In this document: positions 1 through 64,000 of the stretch, in pieces
Position numbering within the stretch: position 1 is the stretch's first letter
Layout of the letters: every line of letters starts with the position of its first letter
Source of the DNA: Actinomycetota bacterium
Lineage (GTDB): Bacteria > Actinomycetota > Actinomycetes > Nanopelagicales > Nanopelagicaceae
Direction: 5' to 3'
Length of the DNA stretch: 64,000 nucleotides
Assembly (NCBI GenBank): GCA_026392935.1
Contig: JAPLBE010000018.1
Coordinates: forward strand, 62,001-126,000
The notes under the pieces: generated by a model
What the model was told of the DNA's origin: nothing
Databases searched by the model: none
The model's input: only the letters and a program-made list of their open reading frames with translations
Program-made: the position numbers and the translations under genes

Positions 1-38
1 TCCCACTCCTGCGGAGCAGTGATAAACAGCGCTTTCAT
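1..38 (-). CDS. Partial dehydrogenase-like gene, N-terminus only
   Basis: Only 12 codons lie inside the window, from an ATG at 38 on the minus strand, reading MKALFITAPQEW. An opening of this kind (MKAL then a short strand ending in AP) is usual in zinc-dependent medium-chain alcohol or polyol dehydrogenases, but twelve residues cannot prove the family. It would be transcribed divergently from the sugar-acid dehydrogenase at 155, which suggests a shared catabolic locus continuing to the left. It could be a chance ORF. Confidence 0.4.
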   Translation of the reverse strand, partial: MKALFITAPQEW

Positions 39-119
39 CTAATTCATCCCACCCTTCTTATCGTGCCAAATGCAACTGAATGAAGTCTAAGTTAATTTGC
101 CGAAAGGATTTGGTTTTCC

Positions 120-154
120 TTGGAAAACTTTACTTATCCCTCTAGGCTAACTGA
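120..154 (+). promoter_or_regulatory. Leaderless promoter of the denD-like gene
   Basis: TTGGAA at 120-125 and TAGGCT at 143-148 are separated by 17 bp. Six bases after the -10 comes the ATG at 155. With a start site about 7 nt after the -10, the transcript would begin at or next to the A of ATG, so no Shine-Dalgarno is present or needed. The same TAGGCT-6-ATG arrangement recurs at 10575 and before the gene at 47892. Confidence 0.6.
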
Positions 155-1153
155 ATGAAAATTGCGATTATTGGCGGCGGTGGCATGGTCGGGCAGAAAT
201 TGGCCCACAAACTAGCGCTTACGGGCAAGCTCGGTAATCGAGAAATAAATGAACTCACATTAGCTGATGCGTTCTCGGCGCCAGCGTTATCTATTACTGC
301 CAATTTTCCAATTACATCAGTAGTTGCGGACATAACAGACCCCGCGATTGCGCAATCTCTCATTGCAGCTAAGCCTGATGTAATTTTTCACCTCGCTGCA
401 GTTGTGTCAGGCGAAGCAGAGGCAAATTTCGAAAAAGGCTACAGTGTTAACGTTGAAGGAATTAAGAACATACTTGAAGCAATTCGACTTACCGGTAATG
501 GTTACAAGCCAAAATTGATTTTTACATCCTCCGTTGCTGTTTACGGCGGTCCATACTCTAAAGTCATCAATGATGACTTCCATTTGCAGCCACGCACTAG
601 CTATGGAACTCAAAAAGCTATCTCAGAACTTCTTCTCAACGATTACAGTCGCCGGGGTTTTGTAGATGGCGTAAGTCTTCGATTTCCAACGATCTGTATT
701 CGTCCTGGAAAACCTAACAAGGCCGCATCCGGATTCTTTTCAAACATTCTGCGTGAACCACTAGTCGGTATTGAAGCCATACTTCCTGCATCACTGAGTT
801 CCACGAATTTCTTCGCATCCCCACGTGCGGCAGTTGGATTTCTTGTACATGCAGCAAATCTAGATACATCAGTTCTTGGTGATAACAGAGCAATGGCGAT
901 GCCCGGTGTGTGGGGTACGGTCGGTGATGAGATTGATGCACTTCGCAGAGTTGCTGGCGATAAAATTGTTTCACTAATAAAGCATGAGCCTGATCCTGAT
1001 ATCGAAAAAATGCTCTCCAATTGGAACTTTCCCGACATTACAAGTACCAGAGCAAAGTCATTTGGCTTTACAGCTGAAAGCACACTTGATGAGATTATTC
1101 AGGTCCATATTGATGATGAACTAGGTGGAAAGATTCCGGGGCTCAACTCATGA
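155..1153 (+). CDS. denD: NAD-dependent epimerase/dehydratase family, D-erythronate dehydrogenase-like
   Basis: This is an extended short-chain dehydrogenase/reductase of 332 aa. The N-terminal Rossmann motif GGGGMVG is at residues 7-13, and the catalytic YxxxK is Y150/K154, preceded by TSSVAVYG, which supplies the serine. Overall it resembles D-erythronate dehydrogenase (DenD), which oxidises the C2 hydroxyl of D-erythronate to the 2-keto acid with NAD. The match is to the family; the exact substrate (erythronate, threonate or another sugar acid) cannot be read from sequence. The gene overlaps the next SDR by 4 bp (ATGA), so the two are translated together. The leaderless promoter at 120-154 fixes the start at 155. 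Confidence 0.75.
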   Translation: MKIAIIGGGGMVGQKLAHKLALTGKLGNREINELTLADAFSAPALSITANFPITSVVADITDPAIAQSLIAAKPDVIFHLAAVVSGEAEANFEKGYSVNVEGIKNILEAIRLTGNGYKPKLIFTSSVAVYGGPYSKVINDDFHLQPRTSYGTQKAISELLLNDYSRRGFVDGVSLRFPTICIRPGKPNKAASGFFSNILREPLVGIEAILPASLSSTNFFASPRAAVGFLVHAANLDTSVLGDNRAMAMPGVWGTVGDEIDALRRVAGDKIVSLIKHEPDPDIEKMLSNWNFPDITSTRAKSFGFTAESTLDEIIQVHIDDELGGKIPGLNS

Positions 1154-1890
1154 AACAGATCGCACTCGTTACCGGAGCAGGCCGCGGCGTAGGTCGTGTC
1201 ACCGCAATTACCTTGGCAAAAAAGGGTTGGACAGTCGTTGTTGCAGGTCGCGATAAGTCAGCCATTGACGCCGTTGCTAAGGAGGCCGGCGGGGAATCAG
1301 TGGGCATTGTGTGCGATGTCAGCAATCCAGAATCAGTTAAATCCCTCTTTACCGAAATCAAAAGTAAATTCGGGCGCTTAGACCTACTTTTCAATAATGC
1401 AGGGGTTGTTGCGCCAGGAGTTGCACTCGAGGATGTAAAAATCGAAGATTGGCAGAACGTAGTTAATGTAAATATCTCTGGCGTCTTTTACTGTACTCAA
1501 CAAGCATTTGCCCTAATGAAAACTCAGAAACCCATGGGCGGTCGCATCATCAACAATGGATCCATCTCTGCACACGTTCCACGCCCAAATTCTTCGGCCT
1601 ACACAGCATCGAAGCATGCAGTTACTGGGCTCACCAAGACCGCTTCCCTTGATGGTCGCCATTTTGATATCGCCGTTGGTCAAATAGATATTGGTAATGC
1701 CAATACAGATATGGCTGAACAAATGCGAGTCGGTGCAACACAACCAGATGGCTCAAAGATGATCGAGCCAACTATTGATCCACAAAATGTTGCAGATGCC
1801 GTTGTTTACATGGCTAGTTTGCCGCTAAGTGCAAACGTGCCGTTTATAACTGTGATGGCTACAAAAATGCCATACACAGGACGCGGGTAA
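1150..1890 (+). CDS. SDR family NAD(P)-dependent oxidoreductase
   Basis: This is a classical short-chain dehydrogenase of 246 aa. It has the dinucleotide-binding GAGRGVGR near residues 9-16, the structural NNAG near residue 87, and the catalytic YTASK with upstream serines near residues 154-158. The start overlaps the stop of the denD-like gene (ATGA), which points to an operon and probably a shared sugar-acid or polyol pathway. The substrate is unknown. The C-terminus ends KMPYTGRG and meets the convergent alanine dehydrogenase gene after 8 bp. Confidence 0.8.
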   Translation: MKQIALVTGAGRGVGRVTAITLAKKGWTVVVAGRDKSAIDAVAKEAGGESVGIVCDVSNPESVKSLFTEIKSKFGRLDLLFNNAGVVAPGVALEDVKIEDWQNVVNVNISGVFYCTQQAFALMKTQKPMGGRIINNGSISAHVPRPNSSAYTASKHAVTGLTKTASLDGRHFDIAVGQIDIGNANTDMAEQMRVGATQPDGSKMIEPTIDPQNVADAVVYMASLPLSANVPFITVMATKMPYTGRG

Positions 1891-1898
1891 TTGCGCTT

Positions 1899-2978
1899 CT
1901 AGCCGTGTGCTGCTGCAACTGCTGCGTACTTGATCTTCCCATCATGCACGTTCAGTCCCGCGGCAAGTCCAGCATCGTCTGACATCGATTGCTCCCAACC
2001 CTTATTGGCTAGAGCTAGTGAATACTTGAGCGTTGCATTTGAAAGAGCTGCTGTTGATGTTGCAGGAACCGCACCTGGCATATTAGCCACACAGTAATAG
2101 AGCGAATTGTGAACTTTAAATGTTGGGTCTGCGTGCGTGGTTGCATGTGATCCCTCAAAGCATCCACCTTGGTCAATTGCAACATCAACCAAAACACTAC
2201 CTGGCTTCATCTTCGCAACCATTGCATCCGTCACTAGCTTTGGTGTCGCAGCGCCCGGGATTAGAACTCCGCCAATTACTAGATCTGCTTGAGTTGCATA
2301 CTCTTCAATTGCATACGGTGATGACGCGATTGTCTTTACTCGACCTTGGAAAATGTCATCAATTTCTGCCAGGCGCTTCAAGTTAATATCCATCAACACA
2401 ACATCTGCACGTAATCCAACTGCCATTGATGCAGCAGAGACGCCAACACTTCCGCCACCAAGAACAACAACTTTTCCAGGTGCAACACCTGGTACTCCGC
2501 CAAGCAGAACTCCACGTCCTCCGTTAGGGGTTTGTAGCGCTGCTGCTCCCACTTGAATCGACATACGGCCCGCAACCTCTGACATCGGTGCAAGCAATGG
2601 CAATGTGCGATTAACTTCCACGGTCTCGTAGGCAATTGCAGTGATTCCAGATTTAATTATCGCATCAGTACATTCGCGAGACGCTGCTAAGTGAAGGTAT
2701 GTAAAGAGAATCTGGCCACGGCGCATGCGATGGTATTCCTGCGCAACTGGCTCTTTCACTTTAATGATCATCTCGGCTTTAGCCCAGACTTCATCTGCAG
2801 TGTCCAGAATTGTGGCGCCCGCTTTTTCATACTCTGCATCAGTGATTGCAGATCCAACACCTGCTGATTTCTCTACGAAAACAGTGTGCCCCGCTACAAC
2901 AAGTGCGTGAACTCCAGCCGGAGTAGTTGAAACTCGAAATTCATTATTCTTAACTTCTTTGGGGATACCTACGAGCAC
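1899..2978 (-). CDS. ald: Alanine dehydrogenase
   Basis: NAD-dependent L-alanine dehydrogenase (L-alanine to pyruvate, ammonia and NADH; reversible), 359 aa, close to the usual ~370. The signature [13 protein letters not shown] is at the N-terminus. KVKEP and YLHLAA carry the pyruvate-binding lysine and catalytic histidine, GGGSVG is the NAD fold, and DVAIDQGG carries the catalytic aspartate. The start is GTG at 2978 with an AGGAG six bases upstream, one of the minority of genes here with a clear Shine-Dalgarno. With PPDK just upstream on the same strand, it fits amino-acid-derived carbon feeding pyruvate and PEP. Confidence 0.95.
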
Positions 2979-3060
2979 AATTAACTCCTAAAGTCATCGT
3001 TGACAGGACTTAAGTGATGCTACTCCCTAAAAGGTGCGAATATGAACACACAGCTGTAGC

Positions 3061-5625
3061 TCAATTGTTATGAGCTCCTTGTGTGACCATTGCTCGGCCA
3101 CTTTCTAGGCGAGCCACTGGGACTCTATAAGGAGAACATGAAACATAATCAAGGCCTAGATTATTGAAGTAATGGATACTCAATGGATCGCCACCATGTT
3201 CACCGCACACACCTAATTTAATATCTGGTTTAACTCTTCGAGCATGGTCTACGGCAGTCTGTAGAAGTATTCCTACACCCGCCTGATCTAAAGATTCGAA
3301 AGGATTAAAAGGGATTAATTCCAAATCTAGGTAACGCGGCAAGAAAGTTGATTCCACATCATCTCGACTAAATGCCCAGGTGAGCTGCGTTAAATCATTC
3401 GTTCCAAAGGAGAAGAAATCCGCGTAGCTAACTAATCGGTCAGCAGTAATCGCAGCCCGTGGCGTTTCAATCATTGTGCCTATAGGGAAATCAACATCCA
3501 TATCTGCATGAACTAGCGCACGTACCTGCATTTTGTAGAGCTCAGGAATTAAAATTCCAAGACGCACACCGCGCAGACCCAACATGGGATTTGATTCGTG
3601 CATTCGATTAACTGCATCAAATATTGATTTATCGCGGGCAGAAACTTCTTCGCCAAGTGCTTCAGCTCGAGCCATTTTCGCAGTCAATTCTGCGAGTGGT
3701 GGAAGAAATTCGTGCAACGCAGGATCCAATAAACGAACCGTCACAGGATGTCCAGACATCGCCATCATAATTCCAACGAAGTCAGCGCGTTGAAGTGGCT
3801 CCATCTCAGCAATTACTCCACGTTGAACTTTTTCATTTTCTGCAAGAACTAATCTCTCAACGTATGCACGACGAGGCCCCAGGAACATATGCTCAGTACG
3901 ACAGAGCCCAATACCTTCAGCGCCCAGAATTCGGGCGCGAATTGCATCCTCTGGAGTATCCGCATTTGCGCGAACTTGCAGCCTTCGCACTGAGTCAGCA
4001 TGAGTAAGTAGACGATCAACAGCTTTCACTAGTGCAGAGGCGCTAGTACTTTCGGCAGACAATCGACCTTCTAGATAGGAAGTTACAGCTGAAGCAATTA
4101 CGGGAACTGCACCTAAATAAACTATTCCAGATGCGCCATCGATTGAAATGATTTCGCCTTCGTAGACTGTTAATCCACCGGCTGTGAAAAGTAGGGCGCG
4201 CTCGTCGACAGAGATTGATTCTGTTCCGCACACTGCTGTCTTTCCCATTCCTCTGGCAACGACTGCAGCATGAGAAGTTTTTCCACCACGGCTAGTGAGT
4301 ATTCCTTCGGCCGCAACCATTCCAACGAGATCATCTGGGCTTGTCTCTTTTCGAACAAGAATTACCTTCTTGCCATTTTTTGCCATTTCAAATGCTCTGC
4401 GAGAATCAAAAACGACTTCACCCACAGCAGCACCTGGAGATGCCGGAATTCCGCGCGCTATCTCCTGAGTTGGTAACGATAAATCGAATTGAGGAAACAT
4501 CAATTGGCTCAACTGATCACCCGATGTCCGAGCTAACGCCTCATCGATGGTGATCTTTCCTTCATCAATCAACTGAGTGGCAATACGAAATGCCGCTTCA
4601 GCAGTTCTCTTGCCCACGCGAGTTTGTAATATCCAAAGCTTGCCCTTTTCAACGGTGAACTCGATATCGCATAAGTCGCGGTAATGGCCCTCGAGAAGAC
4701 TCATGGTCTTATCTAGTTCTCCATACACTTTTGGATATTTGTCACCAAAAGCGCTCAGCGAAATAGGGGTTCTGATACCAGCTACAACATCTTCACCCTG
4801 TGCTCGCTCAAGATAATCCCCGTAATTTCCGATTTCACCTGTTGCAGGGTTGCGAGTGAAAGCAACACCGGTACCTGAGTCATCGCTTAAATTACCAAAA
4901 ACCATAGATTGGATATTTACGGCAGTACCTAAGTCTGAAGGGATACGTTCGCGTCGACGATAAATCTGCGCACGTTCTGAATTCCAGGAATGAAAGACCG
5001 CTTCAATCGATTTACGTCGGTGCTCACGAGGGTCTGTCGGAAAAGGCTTACCTGTAAGTGCTTCGTTTTCTTTAATGTATGCATCGCTCAGAACTTTTAG
5101 ACCATCAACATCTAACTCTTGGATAGTTTCTACACCATGAGATGCGAGCACACGTTGTTCAATCTTACGGAACTCAGCAGGTGGGACTTCGCTGACTGTT
5201 CTTCCATACATGTCAATGAATCTACGATAGGTTTCCCAAGCAAAAATTGGATCTCCTGAAAGCGTTGCAAGACTTTCAGCAACTGCTGGAGTGATTCCAA
5301 CGTTTAAAACAGTTTCCATCATGCCCGGCATTGAGAATTTTGCGCCAGATCGCACAGATACTAAAAGTGGATTCTTTGGATTTCCAAATTCTTTTCCAGT
5401 GATTTTTTCCAATTCAGCTAGTGATGCATCTACTTGGTCATAGAGACCAGCAGGAATAGTTCCAGATGAAAGAAAACTTCTGCACGCTTGGGTTGTAATG
5501 GTGAAACCAGGAGGAACCGGAAGGCCAATCTTTACCATCTCAGCTAAATTTGCCCCTTTACTTCCAAGCAAATCTGATTGAGTCTGATCACCGAAAGAAA
5601 AAGGGAGAGTAAATTGCTCGCTCGT
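3061..5625 (-). CDS. ppdK: Pyruvate, phosphate dikinase
   Basis: Interconverts pyruvate, ATP and Pi with PEP, AMP and PPi. The order is an N-terminal ATP-grasp domain, a central phosphohistidine domain with TSRGGKTSHAAVVARG, and a C-terminal PEP-utilizing TIM barrel with GTNDLTQ and CGEHGGDP. The first ordinary start codon is TTG at 5571, giving 836 aa, but that would cut off the conserved N-terminus. The open frame continues upstream and encodes FSFGDQTQSDLLGSKGANL, the usual opening of this family. No ATG, GTG or TTG occurs between 5572 and the stop at 5635. ACG at 5625 lies 6 nt after a -10-like TAGTCT, the spacing seen at other leaderless starts here, and would give 854 aa. The extension is inferred; enzyme identity is secure. 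Confidence 0.93.
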   Translation of the reverse strand, partial: TSEQFTLPFSFGDQTQSDLLGSKGANLAEMVKIGLPVPPGFTITTQACRSFLSSGTIPAGLYDQVDASLAELEKITGKEFGNPKNPLLVSVRSGAKFSMPGMMETVLNVGITPAVAESLATLSGDPIFAWETYRRFIDMYGRTVSEVPPAEFRKIEQRVLASHGVETIQELDVDGLKVLSDAYIKENEALTGKPFPTDPREHRRKSIEAVFHSWNSERAQIYRRRERIPSDLGTAVNIQSMVFGNLSDDSGTGVAFTRNPATGEIGNYGDYLERAQGEDVVAGIRTPISLSAFGDKYPKVYGELDKTMSLLEGHYRDLCDIEFTVEKGKLWILQTRVGKRTAEAAFRIATQLIDEGKITIDEALARTSGDQLSQLMFPQFDLSLPTQEIARGIPASPGAAVGEVVFDSRRAFEMAKNGKKVILVRKETSPDDLVGMVAAEGILTSRGGKTSHAAVVARGMGKTAVCGTESISVDERALLFTAGGLTVYEGEIISIDGASGIVYLGAVPVIASAVTSYLEGRLSAESTSASALVKAVDRLLTHADSVRRLQVRANADTPEDAIRARILGAEGIGLCRTEHMFLGPRRAYVERLVLAENEKVQRGVIAEMEPLQRADFVGIMMAMSGHPVTVRLLDPALHEFLPPLAELTAKMARAEALGEEVSARDKSIFDAVNRMHESNPMLGLRGVRLGILIPELYKMQVRALVHADMDVDFPIGTMIETPRAAITADRLVSYADFFSFGTNDLTQLTWAFSRDDVESTFLPRYLDLELIPFNPFESLDQAGVGILLQTAVDHARRVKPDIKLGVCGEHGGDPLSIHYFNNLGLDYVSCSPYRVPVARLESGRAMVTQGAHNN

Positions 5626-5733
5626 GCGAACAGACTATAGCTTTCTGAAGTCGGGGCGCACATTATTTAGTGCCGAATAAGGTGTCGTTAGATTTCAAGA
5701 AAAGCCATTAGCCCAATAAACTCTTCCATGACG

Positions 5734-5806
5734 AGGCGGTAGCTCAGTTGGTTAGAGCCCCGAACTCATAATTCGGTCGTCGTCGGTTCGAGCCCGACCC
5801 GCCTCA
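5734..5806 (+). tRNA. tRNA-Met (anticodon CAT), probably elongator
   Basis: The cloverleaf folds by eye: acceptor GAGGCGG (5734-5740) with CCGCCTC (5799-5805), D-stem GCTC/GAGC, anticodon stem CCGAA/TTCGG around the loop CTCATAA (anticodon CAT), and T-stem GTCGG/CCGAC with loop TTCGAGC. The discriminator is A at 5806 and no CCA is encoded. The first acceptor pair is G-C, which argues against initiator tRNA. A lysidine-modified tRNA-Ile2 also has a CAT anticodon and is not excluded. Confidence 0.9.
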
Positions 5807-5925
5807 CTCTTTGAGCAGGACTTATGGTTCTCAACGTGTTCTCTTCATGACGCTTTATTAGTTCTGATTAATACTTGTCTGACACTTTGGGTCTGTTCAG
5901 CCTGCCGAACTTTGGATCTCGCTTC

Positions 5926-5969
5926 GTTTACGTCTCGATTACCTGATGTTCACCCAAATAAGACATTAT
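5926..5969 (+). promoter_or_regulatory. Candidate PHO box and leaderless promoter of ppk1
   Basis: Three direct heptamers lie exactly 11 bp apart: GTTTACG (5926-5932), GATTACC (5937-5943) and GTTCACC (5948-5954). This matches the actinobacterial PHO box pattern of GTTCACC-like units with 4-nt gaps. They cover the -35 position of a -10 hexamer CATTAT (5964-5969), which lies 6 nt before the ATG at 5976. The -35 itself (5941-5946) is poor, as expected for an activated promoter. RegX3, encoded 5.7 kb downstream, is the likely binder. Confidence 0.55.
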
Positions 5970-5975
5970 GGGTCT

Positions 5976-8039
5976 ATGAAGGAGTTCGCTTCGAATTACC
6001 AGGATAGAGAACTCACCTGGCTAGATTTCGATACGAGAGTTTTGGAACTCTCCGAAGATCCGACCATTCCTTTGCTGGAACGAGTTCGATTCCTTGCCAT
6101 TTTTTCTTCCAATTTAGATGAATTCTTTATGGTCCGAGTTGCATCAATTAAGTCAAAAATTGATCGGGGAATTACAGCGCCAAATAGCGCAGGATATACA
6201 CCAAAGGAATTGCTCAAGATAGTTCTCGATAGAACCCAGACGCTCGTAAATATTCAAGCAGATAGATTTCAGAATCAGATTATTCCTGAACTTCGTCATC
6301 ACGGAATCGAGTTTTTGAAGATTAACGAGTTGACGGACGATGAACGTCAGCAGCTGAAGAAGTATTACAACGAGAGAATTTTCCCAGTACTTACACCGTT
6401 GGTCGTCGACCCATCCCACCCATTTCCCTACATCTCAGGTCTCTCGCTCAATGTTGGAATCAATATTGAATCTAGTGAAGACCAAGACATCAGCTTCGCG
6501 CGCGTGAAGGTACCTTCAAATCTTCCACGTTTCATCAGGACCGCAGATGCATCAAAGTTTAGATTTGTACTCATTGATGAGTTAATTGCTGAACACTTGC
6601 CGGAACTTTTCCCAGGGGTAACTCTGAAAGACCACTTCTTCTTTCGCGTAACTAGAAATCAAGATTTAGATCTCGACGAAGATGAGACTGAAGACATTCT
6701 TGAAACCATGGAGAAGGAACTTACAAGGCGACGCTTCGGGCCACCGGTCAGGCTTGAAGTAGACAAGGTTATTCATCACGAGGTACTTAACGAACTCATG
6801 GATGAGCTTCAAATTGAACCTATCGATGTTTTGAAGTACGACTCACCCCTAGATTTAAGAAGCCTCAATCAAATTGCCGACTTGGATTTCCCCGAACTTA
6901 AGTACAAGCCATTTCGGAGCGATACTGCGCCCGAGCTTCGCGATGTGGATCCAGAATCTACGGATTCATTTTTCACTTCAATTCGTAAGGGCGAGATACT
7001 CCTTCACCATCCCTACCAATCATTTACTTCCTCTGTAGTTAAGTTTCTTGAAAATGCAGCACGCGACCCACATGTACTAGCGATCAAACAGACTCTCTAC
7101 AGAACTTCTGGAGACTCCCCTATCGTCGAAGCACTTATTGAAGCTGCCGAAGCGGGCAAACAAGTACTTGCAGTTATCGAGATCCGGGCGCGATTTGATG
7201 AGATGGCAAATGTACGTTGGGCTAGAAAACTTGAAGAAGTTGGTGTTCACGTTGTGTACGGCCTAATGGGACTAAAGACTCATGCAAAGTTATCGTTAGT
7301 TGTTCGTGACGAAGGTGAAGTCTTACGTCGATATTGCCACGTTGGAACAGGAAACTACAACCCAAAGACAGCACGCTTCTATGACGACCTCGGAATTCTT
7401 AGCTCAGACCCAGTTCTCGGAGATGATTTATCAAGGTTGTTTAACGAGTTATCTGGGTATTCAACAAAGCATGATTACACCCGAATTCTTGTTGCTCCGC
7501 ACAGCATGCGAAATAACTTGATTAGAAAGATAAAAACCGAGACTCGTAACCATCTAGATGGCAAACCAGCGTGGATTCGCTTCAAGCTCAACTCTCTTCT
7601 TGATGAAGAAATTATTGATTCAATATATGAGGCAGCAGATGCTGGAGTAAAGGTTGAAATTATTGTTCGTGGTATCTGCGCAATTCGACTTAACAATCAA
7701 GCGCGTAAAGAGAACATTAAAGTTCGTTCGATTTTAGGCCGGTTCCTTGAGCATTCCAGAATCTACTTCTTCCGCAATGGCGGCAATGACGATTACTTCA
7801 TTGGAAGTGCTGACATGATGCACAGAAACCTTGATCGCAGAGTCGAAGCTCTTGTACAGATTACGGCAGAGAAACATAAAGCAAGGCTGAAAGGCATCCT
7901 GGATGACTCAGTTTCAGATCTGTTCTCTACCTGGAAACTTGATACCGAGAATACATGGGTGAGAAAAATTAAAGATTTTGATGGCAAAAATCTTGTGAGT
8001 TTCCAGGATCACTTTATCGAAAGACACAATCAAGCATGA
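5976..8039 (+). CDS. ppk1: Polyphosphate kinase 1
   Basis: Transfers the ATP gamma-phosphate to inorganic polyphosphate, reversibly. About 687 aa, full family length. The N-terminal domain opens RELTWLDFDTRVLELSED, followed by FSSNLDEFFMVRVASIK. The catalytic C-terminal domains carry the conserved KTHAKLSLVVR and YCHVGTGNYN motifs with the phosphorylated histidine. An ATG at 5946 is also in frame, but it lies inside the PHO-box array; 5976 lies 6 nt after a -10 hexamer and gives the expected N-terminus, so it was chosen. The gene overlaps the mutT1-like gene by 4 bp. Pairing of ppk with mutT1 is typical of Actinobacteria. Confidence 0.95.
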   Translation: MKEFASNYQDRELTWLDFDTRVLELSEDPTIPLLERVRFLAIFSSNLDEFFMVRVASIKSKIDRGITAPNSAGYTPKELLKIVLDRTQTLVNIQADRFQNQIIPELRHHGIEFLKINELTDDERQQLKKYYNERIFPVLTPLVVDPSHPFPYISGLSLNVGINIESSEDQDISFARVKVPSNLPRFIRTADASKFRFVLIDELIAEHLPELFPGVTLKDHFFFRVTRNQDLDLDEDETEDILETMEKELTRRRFGPPVRLEVDKVIHHEVLNELMDELQIEPIDVLKYDSPLDLRSLNQIADLDFPELKYKPFRSDTAPELRDVDPESTDSFFTSIRKGEILLHHPYQSFTSSVVKFLENAARDPHVLAIKQTLYRTSGDSPIVEALIEAAEAGKQVLAVIEIRARFDEMANVRWARKLEEVGVHVVYGLMGLKTHAKLSLVVRDEGEVLRRYCHVGTGNYNPKTARFYDDLGILSSDPVLGDDLSRLFNELSGYSTKHDYTRILVAPHSMRNNLIRKIKTETRNHLDGKPAWIRFKLNSLLDEEIIDSIYEAADAGVKVEIIVRGICAIRLNNQARKENIKVRSILGRFLEHSRIYFFRNGGNDDYFIGSADMMHRNLDRRVEALVQITAEKHKARLKGILDDSVSDLFSTWKLDTENTWVRKIKDFDGKNLVSFQDHFIERHNQA

Positions 8040-8914
8040 TTAGAGCCGCTGGTGCTGTTCTATGGCGAGAAAATTCTGACTTATTTGTTGAGATTGCTTT
8101 AGTGCACCGTTCTCGGTACAACGATTGGACCTTACCTAAAGGAAAAATTGAGGATGGCGAGAGCGCGATTGCATGCGCCTTGCGCGAAGTGAGAGAAGAA
8201 ACAGGAATATCTGCACGCTTTACGCGTCAGCTTCAAACAGTTGAGTACGAGGACGCTGGGCAGAAGAAGAGAGTCAAATTTTGGGCGGCCCACTGCGCTC
8301 TCGATAAGAGTGAATTTGTTCCCAATGATGAAGTTGATCAATTGAAATGGCTAAGTGCTGCTCAAGCAATCGAATTAGCAACCTACCCATCGGATCAGGA
8401 AGTAATTCAAGAATTCATCGATGGTGATCAACATACAGACACTCTTATTATTCTCCGTCACGCAAAAGCTTTAGAGCGGGGCGATTGGGATGGAGATGAC
8501 TCGCTTCGGACTCTCAGTGAATTGGGTGTCGAACAAGCCGAGTCCCTTATTGAGCACTTGCGCGCGTTCTCTATTGATGAGATTTATACTTCAAATTACA
8601 CACGATGCGTTCAAACGATTACACCACTAGCAAATGACCGAAAATTGTCTTTCACTCAAGTTCCAAATCTGAATGAGGAAAATTTCGAGTATGACCCAGA
8701 ACGATCTATTTCATTTGCAAATGCACTGAAGCAAGATGAGAAGAACATTCTAATCTGTAGCCATAATCCAGTTATTCCAACGATGCTCCGTGGAATTTTG
8801 AACACTAAACTAAAGAATAAGGAGTTAATCAAACTTGAACCAGGAGACGCTTGGATAGTGCATCGCGTCCGCGGGGAAATCATCGGAATCGATTACTTAA
8901 GTATCAGTAATTAA
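8036..8914 (+). CDS. mutT1: NUDIX hydrolase / histidine phosphatase fusion (MutT1-like)
   Basis: Two-domain protein of 292 aa. Residues 1-130 form a NUDIX domain with the box GKIEDGESAIACALREVREE. Residues ~135-290 form a histidine phosphatase domain with the RHA motif (ILRHAKALERG) and a second catalytic CSHNP. The architecture and the position after ppk1 match mycobacterial MutT1, which hydrolyses 8-oxo-GTP and diadenosine polyphosphates. Exact substrates here are inferred. The ATG overlaps the ppk1 stop (ATGA), so co-translation is likely. It converges with ppx, overlapping by 4 bp. Confidence 0.88.
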   Translation: MIRAAGAVLWRENSDLFVEIALVHRSRYNDWTLPKGKIEDGESAIACALREVREETGISARFTRQLQTVEYEDAGQKKRVKFWAAHCALDKSEFVPNDEVDQLKWLSAAQAIELATYPSDQEVIQEFIDGDQHTDTLIILRHAKALERGDWDGDDSLRTLSELGVEQAESLIEHLRAFSIDEIYTSNYTRCVQTITPLANDRKLSFTQVPNLNEENFEYDPERSISFANALKQDEKNILICSHNPVIPTMLRGILNTKLKNKELIKLEPGDAWIVHRVRGEIIGIDYLSISN

Positions 8915-9825
8915 CGTTCTATCCAGTCCAATCGATGTAGAACTATTCCTTCACGCAGTGCCCATGGGCAAATGCGAATTTCCGACAATTTAAGGTCTGC
9001 CATTAATTGTTTTGCCAGCATAGCCCCAGCAACAATCTGAGGTGCACGTTCGGCAGATACTGACTGCAACTCTCTTCTGCCTTTGATATCAAGTTTCTTG
9101 AGCATGGGCACAATTTCCTCGAGTGCTTCACGTGTTAAGTGGGGACCTAACTTTGGGTACTGAGCATTTGCGATTTTGGCTAGAGTTCTAAATGTCTTAC
9201 TGGTGCCAGTCGCTATATTTTTATCGTAGGTTGAAAGAGAATCTACAAGTGGAGCAACACTTTCCTTCAAGTAATCTTCAAGAGCATCCAGTGATTTAGA
9301 AGTAAAAGGATCACCCTTTAAGAACATGCGAGTAAGTCTGCCGGCACCTAATTGAAGCGAAGTCTTAAAGGTCGGATTCTCCTCGGCTCCGCGTGCAATT
9401 TCCAGGGAGCCTCCACCAATATCTAAGACAAGGAGATCACCTGACGACCACCCAAGCCATCTACGTGCTGCAAGAAATGTAAATCTGGCTTCTTCTTCTC
9501 CGCTTAATACCTGCAAATCAATACCGCACGTTTTATTTACATGTTCGATAACTTCATCGGAATTCACGGCCTCTCGAATAGCGGATGTTGCAAAGGCCAG
9601 CAACTCATCTATCTCAAGGTGCGCAGATTCGCTGAGATTCTTTAGTATGGCTTCGGTTATTTGATCAATACCGAGTTGGGTGATTGCACCTTGCTCATCA
9701 AGATATTCAGTCAGGCGAATAAGAGACTTATGTGAAGAATTTGGGATTGGTGGACCACCAAGGTACCCATCGATTACTTGCAGATGTATTGTGTTGGATC
9801 CAACATCAAGTACACCCAATCGCAT
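8911..9825 (-). CDS. ppx: Ppx/GppA family exopolyphosphatase
   Basis: Exopolyphosphatase or guanosine pentaphosphate phosphatase of 304 aa, the short actinobacterial form made only of the two actin-like ATPase subdomains, without the C-terminal HD domain. Seen: LGVLDVGSNTIHLQVID at the N-terminus (phosphate-1 loop), EEARFTF with the conserved glutamate, and VLDIGGGSLE (phosphate-2 loop). It would degrade the polyphosphate made by ppk1 or hydrolyse pppGpp. It lies 18 bp downstream of phoU on the same strand. Confidence 0.9.
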   Translation of the reverse strand: MRLGVLDVGSNTIHLQVIDGYLGGPPIPNSSHKSLIRLTEYLDEQGAITQLGIDQITEAILKNLSESAHLEIDELLAFATSAIREAVNSDEVIEHVNKTCGIDLQVLSGEEEARFTFLAARRWLGWSSGDLLVLDIGGGSLEIARGAEENPTFKTSLQLGAGRLTRMFLKGDPFTSKSLDALEDYLKESVAPLVDSLSTYDKNIATGTSKTFRTLAKIANAQYPKLGPHLTREALEEIVPMLKKLDIKGRRELQSVSAERAPQIVAGAMLAKQLMADLKLSEIRICPWALREGIVLHRLDWIER

Positions 9826-9843
9826 TGGGACAGATTAGCGAGT

Positions 9844-10497
9844 TTAACCTGCGAAAGTGCCTGTAACCAAGAAATAGACGCGTCGCGAAACAGAGACCGC
9901 ATGGTCAGCGAATCTCTCGTAGTAACGGCCTAGGAGCGTTATATCAATTGCGGACTCGACTCCGTGGGTCCAACTGGCATTAGTAATATTTCCCAGAAGC
10001 TGTCTATGCAACCCATCCATCTCATCGTCATCTTTTTCAACCTGGAGAGCCATCACTGTATCTCGTGTTTCAATGACGGTGGCAACTTTTCTGGAAAGAT
10101 TTTCGGCAACTGTTCCCATGTGATGAACAAGATCTTTCAATTCAGCAGGGACTACCGGTTCTGGGTGACGGAATCTAGTTAATTTTGCAACGTGATGGGA
10201 GAGATCGCCCATTCGTTCTAAGTCCGCACTCATGCGAAGCGCTGTAACCAAGGCGCGTAAATCAGATGCAACCGGCTGTTGACGGGCAATGATGTCGATG
10301 ATGTGGGCATCAAGGTCGTGTTGTACTAAATCAATTTTCTCGTCTTCCGAGATTACTTCTTCGGCCGCGCTAAGATCGGAATCAATCAGCGCATGGGTTG
10401 ACTTCTTAATTGAAGCGGAAACCATGTTCGATAAATCCACGAGCGTTTGAGAAACTCCATCGAGCTCATCTTGGAATACTGAACGTATGAGTGCCAT
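9844..10497 (-). CDS. phoU: Phosphate signalling/transport regulator PhoU
   Basis: PhoU of 217 aa with two three-helix repeats; the ExxxD-type metal-binding acidic motifs are visible (EEVISEDEKID; RMGDLSHHVAKL; YERFADHAVSVSRRV). PhoU couples the Pst transporter to the phosphate histidine kinase. No pst genes lie in the window. It is transcribed divergently from senX3. The -10 TAAATT (minus strand, 10504-10509) lies 6 nt from the ATG, so the transcript is probably leaderless, with the candidate PHO box behind it. Confidence 0.93.
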   Translation of the reverse strand: MALIRSVFQDELDGVSQTLVDLSNMVSASIKKSTHALIDSDLSAAEEVISEDEKIDLVQHDLDAHIIDIIARQQPVASDLRALVTALRMSADLERMGDLSHHVAKLTRFRHPEPVVPAELKDLVHHMGTVAENLSRKVATVIETRDTVMALQVEKDDDEMDGLHRQLLGNITNASWTHGVESAIDITLLGRYYERFADHAVSVSRRVYFLVTGTFAG

Positions 10498-10540
10498 GAG
10501 TGGAATTTAGGCGTAATCCATGAATAACGCAATGCGCGAT

Positions 10541-10558
10541 GGTTAACGGAAGGTAAAC
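10541..10558 (-). promoter_or_regulatory. Candidate PHO box between phoU and senX3
   Basis: On the minus strand GTTTACC (10552-10558) and GTTAACC (10541-10547) are direct repeats with a 4-nt gap, an 11-bp period like the array before ppk1 and like the known actinobacterial PHO box. The box overlaps the -35 position of the senX3 promoter (-10 TAGGCT at 10575-10580, 6 nt from the ATG), which has no good -35 of its own. Autoregulation by RegX3 is the natural reading. Confidence 0.5.
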
Positions 10559-10586
10559 TGTGCCCCATAGCGGTTAGGCTTATCTC

Positions 10587-11642
10587 ATGTGGTTCGGTCG
10601 CGAAGAAAATAAAAATTCGAACGAGATATCACCCATATTTTTCAAGGTCCTCTCTGAGCTCGGACAAGATGCTCTTTTAGTAGCCCCCGGCGAGGTTGTG
10701 CGCTTTGCGACTGAGGGAATAGAAACACTTAACATTCTTCGCGAAAATCGAATCATGAGTCCTGAACTCGTAGCGTTAATAAGAGTCGTACGACGAAATC
10801 AACAAACACATACTGGAAATATTGAAGTTCCGCGCGGGCCAATCGGCGAGGGACTGCGTGAACTCACGATCAGAGCAATTTATCTCAGTGAAATTGAAAA
10901 CATTGTTGTGTTAATCAGTGATGAGAGTGAAGCTTCGCGAGTTCATGAAGTACGACGTGACTTTGTTGCCAATATTTCGCACGAGTTAAAGACACCAATC
11001 GGTGCACTCTCTCTTCTTAGCGAAGCTGTTCTATCTGCCTCTGATGACCCAGCTTCAGTTGTTAAGTTTGCAACAAGAATGCAACTTGAAGCAAAAAGAC
11101 TTACAGATTTAGTTCAAGGAATCATTAACTTATCTAGATTGCAAGACTCTGACCCATTACAAATCGCCACTGAACATCTAATCTCAGATATTGTGACGGA
11201 AGCGGTAGATCTAGTGAAAACAGTTTCTGACGCTAAAGGGATCAAGGTTACAGTCAATGAATTTCCTTCAGTAACAGTCCTTGGAGATGGCGAGCAACTC
11301 ATAATGGCTATTCATAATCTTCTCGAAAATGCCATCAATTACTCCCCACAAAATACAAACGTCTCTGTCTCGACATCACTTACTGACGACATTGTAGAAA
11401 TTATTGTCACCGATCAAGGTATTGGGATCGCAGAACAAGAACTAGAACGAATCTTTGAACGTTTCTACAGAGTAGACCCAGCTCGATCTAGAGAAACTGG
11501 TGGAACAGGTCTTGGTCTATCAATCGTAAAGCACGTTGCATCAAAGCACGGGGGTGAAGTGCGAGTGTGGAGTTCTCCTAAAGTGGGATCTTCATTCGCA
11601 ATTCGCTTACCAATATATTCAAACCATGGAGGCAATTTGTAA
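10587..11642 (+). CDS. senX3: Sensor histidine kinase of the SenX3/PhoR type, without membrane segments
   Basis: Histidine kinase of 351 aa. The phosphorylated H132 sits in NISHELKTPIGALS, followed by N box NLLENAINYS, G1 ITDQGIGIAEQE-like and G2 GGTGLGLSIVKHV. Adjacency to regX3, phoU, ppk1 and ppx makes it the phosphate-starvation kinase. Residues 1-120 look like a PAS-like input domain but contain no hydrophobic stretch long enough to span the membrane, unlike mycobacterial SenX3 with two such helices. It therefore looks soluble. The stop overlaps the regX3 start (TAATG). The leaderless promoter fixes the start. Confidence 0.88.
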   Translation: MWFGREENKNSNEISPIFFKVLSELGQDALLVAPGEVVRFATEGIETLNILRENRIMSPELVALIRVVRRNQQTHTGNIEVPRGPIGEGLRELTIRAIYLSEIENIVVLISDESEASRVHEVRRDFVANISHELKTPIGALSLLSEAVLSASDDPASVVKFATRMQLEAKRLTDLVQGIINLSRLQDSDPLQIATEHLISDIVTEAVDLVKTVSDAKGIKVTVNEFPSVTVLGDGEQLIMAIHNLLENAINYSPQNTNVSVSTSLTDDIVEIIVTDQGIGIAEQELERIFERFYRVDPARSRETGGTGLGLSIVKHVASKHGGEVRVWSSPKVGSSFAIRLPIYSNHGGNL

Positions 11643-12331
11643 TGACAAGAATTCTGATAGTTGAAGATGAAATTTCTTTCTCTGAAGCAATTTCATTTCT
11701 ACTCGGAAAAGAGGGATTCGAAACTGATGTCGCTGAAAATGGCCGAACTGCACTAGAGCTATTCAAGAAATCTGCATACGACTTAATTCTTCTTGATTTG
11801 ATGATTCCCGAAGTTTCAGGGATCGATGTATGTCGTGCAATCAGAGCTACATCGTCAGTCCCAATCATCATGCTCACCGCGAAAGATTCTGAAGTAGATA
11901 AGGTCGTGGGGCTCGAACTGGGCGCTGATGACTATGTGACAAAACCATATTCTTCTCGTGAGTTAGTTGCCCGAATTAAGGCCGTCCTTCGTCGTGGCAC
12001 ACCTGAAAGCATGGATTCAGATTCAAATCCAGCTATTCAAGTTGGCGGAAGAATTCGCATGGATGTCGATAGGCACCAAGTTTCTGTAAATGACGTTCTT
12101 ATTAATTTGCCACTTAAAGAATTTGAATTACTTGAATTTCTCATGCGAAATGAAGGTCGTGTGCTTACGCGAGGACAGTTAATTGACCGTGTCTGGGGTG
12201 GCGATTATTACGGTGATACAAAAACTCTTGATGTCCACATTAAACGTTTGCGCTCAAAGATTGAAGAAGATCCTGCTAACCCAACTTTGATTCATACAAT
12301 TCGAGGTTTGGGATACAAATTCGAGGCGTAG
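11642..12331 (+). CDS. regX3: Response regulator RegX3 (OmpR/PhoB family)
   Basis: Two-domain regulator of 229 aa. The receiver has acidic residues in VEDE, phosphoacceptor D52 in LILLDLMIPEVSG, T in MLTAKD and K in YVTKPYSSREL. The C-terminal winged helix has the recognition region TLDVHIKRLRSKIE and ends HTIRGLGYKFEA. It is translated with senX3. It is the probable activator of the PHO boxes at 5926 and 10541. Confidence 0.93.
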   Translation: MTRILIVEDEISFSEAISFLLGKEGFETDVAENGRTALELFKKSAYDLILLDLMIPEVSGIDVCRAIRATSSVPIIMLTAKDSEVDKVVGLELGADDYVTKPYSSRELVARIKAVLRRGTPESMDSDSNPAIQVGGRIRMDVDRHQVSVNDVLINLPLKEFELLEFLMRNEGRVLTRGQLIDRVWGGDYYGDTKTLDVHIKRLRSKIEEDPANPTLIHTIRGLGYKFEA

Positions 12332-12340
12332 ACTGTTTCT

Positions 12341-13180
12341 ATGGCAATGAAATTATGGAGCGCTAAAGACACAGCTCGCTGCATCATAATTCCAAGCGAT
12401 CTAGACCATAAATACTCACGTGGAGTATTAGGAGTCATTACAGGTTCAGCCCAATATCCGGGTGCGGCAGTCCTTACAACATCATCGGCGCTTGCTACAG
12501 GTGTTGGCATGCTCCGTTTTCACAGTTCATCTGGCTTGGCTCACTTGGTTTTACATCAATCCCCTGAAGCAGTTGTTCAGCCGGGCCCGGTTACTGCATG
12601 GTTGGCTGGTTCAGGAATCCACGAGAGAAAATACAGTGACTTCACGACCTTCTTGCGCCACAGGTGGTTTGCGCTCTTATCTCGTCAGAACGTACCAACG
12701 CTGCTCGATGCAGGCGCACTCTCCCTAGCCGGAAAACTTAGCCAACCAACACTTATTACTCCACATGCAGGTGAGTTATCAAAGTTGCTTTCACGACACT
12801 CAATTAATGTGAGTTCGGAAATGATCGAATCAGATCCAATAAAGTGGGCTAAGAAAACTGCTGAATTACTTAATGTAACCATCTTGTTGAAGGGTTCTCA
12901 TACAGTCGTAGTTCAGGGTGAATTAGTAATTTCACTTCCTCAAGCAACGCCATTTCTGGCAACTGCCGGTTCTGGGGACGTCCTGGCGGGGATTATTGGT
13001 GCTCTAATTGCAACTAATTACATTGAAATTCTCAACTCTCCTGAGCGATTAGCCCACGTTGCAGCTACAGGTGCCTATATTCATAACCAAGCAGCTTTAC
13101 TTGCGTCAAAAGGTGCTCCAATTTCGGCGTCGCAGATTACGAATCACATCCAAGAGGCAATAAGAAAAATAATTACGTAA
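12341..13180 (+). CDS. nnrD: ADP/ATP-dependent NAD(P)H-hydrate dehydratase
   Basis: Repairs hydrated NAD(P)H. Ribokinase-like fold of 279 aa. Seen: GVLGVITGSAQYPGAAVL, TLLDAGAL, TLITPHAGELSKLL, VTILLKGSHTVV and the phosphate-binding ATAGSGDVLAGIIGAL. Only the dehydratase domain is present; the epimerase domain (NnrE), often fused at the N-terminus, is absent from this gene and not seen in the window. It begins 9 bp after regX3 and may be in the same transcript, though its function is unrelated. Confidence 0.85.
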   Translation: MAMKLWSAKDTARCIIIPSDLDHKYSRGVLGVITGSAQYPGAAVLTTSSALATGVGMLRFHSSSGLAHLVLHQSPEAVVQPGPVTAWLAGSGIHERKYSDFTTFLRHRWFALLSRQNVPTLLDAGALSLAGKLSQPTLITPHAGELSKLLSRHSINVSSEMIESDPIKWAKKTAELLNVTILLKGSHTVVVQGELVISLPQATPFLATAGSGDVLAGIIGALIATNYIEILNSPERLAHVAATGAYIHNQAALLASKGAPISASQITNHIQEAIRKIIT

Positions 13181-13238
13181 CTTTTGCAAGTAAGTGCTAC
13201 CCCCAAAGTTTTACAACTGAAGCCACTTACCCTTAAAC

Positions 13239-13925
13239 ATGCTCACCACGTTGGCACCTACGGCACGAGTACTCATTATCAATGACGACTCTTTTGAACT
13301 TGCCACAATGGCCGCCTCTCTTCGCCAACATTGCATCAACGTTGTAGGAGAAGCTGCAACCAGTTACATTGCAGACAATCTATTTCGTACGCTACATCCT
13401 GATGTCGTACTTTTGAATCTAGAAGAATCTGGTGAATGTTTAATCGGTTTGCTTCAAAAAATGAGGAACACCCAGCCAGATCTAGGCATCGTAATTACAA
13501 CAGCCTGTCCGGACTTAAGACTCTATGGCTTAATTGAAAAGAATATTCCAAATGGCAGTCAGATAGTTCTGAAGCGAAACTTCACTGATCTATCAATCGT
13601 GACTCATGCGATCTCTGATTCCTTGGCAGCAGCCAGCAATGGATCACGTATGAAATGGGTTAACTTCTACAGTTCAGATTCTGACAAAAGCTTGATCGCA
13701 CTTCTTGGCCAACTCACCAATACTCAAGTTGAAACTTTGAGACTGGTTGCTCATGGCCTAAGTAACTCTGAGATTGCAAAAGTTCGATTTGTCTCAGAGA
13801 AATCGGTAGAACAAATTGTGGCCCGAATCGCACAACATTTATCAATTTCACCGGATAGAAGAAGAAATCTCCGCGTGATTCTGGTGGGTGAGTATTTCAA
13901 ATGGCTCGGTGCGCCTAAGCATTGA
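13239..13925 (+). CDS. LuxR-family regulator with a degenerate receiver domain
   Basis: 228 aa. Residues 9-130 have receiver-domain layout: an acidic pair in IINDDSFE, then PDVVLLNLEESGE, where the phosphoacceptor aspartate is replaced by N60, and a lysine in IVLKRNF. Residues ~160-222 are a LuxR helix-turn-helix (LTNTQVETLRLVAHGLSNSE). The replaced aspartate suggests it does not respond to ordinary phosphorylation. No partner kinase is adjacent. Targets are unknown; the following genes encode a DnaX-like domain and a secreted lysozyme. Confidence 0.75.
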   Translation: MLTTLAPTARVLIINDDSFELATMAASLRQHCINVVGEAATSYIADNLFRTLHPDVVLLNLEESGECLIGLLQKMRNTQPDLGIVITTACPDLRLYGLIEKNIPNGSQIVLKRNFTDLSIVTHAISDSLAAASNGSRMKWVNFYSSDSDKSLIALLGQLTNTQVETLRLVAHGLSNSEIAKVRFVSEKSVEQIVARIAQHLSISPDRRRNLRVILVGEYFKWLGAPKH

Positions 13926-13964
13926 ACTATGTAACACATAATCATTTGCGATAAAGTTCTGCGC

Positions 13965-14234
13965 ATGTCATCCGCGCTTACACTCTCAACCATTCGAATG
14001 CGCTGGAATGAAGTACTAGACCTCGTCGAGAAGAGAGATCGCGTGGTATGGATTGCCTACTTTGACGCCCGACTTGAATCCTTCGAAAATGGTCGTCTCA
14101 CACTAGATTTTAGTGACAGCAATAAATTGGCCACGGGTCACGATTACCAAGAAGCACGACTTCGTCATCGCTCTTTACTTCAGGGTACATTCTTTGATGT
14201 CTTCGGTGAATCAGTAGTGATAGTCGAAAAATGA
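13965..14234 (+). CDS. Small protein resembling the C-terminal domain of DnaX (tau)
   Basis: 89 aa. The pattern MRWNEVLDLVEKRDRVVWIA, then FENGRLTLDFSDSNK, then a short helix and a final VFGESVVIVEK strand follows the C-terminal domain of actinobacterial DNA polymerase III gamma/tau (WpxVLexvkxxxR...LtLxF...GxxxxVe). It stands alone, without the AAA+ clamp-loader part. The -10 TAAAGT (13952-13957) is 7 nt from the ATG, so it has its own leaderless promoter. The stop overlaps the lysozyme start (ATGA). Family resemblance is by eye; function is unknown. Confidence 0.6.
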   Translation: MSSALTLSTIRMRWNEVLDLVEKRDRVVWIAYFDARLESFENGRLTLDFSDSNKLATGHDYQEARLRHRSLLQGTFFDVFGESVVIVEK

Positions 14235-15526
14235 GAAGGCTCTCTCCATTCCTGATTGCAATTATTTTTGCATCGTTTAACTTCCACACAACACCAGCAC
14301 AGGCGGTAGAACTTAAGTTTTCTGGCCCTGGAGGAAAAATTCATGGTGCAGATATAAGTAGATGGCAACATCCAAATGGCAAGCCAATAAATTTCACGAA
14401 AATGCGCAATGCAGGTATTGATTTCGTCATCATCAAGGCATCTGATTCACGTGATGATGCAGATCAAATGGCTGTTAAGTACTTAAAGGGAGATAGAAAA
14501 GGCGCACAAGAAGCTGGAATCCATACGGGTTTTTATCATTATGCAATTTTGCCCAATGTAACAACCAGAGCCGCTATTGAACGTGATGCACGAGTGCAGG
14601 CGCAGAAAGTTATCTGGCGTATCAGTTCAATTGGCGGCTTTAATGAGCTTGACCTTCCATATGCTCTGGATATTGAAAACACGTGTATTCAGGTCAATTC
14701 ACAACGTGCTTGCACCAAATATGCAACAAGGACTAATGCCACGATCTGGAGCAAAACTTTCCTGAAAACTTTGAAGGAAAAGACAGGGCGTACTCCCCTG
14801 ATTTATTCTTCTCCACACTTTCTTGAAAACTCATTGAAACGAGATAAGGAGCTTGCTCAATATCCTCTCTGGATTGCCCAGTACACAATTGATCCTGCAA
14901 AACCAGGAGCCCGGCCAAATGTGAAACCTGGTGGATGCTTTGTGCATTCCTGGACAACATCCCAATGTTCGGCCAATTGGACGATGTGGCAATACTCATC
15001 ATGCGGAATTGCACCAAAGTATGGAGTTCCCGGATCTCGATTAGACCTCAATGTTTTTGCAGGAAGTCAAGAGAAATTTGAAAGTTTGAAAACTGGTACG
15101 TGGATACCTGATCCAGCAGATGAAATGCCTCGAGGCGAAAGCTCAACTATTACGGTGACTTCATACAAGGCGACAACTTCAAATAAGAAAGTAACGATTA
15201 ACGTTGATGTGAAGCGCCCCGATAGCTCTGCCGTTGTTACAGGTTCTGTTAAATATGTCTTTTCTGATTTTAACTCTTCTATTCCAGTAGTAACGCAGAC
15301 AGTTTCTCGCGAGACAAGTGGAACGTGGAAGATTTCAATTGAGGGCGTTCCTGCGGGAAATTGGTTTGGAAATGTGCTCTTCACTGATGCCTCAGGTACA
15401 CACAACGAAGTCTTAGCCCCGGTTGATTTCACAGTTTTGCAAGGACCAACTCCTACCCCATCTCCAACAAAGAAGCCAGTGATTAAGGCGGCAACCGATG
15501 GTTGCAAGAATCAAATTAAGAATTAA
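14231..15526 (+). CDS. Secreted GH25-family lysozyme
   Basis: 431 aa. A signal peptide covers residues 1-24, cleaved after TPAQA. The GH25 (Cellosyl-type) muramidase domain spans ~35-270: HGADISRWQ carries the first catalytic aspartate, FVIIKASD and TGFYHYAI follow, and ALDIEN carries the catalytic D/E pair. Residues ~285-395 look like an Ig-like beta domain, and the tail is proline/threonine-rich (PTPTPSPTKK). It probably cleaves peptidoglycan between MurNAc and GlcNAc, either in its own wall or in that of other bacteria. The start overlaps the DnaX-like gene by 4 bp. Confidence 0.85.
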   Translation: MRRLSPFLIAIIFASFNFHTTPAQAVELKFSGPGGKIHGADISRWQHPNGKPINFTKMRNAGIDFVIIKASDSRDDADQMAVKYLKGDRKGAQEAGIHTGFYHYAILPNVTTRAAIERDARVQAQKVIWRISSIGGFNELDLPYALDIENTCIQVNSQRACTKYATRTNATIWSKTFLKTLKEKTGRTPLIYSSPHFLENSLKRDKELAQYPLWIAQYTIDPAKPGARPNVKPGGCFVHSWTTSQCSANWTMWQYSSCGIAPKYGVPGSRLDLNVFAGSQEKFESLKTGTWIPDPADEMPRGESSTITVTSYKATTSNKKVTINVDVKRPDSSAVVTGSVKYVFSDFNSSIPVVTQTVSRETSGTWKISIEGVPAGNWFGNVLFTDASGTHNEVLAPVDFTVLQGPTPTPSPTKKPVIKAATDGCKNQIKN

Positions 15527-15565
15527 GTAGATTCAAAGCGAGCAAGCGGTAGTACCCTTTCTCGC

Positions 15566-17053
15566 ATGTCCTTCATAGGCAGTTTAGATCAAGGCACAAG
15601 TAGCACTCGATTTATGATCTTTGATCATGCTGGAAAAGTAGTTGGACAGCATCAACTAGAACACAGGCAGATACTTCCTCAGGCGGGATGGGTAGAACAT
15701 GATGCTTCTGAGATTTGGGATAAATCGAAAGAGGTAATTACAGGTGCTCTCAAGCAGGCCAACCTGATTGGTTCGGATTTACAAGCGATCGGAATTACTA
15801 GCCAACGTGAAACTATCGTGGTCTGGGATATCAAAACAGGTTTGCCGCTACACAATGCAATTGTCTGGCAGGACACCAGAACTGCTGATTATCTTGAAAA
15901 TTTCTCTGACGAATTAAAGACGTGGATTCGAAGCAAGACTGGTCTTGCAATAGCTCCATATTTTTCAGCTAGCAAAATGCATTGGTTACTGAAGAACTCC
16001 CCAGCTGTTGCCGAAGCCGTCGCTAGCGGAAGAGCACGCTGTGGAACTATTGATTCATGGTTACTCTGGAATCTTTCAGGTGGTGCCGAAGGAGGAACGC
16101 ATGCAACTGATGTCACCAACGCAAGCAGAACATTGTTAATGAATTTGGAAACGTTGCAATGGGATGACGAGCTACTTGCTACATTCGAAATCCCCCGAGC
16201 GCTCCTGCCAGAAATTAGATCCTCTTCTGAAATTTATGCTCGAACAAGTGCTCATGGTCCTTTTGGATCTGCAATTCCTATTGCAGGAATTCTTGGTGAT
16301 CAACATGCAGCGATGGTTGGACAAGCGTGCTTTAACCGAGGCGATTCAAAGACCACTTACGGTACGGGAAACTTTGCACTGCTCAATACTGGTAGTGAAA
16401 TTGTGCATTCCAAGAATGGACTTCTTACTACGGTCTGCTACAAATTTGGAGACGAGCCAGCTATGTACGCTCTTGAAGGTTCTGTTGCCGTGACAGGATC
16501 TGCAATTCAGTGGCTACGCGATCAACTTGGAATCATCAAAAGTGCATCTGAAACAGAGGCACTTGCATCGACTGTTGAAGATACGGCTGGCGTTTATTTT
16601 GTCCCAGCTTTCTCTGGACTCTTTGCACCGTATTGGAGATCCGATGCTCGAGGTGTAATTGTCGGACTTACGCGAGCTGCGACAAAAGCTCATCTCACAA
16701 GAGCAGCTCTAGAGGCGATTTGTTATCAAACTCGAGATGTCATGGATGCCATGACTGCAGATAGCGGAGTTCCGCTTAAGCAAATGCGCGTTGATGGTGG
16801 CATCACCGCAAACGCCCTTTGCATGCAAATGCAAGCAGACATAATGGGAATTGAAATCATTCGTCCGTTGATCACTGAAACCACCGCACTAGGTGCTGCA
16901 TATGCCGCAGGATTAGCGGTTGGTTTTTGGAATAACACGGATGAACTTGCACGACAGTGGAAAGAATCTCGCCGCTGGAAACCGGCATCTACCGAAGAGC
17001 AACGCACTTCTGGATATGCAGGATGGAAGAGGGCAATCGAGTGCACGCGATAG
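15566..17053 (+). CDS. glpK: Glycerol kinase
   Basis: FGGY-family kinase of 495 aa phosphorylating glycerol to sn-glycerol 3-phosphate. The N-terminus [18 protein letters not shown] is the first phosphate loop. [24 protein letters not shown] and [13 protein letters not shown] are conserved glycerol kinase motifs, and [17 protein letters not shown] lies near the C-terminus. Neither a glycerol facilitator nor glpD is nearby. The -10 TACCCT is 7 nt from the ATG, so the transcript is probably leaderless. The galT gene follows 12 bp later, which suggests a sugar-scavenging operon. Confidence 0.95.
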
Positions 17054-17065
17054 AGTACGTTCACC

Positions 17066-18178
17066 ATGGATGAGATTCTTCAACTTTCGGCCGGAGTAGT
17101 GCGCACAAATCGCACCATGAATGACGGTCGCACAATTCGTTACTACGACACTGCGGGCCAAAAGCGCTCAGTTGAAGATCAGCGACCAGCAGAAGAGCAA
17201 CCAGGAATTGGTGAACTTCGACTTGATCCATTAGTCAACGAATGGGTTGCGATGGCAGCTCATAGGCAGAGTAGAGTCTTTCTTCCACCAAAAGAGTTAT
17301 GTCCGCTCTGCCCAACAACCGGTGATTTGCTCACTGAGATTCCTGAAAATGACTTTGAGATAGTGGTTTTCGATAACCGCTCCCCATCACTGCGGCCACC
17401 TGATGGCGATTTTGCACTACCGGACCTCGTAGGTTCAGATACCGATGAGGGTGTTGCGGCTGGAAAATGTGAAGTTATTTGTTTTACCGCAGATCATGGA
17501 GGAGATTTCAAATCGCTGTCTCCACAACGAGTGCGCACTCTTCTTGAAGCGTGGAAAGATCGCACACGCGAGCTTTCACAGCAGCCATTCATTGAACATA
17601 TTGCACCATTTGAAAATCGTGGGGAAGAAATTGGCGTAACACTGGCACATCCTCACGGGCAGATTTATGCATACTCATTTGTCCCGCCACGTGTGTCAAA
17701 GATGTTGGCAGTTGCTCGTGAGCACCATCAAAAAACTGGAAGAGTTCTCTTTGATGATGTCGTTGCCCGCGAACTTCGTGATGGAGTTCGAGTTATTGCC
17801 AAGAATGATCATTGGGTTGCATACACCCCATATGCATCACGATATCCGTTTGAAATTCATGTCGTCCCATTAACTCCAGTTGCGGATCTCGCTGAATTAT
17901 CAGATGCTGCCAGTGATTCATTTCCGGCTATCGCAATCGAGGTAATGAAAAGACTTGATGGCGTATTTGGTATTGATATGGCCTACATCGCCGCATGGCA
18001 TCAAGCTCCAGTGCGTGAAGGGCGCGATCTCTTGAGACTGCACTGGCAAATTACGAGCGTGCGTCGCGCTCCTGGAAAACTTAAATATTTAGCAGGTTCA
18101 GAGTCAGCGATGGGTGCATTCATTATGGATATGAAGCCAGAGCAATCTGCTGGACAGCTAAAAGATGTGAAGATTTAA
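17066..18178 (+). CDS. galT: Galactose-1-phosphate uridylyltransferase
   Basis: 370 aa HIT-superfamily enzyme exchanging UMP between UDP-glucose and galactose 1-phosphate (Leloir pathway). The catalytic HPHGQIYAY carries the nucleotidyl histidine (HxHxQ pattern). RDLLRLHWQI carries a C-terminal metal/phosphate-binding histidine, and CPLCP near residue 75 fits a zinc site. No galK or galE lies nearby. It is probably co-transcribed with glpK and converges on the protease gene. Confidence 0.9.
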   Translation: MDEILQLSAGVVRTNRTMNDGRTIRYYDTAGQKRSVEDQRPAEEQPGIGELRLDPLVNEWVAMAAHRQSRVFLPPKELCPLCPTTGDLLTEIPENDFEIVVFDNRSPSLRPPDGDFALPDLVGSDTDEGVAAGKCEVICFTADHGGDFKSLSPQRVRTLLEAWKDRTRELSQQPFIEHIAPFENRGEEIGVTLAHPHGQIYAYSFVPPRVSKMLAVAREHHQKTGRVLFDDVVARELRDGVRVIAKNDHWVAYTPYASRYPFEIHVVPLTPVADLAELSDAASDSFPAIAIEVMKRLDGVFGIDMAYIAAWHQAPVREGRDLLRLHWQITSVRRAPGKLKYLAGSESAMGAFIMDMKPEQSAGQLKDVKI

Positions 18179-18192
18179 CTCCAACACTTTAT

Positions 18193-19296
18193 TTAGAGCG
18201 ACGGTGATGATCCTAAAACGACTTTGAAAGTCCTAGTGCCACCGGTTGGAAGTTCGACAACAACAGAGACAGTGGCGCCAGGTGCGTATGATCTAATTTT
18301 GACAGTCGCTGCATCTCTAGATGCAATCTTTACCTCATCCATGCTCTTAATAATTGAGTTCACTGGAATTCCTGCTTTATCCGCGCCCTCACCGGCACTG
18401 AGACGAATAATTTTTGCTCCGATACCTGTATATGTATTGTCGAAGAAGACACCAAGAACGGGTCGCGTAGATTTTCCAGTAGAGATGATTTCCTCAATTA
18501 CGCGTTTTGCTTCATTAATTGGAATTGAGAAACCTAAACCAATGCTTCCACTCGCCGATCCTGATGAAAGAGTTGCGATAGCTGAATTGACTCCGATGAG
18601 TCGGCCCATTGAATCGACGAGCGCGCCACCTGAGTTTCCAGGATTAATTGCGGCATCAGTTTGAATTGCATTTACATAAGATTGCGCATCAACAGTACCT
18701 GTAGATACTGGGCGATTAAGTGCTGAGATAATTCCGCTAGTTACTGTACTTGCTAATCCAAGAGGTGAACCGATAGCCAGAACTGGATCTCCAACGCTGA
18801 CCTTTGAAGAATCTCCAATAGTGATAGCTGGAAGATTACCGAATGAGATTTGCAGTACCGCTATGTCGTATCCAGGATCGCGACCAATAATTTTCGCTGT
18901 GTATTGCTCGCCATTTGTGAGTTCAACTTTGATAGTTCCTGAAGTGACAGCGCCTTCGATTACGTGGTTATTAGTAACGATATAACTCGATGATGCAGAG
19001 CTCTTATAAATTGATCCCGAACCAGTTCCGCCACCACTTGATGTTGTTACTGAAATTGACACTACAGACGGTGTTACTAGGGATGAAATAGCCTTTGTAT
19101 TCATGGCGTTTCCACCAATTTCAACGAGCGTTCTTGAAGAAGAACAGGTTCCATTTGGAGAAAGGAAGAGGGCTTGGGTGCGATTGTCGGCACATGCCTT
19201 TACAACGTTTGTGTTTGTTGATGTCGCAGCAGTTGCAATTCCACCAGCAGCAACGGCACCAACAAGAAATGCTCCAAGGACCTTCATGTTTTTCAT
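18193..19296 (-). CDS. HtrA/DegP-type serine protease (S1C) with PDZ domain
   Basis: 367 aa. An N-terminal hydrophobic segment (residues ~5-24) anchors or exports it. The trypsin-like domain has the triad H111 (VTNNHVIEGA), D144 (GYDIAVLQI) and S222 (NPGNSGGALV). A C-terminal PDZ domain spans ~275-360. It acts outside the membrane as a quality-control or regulatory protease. The -10 CACGAT is 6 nt from the ATG (leaderless). Unlike many actinobacterial HtrA proteins it lacks a long cytoplasmic N-terminal region. Confidence 0.9.
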   Translation of the reverse strand: MKNMKVLGAFLVGAVAAGGIATAATSTNTNVVKACADNRTQALFLSPNGTCSSSRTLVEIGGNAMNTKAISSLVTPSVVSISVTTSSGGGTGSGSIYKSSASSSYIVTNNHVIEGAVTSGTIKVELTNGEQYTAKIIGRDPGYDIAVLQISFGNLPAITIGDSSKVSVGDPVLAIGSPLGLASTVTSGIISALNRPVSTGTVDAQSYVNAIQTDAAINPGNSGGALVDSMGRLIGVNSAIATLSSGSASGSIGLGFSIPINEAKRVIEEIISTGKSTRPVLGVFFDNTYTGIGAKIIRLSAGEGADKAGIPVNSIIKSMDEVKIASRDAATVKIRSYAPGATVSVVVELPTGGTRTFKVVLGSSPSL

Positions 19297-19352
19297 ATCG
19301 TTATCGTGCCGTACTTTCCTGAGATTTTCCTGTTACAAAATTTAGAGAATCT

Positions 19353-20252
19353 TTAGGCTTCAACAACCCACGCACCGCTCACTTTCACAGCCACCTTTGC
19401 CAGAGGGGTCTCAGCGGGACCTGAAATTACCTTTGCTGAATTCATTGGATCAAATTCTGCACCATGACAAGGACAGACCAACTTCTTAGTCCATGATTTA
19501 TAAGCAACCGTACAGCCTTGATGTGTGCAGATTGCAGAGTATGCAAATACACCTTTTTTTGTTCTAAAAAGCAGTGATGGCACTCCTTGCGATGAGTGGA
19601 TGAAATTAAATGTTGCACCTACTGGTAGCGCACTTAGTTTCACAATCTTTTTACCGCTAGATTTAGCCGCACGGTTAGTTGATGAGGCGGCATTGGATGG
19701 AGATACTGCTCTTCCAACAAGTGCGGCTCCAGCTGCAAGTACAGCAACAATCCCTGTACGAAATACATTACGTCGTTGAAAATTAGTGCCTGGCATTCTT
19801 CGATTTCCAATCAGTAGTAGTAGATAAGTGAGCCATAAAATTGCATAAGCACTATCGCTAGCCAAAAAATATGGTGTTACGTTAAATGAACTTGATAGCC
19901 ACAATCCTGTCGCCATCGCAAAGCCACCAAAAGCAGCGGTTGATGGTGCAACTGATAGAAGTGTTGCTATGCCAATAGCGAATTCAGCGACCATTACAAA
20001 AATGCCAACTTGTGTTGCATGTTCAATTGTGTGATTCAGCAAAAATGAAATAGGTGAACTCTGCGCATATGCCGCGAGTTGAGTTCCAATAAATGTTGGT
20101 TCGCCCTTTGTAAGAAATCCAGGATCACTTGCTTTATCCCAGCCAGCGTAAATCCATGTAACAGAGAGGAAGAAGCGAAGGAGCCGCTGAGCACGATTTT
20201 GTGAGCGCCACGAAGAAACTGCCCCTCGGGAGATGCTGCTCAGTGCGTTCAT
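19353..20252 (-). CDS. DoxX-type membrane domain fused to a Rieske 2Fe-2S domain
   Basis: 299 aa. Residues ~20-150 hold about four membrane helices of DoxX/DoxD type. A further hydrophobic segment (~168-185) is followed by an extracytoplasmic linker. Residues ~205-298 are a Rieske ferredoxin domain with both cluster ligand boxes, CTHQGC and CPCHG. DoxX proteins are membrane redox partners and Rieske domains carry one electron at high potential, so the protein may pass electrons between the quinone pool and an outside acceptor. Its donor and acceptor are unknown. The -10 TATTCT is 6 nt before the ATG. Confidence 0.8.
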   Translation of the reverse strand: MNALSSISRGAVSSWRSQNRAQRLLRFFLSVTWIYAGWDKASDPGFLTKGEPTFIGTQLAAYAQSSPISFLLNHTIEHATQVGIFVMVAEFAIGIATLLSVAPSTAAFGGFAMATGLWLSSSFNVTPYFLASDSAYAILWLTYLLLLIGNRRMPGTNFQRRNVFRTGIVAVLAAGAALVGRAVSPSNAASSTNRAAKSSGKKIVKLSALPVGATFNFIHSSQGVPSLLFRTKKGVFAYSAICTHQGCTVAYKSWTKKLVCPCHGAEFDPMNSAKVISGPAETPLAKVAVKVSGAWVVEA

Positions 20253-20281
20253 GAGTAGAGAATAACTTGAGTGAGGCTAAC

Positions 20282-20356
20282 TGGCTCCCTGACTTGGATT
20301 CGAACCAAGAACCTGTCGATTAACAGTCGACTGCTCTGCCGTTGAGCTATCAGGGA
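20282..20356 (-). tRNA. tRNA-Asn (anticodon GTT)
   Basis: On the minus strand: acceptor TCCCTGA with TCAGGGA, D-stem GCTC/GAGC, anticodon stem GTCGA/TCGAC around CTGTTAA (anticodon GTT), and T-stem CTTGG/CCAAG with loop TTCGAAT. The discriminator is G, and the CCA end is encoded (20282-20284), unlike the tRNA-Met of this window. Confidence 0.95.
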
Positions 20357-20416
20357 ATGCAAGTGCAGACTCTACCGCAGTGAGGAATTCTGACCAAAAC
20401 TAAGCGGTGGTAGGTA

Positions 20417-22252
20417 CTACAGGGAACCTATGGAGAGTTCGTGAAGTCCGCGCTTCTGGGTTTCAAGGGCTACTAATTGCGTAAATGCTTCGTTGTATTG
20501 CTCTTGGTTTTCTACAGGATTCAGACGCTGAAGACTGGACTTTAGATCTGCAATTTTGCGACTTACAAGTACTTCGCGCAATCGCGCCACAATGCTTGAA
20601 ACATATTTCTCTGAAACCGCGCCATCAGTTCGTACGGGTTCGACAGAAAGTTCGGTGAAGAGTTGCTTCATTCGCTCGTCTGTAACTTTCTCTAATGCAA
20701 GTACTTCATTTCCAAATGAATCAAGAACGCGACGTAACTCGCGATATGCCGGGTGGGTAAATGCTTCATCTTCTAACGTTGCCCAGTCGAAAACCAATCC
20801 TGGCATCTGCAGTTTAGCTTTAAGAACTTCGCGTTCAAGCATGAGAGTCGGCTCAGTTGGATTTGGACGCCATGCGGTATCGGCCGTTGGTGCTTCTGTA
20901 ATTGGTTGCTGTTGAACAACTTTCTTAAGTGCTGCATTGACTGCAGCGGTAACTACCTCTGTTTCAGTGCCTAACCAACCCGAAAGTGACTTTATATATT
21001 CTGGACGAAGAGATTTATCACGAATTGCAGCCACCAACGGCGCCGCAGTATTGAGCGCATTCACGCGACCTTCGGCCGTTGCAAGATCATGCTTCTTTAA
21101 CTCAGTTCTAATTGCGAACTCAAAGAGTGGAACGCGCTTTGCAATCAAGTCTCTAAGAGCTAAATCACCTTTGTGCTGGCGCAAATCACATGGATCTAAT
21201 CCGTCAGGTTCCACGGCTACAAAAGTTTGGGTGACAAATTTCTGGTCATCTCCGAACGCTTTCATAGCTGCTTTCTGTCCTGCAGCATCTCCATCAAAGG
21301 TGAAGATAACTTCACCACGGAAGGTATCTGCATCCATAAGTAATCGTCTGATGATTCGAATGTGATCGTCACCAAATGCGGTCCCACATGTAGCAACAGC
21401 AGTTGTAATTCCTGCTAAATGGCAGGCCATTACATCGGTATATCCCTCTACGACCACCACTTGTCGACTCTTAGCAATTTCTTTCTTCGCCATATCGAGC
21501 CCGTAAAGAACTTGGCTCTTCTTATAAATAGGAGTCTCAGATGTATTGAGATACTTAGGGCCTTGATCCTCTTCATCACTGGCGAGCTTGCGAGCACCAA
21601 AACCGACGATGTCACCAGAAATATCCTTAATCGGCCACATCACTCGATTTCTAAACTTATCGATAGGTCCGCGCTCACCCATCTTTGATAATCCAGCTTC
21701 TTCAAGTTCTTCAATTGTGTAACCGGCAGCGCGTAAATGTTTAGTAAGTGAATCCCAACTATTTGGCGCATACCCAACACCAAATGAATCGCATGCGGCC
21801 TTATCAAAACCGCGCTTGGTGAGTAAGTCGCGACCATGAGCAGCATCCGGAGAAGTGTTGAGTAAATCTTGATAGAACTTTGCTGCTTCTAAATTTGCCG
21901 CATACAGACGTGATCGCTTTGAAGTGGGTTGAGTTGGGCCACCTTCTTCGTAGCGAAGTGTGTATCCAATGTGAGATGCAAGGCGTTCAATGGTTTCAGT
22001 AAAACTCAAGTGTTCTGTCTTCATCATAAAGTCGATGACATCCCCACCGGCGCCGCATCCAAAGCAGTGGTAATAATTTTTTGATGGAGTGACATGAAAA
22101 GATGGTGACTTTTCATCGTGGAACGGGCATAAACCTTTTTTCTGACCGCCACCAGCATTCTTTAGCGCAACGCCGGCAGCGGATACAACTTCATCTATAT
22201 GCGCATGTTCGCGCACATACACAATGTCATCTGCCTTAATGCGACCGCTCAT
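20417..22252 (-). CDS. dnaG: DNA primase
   Basis: 611 aa. The N-terminal CHC2 zinc finger is visible (GLCPFHDEKSPSFH with YYHCFGCGAGGD). The TOPRIM core has VVVEGYTDVMA and FTFDGDAAGQKAA, and a C-terminal helical region contacts DnaB. It makes RNA primers for replication. It has a -10-like TAAGGT 6 nt before the ATG and lies 9 bp after dgt, so it can be read alone or as the end of the glyS-dusB-ydcF-dgt-dnaG run. Confidence 0.96.
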   Translation of the reverse strand: MSGRIKADDIVYVREHAHIDEVVSAAGVALKNAGGGQKKGLCPFHDEKSPSFHVTPSKNYYHCFGCGAGGDVIDFMMKTEHLSFTETIERLASHIGYTLRYEEGGPTQPTSKRSRLYAANLEAAKFYQDLLNTSPDAAHGRDLLTKRGFDKAACDSFGVGYAPNSWDSLTKHLRAAGYTIEELEEAGLSKMGERGPIDKFRNRVMWPIKDISGDIVGFGARKLASDEEDQGPKYLNTSETPIYKKSQVLYGLDMAKKEIAKSRQVVVVEGYTDVMACHLAGITTAVATCGTAFGDDHIRIIRRLLMDADTFRGEVIFTFDGDAAGQKAAMKAFGDDQKFVTQTFVAVEPDGLDPCDLRQHKGDLALRDLIAKRVPLFEFAIRTELKKHDLATAEGRVNALNTAAPLVAAIRDKSLRPEYIKSLSGWLGTETEVVTAAVNAALKKVVQQQPITEAPTADTAWRPNPTEPTLMLEREVLKAKLQMPGLVFDWATLEDEAFTHPAYRELRRVLDSFGNEVLALEKVTDERMKQLFTELSVEPVRTDGAVSEKYVSSIVARLREVLVSRKIADLKSSLQRLNPVENQEQYNEAFTQLVALETQKRGLHELSIGSL

Positions 22253-22261
22253 GCGCTTACC

Positions 22262-23515
22262 TTAGCGACGCTTCGATAGGTGCGCATGTAGCGCATATGC
22301 AGCTGGGTCGGTCAGGCTGGCAATTTGGTCTACGACGATTCGTAACTTCTCTGAGTCAGTACTGGCGCGCTTCCAGTCGTCTTCAAAAATTGGGTCCAAC
22401 TCAGCCGGGGCCGCCTGGAACAACATCTCGACAAGTTCTTGAATAACAATTTGCTGTTTTGCATATCTCTCTTGGGAAGCTGCTGCACTAATCAAATAGT
22501 GGCCAGCTACAGCTTTTAAGAAATCTACTTCGATTACTTGCTCACGAGGAATTTCCAGATTTGCAGAGTAACGAGTAAGCGGGCCAGCTCCATGTACTTT
22601 TCGAGTCTCTACTTCGGCAGCAAGTACAAAGCGCCCAATAAGTTGTGATGTTGTATCTTTCAAACGGGCTAGTGCGCGATGTGTGCGGTCGAATTTGTTC
22701 GGCCAGCAGGAAAGTTGCTGCAACCGAGCAAGTGCCTGCGCTGCTTCATCTTTACTGGCATCACTATTGTAATTTTCAGTCATCTCTTTATAGAGAATAT
22801 CGAAATCATTATCAAAGTTTGCGACTTTGATTTGGCCCGCGAAAATCGCATCCTCTAGATCGTGAACAGAGTAAGCGCAGTCATCAGACCAATCCATGAT
22901 TTGAGCTTCAATACATTTACGTCCTACTGGTGCATCTTGGCGAACCCAATTAAAGATCTCGACATCGTCATCGTAAACGCCAAACTTGCGAGGATTTTCA
23001 GCTCGTGGCCATGGATATTTTGTCGCCGCATCAAGTGATGCTCGAGTCAGATTCAACCCTAGACTCTTTCCGTTTTTATCTACAGTCTTCGCTTCAATAC
23101 GAGTCAGTAACCTAAAACTTTGCGCGTTACCTTCAAATCCTCCGCACGATTGTGCAGCTATCGCTAGGGCTTCTTCTCCATTGTGACCAAAAGGTGGATG
23201 CCCCATGTCGTGCGAAAGACAAGCTGTTTCCAACAAATCAGGATCGGCGCCCAATGATTCACCGAGTTCGCGTCCAATCTGCGCACACTCTAAAGAGTGC
23301 GATAGACGTGTACGTTGAAAATCATTTTCCCAAGGCACAGCAACTTGAGTTTTCGCAGCAAGGCGACGAAGTGCAGCGGAGTGAATAACGCGTGCGCGAT
23401 CGCGCATGAATTCGGTTCGTCCCGGACGTTTGGCCGGTTCATCCAGAAAGCGCTCTTGGTCTGTTGCGCCGTATCTCTCGTTGAGTGGTCTCACGCTAGA
23501 TGAAGTCATGCGCAT
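22262..23515 (-). CDS. dgt: Deoxyguanosinetriphosphate triphosphohydrolase-like HD protein
   Basis: 417 aa. HD-domain dNTPase: RTRLSHSLECAQIGRELG gives the first histidine, CLSHDMGHPPFGHNGEEAL the HD pair, and DWSDDCAYSVHDLEDA a later metal ligand. It cleaves dGTP (or other dNTPs) to the nucleoside and triphosphate. It overlaps the end of the ydcF-like gene by 20 bp with the first ATG, or 14 bp with the ATG at 23509. The dgt-dnaG pair is a standard actinobacterial neighbourhood. Confidence 0.93.
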   Translation of the reverse strand: MRMTSSSVRPLNERYGATDQERFLDEPAKRPGRTEFMRDRARVIHSAALRRLAAKTQVAVPWENDFQRTRLSHSLECAQIGRELGESLGADPDLLETACLSHDMGHPPFGHNGEEALAIAAQSCGGFEGNAQSFRLLTRIEAKTVDKNGKSLGLNLTRASLDAATKYPWPRAENPRKFGVYDDDVEIFNWVRQDAPVGRKCIEAQIMDWSDDCAYSVHDLEDAIFAGQIKVANFDNDFDILYKEMTENYNSDASKDEAAQALARLQQLSCWPNKFDRTHRALARLKDTTSQLIGRFVLAAEVETRKVHGAGPLTRYSANLEIPREQVIEVDFLKAVAGHYLISAAASQERYAKQQIVIQELVEMLFQAAPAELDPIFEDDWKRASTDSEKLRIVVDQIASLTDPAAYALHAHLSKRR

Positions 23516-24152
23516 ACCTTACAAGCCCGCTATTAGTGAGGTGATCAGAGAGATGAATGCCGCGTCTGCCAAGAGTTATGTAGGCAAGATACGCGCCTGC
23601 TTCGCGAATCAAATAACGGGAGCGCGATTTTTCAAGTGTATTCGGACCGGTTGTTGCAGGTGAACACGTTGCTGTTGCACCTAAGTCATTGGCCATCGTC
23701 ATTGCACGTTGGCAGTGATAAGCATCTGTTGTGATGATGACGTTATAAATCTTTCGACTTTTCATCTCTTTTATATACGCCTGAGATTGAGTCAAGGTAT
23801 CTCTACCGAAGGGAAGTGAAACAATCTTCTTTGCTGGAATTCCATGTGTTCTCAACCAATACTTTCCAGATGCAGCTTCGGTTGTGCGATCGCCCGGTGC
23901 GCCAGATCCAACGGTGATAATCAATGGTGCATACCCTGCTTCAAAAATCTTCTTAGCTTGTTCTAGTCGTCCGAGCAAAACTTCGCCTGGTGTCCCATTG
24001 AGTTGCGCCGCACCTGGCACAACAATTACTTCAGCGCTTGTCCGGAATGTTGGGTTCTTTGCAGAATTCCATGTTACAAAGAGTGCATACGTAGGGATGA
24101 TGACAACTACGACAAGAATCAGTGAAACCACTTTTCTGATCAACTTAAACAT
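23496..24152 (-). CDS. YdcF/SanA-like DUF218 membrane-anchored protein
   Basis: 218 aa. One N-terminal membrane helix (residues ~7-26) is followed by a DUF218 domain: VIVVPGAAQLNGTPGEVLLG, then IITVGSGAP, then VIITTDAYHCQRA. Members (SanA, ElyC, YdcF) act at the envelope, but their chemistry is uncertain. It starts within the dusB stop (TAATG) and ends inside dgt, so it is embedded in a tightly coupled operon. Confidence 0.8.
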   Translation of the reverse strand: MFKLIRKVVSLILVVVVIIPTYALFVTWNSAKNPTFRTSAEVIVVPGAAQLNGTPGEVLLGRLEQAKKIFEAGYAPLIITVGSGAPGDRTTEAASGKYWLRTHGIPAKKIVSLPFGRDTLTQSQAYIKEMKSRKIYNVIITTDAYHCQRAMTMANDLGATATCSPATTGPNTLEKSRSRYLIREAGAYLAYITLGRRGIHLSDHLTNSGLVRYAHDFI

Positions 24153-25318
24153 TAGCCACCAGAGAACATATCTTCGGCATCCAAATGAATCATTTCATCG
24201 GGATCATCGAGCCAGCCATCGGGCAAAGTTGGTGGACGTCCGCTGCTGGTACGTCCTCGTGGTTTATCGCCAATTTCTACTGGATACGGCTGCTCTTCTA
24301 ATTGGTTTAACAGCGAACGAAGCTCTGCAAGTGAGCCCACCATGCCAAATTGTCTGCGTAGCTCTGATGGCACACGAAAACCTTTGAGATACCAAGCCAT
24401 ATGTTTTCTTAAATCTCTACAGCCGCGATCTTCGGATTCGAAGTAATCAACAATTAATTCTCCATGGCGGTACATGACTTCACGCACTTCGTGCAACGTT
24501 GGCAGAACGCGGTTAGTCCCACCAGTAAATGCATCGACTAAATCTGCAAAAAGCCACGGACGCCCTAGGCATCCACGTCCAACAACAACGCCCGCACAAC
24601 CAGTCTGGCGCACCATTTCTATGCCATCGGCACCTGACCAAATATCGCCATTTCCAAGTACTGGCACTCCCGTTGGTTTCAAATGTTCGACAAGATTTGC
24701 GATCGCAGACCAATCAGATTTACCTTCATACATCTGTTGTGCGGTGCGAGCATGTAGCGCAACCCATGCAACGCCAAGATCTGCGGCAGATTTTGCTGCC
24801 TCTAAATAAGTGTGGTGGTCTGTATCAATACCGATTCGCATTTTGACTGTGACAGGAATTCCGAATGGTTTCGCATTTTCTACCGCAGCTTTAACAATTT
24901 CACGAAATAGATTTCGTTTATATGGAAGCGCTGCTCCCCCGCCTTTGCGAGTTACTTTAGGAACTGGGCAGCCAAAGTTCATATCGATATGGTCAGCCAA
25001 ATTTTCGCGCCCAATCATCTTTACTGCTTCAGCCATGTGGTGTGGATCCACGCTATACAACTGCACCGAACGCGGCCATTCACCAGCGCCGGGTTCAATC
25101 ATTCGAAGAGTTTCAGGAATGCGTTCTAGTAATGCACGAGAAGTCACCATCTCAGAGACAAATAAACCGGCACCTTGCTCGCGACAGAGCATGCGAAATG
25201 GAGCATTTGTAATTCCTGCCATAGGCGCCAGAACAACTGGCGGATCTACTAAATGGACTCCGTCTTTGAGCGGGAGTTGAAGTGGATCTAGCAGCCGAGT
25301 AGACGTGGTGCTAGCCAT
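24152..25318 (-). CDS. dusB: tRNA dihydrouridine synthase
   Basis: 388 aa FMN-dependent TIM-barrel enzyme reducing specific uridines of tRNA. Seen: [17 protein letters not shown] at the N-terminus, [15 protein letters not shown] with the catalytic cysteine, [19 protein letters not shown], and [11 protein letters not shown] at the FMN phosphate site. The ATG at 25318 overlaps the end of glyS by 31 bp; there is no later in-frame ATG before the conserved LAPMAG, so this start is kept. Confidence 0.93.
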
Positions 25319-26667
25319 GCTTCTACTTGGTCTATTGCAATACGTTCTTGCGCCATAGTGTCGCGATCGCGAATTGTTACTGCATGATCTTCTAAGGATT
25401 CGAAGTCGATTGTGATGCAGTATGGAGTTCCGATTTCATCCTGGCGACGGTAGCGACGACCGATAGCACCTGAATCATCGAAATCGATATTCCAATTCTT
25501 GCGAAGTTGCGCTGCAAGATCACGAGCTTTAGGTGAAAGGTCTGCGTTACGAGAAAGTGGAAGTACTGCAGCCTTTACAGGTGCAATGCGGTGATCGAAC
25601 TTCATCACAGCACGCTTCTCCATCTCGCCCTTTGCATTAGGTGCTTCATCTTCTGTGTATGCATCCATCATAAATGTCAGCGCACAGCGATCCACACCTG
25701 CTGCAGGTTCGATCACAAAAGGAGTCCAACGTTCATTCTTCTCTTGATCAAAGTATGAGAGATCTTTTCCGGATGCTGCAGAGTGCGCCTTAAGATCGAA
25801 ATCTGTGCGGTTGGCAATACCTTCAAGCTCGCCCCACTCGGTTCCGTTAAATTCAAATTTATATTCAATGTCTGTTGTGCCTTTTGAGTAATGTGAGAGC
25901 TTCTCTTTTGGATGCTCAAACAAGCGAAGACGCTCTGGATTAATTCCAAGATCCTTGTACCAATTAAGTCGAGTCTCAATCCAATACTTATGCCACTCTT
26001 CATCGGTTCCGGGTACAACGAAGAATTCCATCTCCATCTGCTCGAATTCGCGAGTACGGAAGATGAAGTTTCCAGGTGTAATTTCATTACGAAAAGATTT
26101 ACCAATCTGGCCGATACCAAAAGGTGGCTTCTTACGTGATGTAGTCATTACCTGATCAAAGTTGATAAAGATTCCTTGCGCTGTTTCAGGGCGCAGATAA
26201 GCAAGACCTGATTCATCTTCAACTGGTCCAAGGAATGTTTTAAGCAGTCCAGAGAATTGCTTTGGTGTTGTGAATTGGCCTTTGTTTCCGCATGCAGGGC
26301 AGTTCATATCAGCAAGTGAATCGAGCTTCTTCTTATGCTTCGCTTCGTACTGCTCTTCAAGATGATCTGCGCGATAACGCTTATGGCATGCAGTGCACTC
26401 TGTAAGCGGATCACTAAATGTTGCAACGTGACCTGATGCTTCCCACACTTCGCGCGCAAGAATGACGGATGAATCGAGACCGACTACATCTTCACGGCCC
26501 ATAACCATGGACTTCCACCATTGGCGCTTTACATTGTTCTTTACTTCAACTCCGAGGGGACCGTAATCCCATGAAGCGCGAAGTCCTCCATAAATTTCAG
26601 ATGACGGGAAAACAAACCCGCGTCGCTTCGATAGTGAAACAATATTTTCTAGACGGTCTACGGCCAT
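25288..26667 (-). CDS. glyS: Glycyl-tRNA synthetase (single-chain type)
   Basis: 459 aa class II synthetase of the alpha2 type. It opens with [20 protein letters not shown] and [15 protein letters not shown]. Motif 2 is in [21 protein letters not shown] zinc-binding insertion has CTACHKRY and CPACG. Motif 3 and the C-terminal anticodon-binding domain ([18 protein letters not shown]) follow. GGAG lies about 8 nt before the ATG. No T-box leader was seen upstream. Confidence 0.96.
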
Positions 26668-26730
26668 TTCAAATCTCCATCCGGCTGGCTGTCGGCGAAT
26701 AACAACGGTCGTTGCAATCGTGGCCTTAGT

Positions 26731-27000
26731 TTACTCGTAGGCTCCGGGCTCATCGATCGCTCGGGCGAGAACTGGAATTGCTTCCAGCTTTGCCCGCGTA
26801 GAACTCAACGCTCTGCGATACGAACCAACATTTTTCCATTCGGTCGTAAGCACCCACAACGTTGGCTCATCAAGATTCTGTCCAACGGTGCCGCTCACGA
26901 AGCCATCGGCTGCGGAAAGTACTTCTCGCACGGACTCAAGTTCTGAGCGAAAAGCATCAGCTTCACTCAAGGGAAGCTCAAATCTGGCAATTGCGATCAT
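26731..27000 (-). CDS. Antibiotic-biosynthesis-monooxygenase (ABM) fold protein
   Basis: 89 aa. The pattern of an N-terminal strand (MIAIARFELP), a helix, LSAADGFVSGTVGQNLDEPT, then WVLTTEWKNVGSYRRALSST fits the dimeric alpha-beta barrel (ABM) fold used by small monooxygenases and stress proteins. Function is unknown. It is divergent from the ZIP transporter, and the Zur box lies 32 bp upstream of its start, so zinc control is possible but not shown. Confidence 0.65.
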   Translation of the reverse strand: MIAIARFELPLSEADAFRSELESVREVLSAADGFVSGTVGQNLDEPTLWVLTTEWKNVGSYRRALSSTRAKLEAIPVLARAIDEPGAYE

Positions 27001-27031
27001 GGGCTGAGCCTAGGGTGGTCGCGAACGGGAA

Positions 27032-27059
27032 TGAAAATCATTTTCATTTGTGATACGTT
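27032..27059 (+). promoter_or_regulatory. Zur operator over the ZIP transporter promoter
   Basis: A perfect 15-bp palindrome TGAAAATCATTTTCA occupies 27032-27046, identical in form to the actinobacterial Zur box. It covers the -35 position of a leaderless promoter whose -10 TACGTT is at 27054-27059, 6 nt before the ATG at 27066. Zinc-bound Zur would therefore block the polymerase. The regulator is encoded in the same operon (27820). Confidence 0.8.
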
Positions 27060-27065
27060 CTGGAC

Positions 27066-27815
27066 ATGAACATCGCAATCGCACTTGCTGCACTAACAGC
27101 GCTGGCAACAACTACTGGCGGCTACTTAGCAATCAAGTCAAAGGATCGCCTTCATTTAGTTCTTGGTTTATCTGCGGGACTTCTTCTCGGGCTTGTCGCC
27201 TTTGATCTACTTCCTGAAATTTTTGAACTCAATACCCAAGAAGTTCTACATGCTCCAGCTGCATCTATTGCGCTAATCGCTGGTTTCTTACTTCTTCACT
27301 TCTATGAGCAAATCTTTGGATCTCACGAACCAGCTGAATCTGATTACGGTCACGACCACGACCACTCATCGAATATTGCAGGTGCATTTGGCGCCGTTGC
27401 AATGGGCGGTCACGTATTCCTCGATGGCTTAGCTCTCGGAGTTGCATTTAAAGTCAGCAATAATCTTGGAATCGCAGTATTTATCGCGCTCCTCGTTCAC
27501 GCATTTAGCGATGGTCTCAATACGGTTTCGTTTCTCATCAAGACTGGGTCATGGGGCAAGAAAGGTGTCTGGCTTCTTGGTGTAGATGCAGTTGCACGAA
27601 TCAGCGGAGCTGCACTTGGGACATCACTAGCGATCAGCGATAACTTCGTAGGAATCTATCTGGCAATCTTTGCTGGAATCGTTATCTATCTTGCGACTTC
27701 TCATATCTTGCCTGAGGCGCATTCGCGCCACAAGTCACGCTACACAATTCTTGCAACTCTGCTAGGTGTTGCCATTATGTGGGCACTGGTCGGCTATCTA
27801 CACGGTATGGAATAA
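27066..27815 (+). CDS. ZIP-family metal (zinc) transporter
   Basis: 249 aa with about seven or eight membrane helices. A histidine-rich cytoplasmic loop (HDHDHSS) lies near residues 97-103. The metal-path helices carry GGHVFLDGLALGVAF and LLVHAFSDGLNTVSFL with their conserved H/D/G residues. It imports zinc or a related divalent metal. A Zur box at its promoter and Zur directly downstream make zinc uptake the likely job. Confidence 0.88.
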   Translation: MNIAIALAALTALATTTGGYLAIKSKDRLHLVLGLSAGLLLGLVAFDLLPEIFELNTQEVLHAPAASIALIAGFLLLHFYEQIFGSHEPAESDYGHDHDHSSNIAGAFGAVAMGGHVFLDGLALGVAFKVSNNLGIAVFIALLVHAFSDGLNTVSFLIKTGSWGKKGVWLLGVDAVARISGAALGTSLAISDNFVGIYLAIFAGIVIYLATSHILPEAHSRHKSRYTILATLLGVAIMWALVGYLHGME

Positions 27816-27819
27816 GCAG

Positions 27820-28185
27820 GTGTCTCGATCAAACCCTCGAGTCCTTAGTACTCTCGAACGCGCTGGCGGTTTTGCAAGCGCACAAGAGGTCTACAGACTC
27901 ATGCAACGCGAAGGCGAAAGTATTGGTTTAACAACCATTTATCGCTCTCTTCAAAGTTTAGTAAATGACAAGATTGTTGATGTACTAAGACGTGATGATG
28001 GCGAAGCTATTTATCGTTTATGCGGAGAAGCGCATCACCATCATTTAGTCTGCAAATCTTGTGGCGATACCGTTGAGATAGAGGGTGGCGCCATTGAAAA
28101 ATGGGCGAAAGTTATGGCCGAAGAGCACGGTTTCAGAGATATCGGACATACTGCAGAGATCTTTGGTCTCTGTGCCAAGTGCTAG
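27820..28185 (+). CDS. zur: Zinc uptake regulator Zur (Fur family)
   Basis: GTG start at 27820, four bases after the ZIP stop; an upstream in-frame ATG at 27766 lies inside the ZIP gene and adds an unrelated N-terminus, so it was rejected. The product is 121 aa. An N-terminal winged helix (SAQEVYRLMQREGESIGLTT) is followed by the Fur dimerisation domain with metal residues HHHHLVCKSCGD and the C-terminal CAKC, which form the structural zinc site. With its target promoter 750 bp upstream, it should repress its own operon when zinc is plentiful. Confidence 0.88.
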   Translation: MSRSNPRVLSTLERAGGFASAQEVYRLMQREGESIGLTTIYRSLQSLVNDKIVDVLRRDDGEAIYRLCGEAHHHHLVCKSCGDTVEIEGGAIEKWAKVMAEEHGFRDIGHTAEIFGLCAKC

Positions 28186-28188
28186 TTT

Positions 28189-28905
28189 TTAAGCTTTTCC
28201 AAAACGCCTATCTCTGCACGAATACTCTTCGATAGCTTTCCAAAGCAGTGCTGGCGTCATATCTGGCCAGAGCACATCCATGAATACAAACTCGGCGTAC
28301 GTTGATTGCCATGGCAAGAAGTTACTTGTGCGCTGCTCGCCTGATGAACGCAAGAACATATCTACATCGCGCATTTTTGGCGCATACAAATACTTTTCAA
28401 TTGTTTTCTCAGTAATTGAATCTGGCTTGACCTTGCCTCGCTTCACATCTCGAGCAAGAGCAGTTGCGGCATCAACAAGTTCTGCACGTCCGCCATAGTT
28501 AACGCACATATTTAAGGTAAGAACTTTATTCTTCTTAGTTAACTTTTCAGCTTCCTCTAATTCTTCAATAACGCTCTTCCAAAGACGCTGGGGGCGCCCA
28601 ATCCATTGGACTTTAACGCCCATTTCGTTAAGGCGATCCCGGCGATTTCTTAAAACATCGCGGCTATATCCCATCAGGAATTTCACTTCTTCAGGAGTGC
28701 GTTTCCAGTTTTCGGTAGAGAATGCGTAAGCACTGAGTTCTTTAACTCCAAAACCAATTGCGGCTTCAACTAAATCAAAGAGAACTTTTTCACCAGCTTC
28801 ATGTCCTGCTGTGCGGGCAAGTCCGCGCTCTTTCGCCCAACGTCCATTTCCATCCATCACGATGGCAATGTGTTGAGGAACTTCAATCTTTGATGCTTTG
28901 CTCAT
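28189..28905 (-). CDS. uppS: Isoprenyl transferase (undecaprenyl/decaprenyl diphosphate synthase)
   Basis: 238 aa cis-prenyltransferase making the polyprenyl carrier lipid for cell-wall synthesis. The signature [17 protein letters not shown] holds the catalytic aspartate. [16 protein letters not shown] and [16 protein letters not shown] are the other conserved motifs. Its ATG overlaps the recO stop by 4 bp. It converges with zur. Confidence 0.95.
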
Positions 28906-29648
28906 GCTCTCTCCACCATCGGCAAACTGCGAAGTCCGCGTTCAAGGTGCCATTGTAGATAAGCCGTAACTAAACCACTAGCCTCTCGGCGATGTCGAAG
29001 TTCACTCTTTTCCGCTATTTCCCAATCTCCAGTTAACAGAGCTTGCATCAATGTCAGCGCTTCAGATGATGCCGTTGCTGAAGCCGATGGTCTGCAATCC
29101 ATACACACTGATCCACCACCAACTAACGAGAAGTACCGGTGCGGCCCAGGTTTTTCACATCTGGAACACGACGTCATTGAAGGTTCGTATCCCCCAATAG
29201 AAAGTGATCGAAGTAGAAATGCATCGAGAATGAGGGATGAGTCGTAACGATTATCAGCCAGTGCTTTCATACCACCAACTACCAACTGAAATTCTTGCAG
29301 AGCGGGCTCTTCTTCTTGCTGCGTAAATCTCTCGGCTGTTTCGAGAATAGCGTGTGCAATTGTCCAGCGCTGGTAGTCATCGGTCAGCGCCTCGCCATAA
29401 TTCATAATCGCTTCAACCTGTGTAATCGTGTCGAATGTTTTGCCAGAGTGCATCTGAATATCAACATGACTTCCAGGCTCTAGTCGTGCACCAAATTTCG
29501 ACATTGTTCGACGAACACCTTTTGCGACTCCACGAATACGCCCGTGTTCTTTTGTGAGCAGCGTGATGATGCGATCGGCTTCGCCTAGTTTTTGTGTACG
29601 TAAAATGATGGCCTCATCACGATAGAGCTTTGTTTGAGGCGCAGACAT
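28902..29648 (-). CDS. recO: DNA repair protein RecO
   Basis: 248 aa. N-terminal OB fold ([20 protein letters not shown]), a helical middle and a four-cysteine zinc site ([10 protein letters not shown] and CMDC). It loads RecA onto SSB-coated gaps with RecR. It lies 14 bp after leuA and overlaps uppS, so a leuA-recO-uppS transcript is possible. Confidence 0.94.
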
Positions 29649-29662
29649 ACTGCGTACGGTAG

Positions 29663-31502
<1,840 letters not shown>

Positions 31503-31616
31503 AGTGGCTACAGGATAACTCGGAGTATTCATGCAGAGCAAGTACTCGATGGGTTTCCCTTACATCAATTATGTCCGTTGGTCGAAATCATTGTTCATCC
31601 CACCTAGGAGGCTCAT

Positions 31617-32066
31617 TTGAAAATCAAAAGGATTATTCTGATTGGCATCTTGATTCTCAGCACATCCATTCCAAGCTCTTGGGCTGAACCGCCAGTGCTT
31701 GGTGATCAGAACCAAGGCATTCCAACAGAAATGGCAATGCGGTTCTTCTTCTCGACTATTTGCGAAGGAGTTTCCGATCTTCCTCATAAGTCAGCACACT
31801 TCCCAGGCACGGTTAATGTTCAGGCTAGAACTACATGTCCTGGAAAGGGCGTCGAAATATCTAGTCGATTGACTCGAACTTATCGCGGTGTTTCAACGTA
31901 TGTCTCAAAAAGTAGCTACGGGGAGAATAGAACCTCGGTGAATCTTTCTATGAAATGCATCTGGAAAAAAGGAATGAAAAAGATTAGGTATGAAATCAAG
32001 TCAACACATAGGCTTTCGAATGGCCGAGTTGGTGTTACCCTCAACTACAGCAATCTTGAATGTTGA
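31617..32066 (+). CDS. Small secreted protein of unknown function
   Basis: 149 aa from a TTG start at 31617 backed by a strong AGGAGG six bases upstream. The N-terminus MKIKRIILIGILILSTSIPS is a signal peptide, probably cleaved after SSWAE or nearby. The mature part has four cysteines (CEG, CPGKG, CIW and the final C) and a strand-rich pattern (VNVQARTTCPGKGVEISSRL), suggesting a small disulfide-bonded beta fold. The family is not recognised. It is divergent from the leuA leader. Confidence 0.65.
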   Translation: MKIKRIILIGILILSTSIPSSWAEPPVLGDQNQGIPTEMAMRFFFSTICEGVSDLPHKSAHFPGTVNVQARTTCPGKGVEISSRLTRTYRGVSTYVSKSSYGENRTSVNLSMKCIWKKGMKKIRYEIKSTHRLSNGRVGVTLNYSNLEC

Positions 32067-32385
32067 TGGGAGAATGATGTACTACCGCGGATTGAAAGAC
32101 ACACCCGGCGATTATCGGGTTGAGACAACATTCAGTTTGCACAATCGGCAGATGCAATTTATTTTGAATTTTCCAATTATAAAAATTCTAGTCTCTGAAA
32201 TTCTTGTACGCCAAGGGAAAATATTCCTACGCCCATATAAAGTTGACCCATCAAAACCCGAGCAATACTGGATCGAGGGATTTAAGGTACGAAATAAGAG
32301 CCAGAGGCAGGATGGGACCCTTCATTCTGCTGGCGGGGTTACGCGATTTAGCTAGAGAAAATTCTTATTCAATCAAGACCCTGGA
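32067..32385. other. Gene-poor stretch with ORF-like remnants
   Basis: Between the secreted protein and heliorhodopsin lie 319 bp without a convincing gene. Reading frames here change protein-like quality from place to place: GLKDTPGDYRVETTF in one frame, FEFSNYKNSSL in another, and KGKYSYAHIKLTHQNPSN in a third. This pattern would fit a decayed C-terminal part or second copy of a secreted protein, but no family supports it. An ORF from 31990 to 32355 crosses the stretch and starts inside the upstream gene. Confidence 0.3.
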
Positions 32386-33153
32386 TTATTGAGGTGGGAT
32401 TAAGGTCCCCGAGAAGATCTGCCACGCAAGTGCAGATTTAGCAACGAGTGAGAGCGTTATATAGGTCTTCTCTCCTCGTAAATAATCTGACCACTTTCCA
32501 ACCTTCTTATATTGGAGGTATTGAACAATGGCAAAGGTATTAAAGAGAAGAAATATTGAGAACACAATGCCGTAAACAAATGCAGGAGCTTTTGTATCCC
32601 CTGGGCCACCGATAGCAAGTACATAGAACAAGAGTGCGAGCCAAGGAATGGCACCGGCAATGCAACCGAAGATATATGGAAGCCATCCACCATTTCCTGG
32701 CTCTTCATACTTCTCTTGCAACCAGCCAAAGAGAATCATTGAGGCATTGACACCAAAGAGGGCGATGATTGCGACAACATCGGAGACGCCAGTAATGAGT
32801 GCAATTAAAACAATCATCACTGATGAGCTAATTGAATATTCAAGCCATCTGAAGTAGTTGCGATGTGCAGCAAGTCCTGCCGTATAGCGCGGGAAGAATT
32901 GTGGGCTTGCAACTAAAAAGTGGAAGAAGGCAGAAAGACCTAAGAAGATTGCAACAGTGGCTCCGATTGGGGCCTCAAGAAGAGTGACAGGTTCAGCAAA
33001 ATCACTTCCCGGAGGTCCTGCCGCGTAGCGGGCAACGATTGGGAGCGTGAAGTCGCTCGAAAGGATAAGTACCACCACCATCTGAACGAGGTGGAAGAAA
33101 CCTGCAATGAGGTTGTAGTTACGAATCTTCTTAGTATTGATCTCTTTAGCCAT
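32386..33153 (-). CDS. Heliorhodopsin
   Basis: 255 aa retinal-binding seven-helix protein. The diagnostic residues sit where expected, offset by two from the type protein 48C12: retinal lysine K239 in SLVAKSALAWQIF, S235 four residues earlier, counterion E105 in FRWLEYSISSS, and cavity histidines H21 and H78. The short basic N-terminus and loops fit the reversed topology (N-terminus inside). Heliorhodopsins do not pump ions well and are thought to sense light or regulate enzymes. It follows glnA2 by 36 bp and has its own -10 TAGCCT 6 nt before the ATG. It is not a type-1 rhodopsin. Confidence 0.95.
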   Translation of the reverse strand: MAKEINTKKIRNYNLIAGFFHLVQMVVVLILSSDFTLPIVARYAAGPPGSDFAEPVTLLEAPIGATVAIFLGLSAFFHFLVASPQFFPRYTAGLAAHRNYFRWLEYSISSSVMIVLIALITGVSDVVAIIALFGVNASMILFGWLQEKYEEPGNGGWLPYIFGCIAGAIPWLALLFYVLAIGGPGDTKAPAFVYGIVFSIFLLFNTFAIVQYLQYKKVGKWSDYLRGEKTYITLSLVAKSALAWQIFSGTLIPPQ

Positions 33154-33165
33154 GAATAAAGGCTA
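33154..33165 (-). promoter_or_regulatory. Leaderless promoter -10 of heliorhodopsin
   Basis: TAGCCT (minus strand, 33160-33165) is followed by six bases and then the ATG at 33153, the local leaderless pattern. No good -35 is seen. The gene can thus be transcribed alone as well as by read-through from glnA2. Confidence 0.5.
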
Positions 33166-33189
33166 CAAGTGATACTCGAGAAAAATCGG

Positions 33190-34518
33190 TTACAGGACCG
33201 GCAAGTACCGATCTAATTCATAGGCACTTACCTGACGGCGATAATCCTGCCATTCGGCACGCTTGTTGCGCAGGAAGTATTCAAATACATGCTCTCCCAA
33301 AGTCTCGCGGACAAGCTCGCTCTTTTCCATCACAAGAATTGCCTCTTCTAGATTTGAGGGAAGCAGCTGCGTATCACTTGATGGCTCCAGAATGTATTTC
33401 TTTTCAATTCCCTTCAGGCCCGCAGCCAACATAACTGCATAGGCAAGATATGGATTACATGCAGAATCTGGAGAACGGAATTCAATGCGAGTTGAATTCT
33501 CTTTCTTAGGTTTGTACATAGGAATACGTACTAGTGCCCCACGATCATTGTGGCCCCAGTTAATAATTGATGGAGCTTCCCCGCCGCCTTGAAGTCGCTT
33601 ATAAGAGTTGACCCATTGATTTGTAATCGCAGTAATTTCTGCCGCATGCTTCAAAATTCCGGCGATGAATTGGCGACCGACAGTTGAGAGATTGAGCTCT
33701 GCTTTCTCATCATAGAAAGCATTCTTCTCGCCCTCAAACAACGATACGTGGGTGTGCATTCCAGATCCTGGATGATCAGTAAATGGTTTTGGCATGAAAG
33801 ATGCATAGAACCCTTGGTTAAGGGCAACTTCTTTAATCACATGTCGGAAAGTCATGATGTTATCGGCAGTACTTAACGCATCTGCATAACGAAGATCGAT
33901 CTCTTGCTGGCCAGGTGCGCCCTCGTGGTGACTGAATTCAACAGAGACGCCCATGGCTTCTAACAATGTAATTGCTTGGCGGCGGAAATCGTGTCCAACA
34001 ACAGCAGGTGTGTGATCGAAGTAGCCACCTTGATCTACAGGAACAGGTGCAACACCTTTTTCTGGTTGTGATTTAAAGAGGAAAAATTCAATTTCTGGAT
34101 GGGTGTAACAGGTATAACCCATCTTGGCGGCCTTATCTAAAGTGCGACGAAGAACATTGCGAGGATCGGCTGGTGATGCTTCTCCACTTGGCAAGGTAAT
34201 GTCGCAGAACATCCGCGCTGCCCCTTGTGCTTCTGCGCGCCATGGCAAGATAGTAAAAGTTGCAGGATCTGGCTTAGCCAACATATCTGACTCTGATTGA
34301 CGAGCGAATCCTTCGATGGCAGAACCGTCGAAACCGATACCTTCTTCAAATGCATTTTCGAGTTCGGCAGGAGCGATAGCAACAGACTTCAAATATCCAA
34401 GTACATCTGTAAACCAGAGGCGAATAAATCGAATGTCACGTTCTTCAATTGTGCGAAGAACGAATTCTTGCTGCTTGCTCATATTCTCGTGATGCGAGTT
34501 CTCGTTCTGTGGGGACAT
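33190..34518 (-). CDS. glnA2: Glutamine synthetase, GlnA2 type
   Basis: GSI-family enzyme of 442 aa. FVLRTIEERDIRFIRLWFTD and GIGFDGSAIEGFARQSESD match mycobacterial GlnA2. Metal and substrate sites are in EIEFFLF, SFMPKPFTDHPGSGMHTH and RIEFRSPDSACNPYLA. The C-terminal region lacks the adenylylated tyrosine motif of the GSI-beta type, so GlnE control is not expected. Two starts are possible: ATG at 34518, 6 nt after a -10 CACGAT, or ATG at 34482, matching the family N-terminus. A GlnR-like box overlaps the promoter. Heliorhodopsin lies directly downstream. Confidence 0.94.
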   Translation of the reverse strand: MSPQNENSHHENMSKQQEFVLRTIEERDIRFIRLWFTDVLGYLKSVAIAPAELENAFEEGIGFDGSAIEGFARQSESDMLAKPDPATFTILPWRAEAQGAARMFCDITLPSGEASPADPRNVLRRTLDKAAKMGYTCYTHPEIEFFLFKSQPEKGVAPVPVDQGGYFDHTPAVVGHDFRRQAITLLEAMGVSVEFSHHEGAPGQQEIDLRYADALSTADNIMTFRHVIKEVALNQGFYASFMPKPFTDHPGSGMHTHVSLFEGEKNAFYDEKAELNLSTVGRQFIAGILKHAAEITAITNQWVNSYKRLQGGGEAPSIINWGHNDRGALVRIPMYKPKKENSTRIEFRSPDSACNPYLAYAVMLAAGLKGIEKKYILEPSSDTQLLPSNLEEAILVMEKSELVRETLGEHVFEYFLRNKRAEWQDYRRQVSAYELDRYLPVL

Positions 34519-34524
34519 GGCTAC

Positions 34525-34556
34525 ATCGTGCCAAAGCCACGTTACGGCTGTGTTAC
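34525..34556 (-). promoter_or_regulatory. glnA2 promoter with GlnR-like box
   Basis: On the minus strand GTAAC (34552-34556), six bases, GTAAC (34541-34545) fits the actinobacterial GlnR half-site pair (GTnAC-n6-GnAAC). It overlaps the -35 position of a -10 CACGAT (34525-34530), which is 6 nt from the ATG. The site falls just after the nadE stop. GlnR itself is not in the window. Confidence 0.5.
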
Positions 34557-34560
34557 AAAA

Positions 34561-36228
34561 TTAGAGTTCGCGCCATTTACTGGTCATTGGAAGCCTGCGA
34601 TCCTTACCAAAAGCACGCTTAGAGACCTTGGTGCCAGGTGGATACTGACGGCGCTTGTACTCGGCCTTATCAACCATCCCAATGACACGGACTACTAAAT
34701 CTTTATCAAATCCTGCAGCAATCAATTCGTCATGACCCATATCGTCATCAACGTAGGCCATTAAAACTTTGTCGAGAATTTCATACTCTGGAAGAGAATC
34801 AGAATCTTTCTGATCAGGGCGAAGTTCGGCGCTTGGTTCTTTTGTAATTGAATTCTCTGGAATCGGTGGGGTTTCACCCGCAGCTTTCGCTACCGAATTG
34901 CGCCAGCGAGAAAGTGCCCAGACATCGGTCTTGTAAATATCTTTAATGGGCGCATAGCCACCGACAGCATCTCCGTACAAAGTTGAATATCCGCAGGCAA
35001 GCTCTGATTTGTTTCCCGTTGCCAGCACAAGATGCCCGTGCTGATTAGAGATTCCCATCAGAGTTGTTCCACGAACACGGGCTTGCAGATTCTCTTCTGC
35101 TAATCCAGTGAGCTCTACTTGTTTGCGGAAAGCATCGACCATCGGCTGAATCTCAATAACGCTATAGCCAAGCCCGGTGTTTTTCGCCAGCGCATCTGCA
35201 TCTGCTAATGAATGTTCGGATGAATACTTACTTGGCATACCCACGCCATGTACTTGCTCTGGACCAAGGGCATCAACGGCAAGTGCTGCAACAAGTGCTG
35301 AATCGATTCCACCAGAGAGGCCAACGAGAACAGATTTAAATCCATTCTTAATCACATAATCGCGAAGCCCGACAACGATGGCGTTCCAGATCTCTTCTTC
35401 GTCGCCAAGTCGATGCGCAATTCCTGGAGTCAGCGCTTTTTCTATCACTACTGGTGATTCAGAGATGACAACATCGGGTGTAGAAGTTGCTGGCTCTACA
35501 TCAATGTCGACGAGCATGACACCGTCTTCAAACTGCGGTGCACGTGCAATAACTGAACCACTCTTATCTACAACAATGCTGTCGCCATCGAAAACCAAAT
35601 CATCTTGCCCGCCGGTCATATTTACATATGCCAGTGGGGCCTTGGCCTCGCGAGCGCGCTTAGTTACCATCGCAAGGCGCACGTCATCTTTATTGCGTTC
35701 ATAGGGAGAACCATTTGGCACGATAACCAAGCCAGGATTGCGCGCCGCAAGTTGGGCAGTGATTCCACCATCTATCCAGAGATCTTCACAGATTGCGATG
35801 CCCACATCGATGCCGTGAATACGAACAACGAGTGTCGAATTACCGGCCTTGAAATTACGGTACTCATCGAAGACTCCATAATTCGGAAGATGACACTTTG
35901 CATAACGGGCTTTGATTTCACCTCCGCTGATAACTGCCACCATGTTTTGTGGCTGGCCATCTACTTGGTCTAAGTAACCAACAATGCTGACAATCTCATG
36001 ATCGAGTTCTGCGGCAAGGGCTGCAACTGCGCTCTTACTTGCCACCTGAAATGAAGGGCGGAGGGCTAAATCTTCAACTGGATATCCGGTTAACACCATC
36101 TCGGGAAAAATAACTACATGCGCACCAGCTGCCGTGGCCTGCGCAGCGGATGCCTTTACAAGCGCAGCATTGCCCGCAAGGTCGCCCACGGTGGGGTTTA
36201 CCTGCGCCAGCGCCAATCTCAACTTCAT
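34561..36228 (-). CDS. nadE: Glutamine-dependent NAD+ synthetase
   Basis: 555 aa. The N-terminal nitrilase-type glutaminase domain has VVIFPEMVLTGYPVED (Glu), YAKCHLPNYGVFDEYR (Lys) and IAICEDLWIDGG (Cys). The C-terminal synthetase has the P-loop LVGLSGGIDSALVAALAVD. It amidates nicotinic acid adenine dinucleotide using ammonia released from glutamine, the product of the adjacent glutamine synthetase. The -10 TACTCT is 6 nt from the ATG. Confidence 0.95.
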   Translation of the reverse strand: MKLRLALAQVNPTVGDLAGNAALVKASAAQATAAGAHVVIFPEMVLTGYPVEDLALRPSFQVASKSAVAALAAELDHEIVSIVGYLDQVDGQPQNMVAVISGGEIKARYAKCHLPNYGVFDEYRNFKAGNSTLVVRIHGIDVGIAICEDLWIDGGITAQLAARNPGLVIVPNGSPYERNKDDVRLAMVTKRAREAKAPLAYVNMTGGQDDLVFDGDSIVVDKSGSVIARAPQFEDGVMLVDIDVEPATSTPDVVISESPVVIEKALTPGIAHRLGDEEEIWNAIVVGLRDYVIKNGFKSVLVGLSGGIDSALVAALAVDALGPEQVHGVGMPSKYSSEHSLADADALAKNTGLGYSVIEIQPMVDAFRKQVELTGLAEENLQARVRGTTLMGISNQHGHLVLATGNKSELACGYSTLYGDAVGGYAPIKDIYKTDVWALSRWRNSVAKAAGETPPIPENSITKEPSAELRPDQKDSDSLPEYEILDKVLMAYVDDDMGHDELIAAGFDKDLVVRVIGMVDKAEYKRRQYPPGTKVSKRAFGKDRRLPMTSKWREL

Positions 36229-36302
36229 TGTTCAAGAGTAGCGGGAGTAGAATTTGTGTCGACCCGGGGACCGCACCAGCGGCTTCGAGGCAGGAGATAC
36301 AA

Positions 36303-37118
36303 ATGAGTACAACCCTCTATGGCGGGGCCTCCCATCGTCGCGTCACAATCATGGACCTACGTGATGCAAAAGCCCGCAGTGAAAAATGGCCAATGCTGAC
36401 AAGCTACGAGCAGATGACCGCATCCATCTTTGATGAAGCCGGAATTCCCGTACTGCTCGTCGGTGATAGTGCCGGCAATAATTTCTTAGGCGAAGAGAAC
36501 ACAATCCCTGTAACGGTTGATGAGTTAATTCCACTGACCCGCGCAGTTGTCCGTGGATCAAGCCGCGCGATGGTTGTGGCCGATCTTCCATTTGGTTCCT
36601 ACGAATCTTCACCCGAACAAGCTTTGGTAACATCAACACGATTTTTCAAAGAGTCTGGTGCAATGGCGGTAAAGCTAGAAGGTGCCCACCTAGCAACAGT
36701 TGAGAAGTTAACCTCATCTGGAATTCCAGTCATGGGCCACCTGGGCCTTACTCCGCAATCACTTCATCAACTTGGTGGGTATCGCGTTCAGGGGCGCACT
36801 GATGGAGATGCTGTTCTAGAAGCGGCGCTCGCACTAGAAAAAGCTGGCGCTTTTGCAATAGTTCTCGAACTTGTACCGGCAGAACTTGCAGCCCGAATTA
36901 CTGCAGCCCTATCAATTCCCACCATCGGAATCGGCGCCGGATCAGCATGCGATGCGCAGGTATTGGTCTGGACAGATATGGCTGGATTTACTGCCAAGCC
37001 GCCAAAGCTTGCAAAGGCATATCGCAATATGCGAGCTGATTTATTGGCCGCAACCCAGGAATTTGCAGCTGATGTACGTGCAGGTTCTTTCCCATCTGAA
37101 AAGGAAACTTTCCACTAA
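36303..37118 (+). CDS. panB: 3-methyl-2-oxobutanoate hydroxymethyltransferase
   Basis: 271 aa, first step of pantothenate synthesis. Seen: RVTIMDLRDAKARSEKWPML, LLVGDSAGNNFLGEENTIPV with the metal aspartate, VKLEGA, GHLGLTPQS and PTIGIGAGSACDAQVL. An in-frame ATG at 36150 would add an unrelated 51-residue lead inside nadE; the start at 36303 has GGAG 7 nt upstream and the family N-terminus. A -10 TAGAAT at 36248-36253 gives a 5' UTR of about 45 nt, so this gene is not leaderless. panC and panD are not seen. Confidence 0.93.
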   Translation: MSTTLYGGASHRRVTIMDLRDAKARSEKWPMLTSYEQMTASIFDEAGIPVLLVGDSAGNNFLGEENTIPVTVDELIPLTRAVVRGSSRAMVVADLPFGSYESSPEQALVTSTRFFKESGAMAVKLEGAHLATVEKLTSSGIPVMGHLGLTPQSLHQLGGYRVQGRTDGDAVLEAALALEKAGAFAIVLELVPAELAARITAALSIPTIGIGAGSACDAQVLVWTDMAGFTAKPPKLAKAYRNMRADLLAATQEFAADVRAGSFPSEKETFH

Positions 37119-37120
37119 CG

Positions 37121-37199
37121 CATCCTTTTCGGACAACTTCCGAAAACATGAGAAGCAACTACACAGTTTTCTCCATTGCCCGAAAAGGATGGCTAAAGT
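37121..37199 (+). promoter_or_regulatory. Inverted-repeat operator and promoter of the MFS exporter
   Basis: CATCCTTTTCGG (37121-37132) is repeated perfectly in inverse as CCGAAAAGGATG (37180-37191). A nested pair TTTTCGGA / TCCGAAAA (37126-37146) gives a third half-site. The right arm abuts a -10 TAAAGT (37194-37199), 6 nt before the GTG at 37206. No T-run follows, so this is unlikely to be the panB terminator; a repressor operator is more likely. Confidence 0.5.
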
Positions 37200-37205
37200 A
37201 CCGAA

Positions 37206-38483
37206 GTGGCTAAGTTTGCAATCGATCTGACTCCCCTGAAGAAATATCCGGATTTCCGCAATCTCTGGACTGCCGGACTCATCTCTTACATGGGTTCGAT
37301 GATCACTTATGTTGCGTTGCCATTCCAACTCAAAGAACTGACCGGTTCCTACCTCGCAGTAGGGCTATTGGGTGTTGTTGAAATCGTTCCGCTGATTGTT
37401 TTTGGTCTCTACGGCGGCGTGCTCGCCGATTCGGTAGATCGTAAGAAGATGGTGTGGGCAACAGAAGCCGGCGCCCTTGTACTTGTTCTCGTCCTTCTTG
37501 GAAACTCACTCTTGGGTAGCCCGAAGACTCTGGCTATTTATATTGTCGCGGCTCTCTTTGCAGTAGTCGATGGGCTACAACGCCCATCAATGGATGCGAT
37601 GTTGCCAAGGCTTGTTAGCCATCAAGATCTTCCGGCGGCAAGCGCGCTCTTAAGTTTGCGTTGGCAGCTTGGCGTCATTGTCGGCCCAACTCTCGGTGGA
37701 ATTATTTTTTCCACGATGTCAGTCAGCGCCGGATTCTGCGTAGACATTGCAACATATCTTCTCTCATTGCTTTTCCTTGCACGAGTGCGTTCCATCCCGC
37801 CTTCTAAAGAGGCCGAAAAGCCATCTCTGGCAGCGTTATTAGATGGTGTGAAATATGCATTTAAACGTCAAGATTTATTAGGTACATATATTATTGATCT
37901 CGCTGCAATGACACTTGCGATGCCGATGGCGCTCTATCCGTTCTGGGCAGATGATCTCGGTGCACCCTGGGCACTTGGTTTCTTCTATGCAGCCATCACA
38001 GTCGGCTCTGTTTTTGTCACCCTGACATCTGGATGGACGCGCACCTACCGATTCCACGGACGCGCAGTCATTCTTGCGGCGATGGGTTGGGGGCTCGCCA
38101 TTGCGGCGTCGGGGTTGAGCAACTCGCTCGTCCTTGTTCTGATTTGTCTGACTATTGCCGGCGCCTTTGACATGGTCAGTGCGTTGTTCCGTGGAAATAT
38201 CTGGAACCAAACAATCCCCGACGAGTTGCGCGGACGTCTTGCCGGAATCGAATTGCTTTCTTATTCAGTCGGGCCACTTGCGGGACAACTTCGCGCAGCT
38301 TCGATGGCAGCTGCTACTTCATTGTCCTTCTCGGTAACTTCTGGAGGGCTGATGTGCGTCGTTGTGGTCGGATTTTTGGCAATTTTTCTCCCCAAAATGT
38401 GGAAATACGACGTTGAAACGAACGAATTCGCCGTTCGGGAGCGAGAAATTCGCAAAAATCGAGAAAATTTCCAGTCTGAGTGA
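37206..38483 (+). CDS. MFS transporter, EntS-like exporter
   Basis: 425 aa with about 12 hydrophobic helices. The early FRNLWTAGLISYMGSMITYV and the loop GGVLADSVDRKKMVW (motif A-like) match the EntS/DHA3 group of major facilitator exporters, which expel siderophores, macrolides and other small molecules. Start GTG at 37206, leaderless by position. The C-terminal tail is long and charged (REREIRKNRENFQSE). Substrate is unknown. Confidence 0.82.
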   Translation: MAKFAIDLTPLKKYPDFRNLWTAGLISYMGSMITYVALPFQLKELTGSYLAVGLLGVVEIVPLIVFGLYGGVLADSVDRKKMVWATEAGALVLVLVLLGNSLLGSPKTLAIYIVAALFAVVDGLQRPSMDAMLPRLVSHQDLPAASALLSLRWQLGVIVGPTLGGIIFSTMSVSAGFCVDIATYLLSLLFLARVRSIPPSKEAEKPSLAALLDGVKYAFKRQDLLGTYIIDLAAMTLAMPMALYPFWADDLGAPWALGFFYAAITVGSVFVTLTSGWTRTYRFHGRAVILAAMGWGLAIAASGLSNSLVLVLICLTIAGAFDMVSALFRGNIWNQTIPDELRGRLAGIELLSYSVGPLAGQLRAASMAAATSLSFSVTSGGLMCVVVVGFLAIFLPKMWKYDVETNEFAVREREIRKNRENFQSE

Positions 38484-38658
38484 AATTTTTCGCCGAATTT
38501 TCAAAAAATTACCAATTTTTCTTTACCGAATTCGCGACAGAGCACAAAAAAATATAAAAAATATTTTGCGACACGCACTGAAATATTTCTCACTATGTAG
38601 TGGCATTTCTATCTAAATTCAGTCACACTTATCCACGAAACAGGTTTGGGTGACGGAT

Positions 38659-38756
38659 CCGAACCCTTCCGATTAGGAGATAAACACATGGCTGCAGCAA
38701 AGAAAACCCGAACCCTTCCGATTAGGAGATAAACACATGGCTGCAGCAAAGAAAAC
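38659..38756. repeat. Perfect 49-bp tandem duplication of the histone-like gene start
   Basis: Copy one is 38659-38707 and copy two 38708-38756, identical base for base. Each contains AGGAG, the ATG and the first seven codons. Copy one's ATG (38688) opens a 14-codon ORF, MAAAKKTRTLPIRR, that ends at 38732, four bases before the real ATG at 38737; its last codons AGG AGA are the second Shine-Dalgarno. Confidence 0.9.
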
Positions 38757-39045
38757 TGCTCCAAAGCGTCGCAAGAAGGCAGCTGCTAAGTCAGCAGCAC
38801 CAAAGAAGCGTCGTAAGAAGGCTGCCGTAAAGGCAGCAGCACCAAAGAAGCGTCGTAAGAAGGCAGCTGCTAAGAAGGCTGCTCCAAAGCGTCGCAAGAA
38901 GGCAGCTGCTAAGAAGGCTGCTCCAAAGCGTCGTAAGAAGGCAGCAGCTAAGAAGGCTGCTCCAAAGCGTCGTAAGAAGAAGGCAGCTGCAGCAGCACCA
39001 GCAGCTCCAAAGCGCCGCCGTCGTAAGAAGGCAGCAGCTAAGTAA
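38737..39045 (+). CDS. Histone H1-like lysine/alanine-rich DNA-binding protein
   Basis: 102 aa made almost only of Lys, Arg, Ala and Pro. Degenerate repeats of the form AAKKAAPKRRKK recur six or seven times. Such tails resemble the C-terminal part of actinobacterial HupB and eukaryotic H1, and bind DNA or RNA without sequence preference; here the folded HU domain is absent. The initiation region is duplicated upstream. Preceded by a very AT-rich 200-bp spacer and followed by a strong terminator, the gene looks highly expressed and monocistronic. Confidence 0.75.
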   Translation: MAAAKKTAPKRRKKAAAKSAAPKKRRKKAAVKAAAPKKRRKKAAAKKAAPKRRKKAAAKKAAPKRRKKAAAKKAAPKRRKKKAAAAAPAAPKRRRRKKAAAK

Positions 39046-39057
39046 TTCATTTACTTA

Positions 39058-39094
39058 TAAAAAACCCCGCCAGGTAACTGGCGGGGTTTTTTAT
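39058..39094 (+). terminator. Rho-independent terminator
   Basis: AAAACCCCGCCAG, a short loop, CTGGCGGGGTTTTTT: a perfect GC-rich stem with an A-run before and a T-run after (39058-39094). It can end both the histone-like gene and, in the other direction, the convergent marR gene. It is the clearest terminator in the window. Confidence 0.93.
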
Positions 39095-39117
39095 TGCAGA
39101 AAACTATGTAGAAGTTT

Positions 39118-39600
39118 TTATTCTTGTGGTGGATTTTCCTTTAACGAATCCGTGACGCGTTCAAATATTTCAGAGAGAACTTTTTGATCTTCTTTATCTA
39201 AATGATCCAGAAATCTAGTGCGCACACTTTCAACATGATCAGGTGCTGCAGCCACTATCGCCTTCCAACCCTTGGGGGTCATCACCGCGAAGTAGCCTCG
39301 CTTATCAACCGGGCAGGCTTCGCGCTTTACCCAACCGGCCTTCTCCATCACCTTGATTCGGTGAGAGAGGCGAGACCTTGAAAGCATTGCCACATCAGCT
39401 AATTCACTCATTCGCATCTTGCGATCTGGAGCATCGCTGAGCTGGGCCAGGACTTCATAGTCGGCCATGGAAAGTTCGTGGTCTTCTAAATCCGAATCCA
39501 GCGCTTCTAATAAGCGGCGGCTAGCGATGATGTAGCGGCGCCAAGCCTTCATTTCGGCAGGGTTTAACCAGCGAGGTGTTGTAGCGTTTTGCCCTGCCAT
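39118..39600 (-). CDS. MarR-family transcriptional regulator
   Basis: 160 aa winged-helix regulator. Seen: LSMADYEVLAQLSDAP, RMSELADVAMLSRSRLSHRI (recognition helix), MEKAGWVKREACPVDKRGYF (wing). Ligand and targets are unknown. It is divergent from the M13 peptidase; the two promoters overlap (-10 TACTAT on minus, TAGTAC on plus, each 7 nt from its ATG), so it may regulate that gene. Confidence 0.87.
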   Translation of the reverse strand: MAGQNATTPRWLNPAEMKAWRRYIIASRRLLEALDSDLEDHELSMADYEVLAQLSDAPDRKMRMSELADVAMLSRSRLSHRIKVMEKAGWVKREACPVDKRGYFAVMTPKGWKAIVAAAPDHVESVRTRFLDHLDKEDQKVLSEIFERVTDSLKENPPQE

Positions 39601-39621
39601 AAGGCCAATAGTACGCTAGAA

Positions 39622-41628
39622 ATGGAAAACGTTGAACTTTCAACTACTTTACCTCAGCAAGAAATGGACCCCATGAGCTCAGTTAAATCCGGAATTGAAA
39701 TCGCCGCACTTGACCCGAAGGTGCGTCCGCAAGATGACCTCTTTCGTCATTACAACGGCAAGTGGATTACTGAGTACGAAATGCCAGCAGATCGTTCTAG
39801 CGATGGAATTTTTCGCAAGCTACATGACGAGGCCGAGGCACGAGTGCGCGACATTATTGAAAATTCTCAGGGTGCTGGTGAAGCACAGAAGATTGGCGAT
39901 CTCTATAAATCATTTATGGATACCGCTGCAATCAAGGCTCGCGGTATTTCGCCAATAGTCGATGACCTCGCTGCCATTGATCAGATTAAAACTTTGCATG
40001 ACTTTATCTCTGTCATGGCCAGATTAGAGATGCGCGGTATTGGCGGAATCTTTGGTGCGGCTATCTATCCGGACGCTATGGATTCAAATACAAATATTGT
40101 CTACATGGGCCAGGGTGGACTCTCGCTTCCGGATGAGTCCTACTATCGCGAGGAACAGTTCGCAGAGATTCGCACAGCATTCTTAGTGCACGTCGAAAAA
40201 ATGTGCGCATTAGTGGGCATTGCAGATGGCGCAGATGTAGCGAAGCGCATTCTGACTCTCGAAGCCGAAATAGCTACCCATCACTGGGATCAAGTCAAAG
40301 ACCGCGATGCCACATTGACCTATAACAAGCACAGTCGGGCAGAGCTGCAAACCCTTGCCCCGCACTTCTTATTCGATCTTTGGGCTGAACATGCCAAGGT
40401 GCCAGCAAAGGCGTTGGAATATGTGGTGGTCTGCGAGCCTTCATATTTCGAATCCGTATCGAAGATGCTGGCTAACTTTGAAGCTCACTGTGATTCCTGG
40501 ATTGCCTGGCTCAAACTCAATCTGGTATCGGCGAGCGCTGCCTATCTGACCGACGACATTGTTCAACAGAACTTCGAGTTCTATGCCAAGACTCTTTCGG
40601 GCACTCCTCAAATTCGCGATCGTTGGAAGCGTGGAGTTTCAGTCACTCAAGGCGCACTCGGTGAGGCCATCGGTAAGGTCTATGTCGAGAAGTACTTCCC
40701 TGAAAAAGCTAAGACCGAGATGAAAGTTTTGGTCGACTATCTCCTTGAGGCCTATCGCCTGAGCATTATTGATCTGCCATGGATGTCAGAGGCCACCAAG
40801 GCGAAGGCACTTGAAAAGCTAACAAAGTTCACTCCCAAGATTGGCTACCCAGATAAGTGGCGTGATTATTCGACGCTTCAGATTTCAGCTGATGATTTGA
40901 TTGGAAATCTCTGGCGTATCGCAGAGTTCGACCATGCCTATGCGATTGCAAAAATCGGAGCTCCAGTCGATCGCGATGAATGGCATATGACTCCGCAGAC
41001 GGTTAATGCGTATTACAACCCGCTGGCTAATGAAATTGTTTTCCCGGCCGCAATCTTGCAACCGCCATTCTTTGACCTAGAAGCTGATATCGCAGCTAAC
41101 TACGGTGGTATTGGGGCAGTAATTGGCCACGAAATCGGCCATGGTTTTGATGATCAAGGATCGAAATACGATGGCGATGGAAACATGGTCGATTGGTGGA
41201 CCGATGAAGATCGCACTAAGTTCGAAGCGCTAACGAAGGTCTTAGTTGATCAATTCGATGGTCTCTATCCGGAAAGCACGCCTGATATTCACGTTAATGG
41301 CGCCTTCACGCTAGGTGAAAACATCGGAGATCTTGGTGGCCTATCAATTGCATATAAGGCCTACAAATTAGCTCTTAAGGGCGCGCAAAGCCCCGTTATT
41401 GATGGCCTCACGGGCGATCAGAGATTCTTCTTGTCCTACGCGCATTCTTGGCGCAATAAGAACCGTCCTGAAGAAGTTCGTCGCCGTATCGCAATTGATC
41501 CGCACTCTCCTGATGAATTCCGTTGCAATCAAATCGTGCGCAACGTGCAGGAGTTCTACATCGCCTTCGGAATCACCGAAAAAGATCAGCTCTGGCTGGC
41601 CGAACAGGATCGCGTTCGTATTTGGTAG
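39622..41628 (+). CDS. M13-family metallopeptidase (neprilysin/PepO-like)
   Basis: About 668 aa. The zinc site is VIGHEIGHGFDDQG (HExxH), the distal glutamate is in GENIGDLGG, and the substrate motif NAYYNP is present. The N-terminus shows the usual LDPKVRPQDDLFRHYNGKW. It has no signal peptide, so it is a cytoplasmic oligopeptidase. ATG at 39622 follows the leaderless rule; ATGs at 39664 and 39673 are alternatives closer to the conserved region, and a TTG at 39589 inside marR is unlikely. Confidence 0.9.
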   Translation: MENVELSTTLPQQEMDPMSSVKSGIEIAALDPKVRPQDDLFRHYNGKWITEYEMPADRSSDGIFRKLHDEAEARVRDIIENSQGAGEAQKIGDLYKSFMDTAAIKARGISPIVDDLAAIDQIKTLHDFISVMARLEMRGIGGIFGAAIYPDAMDSNTNIVYMGQGGLSLPDESYYREEQFAEIRTAFLVHVEKMCALVGIADGADVAKRILTLEAEIATHHWDQVKDRDATLTYNKHSRAELQTLAPHFLFDLWAEHAKVPAKALEYVVVCEPSYFESVSKMLANFEAHCDSWIAWLKLNLVSASAAYLTDDIVQQNFEFYAKTLSGTPQIRDRWKRGVSVTQGALGEAIGKVYVEKYFPEKAKTEMKVLVDYLLEAYRLSIIDLPWMSEATKAKALEKLTKFTPKIGYPDKWRDYSTLQISADDLIGNLWRIAEFDHAYAIAKIGAPVDRDEWHMTPQTVNAYYNPLANEIVFPAAILQPPFFDLEADIAANYGGIGAVIGHEIGHGFDDQGSKYDGDGNMVDWWTDEDRTKFEALTKVLVDQFDGLYPESTPDIHVNGAFTLGENIGDLGGLSIAYKAYKLALKGAQSPVIDGLTGDQRFFLSYAHSWRNKNRPEEVRRRIAIDPHSPDEFRCNQIVRNVQEFYIAFGITEKDQLWLAEQDRVRIW

Positions 41629-42495
41629 TTAGTTCAATAGCTGCTGCGCCTGGTCCAATATCTCTGAGCGATATTTCTCGATCAAGGAAATATGTCCATG
41701 GCCTGGCACGAAACTAAGAACTGACCCTGGGATATGCGCAGCCAACCACTTGGAGTGAGCATGTGGAACCATGAAATCGTCATCGCCTTGCCAGATGTAA
41801 ACAGGCTTTGTGATTGCAGCCAAATCAAATCCCCACTGCTTTACAAATGCTAAGTCGTCATCAATCCAGCCATCAAAACTTACCGCCATCGAACTGCGCA
41901 TTACCGATGCTAATTGGTCTGCATATTCGCCATCTATAACCGCTTTATCAGCATCGCCAATAAGTCCACCAAATGCTTCACGTACTTGTTCGCCAGTAAC
42001 GTGTTTCATGGCAGGTGCGTTGATTTCCATCCATGCTTCAATGGCCGCTTCGCCTTTCAACGCTTCACCGAATTCGTCGTGATTTTCTGGTCCCATACCT
42101 GCAAGGAAATCTAAATCACTGGTACCAAATGCACCCACGCCAGCCAAAGTAATTGCGCCGACATTTCTGTGGTCTGTTGTATTGGCAAGTGCATGAGGCC
42201 CACCACCTGACCAACCGATTGCTGCGAAGTGAGAAATATTCTTTGCATCTAGTAGGTAAGAGATATCCGAATTGTTGCTCAACACTGATCGGCCAAAGTG
42301 GCGATCACTTGTGCCATATCCTGCACGGCTATAAGAAATCGCACGAATTCCACGAGCTGCAGCCTCTTCTAGCCAGGTGCTCCATGCAGTGACATGTCCC
42401 GGTGTGCCATGATGGAAGATAATCGCTTTTTCAGAAGTGATTCCGTTATCGGCAATCTCTAATTCGCGTCCATCTTTGAGTTTAAACTGAGGCAT
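41629..42495 (-). CDS. Alpha/beta hydrolase
   Basis: 288 aa. Oxyanion HHGTPG, nucleophile elbow GWSGGGPHA (Ser), acid in WQGDDDFMVP and C-terminal histidine in GHGHISLIEKY. The arrangement is that of small esterases or lactonases; substrate unknown. Stops one base from the M13 gene, convergent. The -10 TAGACT is 6 nt from the ATG. Confidence 0.85.
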   Translation of the reverse strand: MPQFKLKDGRELEIADNGITSEKAIIFHHGTPGHVTAWSTWLEEAAARGIRAISYSRAGYGTSDRHFGRSVLSNNSDISYLLDAKNISHFAAIGWSGGGPHALANTTDHRNVGAITLAGVGAFGTSDLDFLAGMGPENHDEFGEALKGEAAIEAWMEINAPAMKHVTGEQVREAFGGLIGDADKAVIDGEYADQLASVMRSSMAVSFDGWIDDDLAFVKQWGFDLAAITKPVYIWQGDDDFMVPHAHSKWLAAHIPGSVLSFVPGHGHISLIEKYRSEILDQAQQLLN

Positions 42496-42528
42496 TTGCT
42501 CAGTCTATATCTCTGCCACAATTAGCAC

Positions 42529-43785
42529 ATGGCTAAATCTGATTCAGATAAAGGGTTCTCTTTTGAGATCTCACATGCAGCTGAATCTGGATTAGCTCGA
42601 GTAGGAACAATTACTACACCACATGGAGTTGTAAATACCCCAGCCTTTATTCCGGTAGGAACAAAAGCCACAGTGAAAACTGTTCTACCTGAAGCGATGG
42701 AAGATCTCGGTGCGCAAGCACTTCTTGCCAATGCCTACCACCTCTACTTACAACCAGGTCCAGATGTCCTTGATGAAGCAGGTGGTCTAGGTTCCTTTAT
42801 GAATTGGAATAAGCCAACATTTACAGATAGCGGTGGGTTCCAAGTTCTCTCATTGGGTGTCGGCTTTAAGAAAGTCCTGGCAATGGATGCTCAGACATTT
42901 AGATCTGACCAAGTAATTGCCAAGAATAAAGAGCGGTTGGCTCACGTTGACGACGAAGGCGTGACTTTTAAGAGCCACCTTGACGGTTCTATGCACCGAT
43001 TTACTGCAGAGATATCAATGCAGATTCAACATAAGTTGGGTGCCGACATTATGTTTGCCTTCGATGAATGCACAACCCTTCATAACACCCGCCCGTATCA
43101 AGAACTTGCCATGTCTCGAACTTATGACTGGGCTATTCGTTGCTTGGATGAACATAAGCGCCTCACCGAATCGCGTGCCACAAAGCCTTACCAGGCGCTT
43201 TTCGGTGTTATTCAAGGTGCTCAGTATGAAGATTTACGTAAGAAGGCGGCATCCGATCTCGGCTCCATGAGTTCTTCAGGAATTGAATTCGATGGCTTTG
43301 GAATCGGCGGGGCGCTAGATAAAGATTCACTTGGCACCATTGTCGGATGGGTTAATTCAACTCTGCCTCAAGAAAAGCCTAAGCATTTGCTTGGTATCGG
43401 GGCCCCAGAAGATCTCTTTGTCGGCGTCGAAAACGGCGTTGATACATTCGATTGTGTGCTGGCTTCAAGAATTGCCAGAACCAGCGCTGTCTACACAATG
43501 GAAGGTCGATTCAATGTTTCGAATCAGCCATACATCCGAGATTTCAATCCTATTGATGATGAATGTGATTGCTACACATGCACGCATTACACCCGTGCAT
43601 ACCTTTGCCACTTATTTAGAGGCAAGGAGATGATTGCCGGGACTCTGGCAACGATCCATAACGAACGCTTTATTGTGCGCCTTGTTGATCAAATGCGAGA
43701 AGCGCTCATTGATGGAACTTTTCAGGATATGAAGAAAGACTTTATGGGTCGGTACAAGCATAAATCGGGTCAATCTCGCGACTAG
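42529..43785 (+). CDS. tgt: tRNA-guanine transglycosylase
   Basis: 418 aa TIM-barrel enzyme exchanging guanine 34 of GUN-anticodon tRNAs for a 7-deazaguanine. Seen: FTDSGGFQVLSLG with the catalytic aspartate, GFGIGGALDKDSLG, second aspartate in VDTFDCVLASRIART, and the zinc site CDCYTCTHYTRAYLCHLF. No other queuosine gene lies in the window, so the base inserted (preQ1 or salvaged queuine) is open. Confidence 0.94.
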   Translation: MAKSDSDKGFSFEISHAAESGLARVGTITTPHGVVNTPAFIPVGTKATVKTVLPEAMEDLGAQALLANAYHLYLQPGPDVLDEAGGLGSFMNWNKPTFTDSGGFQVLSLGVGFKKVLAMDAQTFRSDQVIAKNKERLAHVDDEGVTFKSHLDGSMHRFTAEISMQIQHKLGADIMFAFDECTTLHNTRPYQELAMSRTYDWAIRCLDEHKRLTESRATKPYQALFGVIQGAQYEDLRKKAASDLGSMSSSGIEFDGFGIGGALDKDSLGTIVGWVNSTLPQEKPKHLLGIGAPEDLFVGVENGVDTFDCVLASRIARTSAVYTMEGRFNVSNQPYIRDFNPIDDECDCYTCTHYTRAYLCHLFRGKEMIAGTLATIHNERFIVRLVDQMREALIDGTFQDMKKDFMGRYKHKSGQSRD

Positions 43786-43803
43786 AATAAAACTATTAAA
43801 TTC

Positions 43804-46434
43804 CTAGAAGATAAAGCTTGATTTAGCCTTCTCTACCGCTTGCACTCGTCCATCTACTTCCATTTTTCTATACAGATTCTTCAAGTGGGTCTTCATTGTG
43901 TTCTGGGAGATATGGAGAGTTGCAGATATCGCACTTATCGGCCTTTCAGTTGCTAAATGGCGAAGCACTTCGAGTTCTCGCTTAGTCAGAGTGAGTTGAG
44001 ATTGCACTTTGTTATTGGAATCTTCCTTAATTCGTTCAGCAACTGCGGATGCAAGATCTTCCATATATAAAGTTGGGTTCTCGCCTGCTAACTTAATGAT
44101 GAAATTGCCCATCTCTTTGCCCTGCCTAAGAAAAGTTTCCTTGGCGCCAACTTTTGCTCCGACCTCCAAAGCCAATCGCATAGATTTCATGGCCAATTTT
44201 TCTTGGTCAATAACTTCGCTTACATCAACTAAATGTTTCCAGATCTTTTCTCTTGGTGTGCGGACAGGCAAATTCTTCACCTCTTCGGCAAAGCCTTTTC
44301 TCCCGCTTCTCTCATCGAGAGTAAGTTTGATCTGTCGGACAAAAGTTTGCTGAGGAACTCTTGCTACCAGGGTTGCTAATCTTTCATAATCTTGCACTTG
44401 ATATCGTATAAAAATCTCACTCAGATCAATAATTCCCATTAATCCATCTTGACCTGTAAGTGTTGAAGCTCGTTTGCGTGCAGCACTAATATTTTCTAGA
44501 GCTTCTGTTACTCGCCCCCTCAACACAAGATCGCGCGCAAAGTAGCCATCTGCCATGAAGTACCAAGACCACTGCTTCCATTGCTCTGCCATATTTCGAA
44601 TTTGGGAGAGAATTTCAAATGCCTCTTGTGGTCGAGCAAACTCAAGAAGGCAGCGAGCCTGAACGTACATAGAACTAAGTGGGCCCATGATTCCCACATA
44701 ATTGTTCTTTCTAGAACTCGAGATTGCAATGCTTGCTGCTTCAAATGCAGATCTGTATTCACCTACCTGAAAGAGTGACATTGCCTTGATGTGAGAAATA
44801 AGAATATGACCGCTTCCGATACGCGAAGAATCAGCGATTGATAGAGCTCGCTGATACAGCTCCTCAGTTCTTTCGGTCTCATCTTGCATAAATGATTTCA
44901 CTGCAGCTAAATAAATCATTGCGATTTGTTCTTCGATTCCCAGCATCAAGGGATCGTTTACCGGTGTCATTGCTTCAGAAAAAGATTCTTCGAATTCAGA
45001 GAACTGGCCGTAAGCAACTTGAATAAATGCTTTTGTGCCAGATGTAATTTGCCTAATAAATCCCTCTAGTTCGCTTCCGTGCGCATCAATTCGCATCTGC
45101 TCGATAAGGGCTTGCGCTAAATCAAATTCGAGTGATGTCAGACGGCCAGTAAGCTCAACCGTTGCTCTCTTTAGTAGGCCACTTGGCGATGTGTCACCTG
45201 CGAAAATAGACCACCTCACGAGATCATTGCCTTTACCTGTTGCTTGCAAAATTCTGGCAGCGCTCGGAAAAATCTCCGCAACAGCGCTCTGATCTCCAGC
45301 TAGGAATGCATGTTCAAGAGCCAAATTTGGGCGATTAACCGCAAGATAGAAATCGAGCAACAATTTATGAATCTCTCGTTTGCGATCTGGTTTCTTACGT
45401 AATTCACTCAGTAAAATCTCACGCATAAGTCTCGAAAATGAAAAAGTTAAATCTGGATCACTAGTTTGACTAAAGAATATTGCTTCTTGCGCGATTGAAT
45501 TTATCAAATCCTGATTGTATTTTTCACCTAGAATAACCTGAGCCTCCTCATGGTTAAACTCTGGAATGATTGATAAATCTGTGACGAAATCGAGAATTTC
45601 GTGACTGAAAGAATTTAAAACTGCTAAAGCAAGTGCTCGAATCGGTTCCCCCTGTGAAGAGGCGATTTTTTCAAAATCTATTGGATCCTTGCTTCGTGAT
45701 ATCTGTCGTATCACCAATGAAACCGCGGATGGCCAGCCTTGCGCCGCTTCTAGGGAATCCCTCGTCGAAGATTCGTTAGTTTTTAACCCATAACTTTCAG
45801 CTAAGGTCATGACTTCTTCTTTAGTAAATCTCAGTTCCTTTGGGCCAATAACATGAAGAGATCCGCGAGTTAAAAAGGAAGCGTAACTGGTCTCGAGAGG
45901 GTCTCGTCTAATTGCGACTAAGTGAACATTTGCTGGGAATTGATTTACCAATTTAGTTGCAATCTCAACATCCCGGTTTACATGGTCTCTTAAATTATCG
46001 ATTACAAGTATGTAATCTCGACCTGTTACCAATAATTCATTTCCCCAACGTCGCACTACCTCCGTTGGGCGCACCGGTTGATCGCGCTCAAACCAATCAG
46101 CAAAGCCAGGAATCACATTGCGAGTAGCCTGAATCAAGAGCGCTGACATTTCATTAAGGGAGTCGCTATTTGTGATTGAAATCCAAATTACTTTTTCTTT
46201 TGCATGCCCAGCCCACTCGGCAACCAATGAAGTTTTTCCAAAGCCTGCCGGTGCAATCACGACTGTCGTACTGGGCGCTGGGTTTTCTAGGAGATTGAAA
46301 AGTCGTTTGCGGGTGATGAAATTGGGGGCCAATGTAGGCACAAGGGCTCGTGAAAGGGTGACTCCAGCCGTAATGTCGAACTCTGGGGTGATTCCTGACT
46401 TTTTCACCCGCTCAGCCTGAGGCATCACCCTCAA
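43804..46434 (-). CDS. MalT-like LuxR-family regulator (STAND ATPase)
   Basis: 876 aa. N-terminal NTPase with Walker A APAGFGKTSLVAEWAGH and Walker B YILVIDNL, a long helical-repeat middle (~400-800) as sensor, and a C-terminal LuxR helix-turn-helix (LTKRELEVLRHLATERPISA, then HISQNTMKTHLKNLYRKM). Such proteins oligomerise on inducer and ATP binding to activate promoters. The start is TTG at 46434, or ATG at 46425. It lies 46 bp after gabT, which is a candidate target along with the decarboxylase. Confidence 0.88.
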   Translation of the reverse strand: MRVMPQAERVKKSGITPEFDITAGVTLSRALVPTLAPNFITRKRLFNLLENPAPSTTVVIAPAGFGKTSLVAEWAGHAKEKVIWISITNSDSLNEMSALLIQATRNVIPGFADWFERDQPVRPTEVVRRWGNELLVTGRDYILVIDNLRDHVNRDVEIATKLVNQFPANVHLVAIRRDPLETSYASFLTRGSLHVIGPKELRFTKEEVMTLAESYGLKTNESSTRDSLEAAQGWPSAVSLVIRQISRSKDPIDFEKIASSQGEPIRALALAVLNSFSHEILDFVTDLSIIPEFNHEEAQVILGEKYNQDLINSIAQEAIFFSQTSDPDLTFSFSRLMREILLSELRKKPDRKREIHKLLLDFYLAVNRPNLALEHAFLAGDQSAVAEIFPSAARILQATGKGNDLVRWSIFAGDTSPSGLLKRATVELTGRLTSLEFDLAQALIEQMRIDAHGSELEGFIRQITSGTKAFIQVAYGQFSEFEESFSEAMTPVNDPLMLGIEEQIAMIYLAAVKSFMQDETERTEELYQRALSIADSSRIGSGHILISHIKAMSLFQVGEYRSAFEAASIAISSSRKNNYVGIMGPLSSMYVQARCLLEFARPQEAFEILSQIRNMAEQWKQWSWYFMADGYFARDLVLRGRVTEALENISAARKRASTLTGQDGLMGIIDLSEIFIRYQVQDYERLATLVARVPQQTFVRQIKLTLDERSGRKGFAEEVKNLPVRTPREKIWKHLVDVSEVIDQEKLAMKSMRLALEVGAKVGAKETFLRQGKEMGNFIIKLAGENPTLYMEDLASAVAERIKEDSNNKVQSQLTLTKRELEVLRHLATERPISAISATLHISQNTMKTHLKNLYRKMEVDGRVQAVEKAKSSFIF

Positions 46435-46480
46435 ATTGTGAAGACTAAATCACTCCACTATGGGTGAGAAAGTACGGTGA

Positions 46481-47821
46481 TTAAAGGGTGGCAAAACCTT
46501 CTGCGAGCACGCCAAGGGCATCCTTTAGCAGGTCATCAGAAATCACCACTGGTGGCAAGAATCGAATGACGTTGCCATATGTGCCTGCAGTAAGGATGAG
46601 GACACCCTTGCTCTGACAATATTTAATGACTTTACCCATCGCTTCTGGATTCGGATCCTTAGTGCCTGCATGTACTAATTCGATGGCAACCATTGCTCCG
46701 CGACCACGGACTTCTCCGATGATTGGGTACTTCGCTTTGAGTGCATTGAGGGATTCAAAAAGAATCTTTCCAATATGTTCTGCTCGCTCAATCAACTTAT
46801 CTTCTTGAATCGTCTCGATTGCAGCGAGAGCTGCTGCGCATGCAATTGGATTTCCACCATAGGTTCCACCAAGTCCACCCACGTGTGATGAATCCATAAT
46901 CTCGGCACGTCCAGTGACAGCGGCAAGTGGAAGCCCACCTGCAATTCCCTTTGCAGAAACAATCATGTCTGGTTCCATGTTTTCATGCTCTACCGCAAAC
47001 ATTTTTCCAGTACGTGCAAATCCTGATTGCACTTCATCGGCGATAAATACAATCTTATTCTCGGTTGCAAACTTTTGTAGCCCTGGCATAAACCCAGTTG
47101 GGGGAACAATAAAACCGCCTTCTCCAATTACGGGTTCAATTAAAATTGCGGCAACGTTATGAGCGCCAACCTCTTTTTCAATCTTGTGAATAACCATCTC
47201 TAGCGCATCTTCTGCAATAGTTTCAGGGTTACCAACCCAGCGATATGAGTACGGCATTGGCATGCGATAAATCTCGCTGGCAAATGGACCAAACCCATCT
47301 TTGTAAGGAAGATTCTTTGCTGTCAGCGCCATCGTTAAATTTGTCCGACCGTGATACGCGTGTTCAAAAACAACAACCGCTGAGCGCTTTGTGTAATGGC
47401 GTGCAATTTTAATTGCATTCTCTACAGCTTCTGCACCAGAGTTCTGAAGAATTGATTTCTTCTTAAAGGTGCCGGGTGTCAATTTATTAAGCGCTTCACA
47501 GACTTCTATATAACCCATATATGGCACTGTCGTAAAGTTTGTGTGAGTAAATGTTGCAACTGCCTCTTGAACAGCCTTGACAACCCGAGGCGCTGAATTT
47601 CCAATAGTGACAACACCAATGCCAGCGCCTAGATCGATGATGCGATTTCCATCAATATCTTCAATGATTGCACCCTGTGCGCGAGCAACAATCACTGGCA
47701 TCGCAGTTCCTAGTCCTCCTGAAACAGCCTCTTTACGTCGCTGCATTGCTGCAGTAGATGCTGGCCCTGGAATTTCAGTGGCCAAGTGGCGTGATTGCGG
47801 GAGAGGGTCCTTTGAAGTCAT
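46481..47821 (-). CDS. gabT: 4-aminobutyrate--2-oxoglutarate transaminase
   Basis: 446 aa class III PLP aminotransferase. Seen: GAGIGVVTIGNSAPRVV, NSGAEAVENAIKIAR, HAYHGRTNLTMALTAK, IADEVQSGFARTGKMFAVEH and the PLP lysine in VSAKGIAGGLPLAAV. It moves the amino group of GABA, and often 5-aminovalerate, to 2-oxoglutarate. It is divergent from the lysine-type decarboxylase, suggesting a shared diamine or omega-amino-acid route. No succinate-semialdehyde dehydrogenase adjoins. Its -10 TAGAAT is 6 nt from the ATG. Confidence 0.9.
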   Translation of the reverse strand: MTSKDPLPQSRHLATEIPGPASTAAMQRRKEAVSGGLGTAMPVIVARAQGAIIEDIDGNRIIDLGAGIGVVTIGNSAPRVVKAVQEAVATFTHTNFTTVPYMGYIEVCEALNKLTPGTFKKKSILQNSGAEAVENAIKIARHYTKRSAVVVFEHAYHGRTNLTMALTAKNLPYKDGFGPFASEIYRMPMPYSYRWVGNPETIAEDALEMVIHKIEKEVGAHNVAAILIEPVIGEGGFIVPPTGFMPGLQKFATENKIVFIADEVQSGFARTGKMFAVEHENMEPDMIVSAKGIAGGLPLAAVTGRAEIMDSSHVGGLGGTYGGNPIACAAALAAIETIQEDKLIERAEHIGKILFESLNALKAKYPIIGEVRGRGAMVAIELVHAGTKDPNPEAMGKVIKYCQSKGVLILTAGTYGNVIRFLPPVVISDDLLKDALGVLAEGFATL

Positions 47822-47891
47822 GGCTTAATTCTACGGCTATCAATTCTTGCTGCGAGCCCAACCATCGTGTGCGACAAGTTAGGCTTGCCAC

Positions 47892-49325
47892 ATGAGCGGA
47901 CTTAGAGATTCGGCACCTCTTCTAGATGCCTACCTCTCTTACTTCGAGCGCTCCAGAACCCCTTTCACGATTCCAGGTCATAAGCAGAAAACAACTCGCT
48001 TAGATGAAGGCTTAGGGGCTGTAGTTGATTCAGATACGCCGCTCTATGGCGGGCTTGATGAAATCAAGTTAACAAATCAAACACTTAAAAAAGCCGAGGC
48101 ACTCGCAGCCACACTGTGGGGCGCAGATTATGCGCGATTTTCAACAGGTGGATCAACGCACGCGAATCAAGCAATAATTTTTGCGCTCGGAAAACCCGGA
48201 GATAAGGTTGCGGTTTCGCGCACTGCACATCGTTCAGTCTTAAGCGCACTGGTTCTTGCAGGGCTTGAACCGATTTGGATGACACCTGAGATTGATGAAA
48301 AAACTGGAGTGCCTACTGGAATTCCTGTATCTGAACTCAACGCAGCTCTCACTGAAAACCCAATAGCGGTACTACTTACCGAACCAGGTTATCTCGGAAC
48401 AATTTCTGATCTTCCAGCACTAATTTCTGCAGCGCATAAGCAAAAAGTTCCAGTGATTTTAGATGCAGCCTGGGGTGGTCATTTTGGATTTCATCCACAA
48501 CTTCCCCAACATGCATTCCAACTTGGTGCAGATGCGCTGATAACAAGTACACATAAAGCACTTCCTGGTTATAGCGCGTCAGCTCTCTTGCTGGCTCGCA
48601 CAGAATTTTTGAGCGCTGAAAGACTTGAGCAAAGTTTTGAAACCACTCACACAACATCACCCGCAGGTGCACCTCTTGCATCAATTGACGGAGTTCGTGC
48701 ACTTCTGCAAACTCGCGGTGAAGAACTCATTGGCGAACTTCTATCAAATCTTCACCGATTTAAAGAGATGGTGCAAGCAGAATTCGCTCTTCCCGTTTTC
48801 TTATATGAATCGGATTTTCCCAATGGCAGATTTGATGCATCAAAGATTGTTCTGCGCGTTCAACAATTAGGCGCCTCAGGAGTTGATATTGAAGAAGATC
48901 TGCAGGCTGGAGGAATTCGCGTTGAAATGGCAGATCGAGACACCATCGTTTTCCTTGGCACGATTGCAGACTCTGCTGCTGACTTTGATCACCTTGCAGA
49001 TGTACTCATTCCAATACTCAAAAAGCGCCAAGAGCAACGCAGAGAAAGTGCGACTGCGCTCAGTTGGTCTGTCATTCCACAACGTGGAATTTCGATGCGT
49101 GATGCTTACTTTGCGAAAACCGAAATGGTGGAAGCCAAGATGGCTATAGGAAGAATTTCAGCCGACCTCATTGCGCCGTATCCGCCGGGTGTTGCAGTAG
49201 TTGCACCAGGAGAAATCTTGACCGAGCAGATCGTTAGTGGCCTTAGCACATCTAGAAAAGCTGGCGTACGAATTGCGTACGCAACAGATTCAACACTGGA
49301 GAAATACAGGGTCGTACTTAACTAG
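47892..49325 (+). CDS. Orn/Lys/Arg-type PLP decarboxylase
   Basis: 477 aa fold-type I decarboxylase of the short (YaaO/Cad-like) group. Seen: FTIPGHKQKTTRLDEG, FSTGGSTHANQAII, VILDAAWGGHFGFHP and the PLP lysine in STHKALPGYSASALL, then a C-terminal domain with LIAPYPPGVAVVAPGE. It removes CO2 from lysine, ornithine or arginine; which one cannot be read. TAGGCT 6 nt before the ATG gives a leaderless transcript. Confidence 0.87.
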   Translation: MSGLRDSAPLLDAYLSYFERSRTPFTIPGHKQKTTRLDEGLGAVVDSDTPLYGGLDEIKLTNQTLKKAEALAATLWGADYARFSTGGSTHANQAIIFALGKPGDKVAVSRTAHRSVLSALVLAGLEPIWMTPEIDEKTGVPTGIPVSELNAALTENPIAVLLTEPGYLGTISDLPALISAAHKQKVPVILDAAWGGHFGFHPQLPQHAFQLGADALITSTHKALPGYSASALLLARTEFLSAERLEQSFETTHTTSPAGAPLASIDGVRALLQTRGEELIGELLSNLHRFKEMVQAEFALPVFLYESDFPNGRFDASKIVLRVQQLGASGVDIEEDLQAGGIRVEMADRDTIVFLGTIADSAADFDHLADVLIPILKKRQEQRRESATALSWSVIPQRGISMRDAYFAKTEMVEAKMAIGRISADLIAPYPPGVAVVAPGEILTEQIVSGLSTSRKAGVRIAYATDSTLEKYRVVLN

Positions 49326-49327
49326 TT

Positions 49328-50083
49328 TTACAGAGGTTGGCGATAAACCTTATGCACTTGCGCTTGCGCCAGTGGGCGTATCACTAATGCATCAACATTA
49401 AAGTGTGAAGGAAGCATTACAGACCATCGGATTGCCTCAGCAACATCTTCTGCTACTAATGGACGAGTAACGCCCTCATACACTTTTGCTGCCTTCTCTC
49501 TATCTCCCTTGAAACGCAAAACTGCAAATTCATCAGTCTTAACCATTCCAGGAGCAATCTCTGTCACGCGAATAGGCTGACCATTTAATTCAAGGCGCAG
49601 CGTTTCAACGAGCGAAGCTTCAGCAAATTTAGCAGCGGCATAACTTCCGCCATTTTCATATACGCGGTGACTTGCGGTTGAGCAAATCATCACAATGTGT
49701 CCTTCTCCAAATTTCAGCATAATCGGAGTCATTGCCTTGACCATACGAACGGATCCCACGACGTTAATGTCATATGTCTTTTTCCAGATTTCAGGATCAG
49801 AGTCATTGACTGAATCTCCATCAAAAGCACCGCCGGCACAGTTAATAAGAATGCTGACAGGTTTTCCCTCAAGATGTTTAGCAAGTCCATCTACATCGGA
49901 CTGTACTGTGACATCCAATGTATATGGTTCGATATTTGAATCTTCCGCTGCAAGGGCCTTTAACATCTCGGTTCTCCGTGCGGCGGCAATTACGTAATAC
50001 CCATTCTTAGCGAGTAATCGCGCAGTAGCGGCACCTATTCCACTACTTGCTCCAGTTATAACTGCATATTGGCGAGTGCTCAT
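49328..50083 (-). CDS. SDR family NAD(P)-dependent oxidoreductase (YdfG-like)
   Basis: 251 aa classical SDR: GASSGIGAATARLLA, NCAGG, and the catalytic serine with YAAAKF. VTEIAPGMVKTDEF follows the active site. Resembles YdfG/serine dehydrogenase-like enzymes acting on small hydroxy acids. It stops 2 bp after the convergent decarboxylase. -10 TACTCT 6 nt from the ATG. Confidence 0.85.
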   Translation of the reverse strand: MSTRQYAVITGASSGIGAATARLLAKNGYYVIAAARRTEMLKALAAEDSNIEPYTLDVTVQSDVDGLAKHLEGKPVSILINCAGGAFDGDSVNDSDPEIWKKTYDINVVGSVRMVKAMTPIMLKFGEGHIVMICSTASHRVYENGGSYAAAKFAEASLVETLRLELNGQPIRVTEIAPGMVKTDEFAVLRFKGDREKAAKVYEGVTRPLVAEDVAEAIRWSVMLPSHFNVDALVIRPLAQAQVHKVYRQPL

Positions 50084-50118
50084 GGGCTAAGAGTATCTCG
50101 CCCACATAGAATTGCCAC

Positions 50119-50703
50119 ATGAGCAAACAAATTAAAACTGATGTAGAAGTGGCCTATAAGAAGCGCAATAAGGCCACTGTATTCTGGCGCGGAATCCTTA
50201 TCTTCCCTATTGCAGTATTTATCGGTTCCTTCGCGATTAACAGCAACTCAGGTTTCGCTGCGGGCTTCATAGTCATCCCAGCACTTCTTGCTCTCCTTTT
50301 TCGTGAGGTCTATCCAAGTTACTTGCTCACCTTTAATCACGCTCTTCTCGAACTTCAAACTCGTGTTGTCGCTTATGCTCTATTGCTCACCGATGATTAC
50401 CCATCAATCGAACGCAATAAAGATATCGCAGTGACTTTTCCAGATATCAAAGGTGGAAAGACTCTCAATCGCTGGCTTCCATTGGTCAAGTGGTTCCTTG
50501 CTATCCCTCTCATTGTTGTTGGATTGATCTACTCGGTCATTGCACTCGGTATGACATTTATTGCTTGGATTATGACTTGGTCAACAGGCAACTATCCAAA
50601 GTGGGCCGGCAAGTTCGTTTTCGCAACGATGCGCTTCTGGAATCGAGTCAATGGCTATGCATTCCTACTCGTCTCAGATAAGTACCCTTCCTTCTCACTC
50701 TAA
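50119..50703 (+). CDS. DUF4389 membrane protein
   Basis: 194 aa. Hydrophobic segments near residues 22-60 and 120-150, and the DUF4389 hallmark WSTGNYPKWAGKFVFATMRF followed by NRVNGYAFLLVSDKYPSFSL. Function unknown; widespread in Actinobacteria. Leaderless (-10 TAGAAT, 6 nt). The next gene starts at its stop (TAATG). Confidence 0.75.
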   Translation: MSKQIKTDVEVAYKKRNKATVFWRGILIFPIAVFIGSFAINSNSGFAAGFIVIPALLALLFREVYPSYLLTFNHALLELQTRVVAYALLLTDDYPSIERNKDIAVTFPDIKGGKTLNRWLPLVKWFLAIPLIVVGLIYSVIALGMTFIAWIMTWSTGNYPKWAGKFVFATMRFWNRVNGYAFLLVSDKYPSFSL

Positions 50704-51149
50704 TGTCTACCGAAATTCGTCCAGCCCTTGCCAGCGATAAAGCTCGGTGGCTCATTCTGTGGCAAGGGTATTTAGATTTCTACAAAACTGTTCTCAGCAC
50801 AGAACAAACCGAGAGAACATGGGCTCGCATCATGGACCCCGAATTCAACATGCACTGTGCAATCGCCACGCTTGATGGTGAAGTAGTTGGATTTACAACG
50901 TATGGCCTGCAGAACTCAACCTGGTCAGAGAATGGGCATTGCTATCTTGAAGATCTATTTGTAGATCCAACTTGTCGTGGTGGTGGTGTTGGTCGAACTT
51001 TGATCAATTATGTTAAAGACTTTGCAGTGCAGAACAAATGTTCACGTCTTTACTGGAATACCGATGAAGACAACCACACTGCGCGCAAACTTTATGATTC
51101 CTACACTCTGGAATCCGGCAAGCGCCAATATCGAATCCCGCTTAACTAA
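50703..51149 (+). CDS. GNAT-family N-acetyltransferase
   Basis: 148 aa. Acetyl-CoA loop in DLFVDPTCRGGGVGRTLI, with the flanking strands (IRPALASDKARW start; CSRLYWNTDEDNHTARKLYD end) of GNAT fold. Substrate unknown. It is translated with the DUF4389 gene and overlaps the convergent acetyltransferase by 8 bp. Confidence 0.85.
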   Translation: MSTEIRPALASDKARWLILWQGYLDFYKTVLSTEQTERTWARIMDPEFNMHCAIATLDGEVVGFTTYGLQNSTWSENGHCYLEDLFVDPTCRGGGVGRTLINYVKDFAVQNKCSRLYWNTDEDNHTARKLYDSYTLESGKRQYRIPLN

Positions 51150-51636
51150 TACTTCTAATCATTCGCTGATAAAACATTTCTGATTTGCGTGCGCTTTGTT
51201 GAGGATCGCCTCTCTTTTTGAACCCTAATTTTTCGTAAGCACTTATTGCGATTTCATTTTCAATCCATACTCCCAAACCCTGAACTCTCCAGTTTTTCTC
51301 TATTGAAAGAGCGTCAGCGTGAGCAAAGAGCGCAGAGAGGGCGCCTTTGCGTCTAAAGTCTGGGTCTACCCAACAACTGCCAATCCAGCACGTTGCTCCG
51401 AAATCTCCGTTGAGATTTTCGACAGACATAAATCCAATGTCGGCTCCCTGATACATCGCAATCAGACCAACGTATTGCGCAGCTTTGCTTCGCCATTCAG
51501 ATTCAGAGAATTGCTCTTCAACTTCCAAGCTGCCGCCGAAGGCACCACCATCGTGCCGTAGTGCTCTTAGGCGTATATCTCGGTAGCGTGCCCAATCATC
51601 GACATCGAGCAATGCAACCAAAATTTCATCGGCCAT
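51142..51636 (-). CDS. GNAT-family N-acetyltransferase
   Basis: 164 aa. GNAT motif A in SCWVDPDFRRKGALSALFAH, and ISAYEKLGFKKRGD in the last strand-helix unit, typical of alanine/small amine acetyltransferases. Not closely similar to the neighbouring GNAT. Leaderless (-10 TAATAT, 6 nt from the ATG). Confidence 0.85.
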   Translation of the reverse strand: MADEILVALLDVDDWARYRDIRLRALRHDGGAFGGSLEVEEQFSESEWRSKAAQYVGLIAMYQGADIGFMSVENLNGDFGATCWIGSCWVDPDFRRKGALSALFAHADALSIEKNWRVQGLGVWIENEIAISAYEKLGFKKRGDPQQSARKSEMFYQRMIRSIS

Positions 51637-51669
51637 CTACAAATATTAGGTGAGACAAAACTAATTTGG

Positions 51670-51924
51670 CTACTTTTTCTTAAAGAGCTTACGCGGATCT
51701 ACTTTTGCACCTTGAGCTTTAACCTTTTCAAGTGTGCGCTCTGCCCACGCGAATTCCAGCGCAAGAACAACCAGTCCAAGAATCACCAGAGGTAAGGTAA
51801 ATGGACCAGGGAGCACTATGAGCAACATCCCTGTGAGGATGAGTGTCGAACCAATAACAAGCACAATTGTCTTTCGAACAGTTGTGGGAAGTACTTTCCA
51901 AGTAGCTGTAAATCTACTCCTCAT
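51670..51924 (-). CDS. PGPGW-type small membrane protein (TIGR02611-like)
   Basis: 84 aa. Two membrane helices (about residues 18-40 and 42-62) around LIVLPGPFTLPLVILGLVVL, the PGPGW-type motif (here LPGPF), with a basic tail KAQGAKVDPRKLFKKK. A longer reading from 51999 only runs into terC; ATG at 51924 is preferred and overlaps the terC stop by 11 bp. Function unknown; coupling to terC suggests membrane metal or stress physiology. Confidence 0.65.
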   Translation of the reverse strand: MRSRFTATWKVLPTTVRKTIVLVIGSTLILTGMLLIVLPGPFTLPLVILGLVVLALEFAWAERTLEKVKAQGAKVDPRKLFKKK

Positions 51925-52903
51925 CACTCTTTCCTCCAGTAACTCGACCTGCATGTGCTCGCATATCTGGGTTTGATTTAGATTTAACCAGACTTGCAAC
52001 TGTTGAGATTAATAGTATCCCACCTATCACGCCAAGGCCCACTGGAGTGGAAATCTTAGGTATCGAGTCGTACTGCTCGTGCAAGAAAGTCATAATCAGT
52101 TTGATACCAATGAATATGAGAATGAATGAAAGTCCAAGTGAAAGGTAGATTAATCGGTCTAGTAGACCCTTTACAAGGAAATACAGAGCTCGTAAACCAA
52201 GCAAGGCAAATGCATTTGCTGCAAATACGAGGAATGTCTCGGATGTAACGCCGAATGTCGCAGGAATCGAATCAAGTGCGAATAACAAGTCAGTTGACCC
52301 AATTGCAATCATCACAAGAAACATCGGTGTAGCTATACGTACTCCGTTGCGCTTGATAAACATCTTAGATCCATGGAACTCATCGACCATCTTGATTCGG
52401 GAACGAATTCTCTTAACAATCGCGTTATCCCCTGGTTCAGGATCTTCATCCCAGTGCTTAAACAAGCCAATCCCGGTCCAGATCAAAATGGCTCCGAAAA
52501 TAACAAATGTGAAGCTAAATGCCGCCAGCGCAGCAGCGCCCACAGCAATAAATATTCCACGCAAAATAAGAGCGAGAATCACTCCAATGAGAAGAACTCT
52601 CTGATGATAAATACTTGGGACCGCAAATTGAGCCAAAATGATGACGAAGACAAAGAGGTTATCTACCGATAACGACTTCTCCACTAAGTACGCTGCAAAA
52701 AATTCTGTGCCTGATGTGGACCCATATCGCTGCCAAATCCAGATTCCAAAGCCCACTGCTATTCCAATATAGAAGATCGACCATGATGCAGCTTCTTTAA
52801 ACTTTACCTCGTGAGGCTTTGAACTTACTGTCAGCAAATCAATGACAATGAGAATGACAATGGCGGCGATTGTGACTGACCAGACCAGTAATGAAACTTC
52901 CAT
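51914..52903 (-). CDS. TerC/Alx-family membrane protein, likely manganese exporter
   Basis: 329 aa with about nine membrane helices. The TerC acidic residues are in FFAAYLVEKSLSVDNLFVF and STDLLFALDSIPATFGV. Alx-type TerC proteins export Mn2+, and a yybP-ykoY manganese riboswitch upstream supports that here. AAGGAG lies 10 nt before the ATG and is covered by the riboswitch switching helix. Confidence 0.9.
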   Translation of the reverse strand: MEVSLLVWSVTIAAIVILIVIDLLTVSSKPHEVKFKEAASWSIFYIGIAVGFGIWIWQRYGSTSGTEFFAAYLVEKSLSVDNLFVFVIILAQFAVPSIYHQRVLLIGVILALILRGIFIAVGAAALAAFSFTFVIFGAILIWTGIGLFKHWDEDPEPGDNAIVKRIRSRIKMVDEFHGSKMFIKRNGVRIATPMFLVMIAIGSTDLLFALDSIPATFGVTSETFLVFAANAFALLGLRALYFLVKGLLDRLIYLSLGLSFILIFIGIKLIMTFLHEQYDSIPKISTPVGLGVIGGILLISTVASLVKSKSNPDMRAHAGRVTGGKSDEE

Positions 52904-52913
52904 AATGTATTAG

Positions 52914-53030
52914 CTCCTTGACTCGCGTGTGTAGTGACGTGGTCAAGGTCTTCCTAACCGAATTATCGGCCAGCGCCCCGGGTTTTTACACCGTATTGAC
53001 GAGGTAGCTGTATCTAGGTACTCCCCTTAA
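52914..53030 (-). ncRNA. yybP-ykoY manganese riboswitch before terC
   Basis: The minus strand has AAGGGGAGTA (53028-53019), CGTCAATACGG (about 53002-52992) and AGACCTTGAC (about 52951-52942), the hallmark order of this aptamer; AAGG with CCTT closes P1. The 3' P1 strand CCTTGAC (52942-52948) can pair instead with GTCAAGG (52916-52922), which contains the terC Shine-Dalgarno. Mn2+ binding would free the ribosome site, so this is a translational ON switch. Confidence 0.8.
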
Positions 53031-53090
53031 TTAATGCAGAGATTACTGCATTTACTTAGTGCTTTCAACATAAAATCACTGTGTGGCTAC

Positions 53091-53161
53091 TTTCAAGAAT
53101 AAGGAATTATTCAAATGAGGGACAACGCTCTATTATCGACTCTTAAGCTTTGGAGGTTCTC
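53091..53161 (+). promoter_or_regulatory. Control region of the inositol operon
   Basis: A palindrome GAATAA-GGAA-TTATTC lies at 53097-53112, upstream of a -10-like TATTAT (53131-53136) and GGAGG (53152-53156), 5 nt before the ATG. The palindrome is placed like an operator for an inositol repressor or activator, but no regulator gene is in the cluster. Confidence 0.4.
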
Positions 53162-54652
53162 ATGAGCAACGTGGTTAATCACTGGATTAATGGCAGTGAA
53201 TTTGTCAGCACCTCAGGAAGAACTTCCCCGGTCTATGACCCAGCCCTGGGGGTTGAGACAAAGCGAGTCGCACTTGCTAACCAAGTCGAAATATTAGCGG
53301 CGATCAAGGCGGCTAAAGATGCATTCCCAGCCTGGCGCGATGCATCGCTATCAAAGCGTCAGCAAGTAATTTTCAAATTTCGTGAGCTGCTCAATGATCG
53401 CAAAGGAGAACTTGCCGAAATCATCACTAGTGAACACGGAAAAGTTCTTTCAGATGCACTCGGTGAAATCACCCGCGGACAAGAGGTTGTTGAATTCGCA
53501 GTGGGCATTCCTCATCTACTAAAAGGTTACTACTCTGAAAATGTTTCTACAGGCGTCGATGTCTATTCCACTCGCCAGCCACTTGGCGTAGTCGGAATCA
53601 TTAGTCCCTTTAACTTTCCAGCAATGGTTCCGATGTGGTTCTTCCCGATCGCAATTGCAGCAGGAAATACAGTTGTCATGAAGCCATCAGAGAAAGATCC
53701 TTCAGCATCTATGTGGGTTGCAAAGTTATGGCAAGAAGCAGGACTCCCTGACGGCGTATTCAACGTCCTTAACGGTGACAAAGAATCAGTTGATGGATTG
53801 ATTGAAAGCCCCGATGTTGAATCAATTTCATTTGTTGGATCAACTCCTATTGCGAAATACATTTATGAGAATTCTTCAAAGTATGGCAAGCGCGTTCAGG
53901 CGCTGGGTGGAGCAAAGAACCACATGCTTGTTCTACCTGATGCGGATCTCGAACTCGTTGCAGACTCGGCAATCAATGCTGGCTTTGGAAGCGCCGGCGA
54001 ACGATGCATGGCAATCTCCGTTGTCGTTGCAGTCGAACCAGTTGCCGATCAGTTGATTCCAAAAATTGTTGCGCGTATGAGCAAATTGGTCACAGGAGAT
54101 GGTCGCCGCGGTTGCGATATGGGTCCATTGGTGACTCGTGAACATCGTGACAAAGTCGCCTCTTATGTTGAAATTGCTGAAAAAGATGGTGCAGTAGTTG
54201 TCGTAGATGGTCGCAATCCTCAGGTAAATGGAGAAGCCGGAGGATTCTGGCTTGGGCCAACACTAATCGACAAGGTCCCTACAACATCAAAGGTCTATAC
54301 CGAAGAAATTTTTGGACCAGTGTTATCCATCGTTCGTGTAAAGAGTTATGACGAAGGTGTTGCGCTCATTAATAGTGGGGCATTTGGAAATGGAACAGCA
54401 ATTTTCACCAATGATGGTGGCGCAGCTCGTAAATTCCAAAATGAAGTCGAAGTGGGAATGATTGGAGTAAACGTTCCAATTCCTGTTCCAGTTGCCTATT
54501 ACTCATTCGGCGGATGGAAAAATTCATTATTTGGAGTTACGAAAGCGCACGGCATGGAAGGTGTTCATTTCTTTACTCGTGGCAAAGCCATTACTTCTCG
54601 CTGGTTAGATCCAAGCCATGGCGGAATCAATCTAGGTTTTCCACAGAACTAA
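53162..54652 (+). CDS. mmsA: CoA-acylating methylmalonate-semialdehyde dehydrogenase
   Basis: 496 aa aldehyde dehydrogenase (IolA/MmsA). Seen: GIISPFNFPAMVPMWFFPIA, FVGSTPIAKYIYE, and GSAGERCMAISVVVA with the catalytic cysteine in the context typical of the CoA-acylating subfamily. It turns malonate semialdehyde from inositol into acetyl-CoA. ATG at 53162 has GGAGG upstream; TTG at 53150 is in frame but lies in that Shine-Dalgarno. First gene of the inositol operon. Confidence 0.93.
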   Translation: MSNVVNHWINGSEFVSTSGRTSPVYDPALGVETKRVALANQVEILAAIKAAKDAFPAWRDASLSKRQQVIFKFRELLNDRKGELAEIITSEHGKVLSDALGEITRGQEVVEFAVGIPHLLKGYYSENVSTGVDVYSTRQPLGVVGIISPFNFPAMVPMWFFPIAIAAGNTVVMKPSEKDPSASMWVAKLWQEAGLPDGVFNVLNGDKESVDGLIESPDVESISFVGSTPIAKYIYENSSKYGKRVQALGGAKNHMLVLPDADLELVADSAINAGFGSAGERCMAISVVVAVEPVADQLIPKIVARMSKLVTGDGRRGCDMGPLVTREHRDKVASYVEIAEKDGAVVVVDGRNPQVNGEAGGFWLGPTLIDKVPTTSKVYTEEIFGPVLSIVRVKSYDEGVALINSGAFGNGTAIFTNDGGAARKFQNEVEVGMIGVNVPIPVPVAYYSFGGWKNSLFGVTKAHGMEGVHFFTRGKAITSRWLDPSHGGINLGFPQN

Positions 54653-54658
54653 GGCAAC

Positions 54659-55570
54659 ATGATGACAAGTAACCAGTGGTTTTTTCGCAAAGGCGAACTT
54701 GCGCGCGGTCAATGGAGTGTTCATCTTGATGCAAATAATCCCCCATCGCAACCATGGGCATACACCGGTCTGCGCGTTGGAGAAGTAAGTGCATCAACGC
54801 AATTAGATTTACCTTCAGATAACAACGAACGCGTCATTTTTGTCTTGCAGGGCGAAGAAATAACTGTCGAATACACATGCGCCGGAGAGCAGAAAAAACT
54901 AGAAACTTTGCGTGGTCGCAAATCTGTTTTTGACGGGCCAACAGATGTTCTTTACTTACCTCTGAATACAGAAGCTCGAGTCACTGGAAAAGCACGTGTT
55001 GCAGTCGGCGAATGTCCTGCGCAAAATGCAAAGCCTGTTTCTGTAATGCGGAAGGAAGATGTGCCGGTTGTATTTCGTGGCGCAGGAAGTGAAACTCGAC
55101 AAGTTCATAATTTTGGAATGCCAGAGACGCTAGATGCAGACCGAATGATTGTCTGCGAAGTTATTGTTCCTGCAGGCAACTGGTCTGGTGCGCCCTCGCA
55201 TAAACATGATCAATATATAGCTGGTAAAGAATCTAACCTTGAGGAAATTTATTACTTCGAATCTGCAGTAACTAGAAGTGCAACTGTCACAACTGATTCA
55301 AATCCTTTTGGTTATTTCCGTGGATATTCAGCCGATGACCGCGAATACGATGTTGCAGAAGAGGTTCACGCTGGAGATGTAGCGCTAGTTCCATTTGGTT
55401 GGCACGGACCTGTTGCAGCCGGTCCCGGATATGACCTCTATTTCTTTAATGTGATGGCTGGACCAGACCCAGATCGTGCATGGAATGCAACGGATCATCC
55501 AGACCATGCATGGATACGACAGGCTTGGCAAAGCCAGCAAACAGACCCAAGATTGCCCTACGGAAACTAG
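54659..55570 (+). CDS. iolB: 5-deoxy-glucuronate isomerase
   Basis: 303 aa bicupin enzyme of inositol catabolism, isomerising 5-deoxy-D-glucuronate to 2-deoxy-5-keto-gluconate. Cupin metal histidines are in GAPSHKHDQY with nearby EEIYYFE, and PFGWHGPVAAGPGYDLYFFN gives the later ligand. Starts 6 bp after mmsA; a second ATG follows at 54662. Confidence 0.92.
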   Translation: MMTSNQWFFRKGELARGQWSVHLDANNPPSQPWAYTGLRVGEVSASTQLDLPSDNNERVIFVLQGEEITVEYTCAGEQKKLETLRGRKSVFDGPTDVLYLPLNTEARVTGKARVAVGECPAQNAKPVSVMRKEDVPVVFRGAGSETRQVHNFGMPETLDADRMIVCEVIVPAGNWSGAPSHKHDQYIAGKESNLEEIYYFESAVTRSATVTTDSNPFGYFRGYSADDREYDVAEEVHAGDVALVPFGWHGPVAAGPGYDLYFFNVMAGPDPDRAWNATDHPDHAWIRQAWQSQQTDPRLPYGN

Positions 55571-55582
55571 AGAGAGATATCA

Positions 55583-57496
55583 ATGGCAACGCGCACGATG
55601 ACTGTTGGACAAGCAATTGTTGAGTTCTTAGCGCACCAATACACCGTTGATGGAAATATTCGTGGACGAACAATTCCAGGAGTCTTCGGAATTTTTGGCC
55701 ACGGAAATGTTGCAGGAATTGGTCAGGCTCTTAAACAATATTCAGTTGATAGTCCATTGTTGATGCCGTACTACCAAGCGCGTAATGAACAAGCAATGGT
55801 TCACGAATCAACCGCGTTCGCTCGCATCAAGCGCCGCCGCGCAACATTTGCGTGTGCTGCATCCGTTGGCCCAGGGGCTACAAATATGCTCACTGGTGCT
55901 GCAGTTGCAACAACTAATCGTTTACCTGTGTTACTTCTTCCATCAGATACTTTTGCCAACCGTGCATCTGACCCAGTTTTGCAACAACTTGAGATGCCAC
56001 ACGATGGTTCACTTTCAGTAAACGATGCGTTTAAGCCACTCTCTCGGTTCTTTGATCGAGTACAACGACCTGAACAACTCTTCTCAGCGCTGCTTGGTGC
56101 AATGCGTGTACTTACCGATCCGGTAGAAACTGGAGCGGTGACAGTGTGTCTCCCAGAAGATGTGCAGGCAGAGATCATCGAAGTTCCAGAGGAATTTCTG
56201 GCTGACCGCGAATGGCATATCCGCCGTCCGCGCCCGGATGCGGGAATCACAGCAGAAGTTGCTCGCGCTATTCGTGCGTCAAAGAACCCATTGATTATTG
56301 CTGGTGGTGGAGTTATTTACTCAGATGCACACGATGAACTCAACACTTTCGTTACACAAACAGGAATTCCAGTGGCAACATCACAGGCAGGGGTTGGTTC
56401 ACTTAATTGGGATCATCCTCAGTGCCAAGGTGCAGTAGGTACAACTGGCACAACCAGTGCTAATCGCTTAGCTAAAGAAGCTGATCTCATCATCGGAATC
56501 GGTACCAGATTTAGCGATTTCACGACTTCTAGCCGTTCAGCATTTCAAAACCCGGCCGTTAAATTTATCAATATCAATATTGCATCATTTGATGCGTTCA
56601 AGCATGGAAGTGCTATTCCAGTTGTTGCAGATGCACGCGAAGCACTGACAGAACTCACGTCTGAGCTCACTGGGTACTCGATTTCTGCAGAGTACGCAGC
56701 GAAATCAAAGAAAGAAAAAGTCGAATGGGATGCAACTGTGGACGCAGCTTTTGTGGATCAAAAGCGAGTGCGACCAAGCCAGACTGAAATTATCCATGCG
56801 GTGCAGTCGGCATCAGATGCACAGGACACAGTTATTTGCGCAGCAGGCTCTTTGCCTGGTGATTTACATAAATTGTGGCGGGTTCGTTCGCCACTTGGCT
56901 ATCACGTCGAATATGCATTTAGCTGCATGGGATATGAAATAGCTGCAGGTGTGGGTGCTGCTCGCGCAGGTGCGTCACCAATCGTTATGGTCGGAGACGG
57001 CTCTTACTTGATGATGCACACTGAAATTGTTTCCGCAGTAGCAGAAGGAATTAAGTTCATCATCGTGCTAATCCAGAATCATGGATACGCATCTATCGGT
57101 CATCTCTCTGAAAGTATTGGTTCAGATCGTTATGGCACTCAGTATAGATTCCGCAATTCACAAGAAAACAACTTCGAAACTGGCGATGTGCTGCCAGTGG
57201 ACCTTGCAACAAATGCTGAGAGCCTTGGCATTGATGTCATTCGAATTGAAGAAACTTCACATGCAATTGCAGATCTGCATGACGCGGTAAAGAAAGCCAA
57301 AGCTTCGAGCCGGGCTACGTTGATTCATATCAATAACGACCCACTACTTTATGCACCAGATGGAGAAGGTTGGTGGGACGTTCCTGTTGCCCCAATTTCA
57401 ACGCTAGAAAGTACTCAGAATGCATTCAAGAACTACCAAGAAGCACTCAAACTTCAACGACCATTGCTCGGTAATGGCGTTATAGAACGGGAATAG
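55583..57496 (+). CDS. iolD: 3D-(3,5/4)-trihydroxycyclohexane-1,2-dione acylhydrolase
   Basis: 637 aa ThDP-dependent ring-opening enzyme of inositol catabolism. The ThDP glutamate is in PYYQARNEQAMVHESTAFAR, the central domain follows, and the diphosphate-binding motif is VMVGDGSYLMMHTEIVSA with later NHGY. GAGAG precedes the ATG by about 8 nt. 12 bp after iolB. Confidence 0.94.
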   Translation: MATRTMTVGQAIVEFLAHQYTVDGNIRGRTIPGVFGIFGHGNVAGIGQALKQYSVDSPLLMPYYQARNEQAMVHESTAFARIKRRRATFACAASVGPGATNMLTGAAVATTNRLPVLLLPSDTFANRASDPVLQQLEMPHDGSLSVNDAFKPLSRFFDRVQRPEQLFSALLGAMRVLTDPVETGAVTVCLPEDVQAEIIEVPEEFLADREWHIRRPRPDAGITAEVARAIRASKNPLIIAGGGVIYSDAHDELNTFVTQTGIPVATSQAGVGSLNWDHPQCQGAVGTTGTTSANRLAKEADLIIGIGTRFSDFTTSSRSAFQNPAVKFININIASFDAFKHGSAIPVVADAREALTELTSELTGYSISAEYAAKSKKEKVEWDATVDAAFVDQKRVRPSQTEIIHAVQSASDAQDTVICAAGSLPGDLHKLWRVRSPLGYHVEYAFSCMGYEIAAGVGAARAGASPIVMVGDGSYLMMHTEIVSAVAEGIKFIIVLIQNHGYASIGHLSESIGSDRYGTQYRFRNSQENNFETGDVLPVDLATNAESLGIDVIRIEETSHAIADLHDAVKKAKASSRATLIHINNDPLLYAPDGEGWWDVPVAPISTLESTQNAFKNYQEALKLQRPLLGNGVIERE

Positions 57497-57506
57497 GGGA
57501 ATAAAA

Positions 57507-58421
57507 ATGACAAACCAAATACGCGTAGGTACGGCACCAGATTCTTGGGGTGTTTGGTTTCCCAATGAGCCAACTCAGGTTCCATGGGAACGTTTCCTGG
57601 ATGAAGTTGTTGAAGCCGGTTACCACTGGATTGAACTTGGACCTTACGGATATCTTCCAACAGATCCAAAGCACCTTGAGGACGAACTTGGAAAGCGCAA
57701 TCTCAAGATGACTGCTGGCACGGTATTTACTGGTTTTCATAAAGAAGATGAGAGCCAATGGCAGCGAGCATGGGATCAAGCACTTGCAGTTGCAACGCTT
57801 GTATCAAAGCTTGGTGTTGAACATCTTGTTGTTATTCCCGATCTATGGCGCGACGACAAAACAGGTCAGGCGCGTGAATCACGAACGCTCACAAATGAGC
57901 AGTGGAAACGACTTGCTGCAGGACACGACAAATTAGGTAAAGCTCTTGTCGAAGAATTTGGTATCCACCAGCAATTCCACTCACACGCTGATAGCCATAT
58001 TGGTACTTATCAAGAAGTTGAGCGCCTTCTGCAAGAGACAGATAAGAAGTACACAAACCTCTGCCTTGATACAGGTCACTTTGCGTACTATCTCGGCGAT
58101 AACTTAAAGTTGATGAATGCTTACCCAGAGCGCATCGGATATCTGCATCTGAAACAGGTTCATCCTGATATCTTGGCAGACACTCTCAAAAACGATCTTC
58201 CATTTGTGCATGCTGTAGCAGAAGGTGTCATGACCGAACCTGGCTTTGATGGAGTACCTAAGTTTGCACCAATTATTGAAAAGGCTCTCGAGATAAATCC
58301 AGAAATATTCGCAATCATTGAGCAAGATATGTATGGCTGCCCAGTAGATATGCCATTTCCTATCGCTCAGCGCACCCGCGAACATATCTTGGCTGCAACC
58401 AGAGCAGCACGAGTGAAATAA
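57507..58421 (+). CDS. iolE: Myo-inosose-2 dehydratase
   Basis: 304 aa TIM-barrel enzyme removing water from 2-keto-myo-inositol. The N-terminus VGTAPDSWGVWFPNEP is family-specific. Metal and catalytic residues are in FHSHADSHIGTYQE, LCLDTGHFAYYLGD and the C-terminal FAIIEQDMYGCP. GGGG lies about 9 nt before the ATG. Follows iolD by 10 bp. Confidence 0.93.
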   Translation: MTNQIRVGTAPDSWGVWFPNEPTQVPWERFLDEVVEAGYHWIELGPYGYLPTDPKHLEDELGKRNLKMTAGTVFTGFHKEDESQWQRAWDQALAVATLVSKLGVEHLVVIPDLWRDDKTGQARESRTLTNEQWKRLAAGHDKLGKALVEEFGIHQQFHSHADSHIGTYQEVERLLQETDKKYTNLCLDTGHFAYYLGDNLKLMNAYPERIGYLHLKQVHPDILADTLKNDLPFVHAVAEGVMTEPGFDGVPKFAPIIEKALEINPEIFAIIEQDMYGCPVDMPFPIAQRTREHILAATRAARVK

Positions 58422-58449
58422 TCAAATAAGTCCCTTGATTGGAGAATAA

Positions 58450-59325
58450 ATGAAGATTGCACTTGATCCAACGCCATTTCACCATACACATAAATTGTTG
58501 GAATTTCCTGCTGTGGCCGCGGAACTTGGTTTCAAGTATCTGCAAATGACTCCGCATCCAGATTTCATTCCATTTTTTAATCACCCAAAAGCTGACGATG
58601 AGCTAGTGAAGAAGATGGGAAAGGCATGCAAAGATGCAGGAGTAGAAATCGCATCAATTTTGCCAGTTCTTCGCTGGTCGGGACCTGACGAAGATGCCCG
58701 CGAAGCAGCAGTGAGATATTGGAAGCGTGCTATTCAAATTGCCGTTGACCTCGGCGTTAAGACAATGAATACAGAATTCTCAGGCCGCCCAGAAAAAGCA
58801 GAGGAATCAGAGCGCGCTTTCTATCGCTCTATGGAAGAGCTTGTACCAATTATTGAACGCGAGGGTATCGAGGTACTCATAGATCCTCATCCAGATGACT
58901 TTGTTGAAGATGGGCTACAAGCTATTCGCACAATTCGAGGAATTAATTCAAAGAATTTTGGTCTGGTTTACGTTGCTTCCCATACTTTTCATATGAATCA
59001 ACCTCCTTTGGAAATCATGCGTGCTGCTGGTGACATGCTCCGGCTCGTCCACGTATCAGACACAATGGATCATAAGCGCTCCAATGGGCTTCGCTACATC
59101 ACAAATCCACCTGGAAACGCTGTTCGGGTTCATCAACACCTCAAAATTGGTGATGGAGATGTCAATTGGAATGAATTCTTCGGTGGGCTCAAGGAGATTG
59201 GGTTCTTAGATAATCCAAAAACTGTCATGTGCTCATCAGTTTTTGCCGAGAACGAAACAAATAAAGAGACTTCAATTTATCAGCTGAAAACTATAAATCA
59301 ATTCCTTTCTAATGTTAGTAAATAG
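58450..59325 (+). CDS. Sugar phosphate isomerase/epimerase, IolI/IolH-like
   Basis: 291 aa xylose-isomerase-like TIM barrel. MKIALDPTPFHHTHKLLEFP, EVLIDPHPDDFVEDG and LRLVHVSDTMDHKRSNG supply the expected metal-binding Glu/Asp/His. In inositol operons this position is taken by IolI (inosose isomerase) or IolH; which one is not decidable here. GGAG precedes the ATG by 6 nt. Confidence 0.8.
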   Translation: MKIALDPTPFHHTHKLLEFPAVAAELGFKYLQMTPHPDFIPFFNHPKADDELVKKMGKACKDAGVEIASILPVLRWSGPDEDAREAAVRYWKRAIQIAVDLGVKTMNTEFSGRPEKAEESERAFYRSMEELVPIIEREGIEVLIDPHPDDFVEDGLQAIRTIRGINSKNFGLVYVASHTFHMNQPPLEIMRAAGDMLRLVHVSDTMDHKRSNGLRYITNPPGNAVRVHQHLKIGDGDVNWNEFFGGLKEIGFLDNPKTVMCSSVFAENETNKETSIYQLKTINQFLSNVSK

Positions 59326-59354
59326 TTCTGGGTTACAAGCCACTAGAATACACC

Positions 59355-59384
59355 AACAGAGAGATACGTTATCGTGGAGGAAAA
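59355..59384 (+). promoter_or_regulatory. Spacer and ribosome site before the transaldolase-like gene
   Basis: GGAGG (59375-59379) lies 5 nt before the ATG at 59385. TAGAAT at 59344-59349 could be a -10 giving an internal transcript with a 5' UTR of about 30 nt. This is the longest gap in the operon (59 bp). Confidence 0.35.
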
Positions 59385-60461
59385 ATGACCGAGTCGCCAT
59401 TTCTGTACATGAAAGAAAATTCCAAGACTGTACTCTGGAATGACTCGGCTGATCCGAAAGAGCTCAAGGATGCACTTACATGGGGAATCGTTGGAGCCAC
59501 ATGTAATCCGGTCATCGCATTGAGTGCGTTGAAGGCGGATAAAGATCATTGGAATGGGCGCATTAAGGAATACGCACAGTCACACCCGACTGCTACCGAA
59601 GATGAAATCGGTTGGCAGATGGTGAAGGAGCTTTCCATCAACGCGGCAAAGATTCTTGAACCTGAGTTCGAAAAATACAATGGACGCAATGGTCGCTTAT
59701 CTATACAGACCGACCCTCGTAACTTCCGAAATGCTAAGTTGCTTGCAGATCAAGCAGTTGAATTTTCCAAGCTTGCAGAAAACATCATCGTAAAGATTCC
59801 TGTAACAACTGAGGCTATCTCTGCATTTGAAGAAGCTACCTATCAAGGTGTCAGCATCAACGCCACAGTTTCTTTCTCCGTTTCGCAAACTATTGCTGTT
59901 GCAGAAGCGATTGAACGTGGACTAAAGCGACGAGAAGCTGAAGGTTTGGATATCTCACAGATGGGACCCGTCTGCACAATCATGGTTGGCCGAGTTGATG
60001 ATTGGGTCAAGGTATCGGCTGAAAAGGCTGGAATTTCTATAGATCCTGGCGTCATGGAATGGGCTGGAGTTGCCGTTTTTAGAAATGCCCACAAGATTTA
60101 TGCCGAACGCGGCTATCGCACCCGATTACTTTCTGCCGCATTTCGCAATCACATGCACTGGAGTGAAATCCTCGGTGGGGATTCAGTTATCTCCCCCCCA
60201 TACGCATGGCAAGTGCGCATCAATAAGTCTGGAATTAAGCCAAATCTCAATAGCGTAAATGAGCCGATTGACTCACGAATTCTCGACCCAATGCTGAATC
60301 AGATTCCGGAATTCAGAAAAATGTACGATGTGGATGGGCTAAAAGTAGAGGAATTCACAAACTTTGGTGCAACACTTCGTACTCTGCGTGGTTTCTTGCA
60401 ATCGGTTAATGATCTGGAATCCCTAGTCAGAGATGTCACGGTTCCTAATCCTGATAAGTAG
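59385..60461 (+). CDS. Transaldolase-family protein
   Basis: 358 aa class I aldolase fold. The Schiff-base lysine is K137 in NIIVKIPVT, with TWGIVGATCNPVIAL near the N-terminus and GVSINATVSFSVSQ after it, all in transaldolase order. It differs from housekeeping Tal in being placed inside an inositol operon. Neither IolC nor IolJ aldolase is present in the window, so it might act on an inositol-derived ketose; this is only a hypothesis. Confidence 0.82.
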   Translation: MTESPFLYMKENSKTVLWNDSADPKELKDALTWGIVGATCNPVIALSALKADKDHWNGRIKEYAQSHPTATEDEIGWQMVKELSINAAKILEPEFEKYNGRNGRLSIQTDPRNFRNAKLLADQAVEFSKLAENIIVKIPVTTEAISAFEEATYQGVSINATVSFSVSQTIAVAEAIERGLKRREAEGLDISQMGPVCTIMVGRVDDWVKVSAEKAGISIDPGVMEWAGVAVFRNAHKIYAERGYRTRLLSAAFRNHMHWSEILGGDSVISPPYAWQVRINKSGIKPNLNSVNEPIDSRILDPMLNQIPEFRKMYDVDGLKVEEFTNFGATLRTLRGFLQSVNDLESLVRDVTVPNPDK

Positions 60462-60476
60462 AAAGTAGTAAAGGCC

Positions 60477-61499
60477 ATGAGCAAGCTTCCACAGCCACAT
60501 ATTTTCAAGTCTGAAGAGTCCAAAAAACTTCGATGGGGCATCTTTGGTGCTGGCTGGATTGCTGAAGCGATGATTAAGACTGTGCAATTGAATTCACAAC
60601 AGGATTTTGTCGCGATTGCATCTCGCACCCCAGGAAAAGCTGAAGCTTTTGCTCAGAAATGGAACCTTGCTTCATCACATAATTCATATGAAGAGCTTGC
60701 GGCCCGTGATGATATCGATGCGATTTATATCGCAACTTTGCCTTCGGATCGCTTAGAAGTTGCCCTGATTGCAATCAATGCTGGTAAACATGTGCTGATT
60801 GAAAAACCAATCACTATGGATGTCTCTGAAGTAGAACAGATTTACGCTGCTGCAAAGGCACAAAAAGTCTTAGCAATAGAGGCAATGTGGACCCGTTTCT
60901 TGCCCCAGATGGATATTGCTCGCCAAGTCATTGCTAATGGCGATCTCGGTGAAGTTGAGTTAGTTGTTTCTAACTTCTGCCAAGCAAACTTAGGAATTCC
61001 GCGCCTTTATACAATTGGTGGTGGCAACCCAATTATTGATATGGGAATCTACCCTCTTGCATTTTCTCAACAATTCTTAGGTAATCCTTCAGAGATTCAT
61101 GCATTTGGAAAGTTGCACCACAACGACATTGATGAAGAGACGCACACTTTCATGCGTTTTGCCAATGGCGCTCGTTCTAACTTTGTACTGTCGGCTCGCA
61201 CGTCACTTCCCGGGTGGGCTGGAGTATCTGGGCCTAAAGGAAGCATTAGCTTCGGATCTCCTTGGTTTACTCCCTCATCAATCACTATTCATGGCAACGG
61301 TTTAACTGCTGCGATTGAAACATGGACTGATGAATCTGGCATGTCTGAACATTTAGGTCTCGTGCACCAAGTCAATGCCTTTGCACAATATGTAGATCAA
61401 GGGCTCTTAGAAGCTCCGATTTATACTCACAAGGAATCTATAGCAAATATAGATACTGCCCTAAAAATTGGCGCTCAGATTGGTACTCGCTTTAAATGA
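60477..61499 (+). CDS. Gfo/Idh/MocA-family oxidoreductase
   Basis: 340 aa. N-terminal NAD(P) fold LRWGIFGAGWIAEAMI, catalytic lysine in HVLIEKPITMD, and the second-domain signature DMGIYPLAFSQQF, in which tyrosine replaces the histidine of inositol dehydrogenases. That variant is usual in dihydrodiol/1,5-anhydrofructose-type members, so it probably oxidises a different polyol or sugar. 15 bp after the transaldolase gene. Confidence 0.82.
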   Translation: MSKLPQPHIFKSEESKKLRWGIFGAGWIAEAMIKTVQLNSQQDFVAIASRTPGKAEAFAQKWNLASSHNSYEELAARDDIDAIYIATLPSDRLEVALIAINAGKHVLIEKPITMDVSEVEQIYAAAKAQKVLAIEAMWTRFLPQMDIARQVIANGDLGEVELVVSNFCQANLGIPRLYTIGGGNPIIDMGIYPLAFSQQFLGNPSEIHAFGKLHHNDIDEETHTFMRFANGARSNFVLSARTSLPGWAGVSGPKGSISFGSPWFTPSSITIHGNGLTAAIETWTDESGMSEHLGLVHQVNAFAQYVDQGLLEAPIYTHKESIANIDTALKIGAQIGTRFK

Positions 61500-61520
61500 T
61501 TTGGGATTAAGATTCCGCAC

Positions 61521-62525
61521 ATGACTCAGAAACTTAGATTCGCAATTATTGGTGCTGGCCGTATTGGATATGTTCACGCAGGTAGTGTCTTTGATACACC
61601 CAATACTGAAATCGTTTATATCGTCGATCCATTTAAGGAAGCGGCGGAAAAAGTAGCGGCTGCATTTGGCGGTAAGGTTTCTAGTGATCCAGAAGCAGTG
61701 ATTGCATCTGGTGAAATCGATGCCGTCATTATCGGATCCCCTACACCAACTCATATTCCCCTCATTAATGCAGCAATCAAAGCCGGCGTTCACGTGCTCT
61801 GTGAAAAGCCAATTGATTTGGATATCAAGAATGTAGATTCAAACCGTGCGGCAATTAATGCAGCAAAGACAAATGTGACTATCGGCTTTAATCGCCGGCA
61901 AGATCCTGAATTTAAAGAAGTCAAGAAGCGTGTTAGTGCCGGTGAAATCGGAAACGTTGAGCAAGTAGTTATTACCAGTCGCGACCCAGGACCAGCACCT
62001 CAAGGCTATATCGCCCTCTCTGGTGGAATCTTCCGTGATATGACAATCCATGATTTTGATATGGCTCGAAACTTCATTCCAGAAATCGTGGAAGTAACTG
62101 CCTTTGGCGCAAATGCTTTCTGTGATTACATTATAGAAGAGGGCGATTTCGATAGCGTAAGCGTTCTCCTAAAGGGATCAAGGAACGAAATTGTTACTAT
62201 TATCAACTCACGTCACTCTTCATATGGGTATGATCAAAGAATCGAAGTTTTCGGGGATAAAGGAATGCTGCAAATTCAGAACTTCACTCCTACAACAGTA
62301 AAATTGTTTAACAAAGAGAGCACTGCTGCTGGTGAGCCTTATCTTGATTTCTTCCTCGAGCGATACGCGGCGTCATACCGCAATGAGCTCAAACTATTTA
62401 TCCAGGGTATTCAGGAAGGTAAAAACCTTGGCTCAACTTATGATGATGGGCGCGCTGCACTTATCCTGGCTGACGCAGCACTTGAATCTGCTCGCACGGG
62501 CAAAGCTGTACGTGTCAGTTTTTAG
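61521..62525 (+). CDS. iolG: Inositol 2-dehydrogenase
   Basis: 334 aa Gfo/Idh/MocA enzyme. FAIIGAGRIGYVHAGSV binds NAD, the catalytic lysine is in HVLCEKPIDLD, and the D/H pair is in DMTIHDFDMARNF, as in IolG. It oxidises myo-inositol to 2-keto-myo-inositol, the substrate of IolE in the same operon. A -10-like TAAGAT lies 7 nt before the ATG, so it can also be transcribed alone. Confidence 0.88.
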   Translation: MTQKLRFAIIGAGRIGYVHAGSVFDTPNTEIVYIVDPFKEAAEKVAAAFGGKVSSDPEAVIASGEIDAVIIGSPTPTHIPLINAAIKAGVHVLCEKPIDLDIKNVDSNRAAINAAKTNVTIGFNRRQDPEFKEVKKRVSAGEIGNVEQVVITSRDPGPAPQGYIALSGGIFRDMTIHDFDMARNFIPEIVEVTAFGANAFCDYIIEEGDFDSVSVLLKGSRNEIVTIINSRHSSYGYDQRIEVFGDKGMLQIQNFTPTTVKLFNKESTAAGEPYLDFFLERYAASYRNELKLFIQGIQEGKNLGSTYDDGRAALILADAALESARTGKAVRVSF

Positions 62526-62573
62526 GTAACTCCCACCTACTTTGCTACCTCCGGCCATCGTCACAACTAACAG

Positions 62574-63584
62574 CTAATTGTAGAAGGACGGCTTCTTCTC
62601 ATAGGTGCAATTAACTTGTTTCCCAGAATGAAGCGCCTCTAATCCTGCTTCCACCGCTGCGGCTGCGAGATATCCCTCCCACGCACTCGGACCATCAATG
62701 GTCCCCTTCTTGACTGCTATCACCCACCTCTGAACTTGTGAGTCAAATGCATCCGCAAAACGAGTCTTAAAAGTAGTGTGCTCATCCACGGAAATTTTTG
62801 AATCTGAGAATCTGGTCATTCCAGAAGTTCTCCCGATTTCGGCAATCCCTTTTTCAAAGACAGCCTCGGTCTTAACTTGATAGCCAAATTGAACCGATAC
62901 ATTCATTTCGACAGTTGCTAGAACTCCAGAATCTGTCTCAAGCAAGACCAAAATAGGATCGTTTAGCTTTTCTGGCCCAAGTGTATTGCGCTTCAAATTG
63001 CGAACTTGAACAGATTTAATTGGAGAATTCGCTAGAAATCTAACTGCATCAATTTCGTGAACAACTGAGTCATAAATCAGCATGTCGTTGTGATACGAAT
63101 CTGGAACTGTTGGATTTCTATGAGCACAATGCAAACCCAACAAGTCTCCTTGCTCGCCACTTTCGATGAGGGCTCTCAAACTCTTATAGCCTGCATCAAA
63201 TCGACGCATAAAGCCAACTTGAATCAGTGATTTTCCACCTGAAACTTCTGCGCTGACAATTCGTAAAGCCGATTGAGGATCTGGGGTCAGAGGCTTTTCG
63301 CACAATATCGGCAATCCGGCCTTTAGTGCGGGGATTAGTACCTCTTCGTGATACTCGCCTGGAGTGGCAATGAGAACTGCATCCATTGCATCTGCATTGA
63401 TGGCCGCACCAATATTTGGAAACCACTTCGCATTTGAGGAGTTGGCAAGTGCGGCTTTGGCCCGAGATTCATCTGGCTCCACCACTGCAGTTAATTGCGC
63501 GCCAACAATTCGGTTCTCTATACGTACCACGTGATCAGAGCCCATCATTCCTGCTCCTATAACGGCAATTCTTAAATCAGACAT
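62574..63584 (-). CDS. Gfo/Idh/MocA-family oxidoreductase, second IolG-like enzyme
   Basis: 336 aa. RIAVIGAGMMGSDHVVRIEN binds NAD, LCEKPLTPDP holds the lysine and DSVVHEIDAVRFL the Asp/His pair, so the inositol dehydrogenase residues are complete. It may handle scyllo- or another inositol isomer. It converges on iolG and is preceded by GAGAGGGA rather than a leaderless promoter. Confidence 0.82.
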   Translation of the reverse strand: MSDLRIAVIGAGMMGSDHVVRIENRIVGAQLTAVVEPDESRAKAALANSSNAKWFPNIGAAINADAMDAVLIATPGEYHEEVLIPALKAGLPILCEKPLTPDPQSALRIVSAEVSGGKSLIQVGFMRRFDAGYKSLRALIESGEQGDLLGLHCAHRNPTVPDSYHNDMLIYDSVVHEIDAVRFLANSPIKSVQVRNLKRNTLGPEKLNDPILVLLETDSGVLATVEMNVSVQFGYQVKTEAVFEKGIAEIGRTSGMTRFSDSKISVDEHTTFKTRFADAFDSQVQRWVIAVKKGTIDGPSAWEGYLAAAAVEAGLEALHSGKQVNCTYEKKPSFYN

Positions 63585-63672
63585 AACTTTGTCCCTCTCA
63601 AATTTTAATGCACACGAATTCTATCCCTCGCTCTCAAAGGCGTAAAGGAAAGTCAGTAAAAATTAATGTGAA

Positions 63673-64000
63673 TTAATCAGGGAAGTGACACGCCACTTGT
63701 GATGCACCGATCTGCATAATCACAGGTTCAGTTGTGCGGCACTTCTCCTGGGCCTTCCAGCAACGTGTATTAAAAACACATCCCGTTGGAGGATTGACCG
63801 GATTCGGAATATCTCCGCTCAAAATTATTTGTTCACGTTTGCGTTCCAGAATCGGATCTGGAATCGGAATCGCAGATAAGAGCGCTTTTGTATACGGGTG
63901 ATGAGGATTTTTATACAGCTCTTCAGTAGGGGCCAATTCCATAATCTTTCCAAGGTACATAACTGCTACACGTTGCGAAATATGTTGTACAACAGATAAG
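63673..64000 (-). CDS. Oligopeptide/dipeptide-type ABC transporter ATPase, C-terminal part
   Basis: Only the last ~109 codons are in the window; the frame runs off the right edge (upstream residues [13 protein letters not shown] precede [16 protein letters not shown]). It holds the D-loop end of the ATPase and the C-terminal oligopeptide-transporter extension with [18 protein letters not shown] and conserved cysteines (GCVF, RCW, KCR, VACHF) that can bind an iron-sulfur cluster. DppF/OppF-like. Substrate unknown; adjacency to inositol genes does not show sugar transport. Confidence 0.88.

Follow-up and report, generated by a model that had tools for sequence, protein, structure and literature searches.

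The genes for a glutamine-dependent NAD+ synthase (nadE), the glutamine synthetase GlnA2 and a heliorhodopsin (HeR) follow each other on the minus strand of an actinobacterial genome, and we consider it quite probable that each has a promoter of its own, supplemented by read-through, that glnA2 retains an inherited promoter controlled by the nitrogen regulator GlnR, and that HeR acts on the GlnA2 enzyme. The window, i.e., the whole stretch of 64,000 nucleotides that was analyzed, comes from an acI-type (Nanopelagicales) genome of 1.35 Mb; among named organisms, Candidatus Planktophila and IMCC strains are the closest to it. In freshwater, the acI Actinobacteria rank with the most abundant bacteria, and the role of heliorhodopsins is still debated.

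Layout of the nadE-glnA2-HeR locus

The open reading frames of the window place the three genes in line, with gaps of 42 bp between nadE and glnA2 and 36 bp between glnA2 and HeR. From upstream to downstream, the features are:

36235..36240, minus strand: putative -10 of nadE, TACTCT, with leaderless spacing (TAnnnT at -12 in 58/59 relatives; present in the window)
34561..36228, minus strand: nadE, glutamine-dependent NAD+ synthase, 555 aa (Pfam NAD_synthase and CN_hydrolase; NCBIfam PRK13981, 686.7 bits)
34541..34556, minus strand: GlnR-type box GTAACACAGCCGTAAC, at -38 to -23 of the putative leaderless start (conserved in 80/80 relatives)
34525..34530, minus strand: putative -10 of glnA2, CACGAT, 10 bp past the box and 6 nt before the ATG (spacing in relatives)
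33190..34518, minus strand: glnA2 (442 aa), glutamine synthetase of type I, alpha kind, lacking the adenylylation segment (family searches, alignment)
33160..33165, minus strand: putative -10 of HeR, TAGCCT, 6 nt before the ATG (kept in 54 HeR copies)
32386..33153, minus strand: heliorhodopsin, 255 aa (PF18761, NCBIfam HeR, diagnostic residues)

What the first-pass annotation had read in the sequence, namely the diagnostic residues, the 36 bp gap, nadE upstream, the box and an additional leaderless -10 for HeR (TAGCCT at 33165-33160), is all borne out. The HeR product matches PF18761 over positions 1-242 of 242 (E=7.6e-99, 330 bits) and NCBIfam HeR with 345 bits against a cut-off of 100, carries H21, H78, E105, S235 and the retinal lysine K239, and aligns over residues 7-253 with solved relatives such as 48C12 heliorhodopsin. 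Downstream of HeR are two small convergent genes on the plus strand (31617-32066 and about 32075-32355), the first with a signal peptide-like start in its product and no Pfam or NCBIfam match. Similar pairs are found in two relatives (L012 and L015), in L015 at a place that has no HeR.

A GlnR-type box in front of glnA2

The box falls in the gap that separates nadE from glnA2, centred near -30 of the putative leaderless start. Within the window alone it is not significant, as the loose pattern GTNAC-n6-GTNAC was matched in 42 of 100 shuffles, and a chance origin would be plausible from these data. It is the conservation of the box and its positions over the genome that make it significant and rule out chance. 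The first-pass annotation had set the conservation of the GTAAC pair as a check, and the box was present in every readable glnA2 locus of the relatives (80/80) in the form [GT]TAAC-n6-GWAA[CT], with the exact GTAAC-n6-GTAAC in 36 of them; in 14 the last C was replaced by T, which we counted as keeping the AC-n9-AC spacing. Besides, a -10-like hexamer begins exactly 10 bp after the box at all 80 loci, and at 79 of them it lies 6-7 nt before the ATG.

The box is found alike at loci with HeR, without HeR and where HeR cannot be judged. Even where cysK and cysE are located between nadE and glnA2, as in the HeR-less loci that were read, it remains directly before glnA2. That it is an element of HeR was discarded, since it persists at loci without HeR; the box belongs to glnA2 rather than to HeR or nadE. 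Outside the family but within the same class, 18 of 39 glnA2 loci had a box, 17 of them with the same 10 bp spacing, a combination that never appeared in shuffled upstream sequences. The boxes outside the family are mostly GTAAC-n6-GAAAC, the classical GlnR form.

The exact pattern GTAAC-n6-GTAAC occurs at only four sites in the 1.35 Mb genome, upstream of amtB, glnA1 and glnA2 and once without a nitrogen gene. Leaving out the glnA2 site, simple arithmetic gives a probability below one in a million that two of three random sites would fall at most 150 bp upstream of amtB or glnA1. The 22 exact sites of seven relatives include 13 that precede amtB, glnA1 or glnA2, and each of the seven genomes has such a site before amtB. 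The information lies in the positions alone, the raw box counts being no higher than those of a reversed control pattern; counts of the loose pattern were discarded as evidence of enrichment for the same reason, the reversed control being equally frequent.

The genome also encodes the regulator. A candidate GlnR (PF21695, 134.6 bits) aligns full length with solved GlnR-like chains, the whole DNA-binding domain included, and a neighbouring gene matches the mycothiol synthase MshD, an arrangement known from M. tuberculosis. Among 18 relatives, 16 had a GlnR match over the family cut-off. In one genome (G026, locus L071) the glnA2 box is kept and the GlnR match is weak (20 bits); either GlnR was lost or the assembly is incomplete.

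From this comparison of sequences, the box before glnA2 is very probably a real GlnR site, and nitrogen control of the glnA2 promoter via GlnR is strongly supported. GlnR likely takes the place of the -35, binding GTAAC-n6-GTAAC 10 bp upstream of the -10 of glnA2; a similar arrangement is that of the PhoB box, about 10 bp upstream of the -10. The promoter would be the inherited actinobacterial GlnR promoter, by which the cell would adjust glnA2 to the nitrogen supply, activation being more likely than repression.

The GTAAC repeat could instead be a site of MtrA, or one for which both regulators compete. MtrA is encoded in the genome (NCBIfam MtrAB_MtrA, 344.5 bits against a cut-off of 300), and in Streptomyces its motif is also a pair of repeats with an 11 bp period and MtrA can bind GlnR boxes in competition with GlnR. 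However, the exact sites are concentrated at amtB, glnA1 and glnA2, the second half outside the family mostly has the GlnR form GAAAC, and binding of GlnR at glnA2 has been shown experimentally in mycobacteria, so that we regard a role of MtrA at this box as unlikely.

Two observations were made at other boxes of this kind. In IMCC26103 and Ca. Planktophila lacus (L127 and L138), GTAAC-n6-GTAAC (site at about 1501) stands before the gene of a lipoprotein that resembles a transporter binding protein; this gene may belong to the nitrogen regulon as well. Eight genomes (L089, L126, L128, L129, L132, L134, L141 and L145) have in common a conserved stretch in their amtB leaders, which follows the GlnR-type boxes at about 80-120 bp and resembles CATCTTT-n-CCATCTCAA-n-GGCGAG. 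As to the window genome itself, neither the amtB nor the glnA1 leader had an Rfam match, and a known RNA element in them was discarded on that basis.

Three probable stacked promoters

Leaderless-type elements are common in this genome. Among the window genes of at least 150 aa (n=50), 20 carried TAnnnT at -12/-13 relative to the first ATG, compared with a rate of 1.35% per position elsewhere. Examples in the window are those at 33160-33165 and 36235-36240 and those upstream of 15565, 47891 and 50118. This points to widespread leaderless transcription in the Nanopelagicales lineage of the genome, so that the -10 of HeR argues for a promoter and not for a special mode of regulation. The nadE gene has its own leaderless -10 at 58 of 59 loci; at leuA the same element was found in 8 of 60.

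Upstream of HeR, TAnnnT is present at -12/-13 of the start in all 37 copies near glnA2, with a mean of 0.2 at other positions, and [TC]AnnnT is present at -12 in all 17 copies of the same kind at other loci. The element is also found in copies 412-961 bp away from glnA2 (TACATT at -13 in L024) and is kept in several unrelated genomic surroundings. In none of these 54 copies (37 near glnA2 and 17 elsewhere) did the 80 bp upstream contain a GlnR-type box. Of four more distant HeRs that were seen, three carry an AGGAG-like ribosome site in place of the element. HeR thus appears to be expressed from a portable promoter of its own, and since this promoter has its own -10 and no GlnR box, control by GlnR would reach HeR only by read-through. 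No terminator-like sites were found on the minus strand in the nadE-glnA2-HeR stretch, and read-through could therefore give longer transcripts as well. Judging from these upstream regions, nadE, glnA2 and HeR appear to have three stacked promoters, each starting from its own leaderless -10, and the expression of HeR is likely the sum of its own promoter and read-through from glnA2.

The published view is different, a single operon in which one promoter upstream of nadE drives the three genes. The short gaps, the lack of a minus-strand terminator between them, the promoter prediction of Cho et al. (2022) and class 1 metatranscripts that carry NAD+ synthetase, glutamine synthetase and HeR together all fit with it. 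Such an operon would have no internal promoters, yet conserved -10 elements precede both glnA2 and HeR: the GlnR box and the -10 stand directly before glnA2 at 80/80 loci, even with cysK-cysE in place of nadE, and each of the 54 HeR copies, in several genomic surroundings, has a -10 of its own. We consider the single promoter quite improbable.

These results divide an earlier suggestion, nitrogen control at a promoter shared by glnA2 and HeR. The glnA2 part stands, with a GlnR ortholog, a conserved box and the same box at amtB and glnA1. The sharing is not clear, HeR having its own conserved -10 without a GlnR box. Neither was this control a new contribution as such, because GlnR control of glnA2 was already known in mycobacteria; it is new only for the Nanopelagicales lineage and for the HeR context.

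Heliorhodopsin at and away from glnA2

Among 81 glnA2 loci, HeR is nearby in 38 (in 4 of these the gap is larger or other genes intervene), absent in 36 and cannot be judged in 7, and many of the relatives are metagenome bins, in which the absence of a gene is weak evidence. As to the conservation of gene order proposed as a check, the adjacency is kept at 38 of 74 decidable loci, over a broad clade, and the other 36 lack it.

The nadE gene adjoins glnA2 in 37 of 38 loci with HeR versus 4 of 33 without, a contrast that is strong in counts but reflects few independent changes on the tree. The single exception with HeR is L052, where a catalase-peroxidase-like gene on the opposite strand is located between nadE and glnA2. 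Other families of the class have nadE and glnA2 side by side but divergent, with HeR absent in the stretches seen, and the idea that nadE is an addition linked to HeR was discarded because of these HeR-less loci. As the box and the nadE neighbourhood both persist without HeR, they appear to be older than its arrival, and HeR would have been placed downstream of glnA2, within this older neighbourhood, in part of the Nanopelagicales.

The neighbourhood might still be a mere insertion site between glnA2 and leuA without functional meaning. Actually, 22 of the 30 genomes without HeR at glnA2 have one elsewhere, and the lysines described as binding glutamine synthetase are largely conserved in these HeRs too. 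K216, K217 and K220 of the ICL3 are present in the window HeR, and at other loci they are found in 18/18, 15/18 and 17/18 HeRs, respectively, for which reason they were discarded as a marker of HeRs linked to glutamine synthetase. Besides, the HeR copies look exchanged. In L009 GlnA2 is 98% identical to that of the window and HeR only 81%, which suggests that HeR was exchanged while the locus stayed fixed. The copies adjacent to glutamine synthetase do not group as one clade in the HeR tree either, and exchange or movement of HeR would fit both observations. By itself, then, adjacency says little about function. Against a mere insertion site stand the persistence of the adjacency at 38/74 decidable loci over a broad clade and the report that AbHeR binds AbGS directly and stimulates it in a light-dependent manner, and it is because of this published binding work that a functional pairing has support. 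A neighbourhood without meaning is a possibility to keep in mind, albeit the less probable one.

GlnA2 as a possible point of control

GlnA2 is found throughout the class, with an ortholog in 138 of 148 genomes, nearly always as one match each, and 64-76% identity to the orthologs in most other families. The nearest solved chains are about as long as GlnA2 and match it over its entire length. In the alignment of the two synthetases of the genome, the adenylylation segment is present in GlnA1 and absent from GlnA2. Since GlnA2 does not have this segment, another fast control would be useful to the cell. HeR probably acts after translation on GlnA2, as was shown for AbHeR and AbGS, and by analogy may adjust the activity of the window GlnA2 in light.

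We advance, tentatively, the idea that GlnA2 is a point with two inputs, nitrogen via GlnR on the gene and light via HeR on the enzyme. The HeR promoter would be free of nitrogen control and provide a steady base level, raised by read-through from glnA2 under nitrogen shortage, and given the missing adenylylation loop HeR could be the main fast control of GlnA2. Two controls can be told apart at glnA2, an old GlnR promoter that is there with or without HeR and a portable promoter of HeR. The single-promoter operon model is put in question, with exact sites given for cultured acI strains, and the published lysines that bind glutamine synthetase do not distinguish the HeRs at glnA2 from those at other loci.

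Comparison with known systems

The closest system is that of Actinobacteria bacterium IMCC26103, for which Cho et al. (2022) described the order panB, NAD+ synthetase, AbGS, AbHeR and discussed the link to NAD+ synthetase (PMC9529153). The same work reported direct binding of AbHeR to AbGS (Kd 6.06 uM) with light-dependent stimulation, tested the complementation of an E. coli glnA mutant by AbGS and predicted one promoter, upstream of nadE (PMC9529153). Bulzu et al. (2021; PMC8612252) found HeR on the same strand-specific transcripts as glutamine synthetase and NAD+ synthetase. The first-pass annotation had rightly treated the pair itself as known (PMC9529153), but the nadE link that it offered as a contribution is also in both papers, and the nadE-glnA2-HeR association is therefore not new. 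The IMCC26103 locus is like that of the window, with panB, nadE, glnA2, HeR and later leuA, the same 36 bp gap and K216, K217 and K220 in both HeRs. Identities are 87% for GlnA2 and 74% for HeR. The two differ downstream of HeR, where the window has the convergent small genes and IMCC26103 a Gfo/Idh/MocA gene. The adenylation sites were stated as conserved by Cho et al. (PMC9529153), whereas in our alignment with GlnA1 the window GlnA2 is without the segment. The GlnR box and the separate promoters found here were not reported for IMCC26103 (PMC9529153). The class 1 HeR transcripts of freshwater Actinobacteria (PMC8612252) show the same grouping of HeR, glutamine synthetase and NAD+ synthetase, with no promoter or nitrogen-control analysis in the portion of that paper at hand.

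On the side of nitrogen control, the comparison is with the GlnR regulon of mycobacteria and Streptomyces, with which the window genome shares an OmpR-type GlnR, the AC-n9-AC spacing and the targets amtB, glnA1 and glnA2. The GlnR box is GTnAC-n6-GTnAC in S. venezuelae and gTnAc-n6-GaAAc in S. coelicolor (PMC10704036), and the second half-site of the window, GTAAC, follows the former consensus and differs from the GAAAC of the regulon. GlnA2 of S. coelicolor acts on polyamines. Upstream of glnA2, GlnR binds in M. smegmatis (PMC3662644, PMC4222082), and in M. tuberculosis a GlnR site at -30 of glnA2 and a leaderless glnA2 start were reported, with glnA1 and glnA2 expression little changed in a glnR mutant (PMC4950008). 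In the window as in M. tuberculosis, the site before glnA2 lies close to -30 relative to a leaderless start (putative in the window), and the window differs from the mycobacterial and Streptomyces regulons in that a heliorhodopsin gene follows glnA2.
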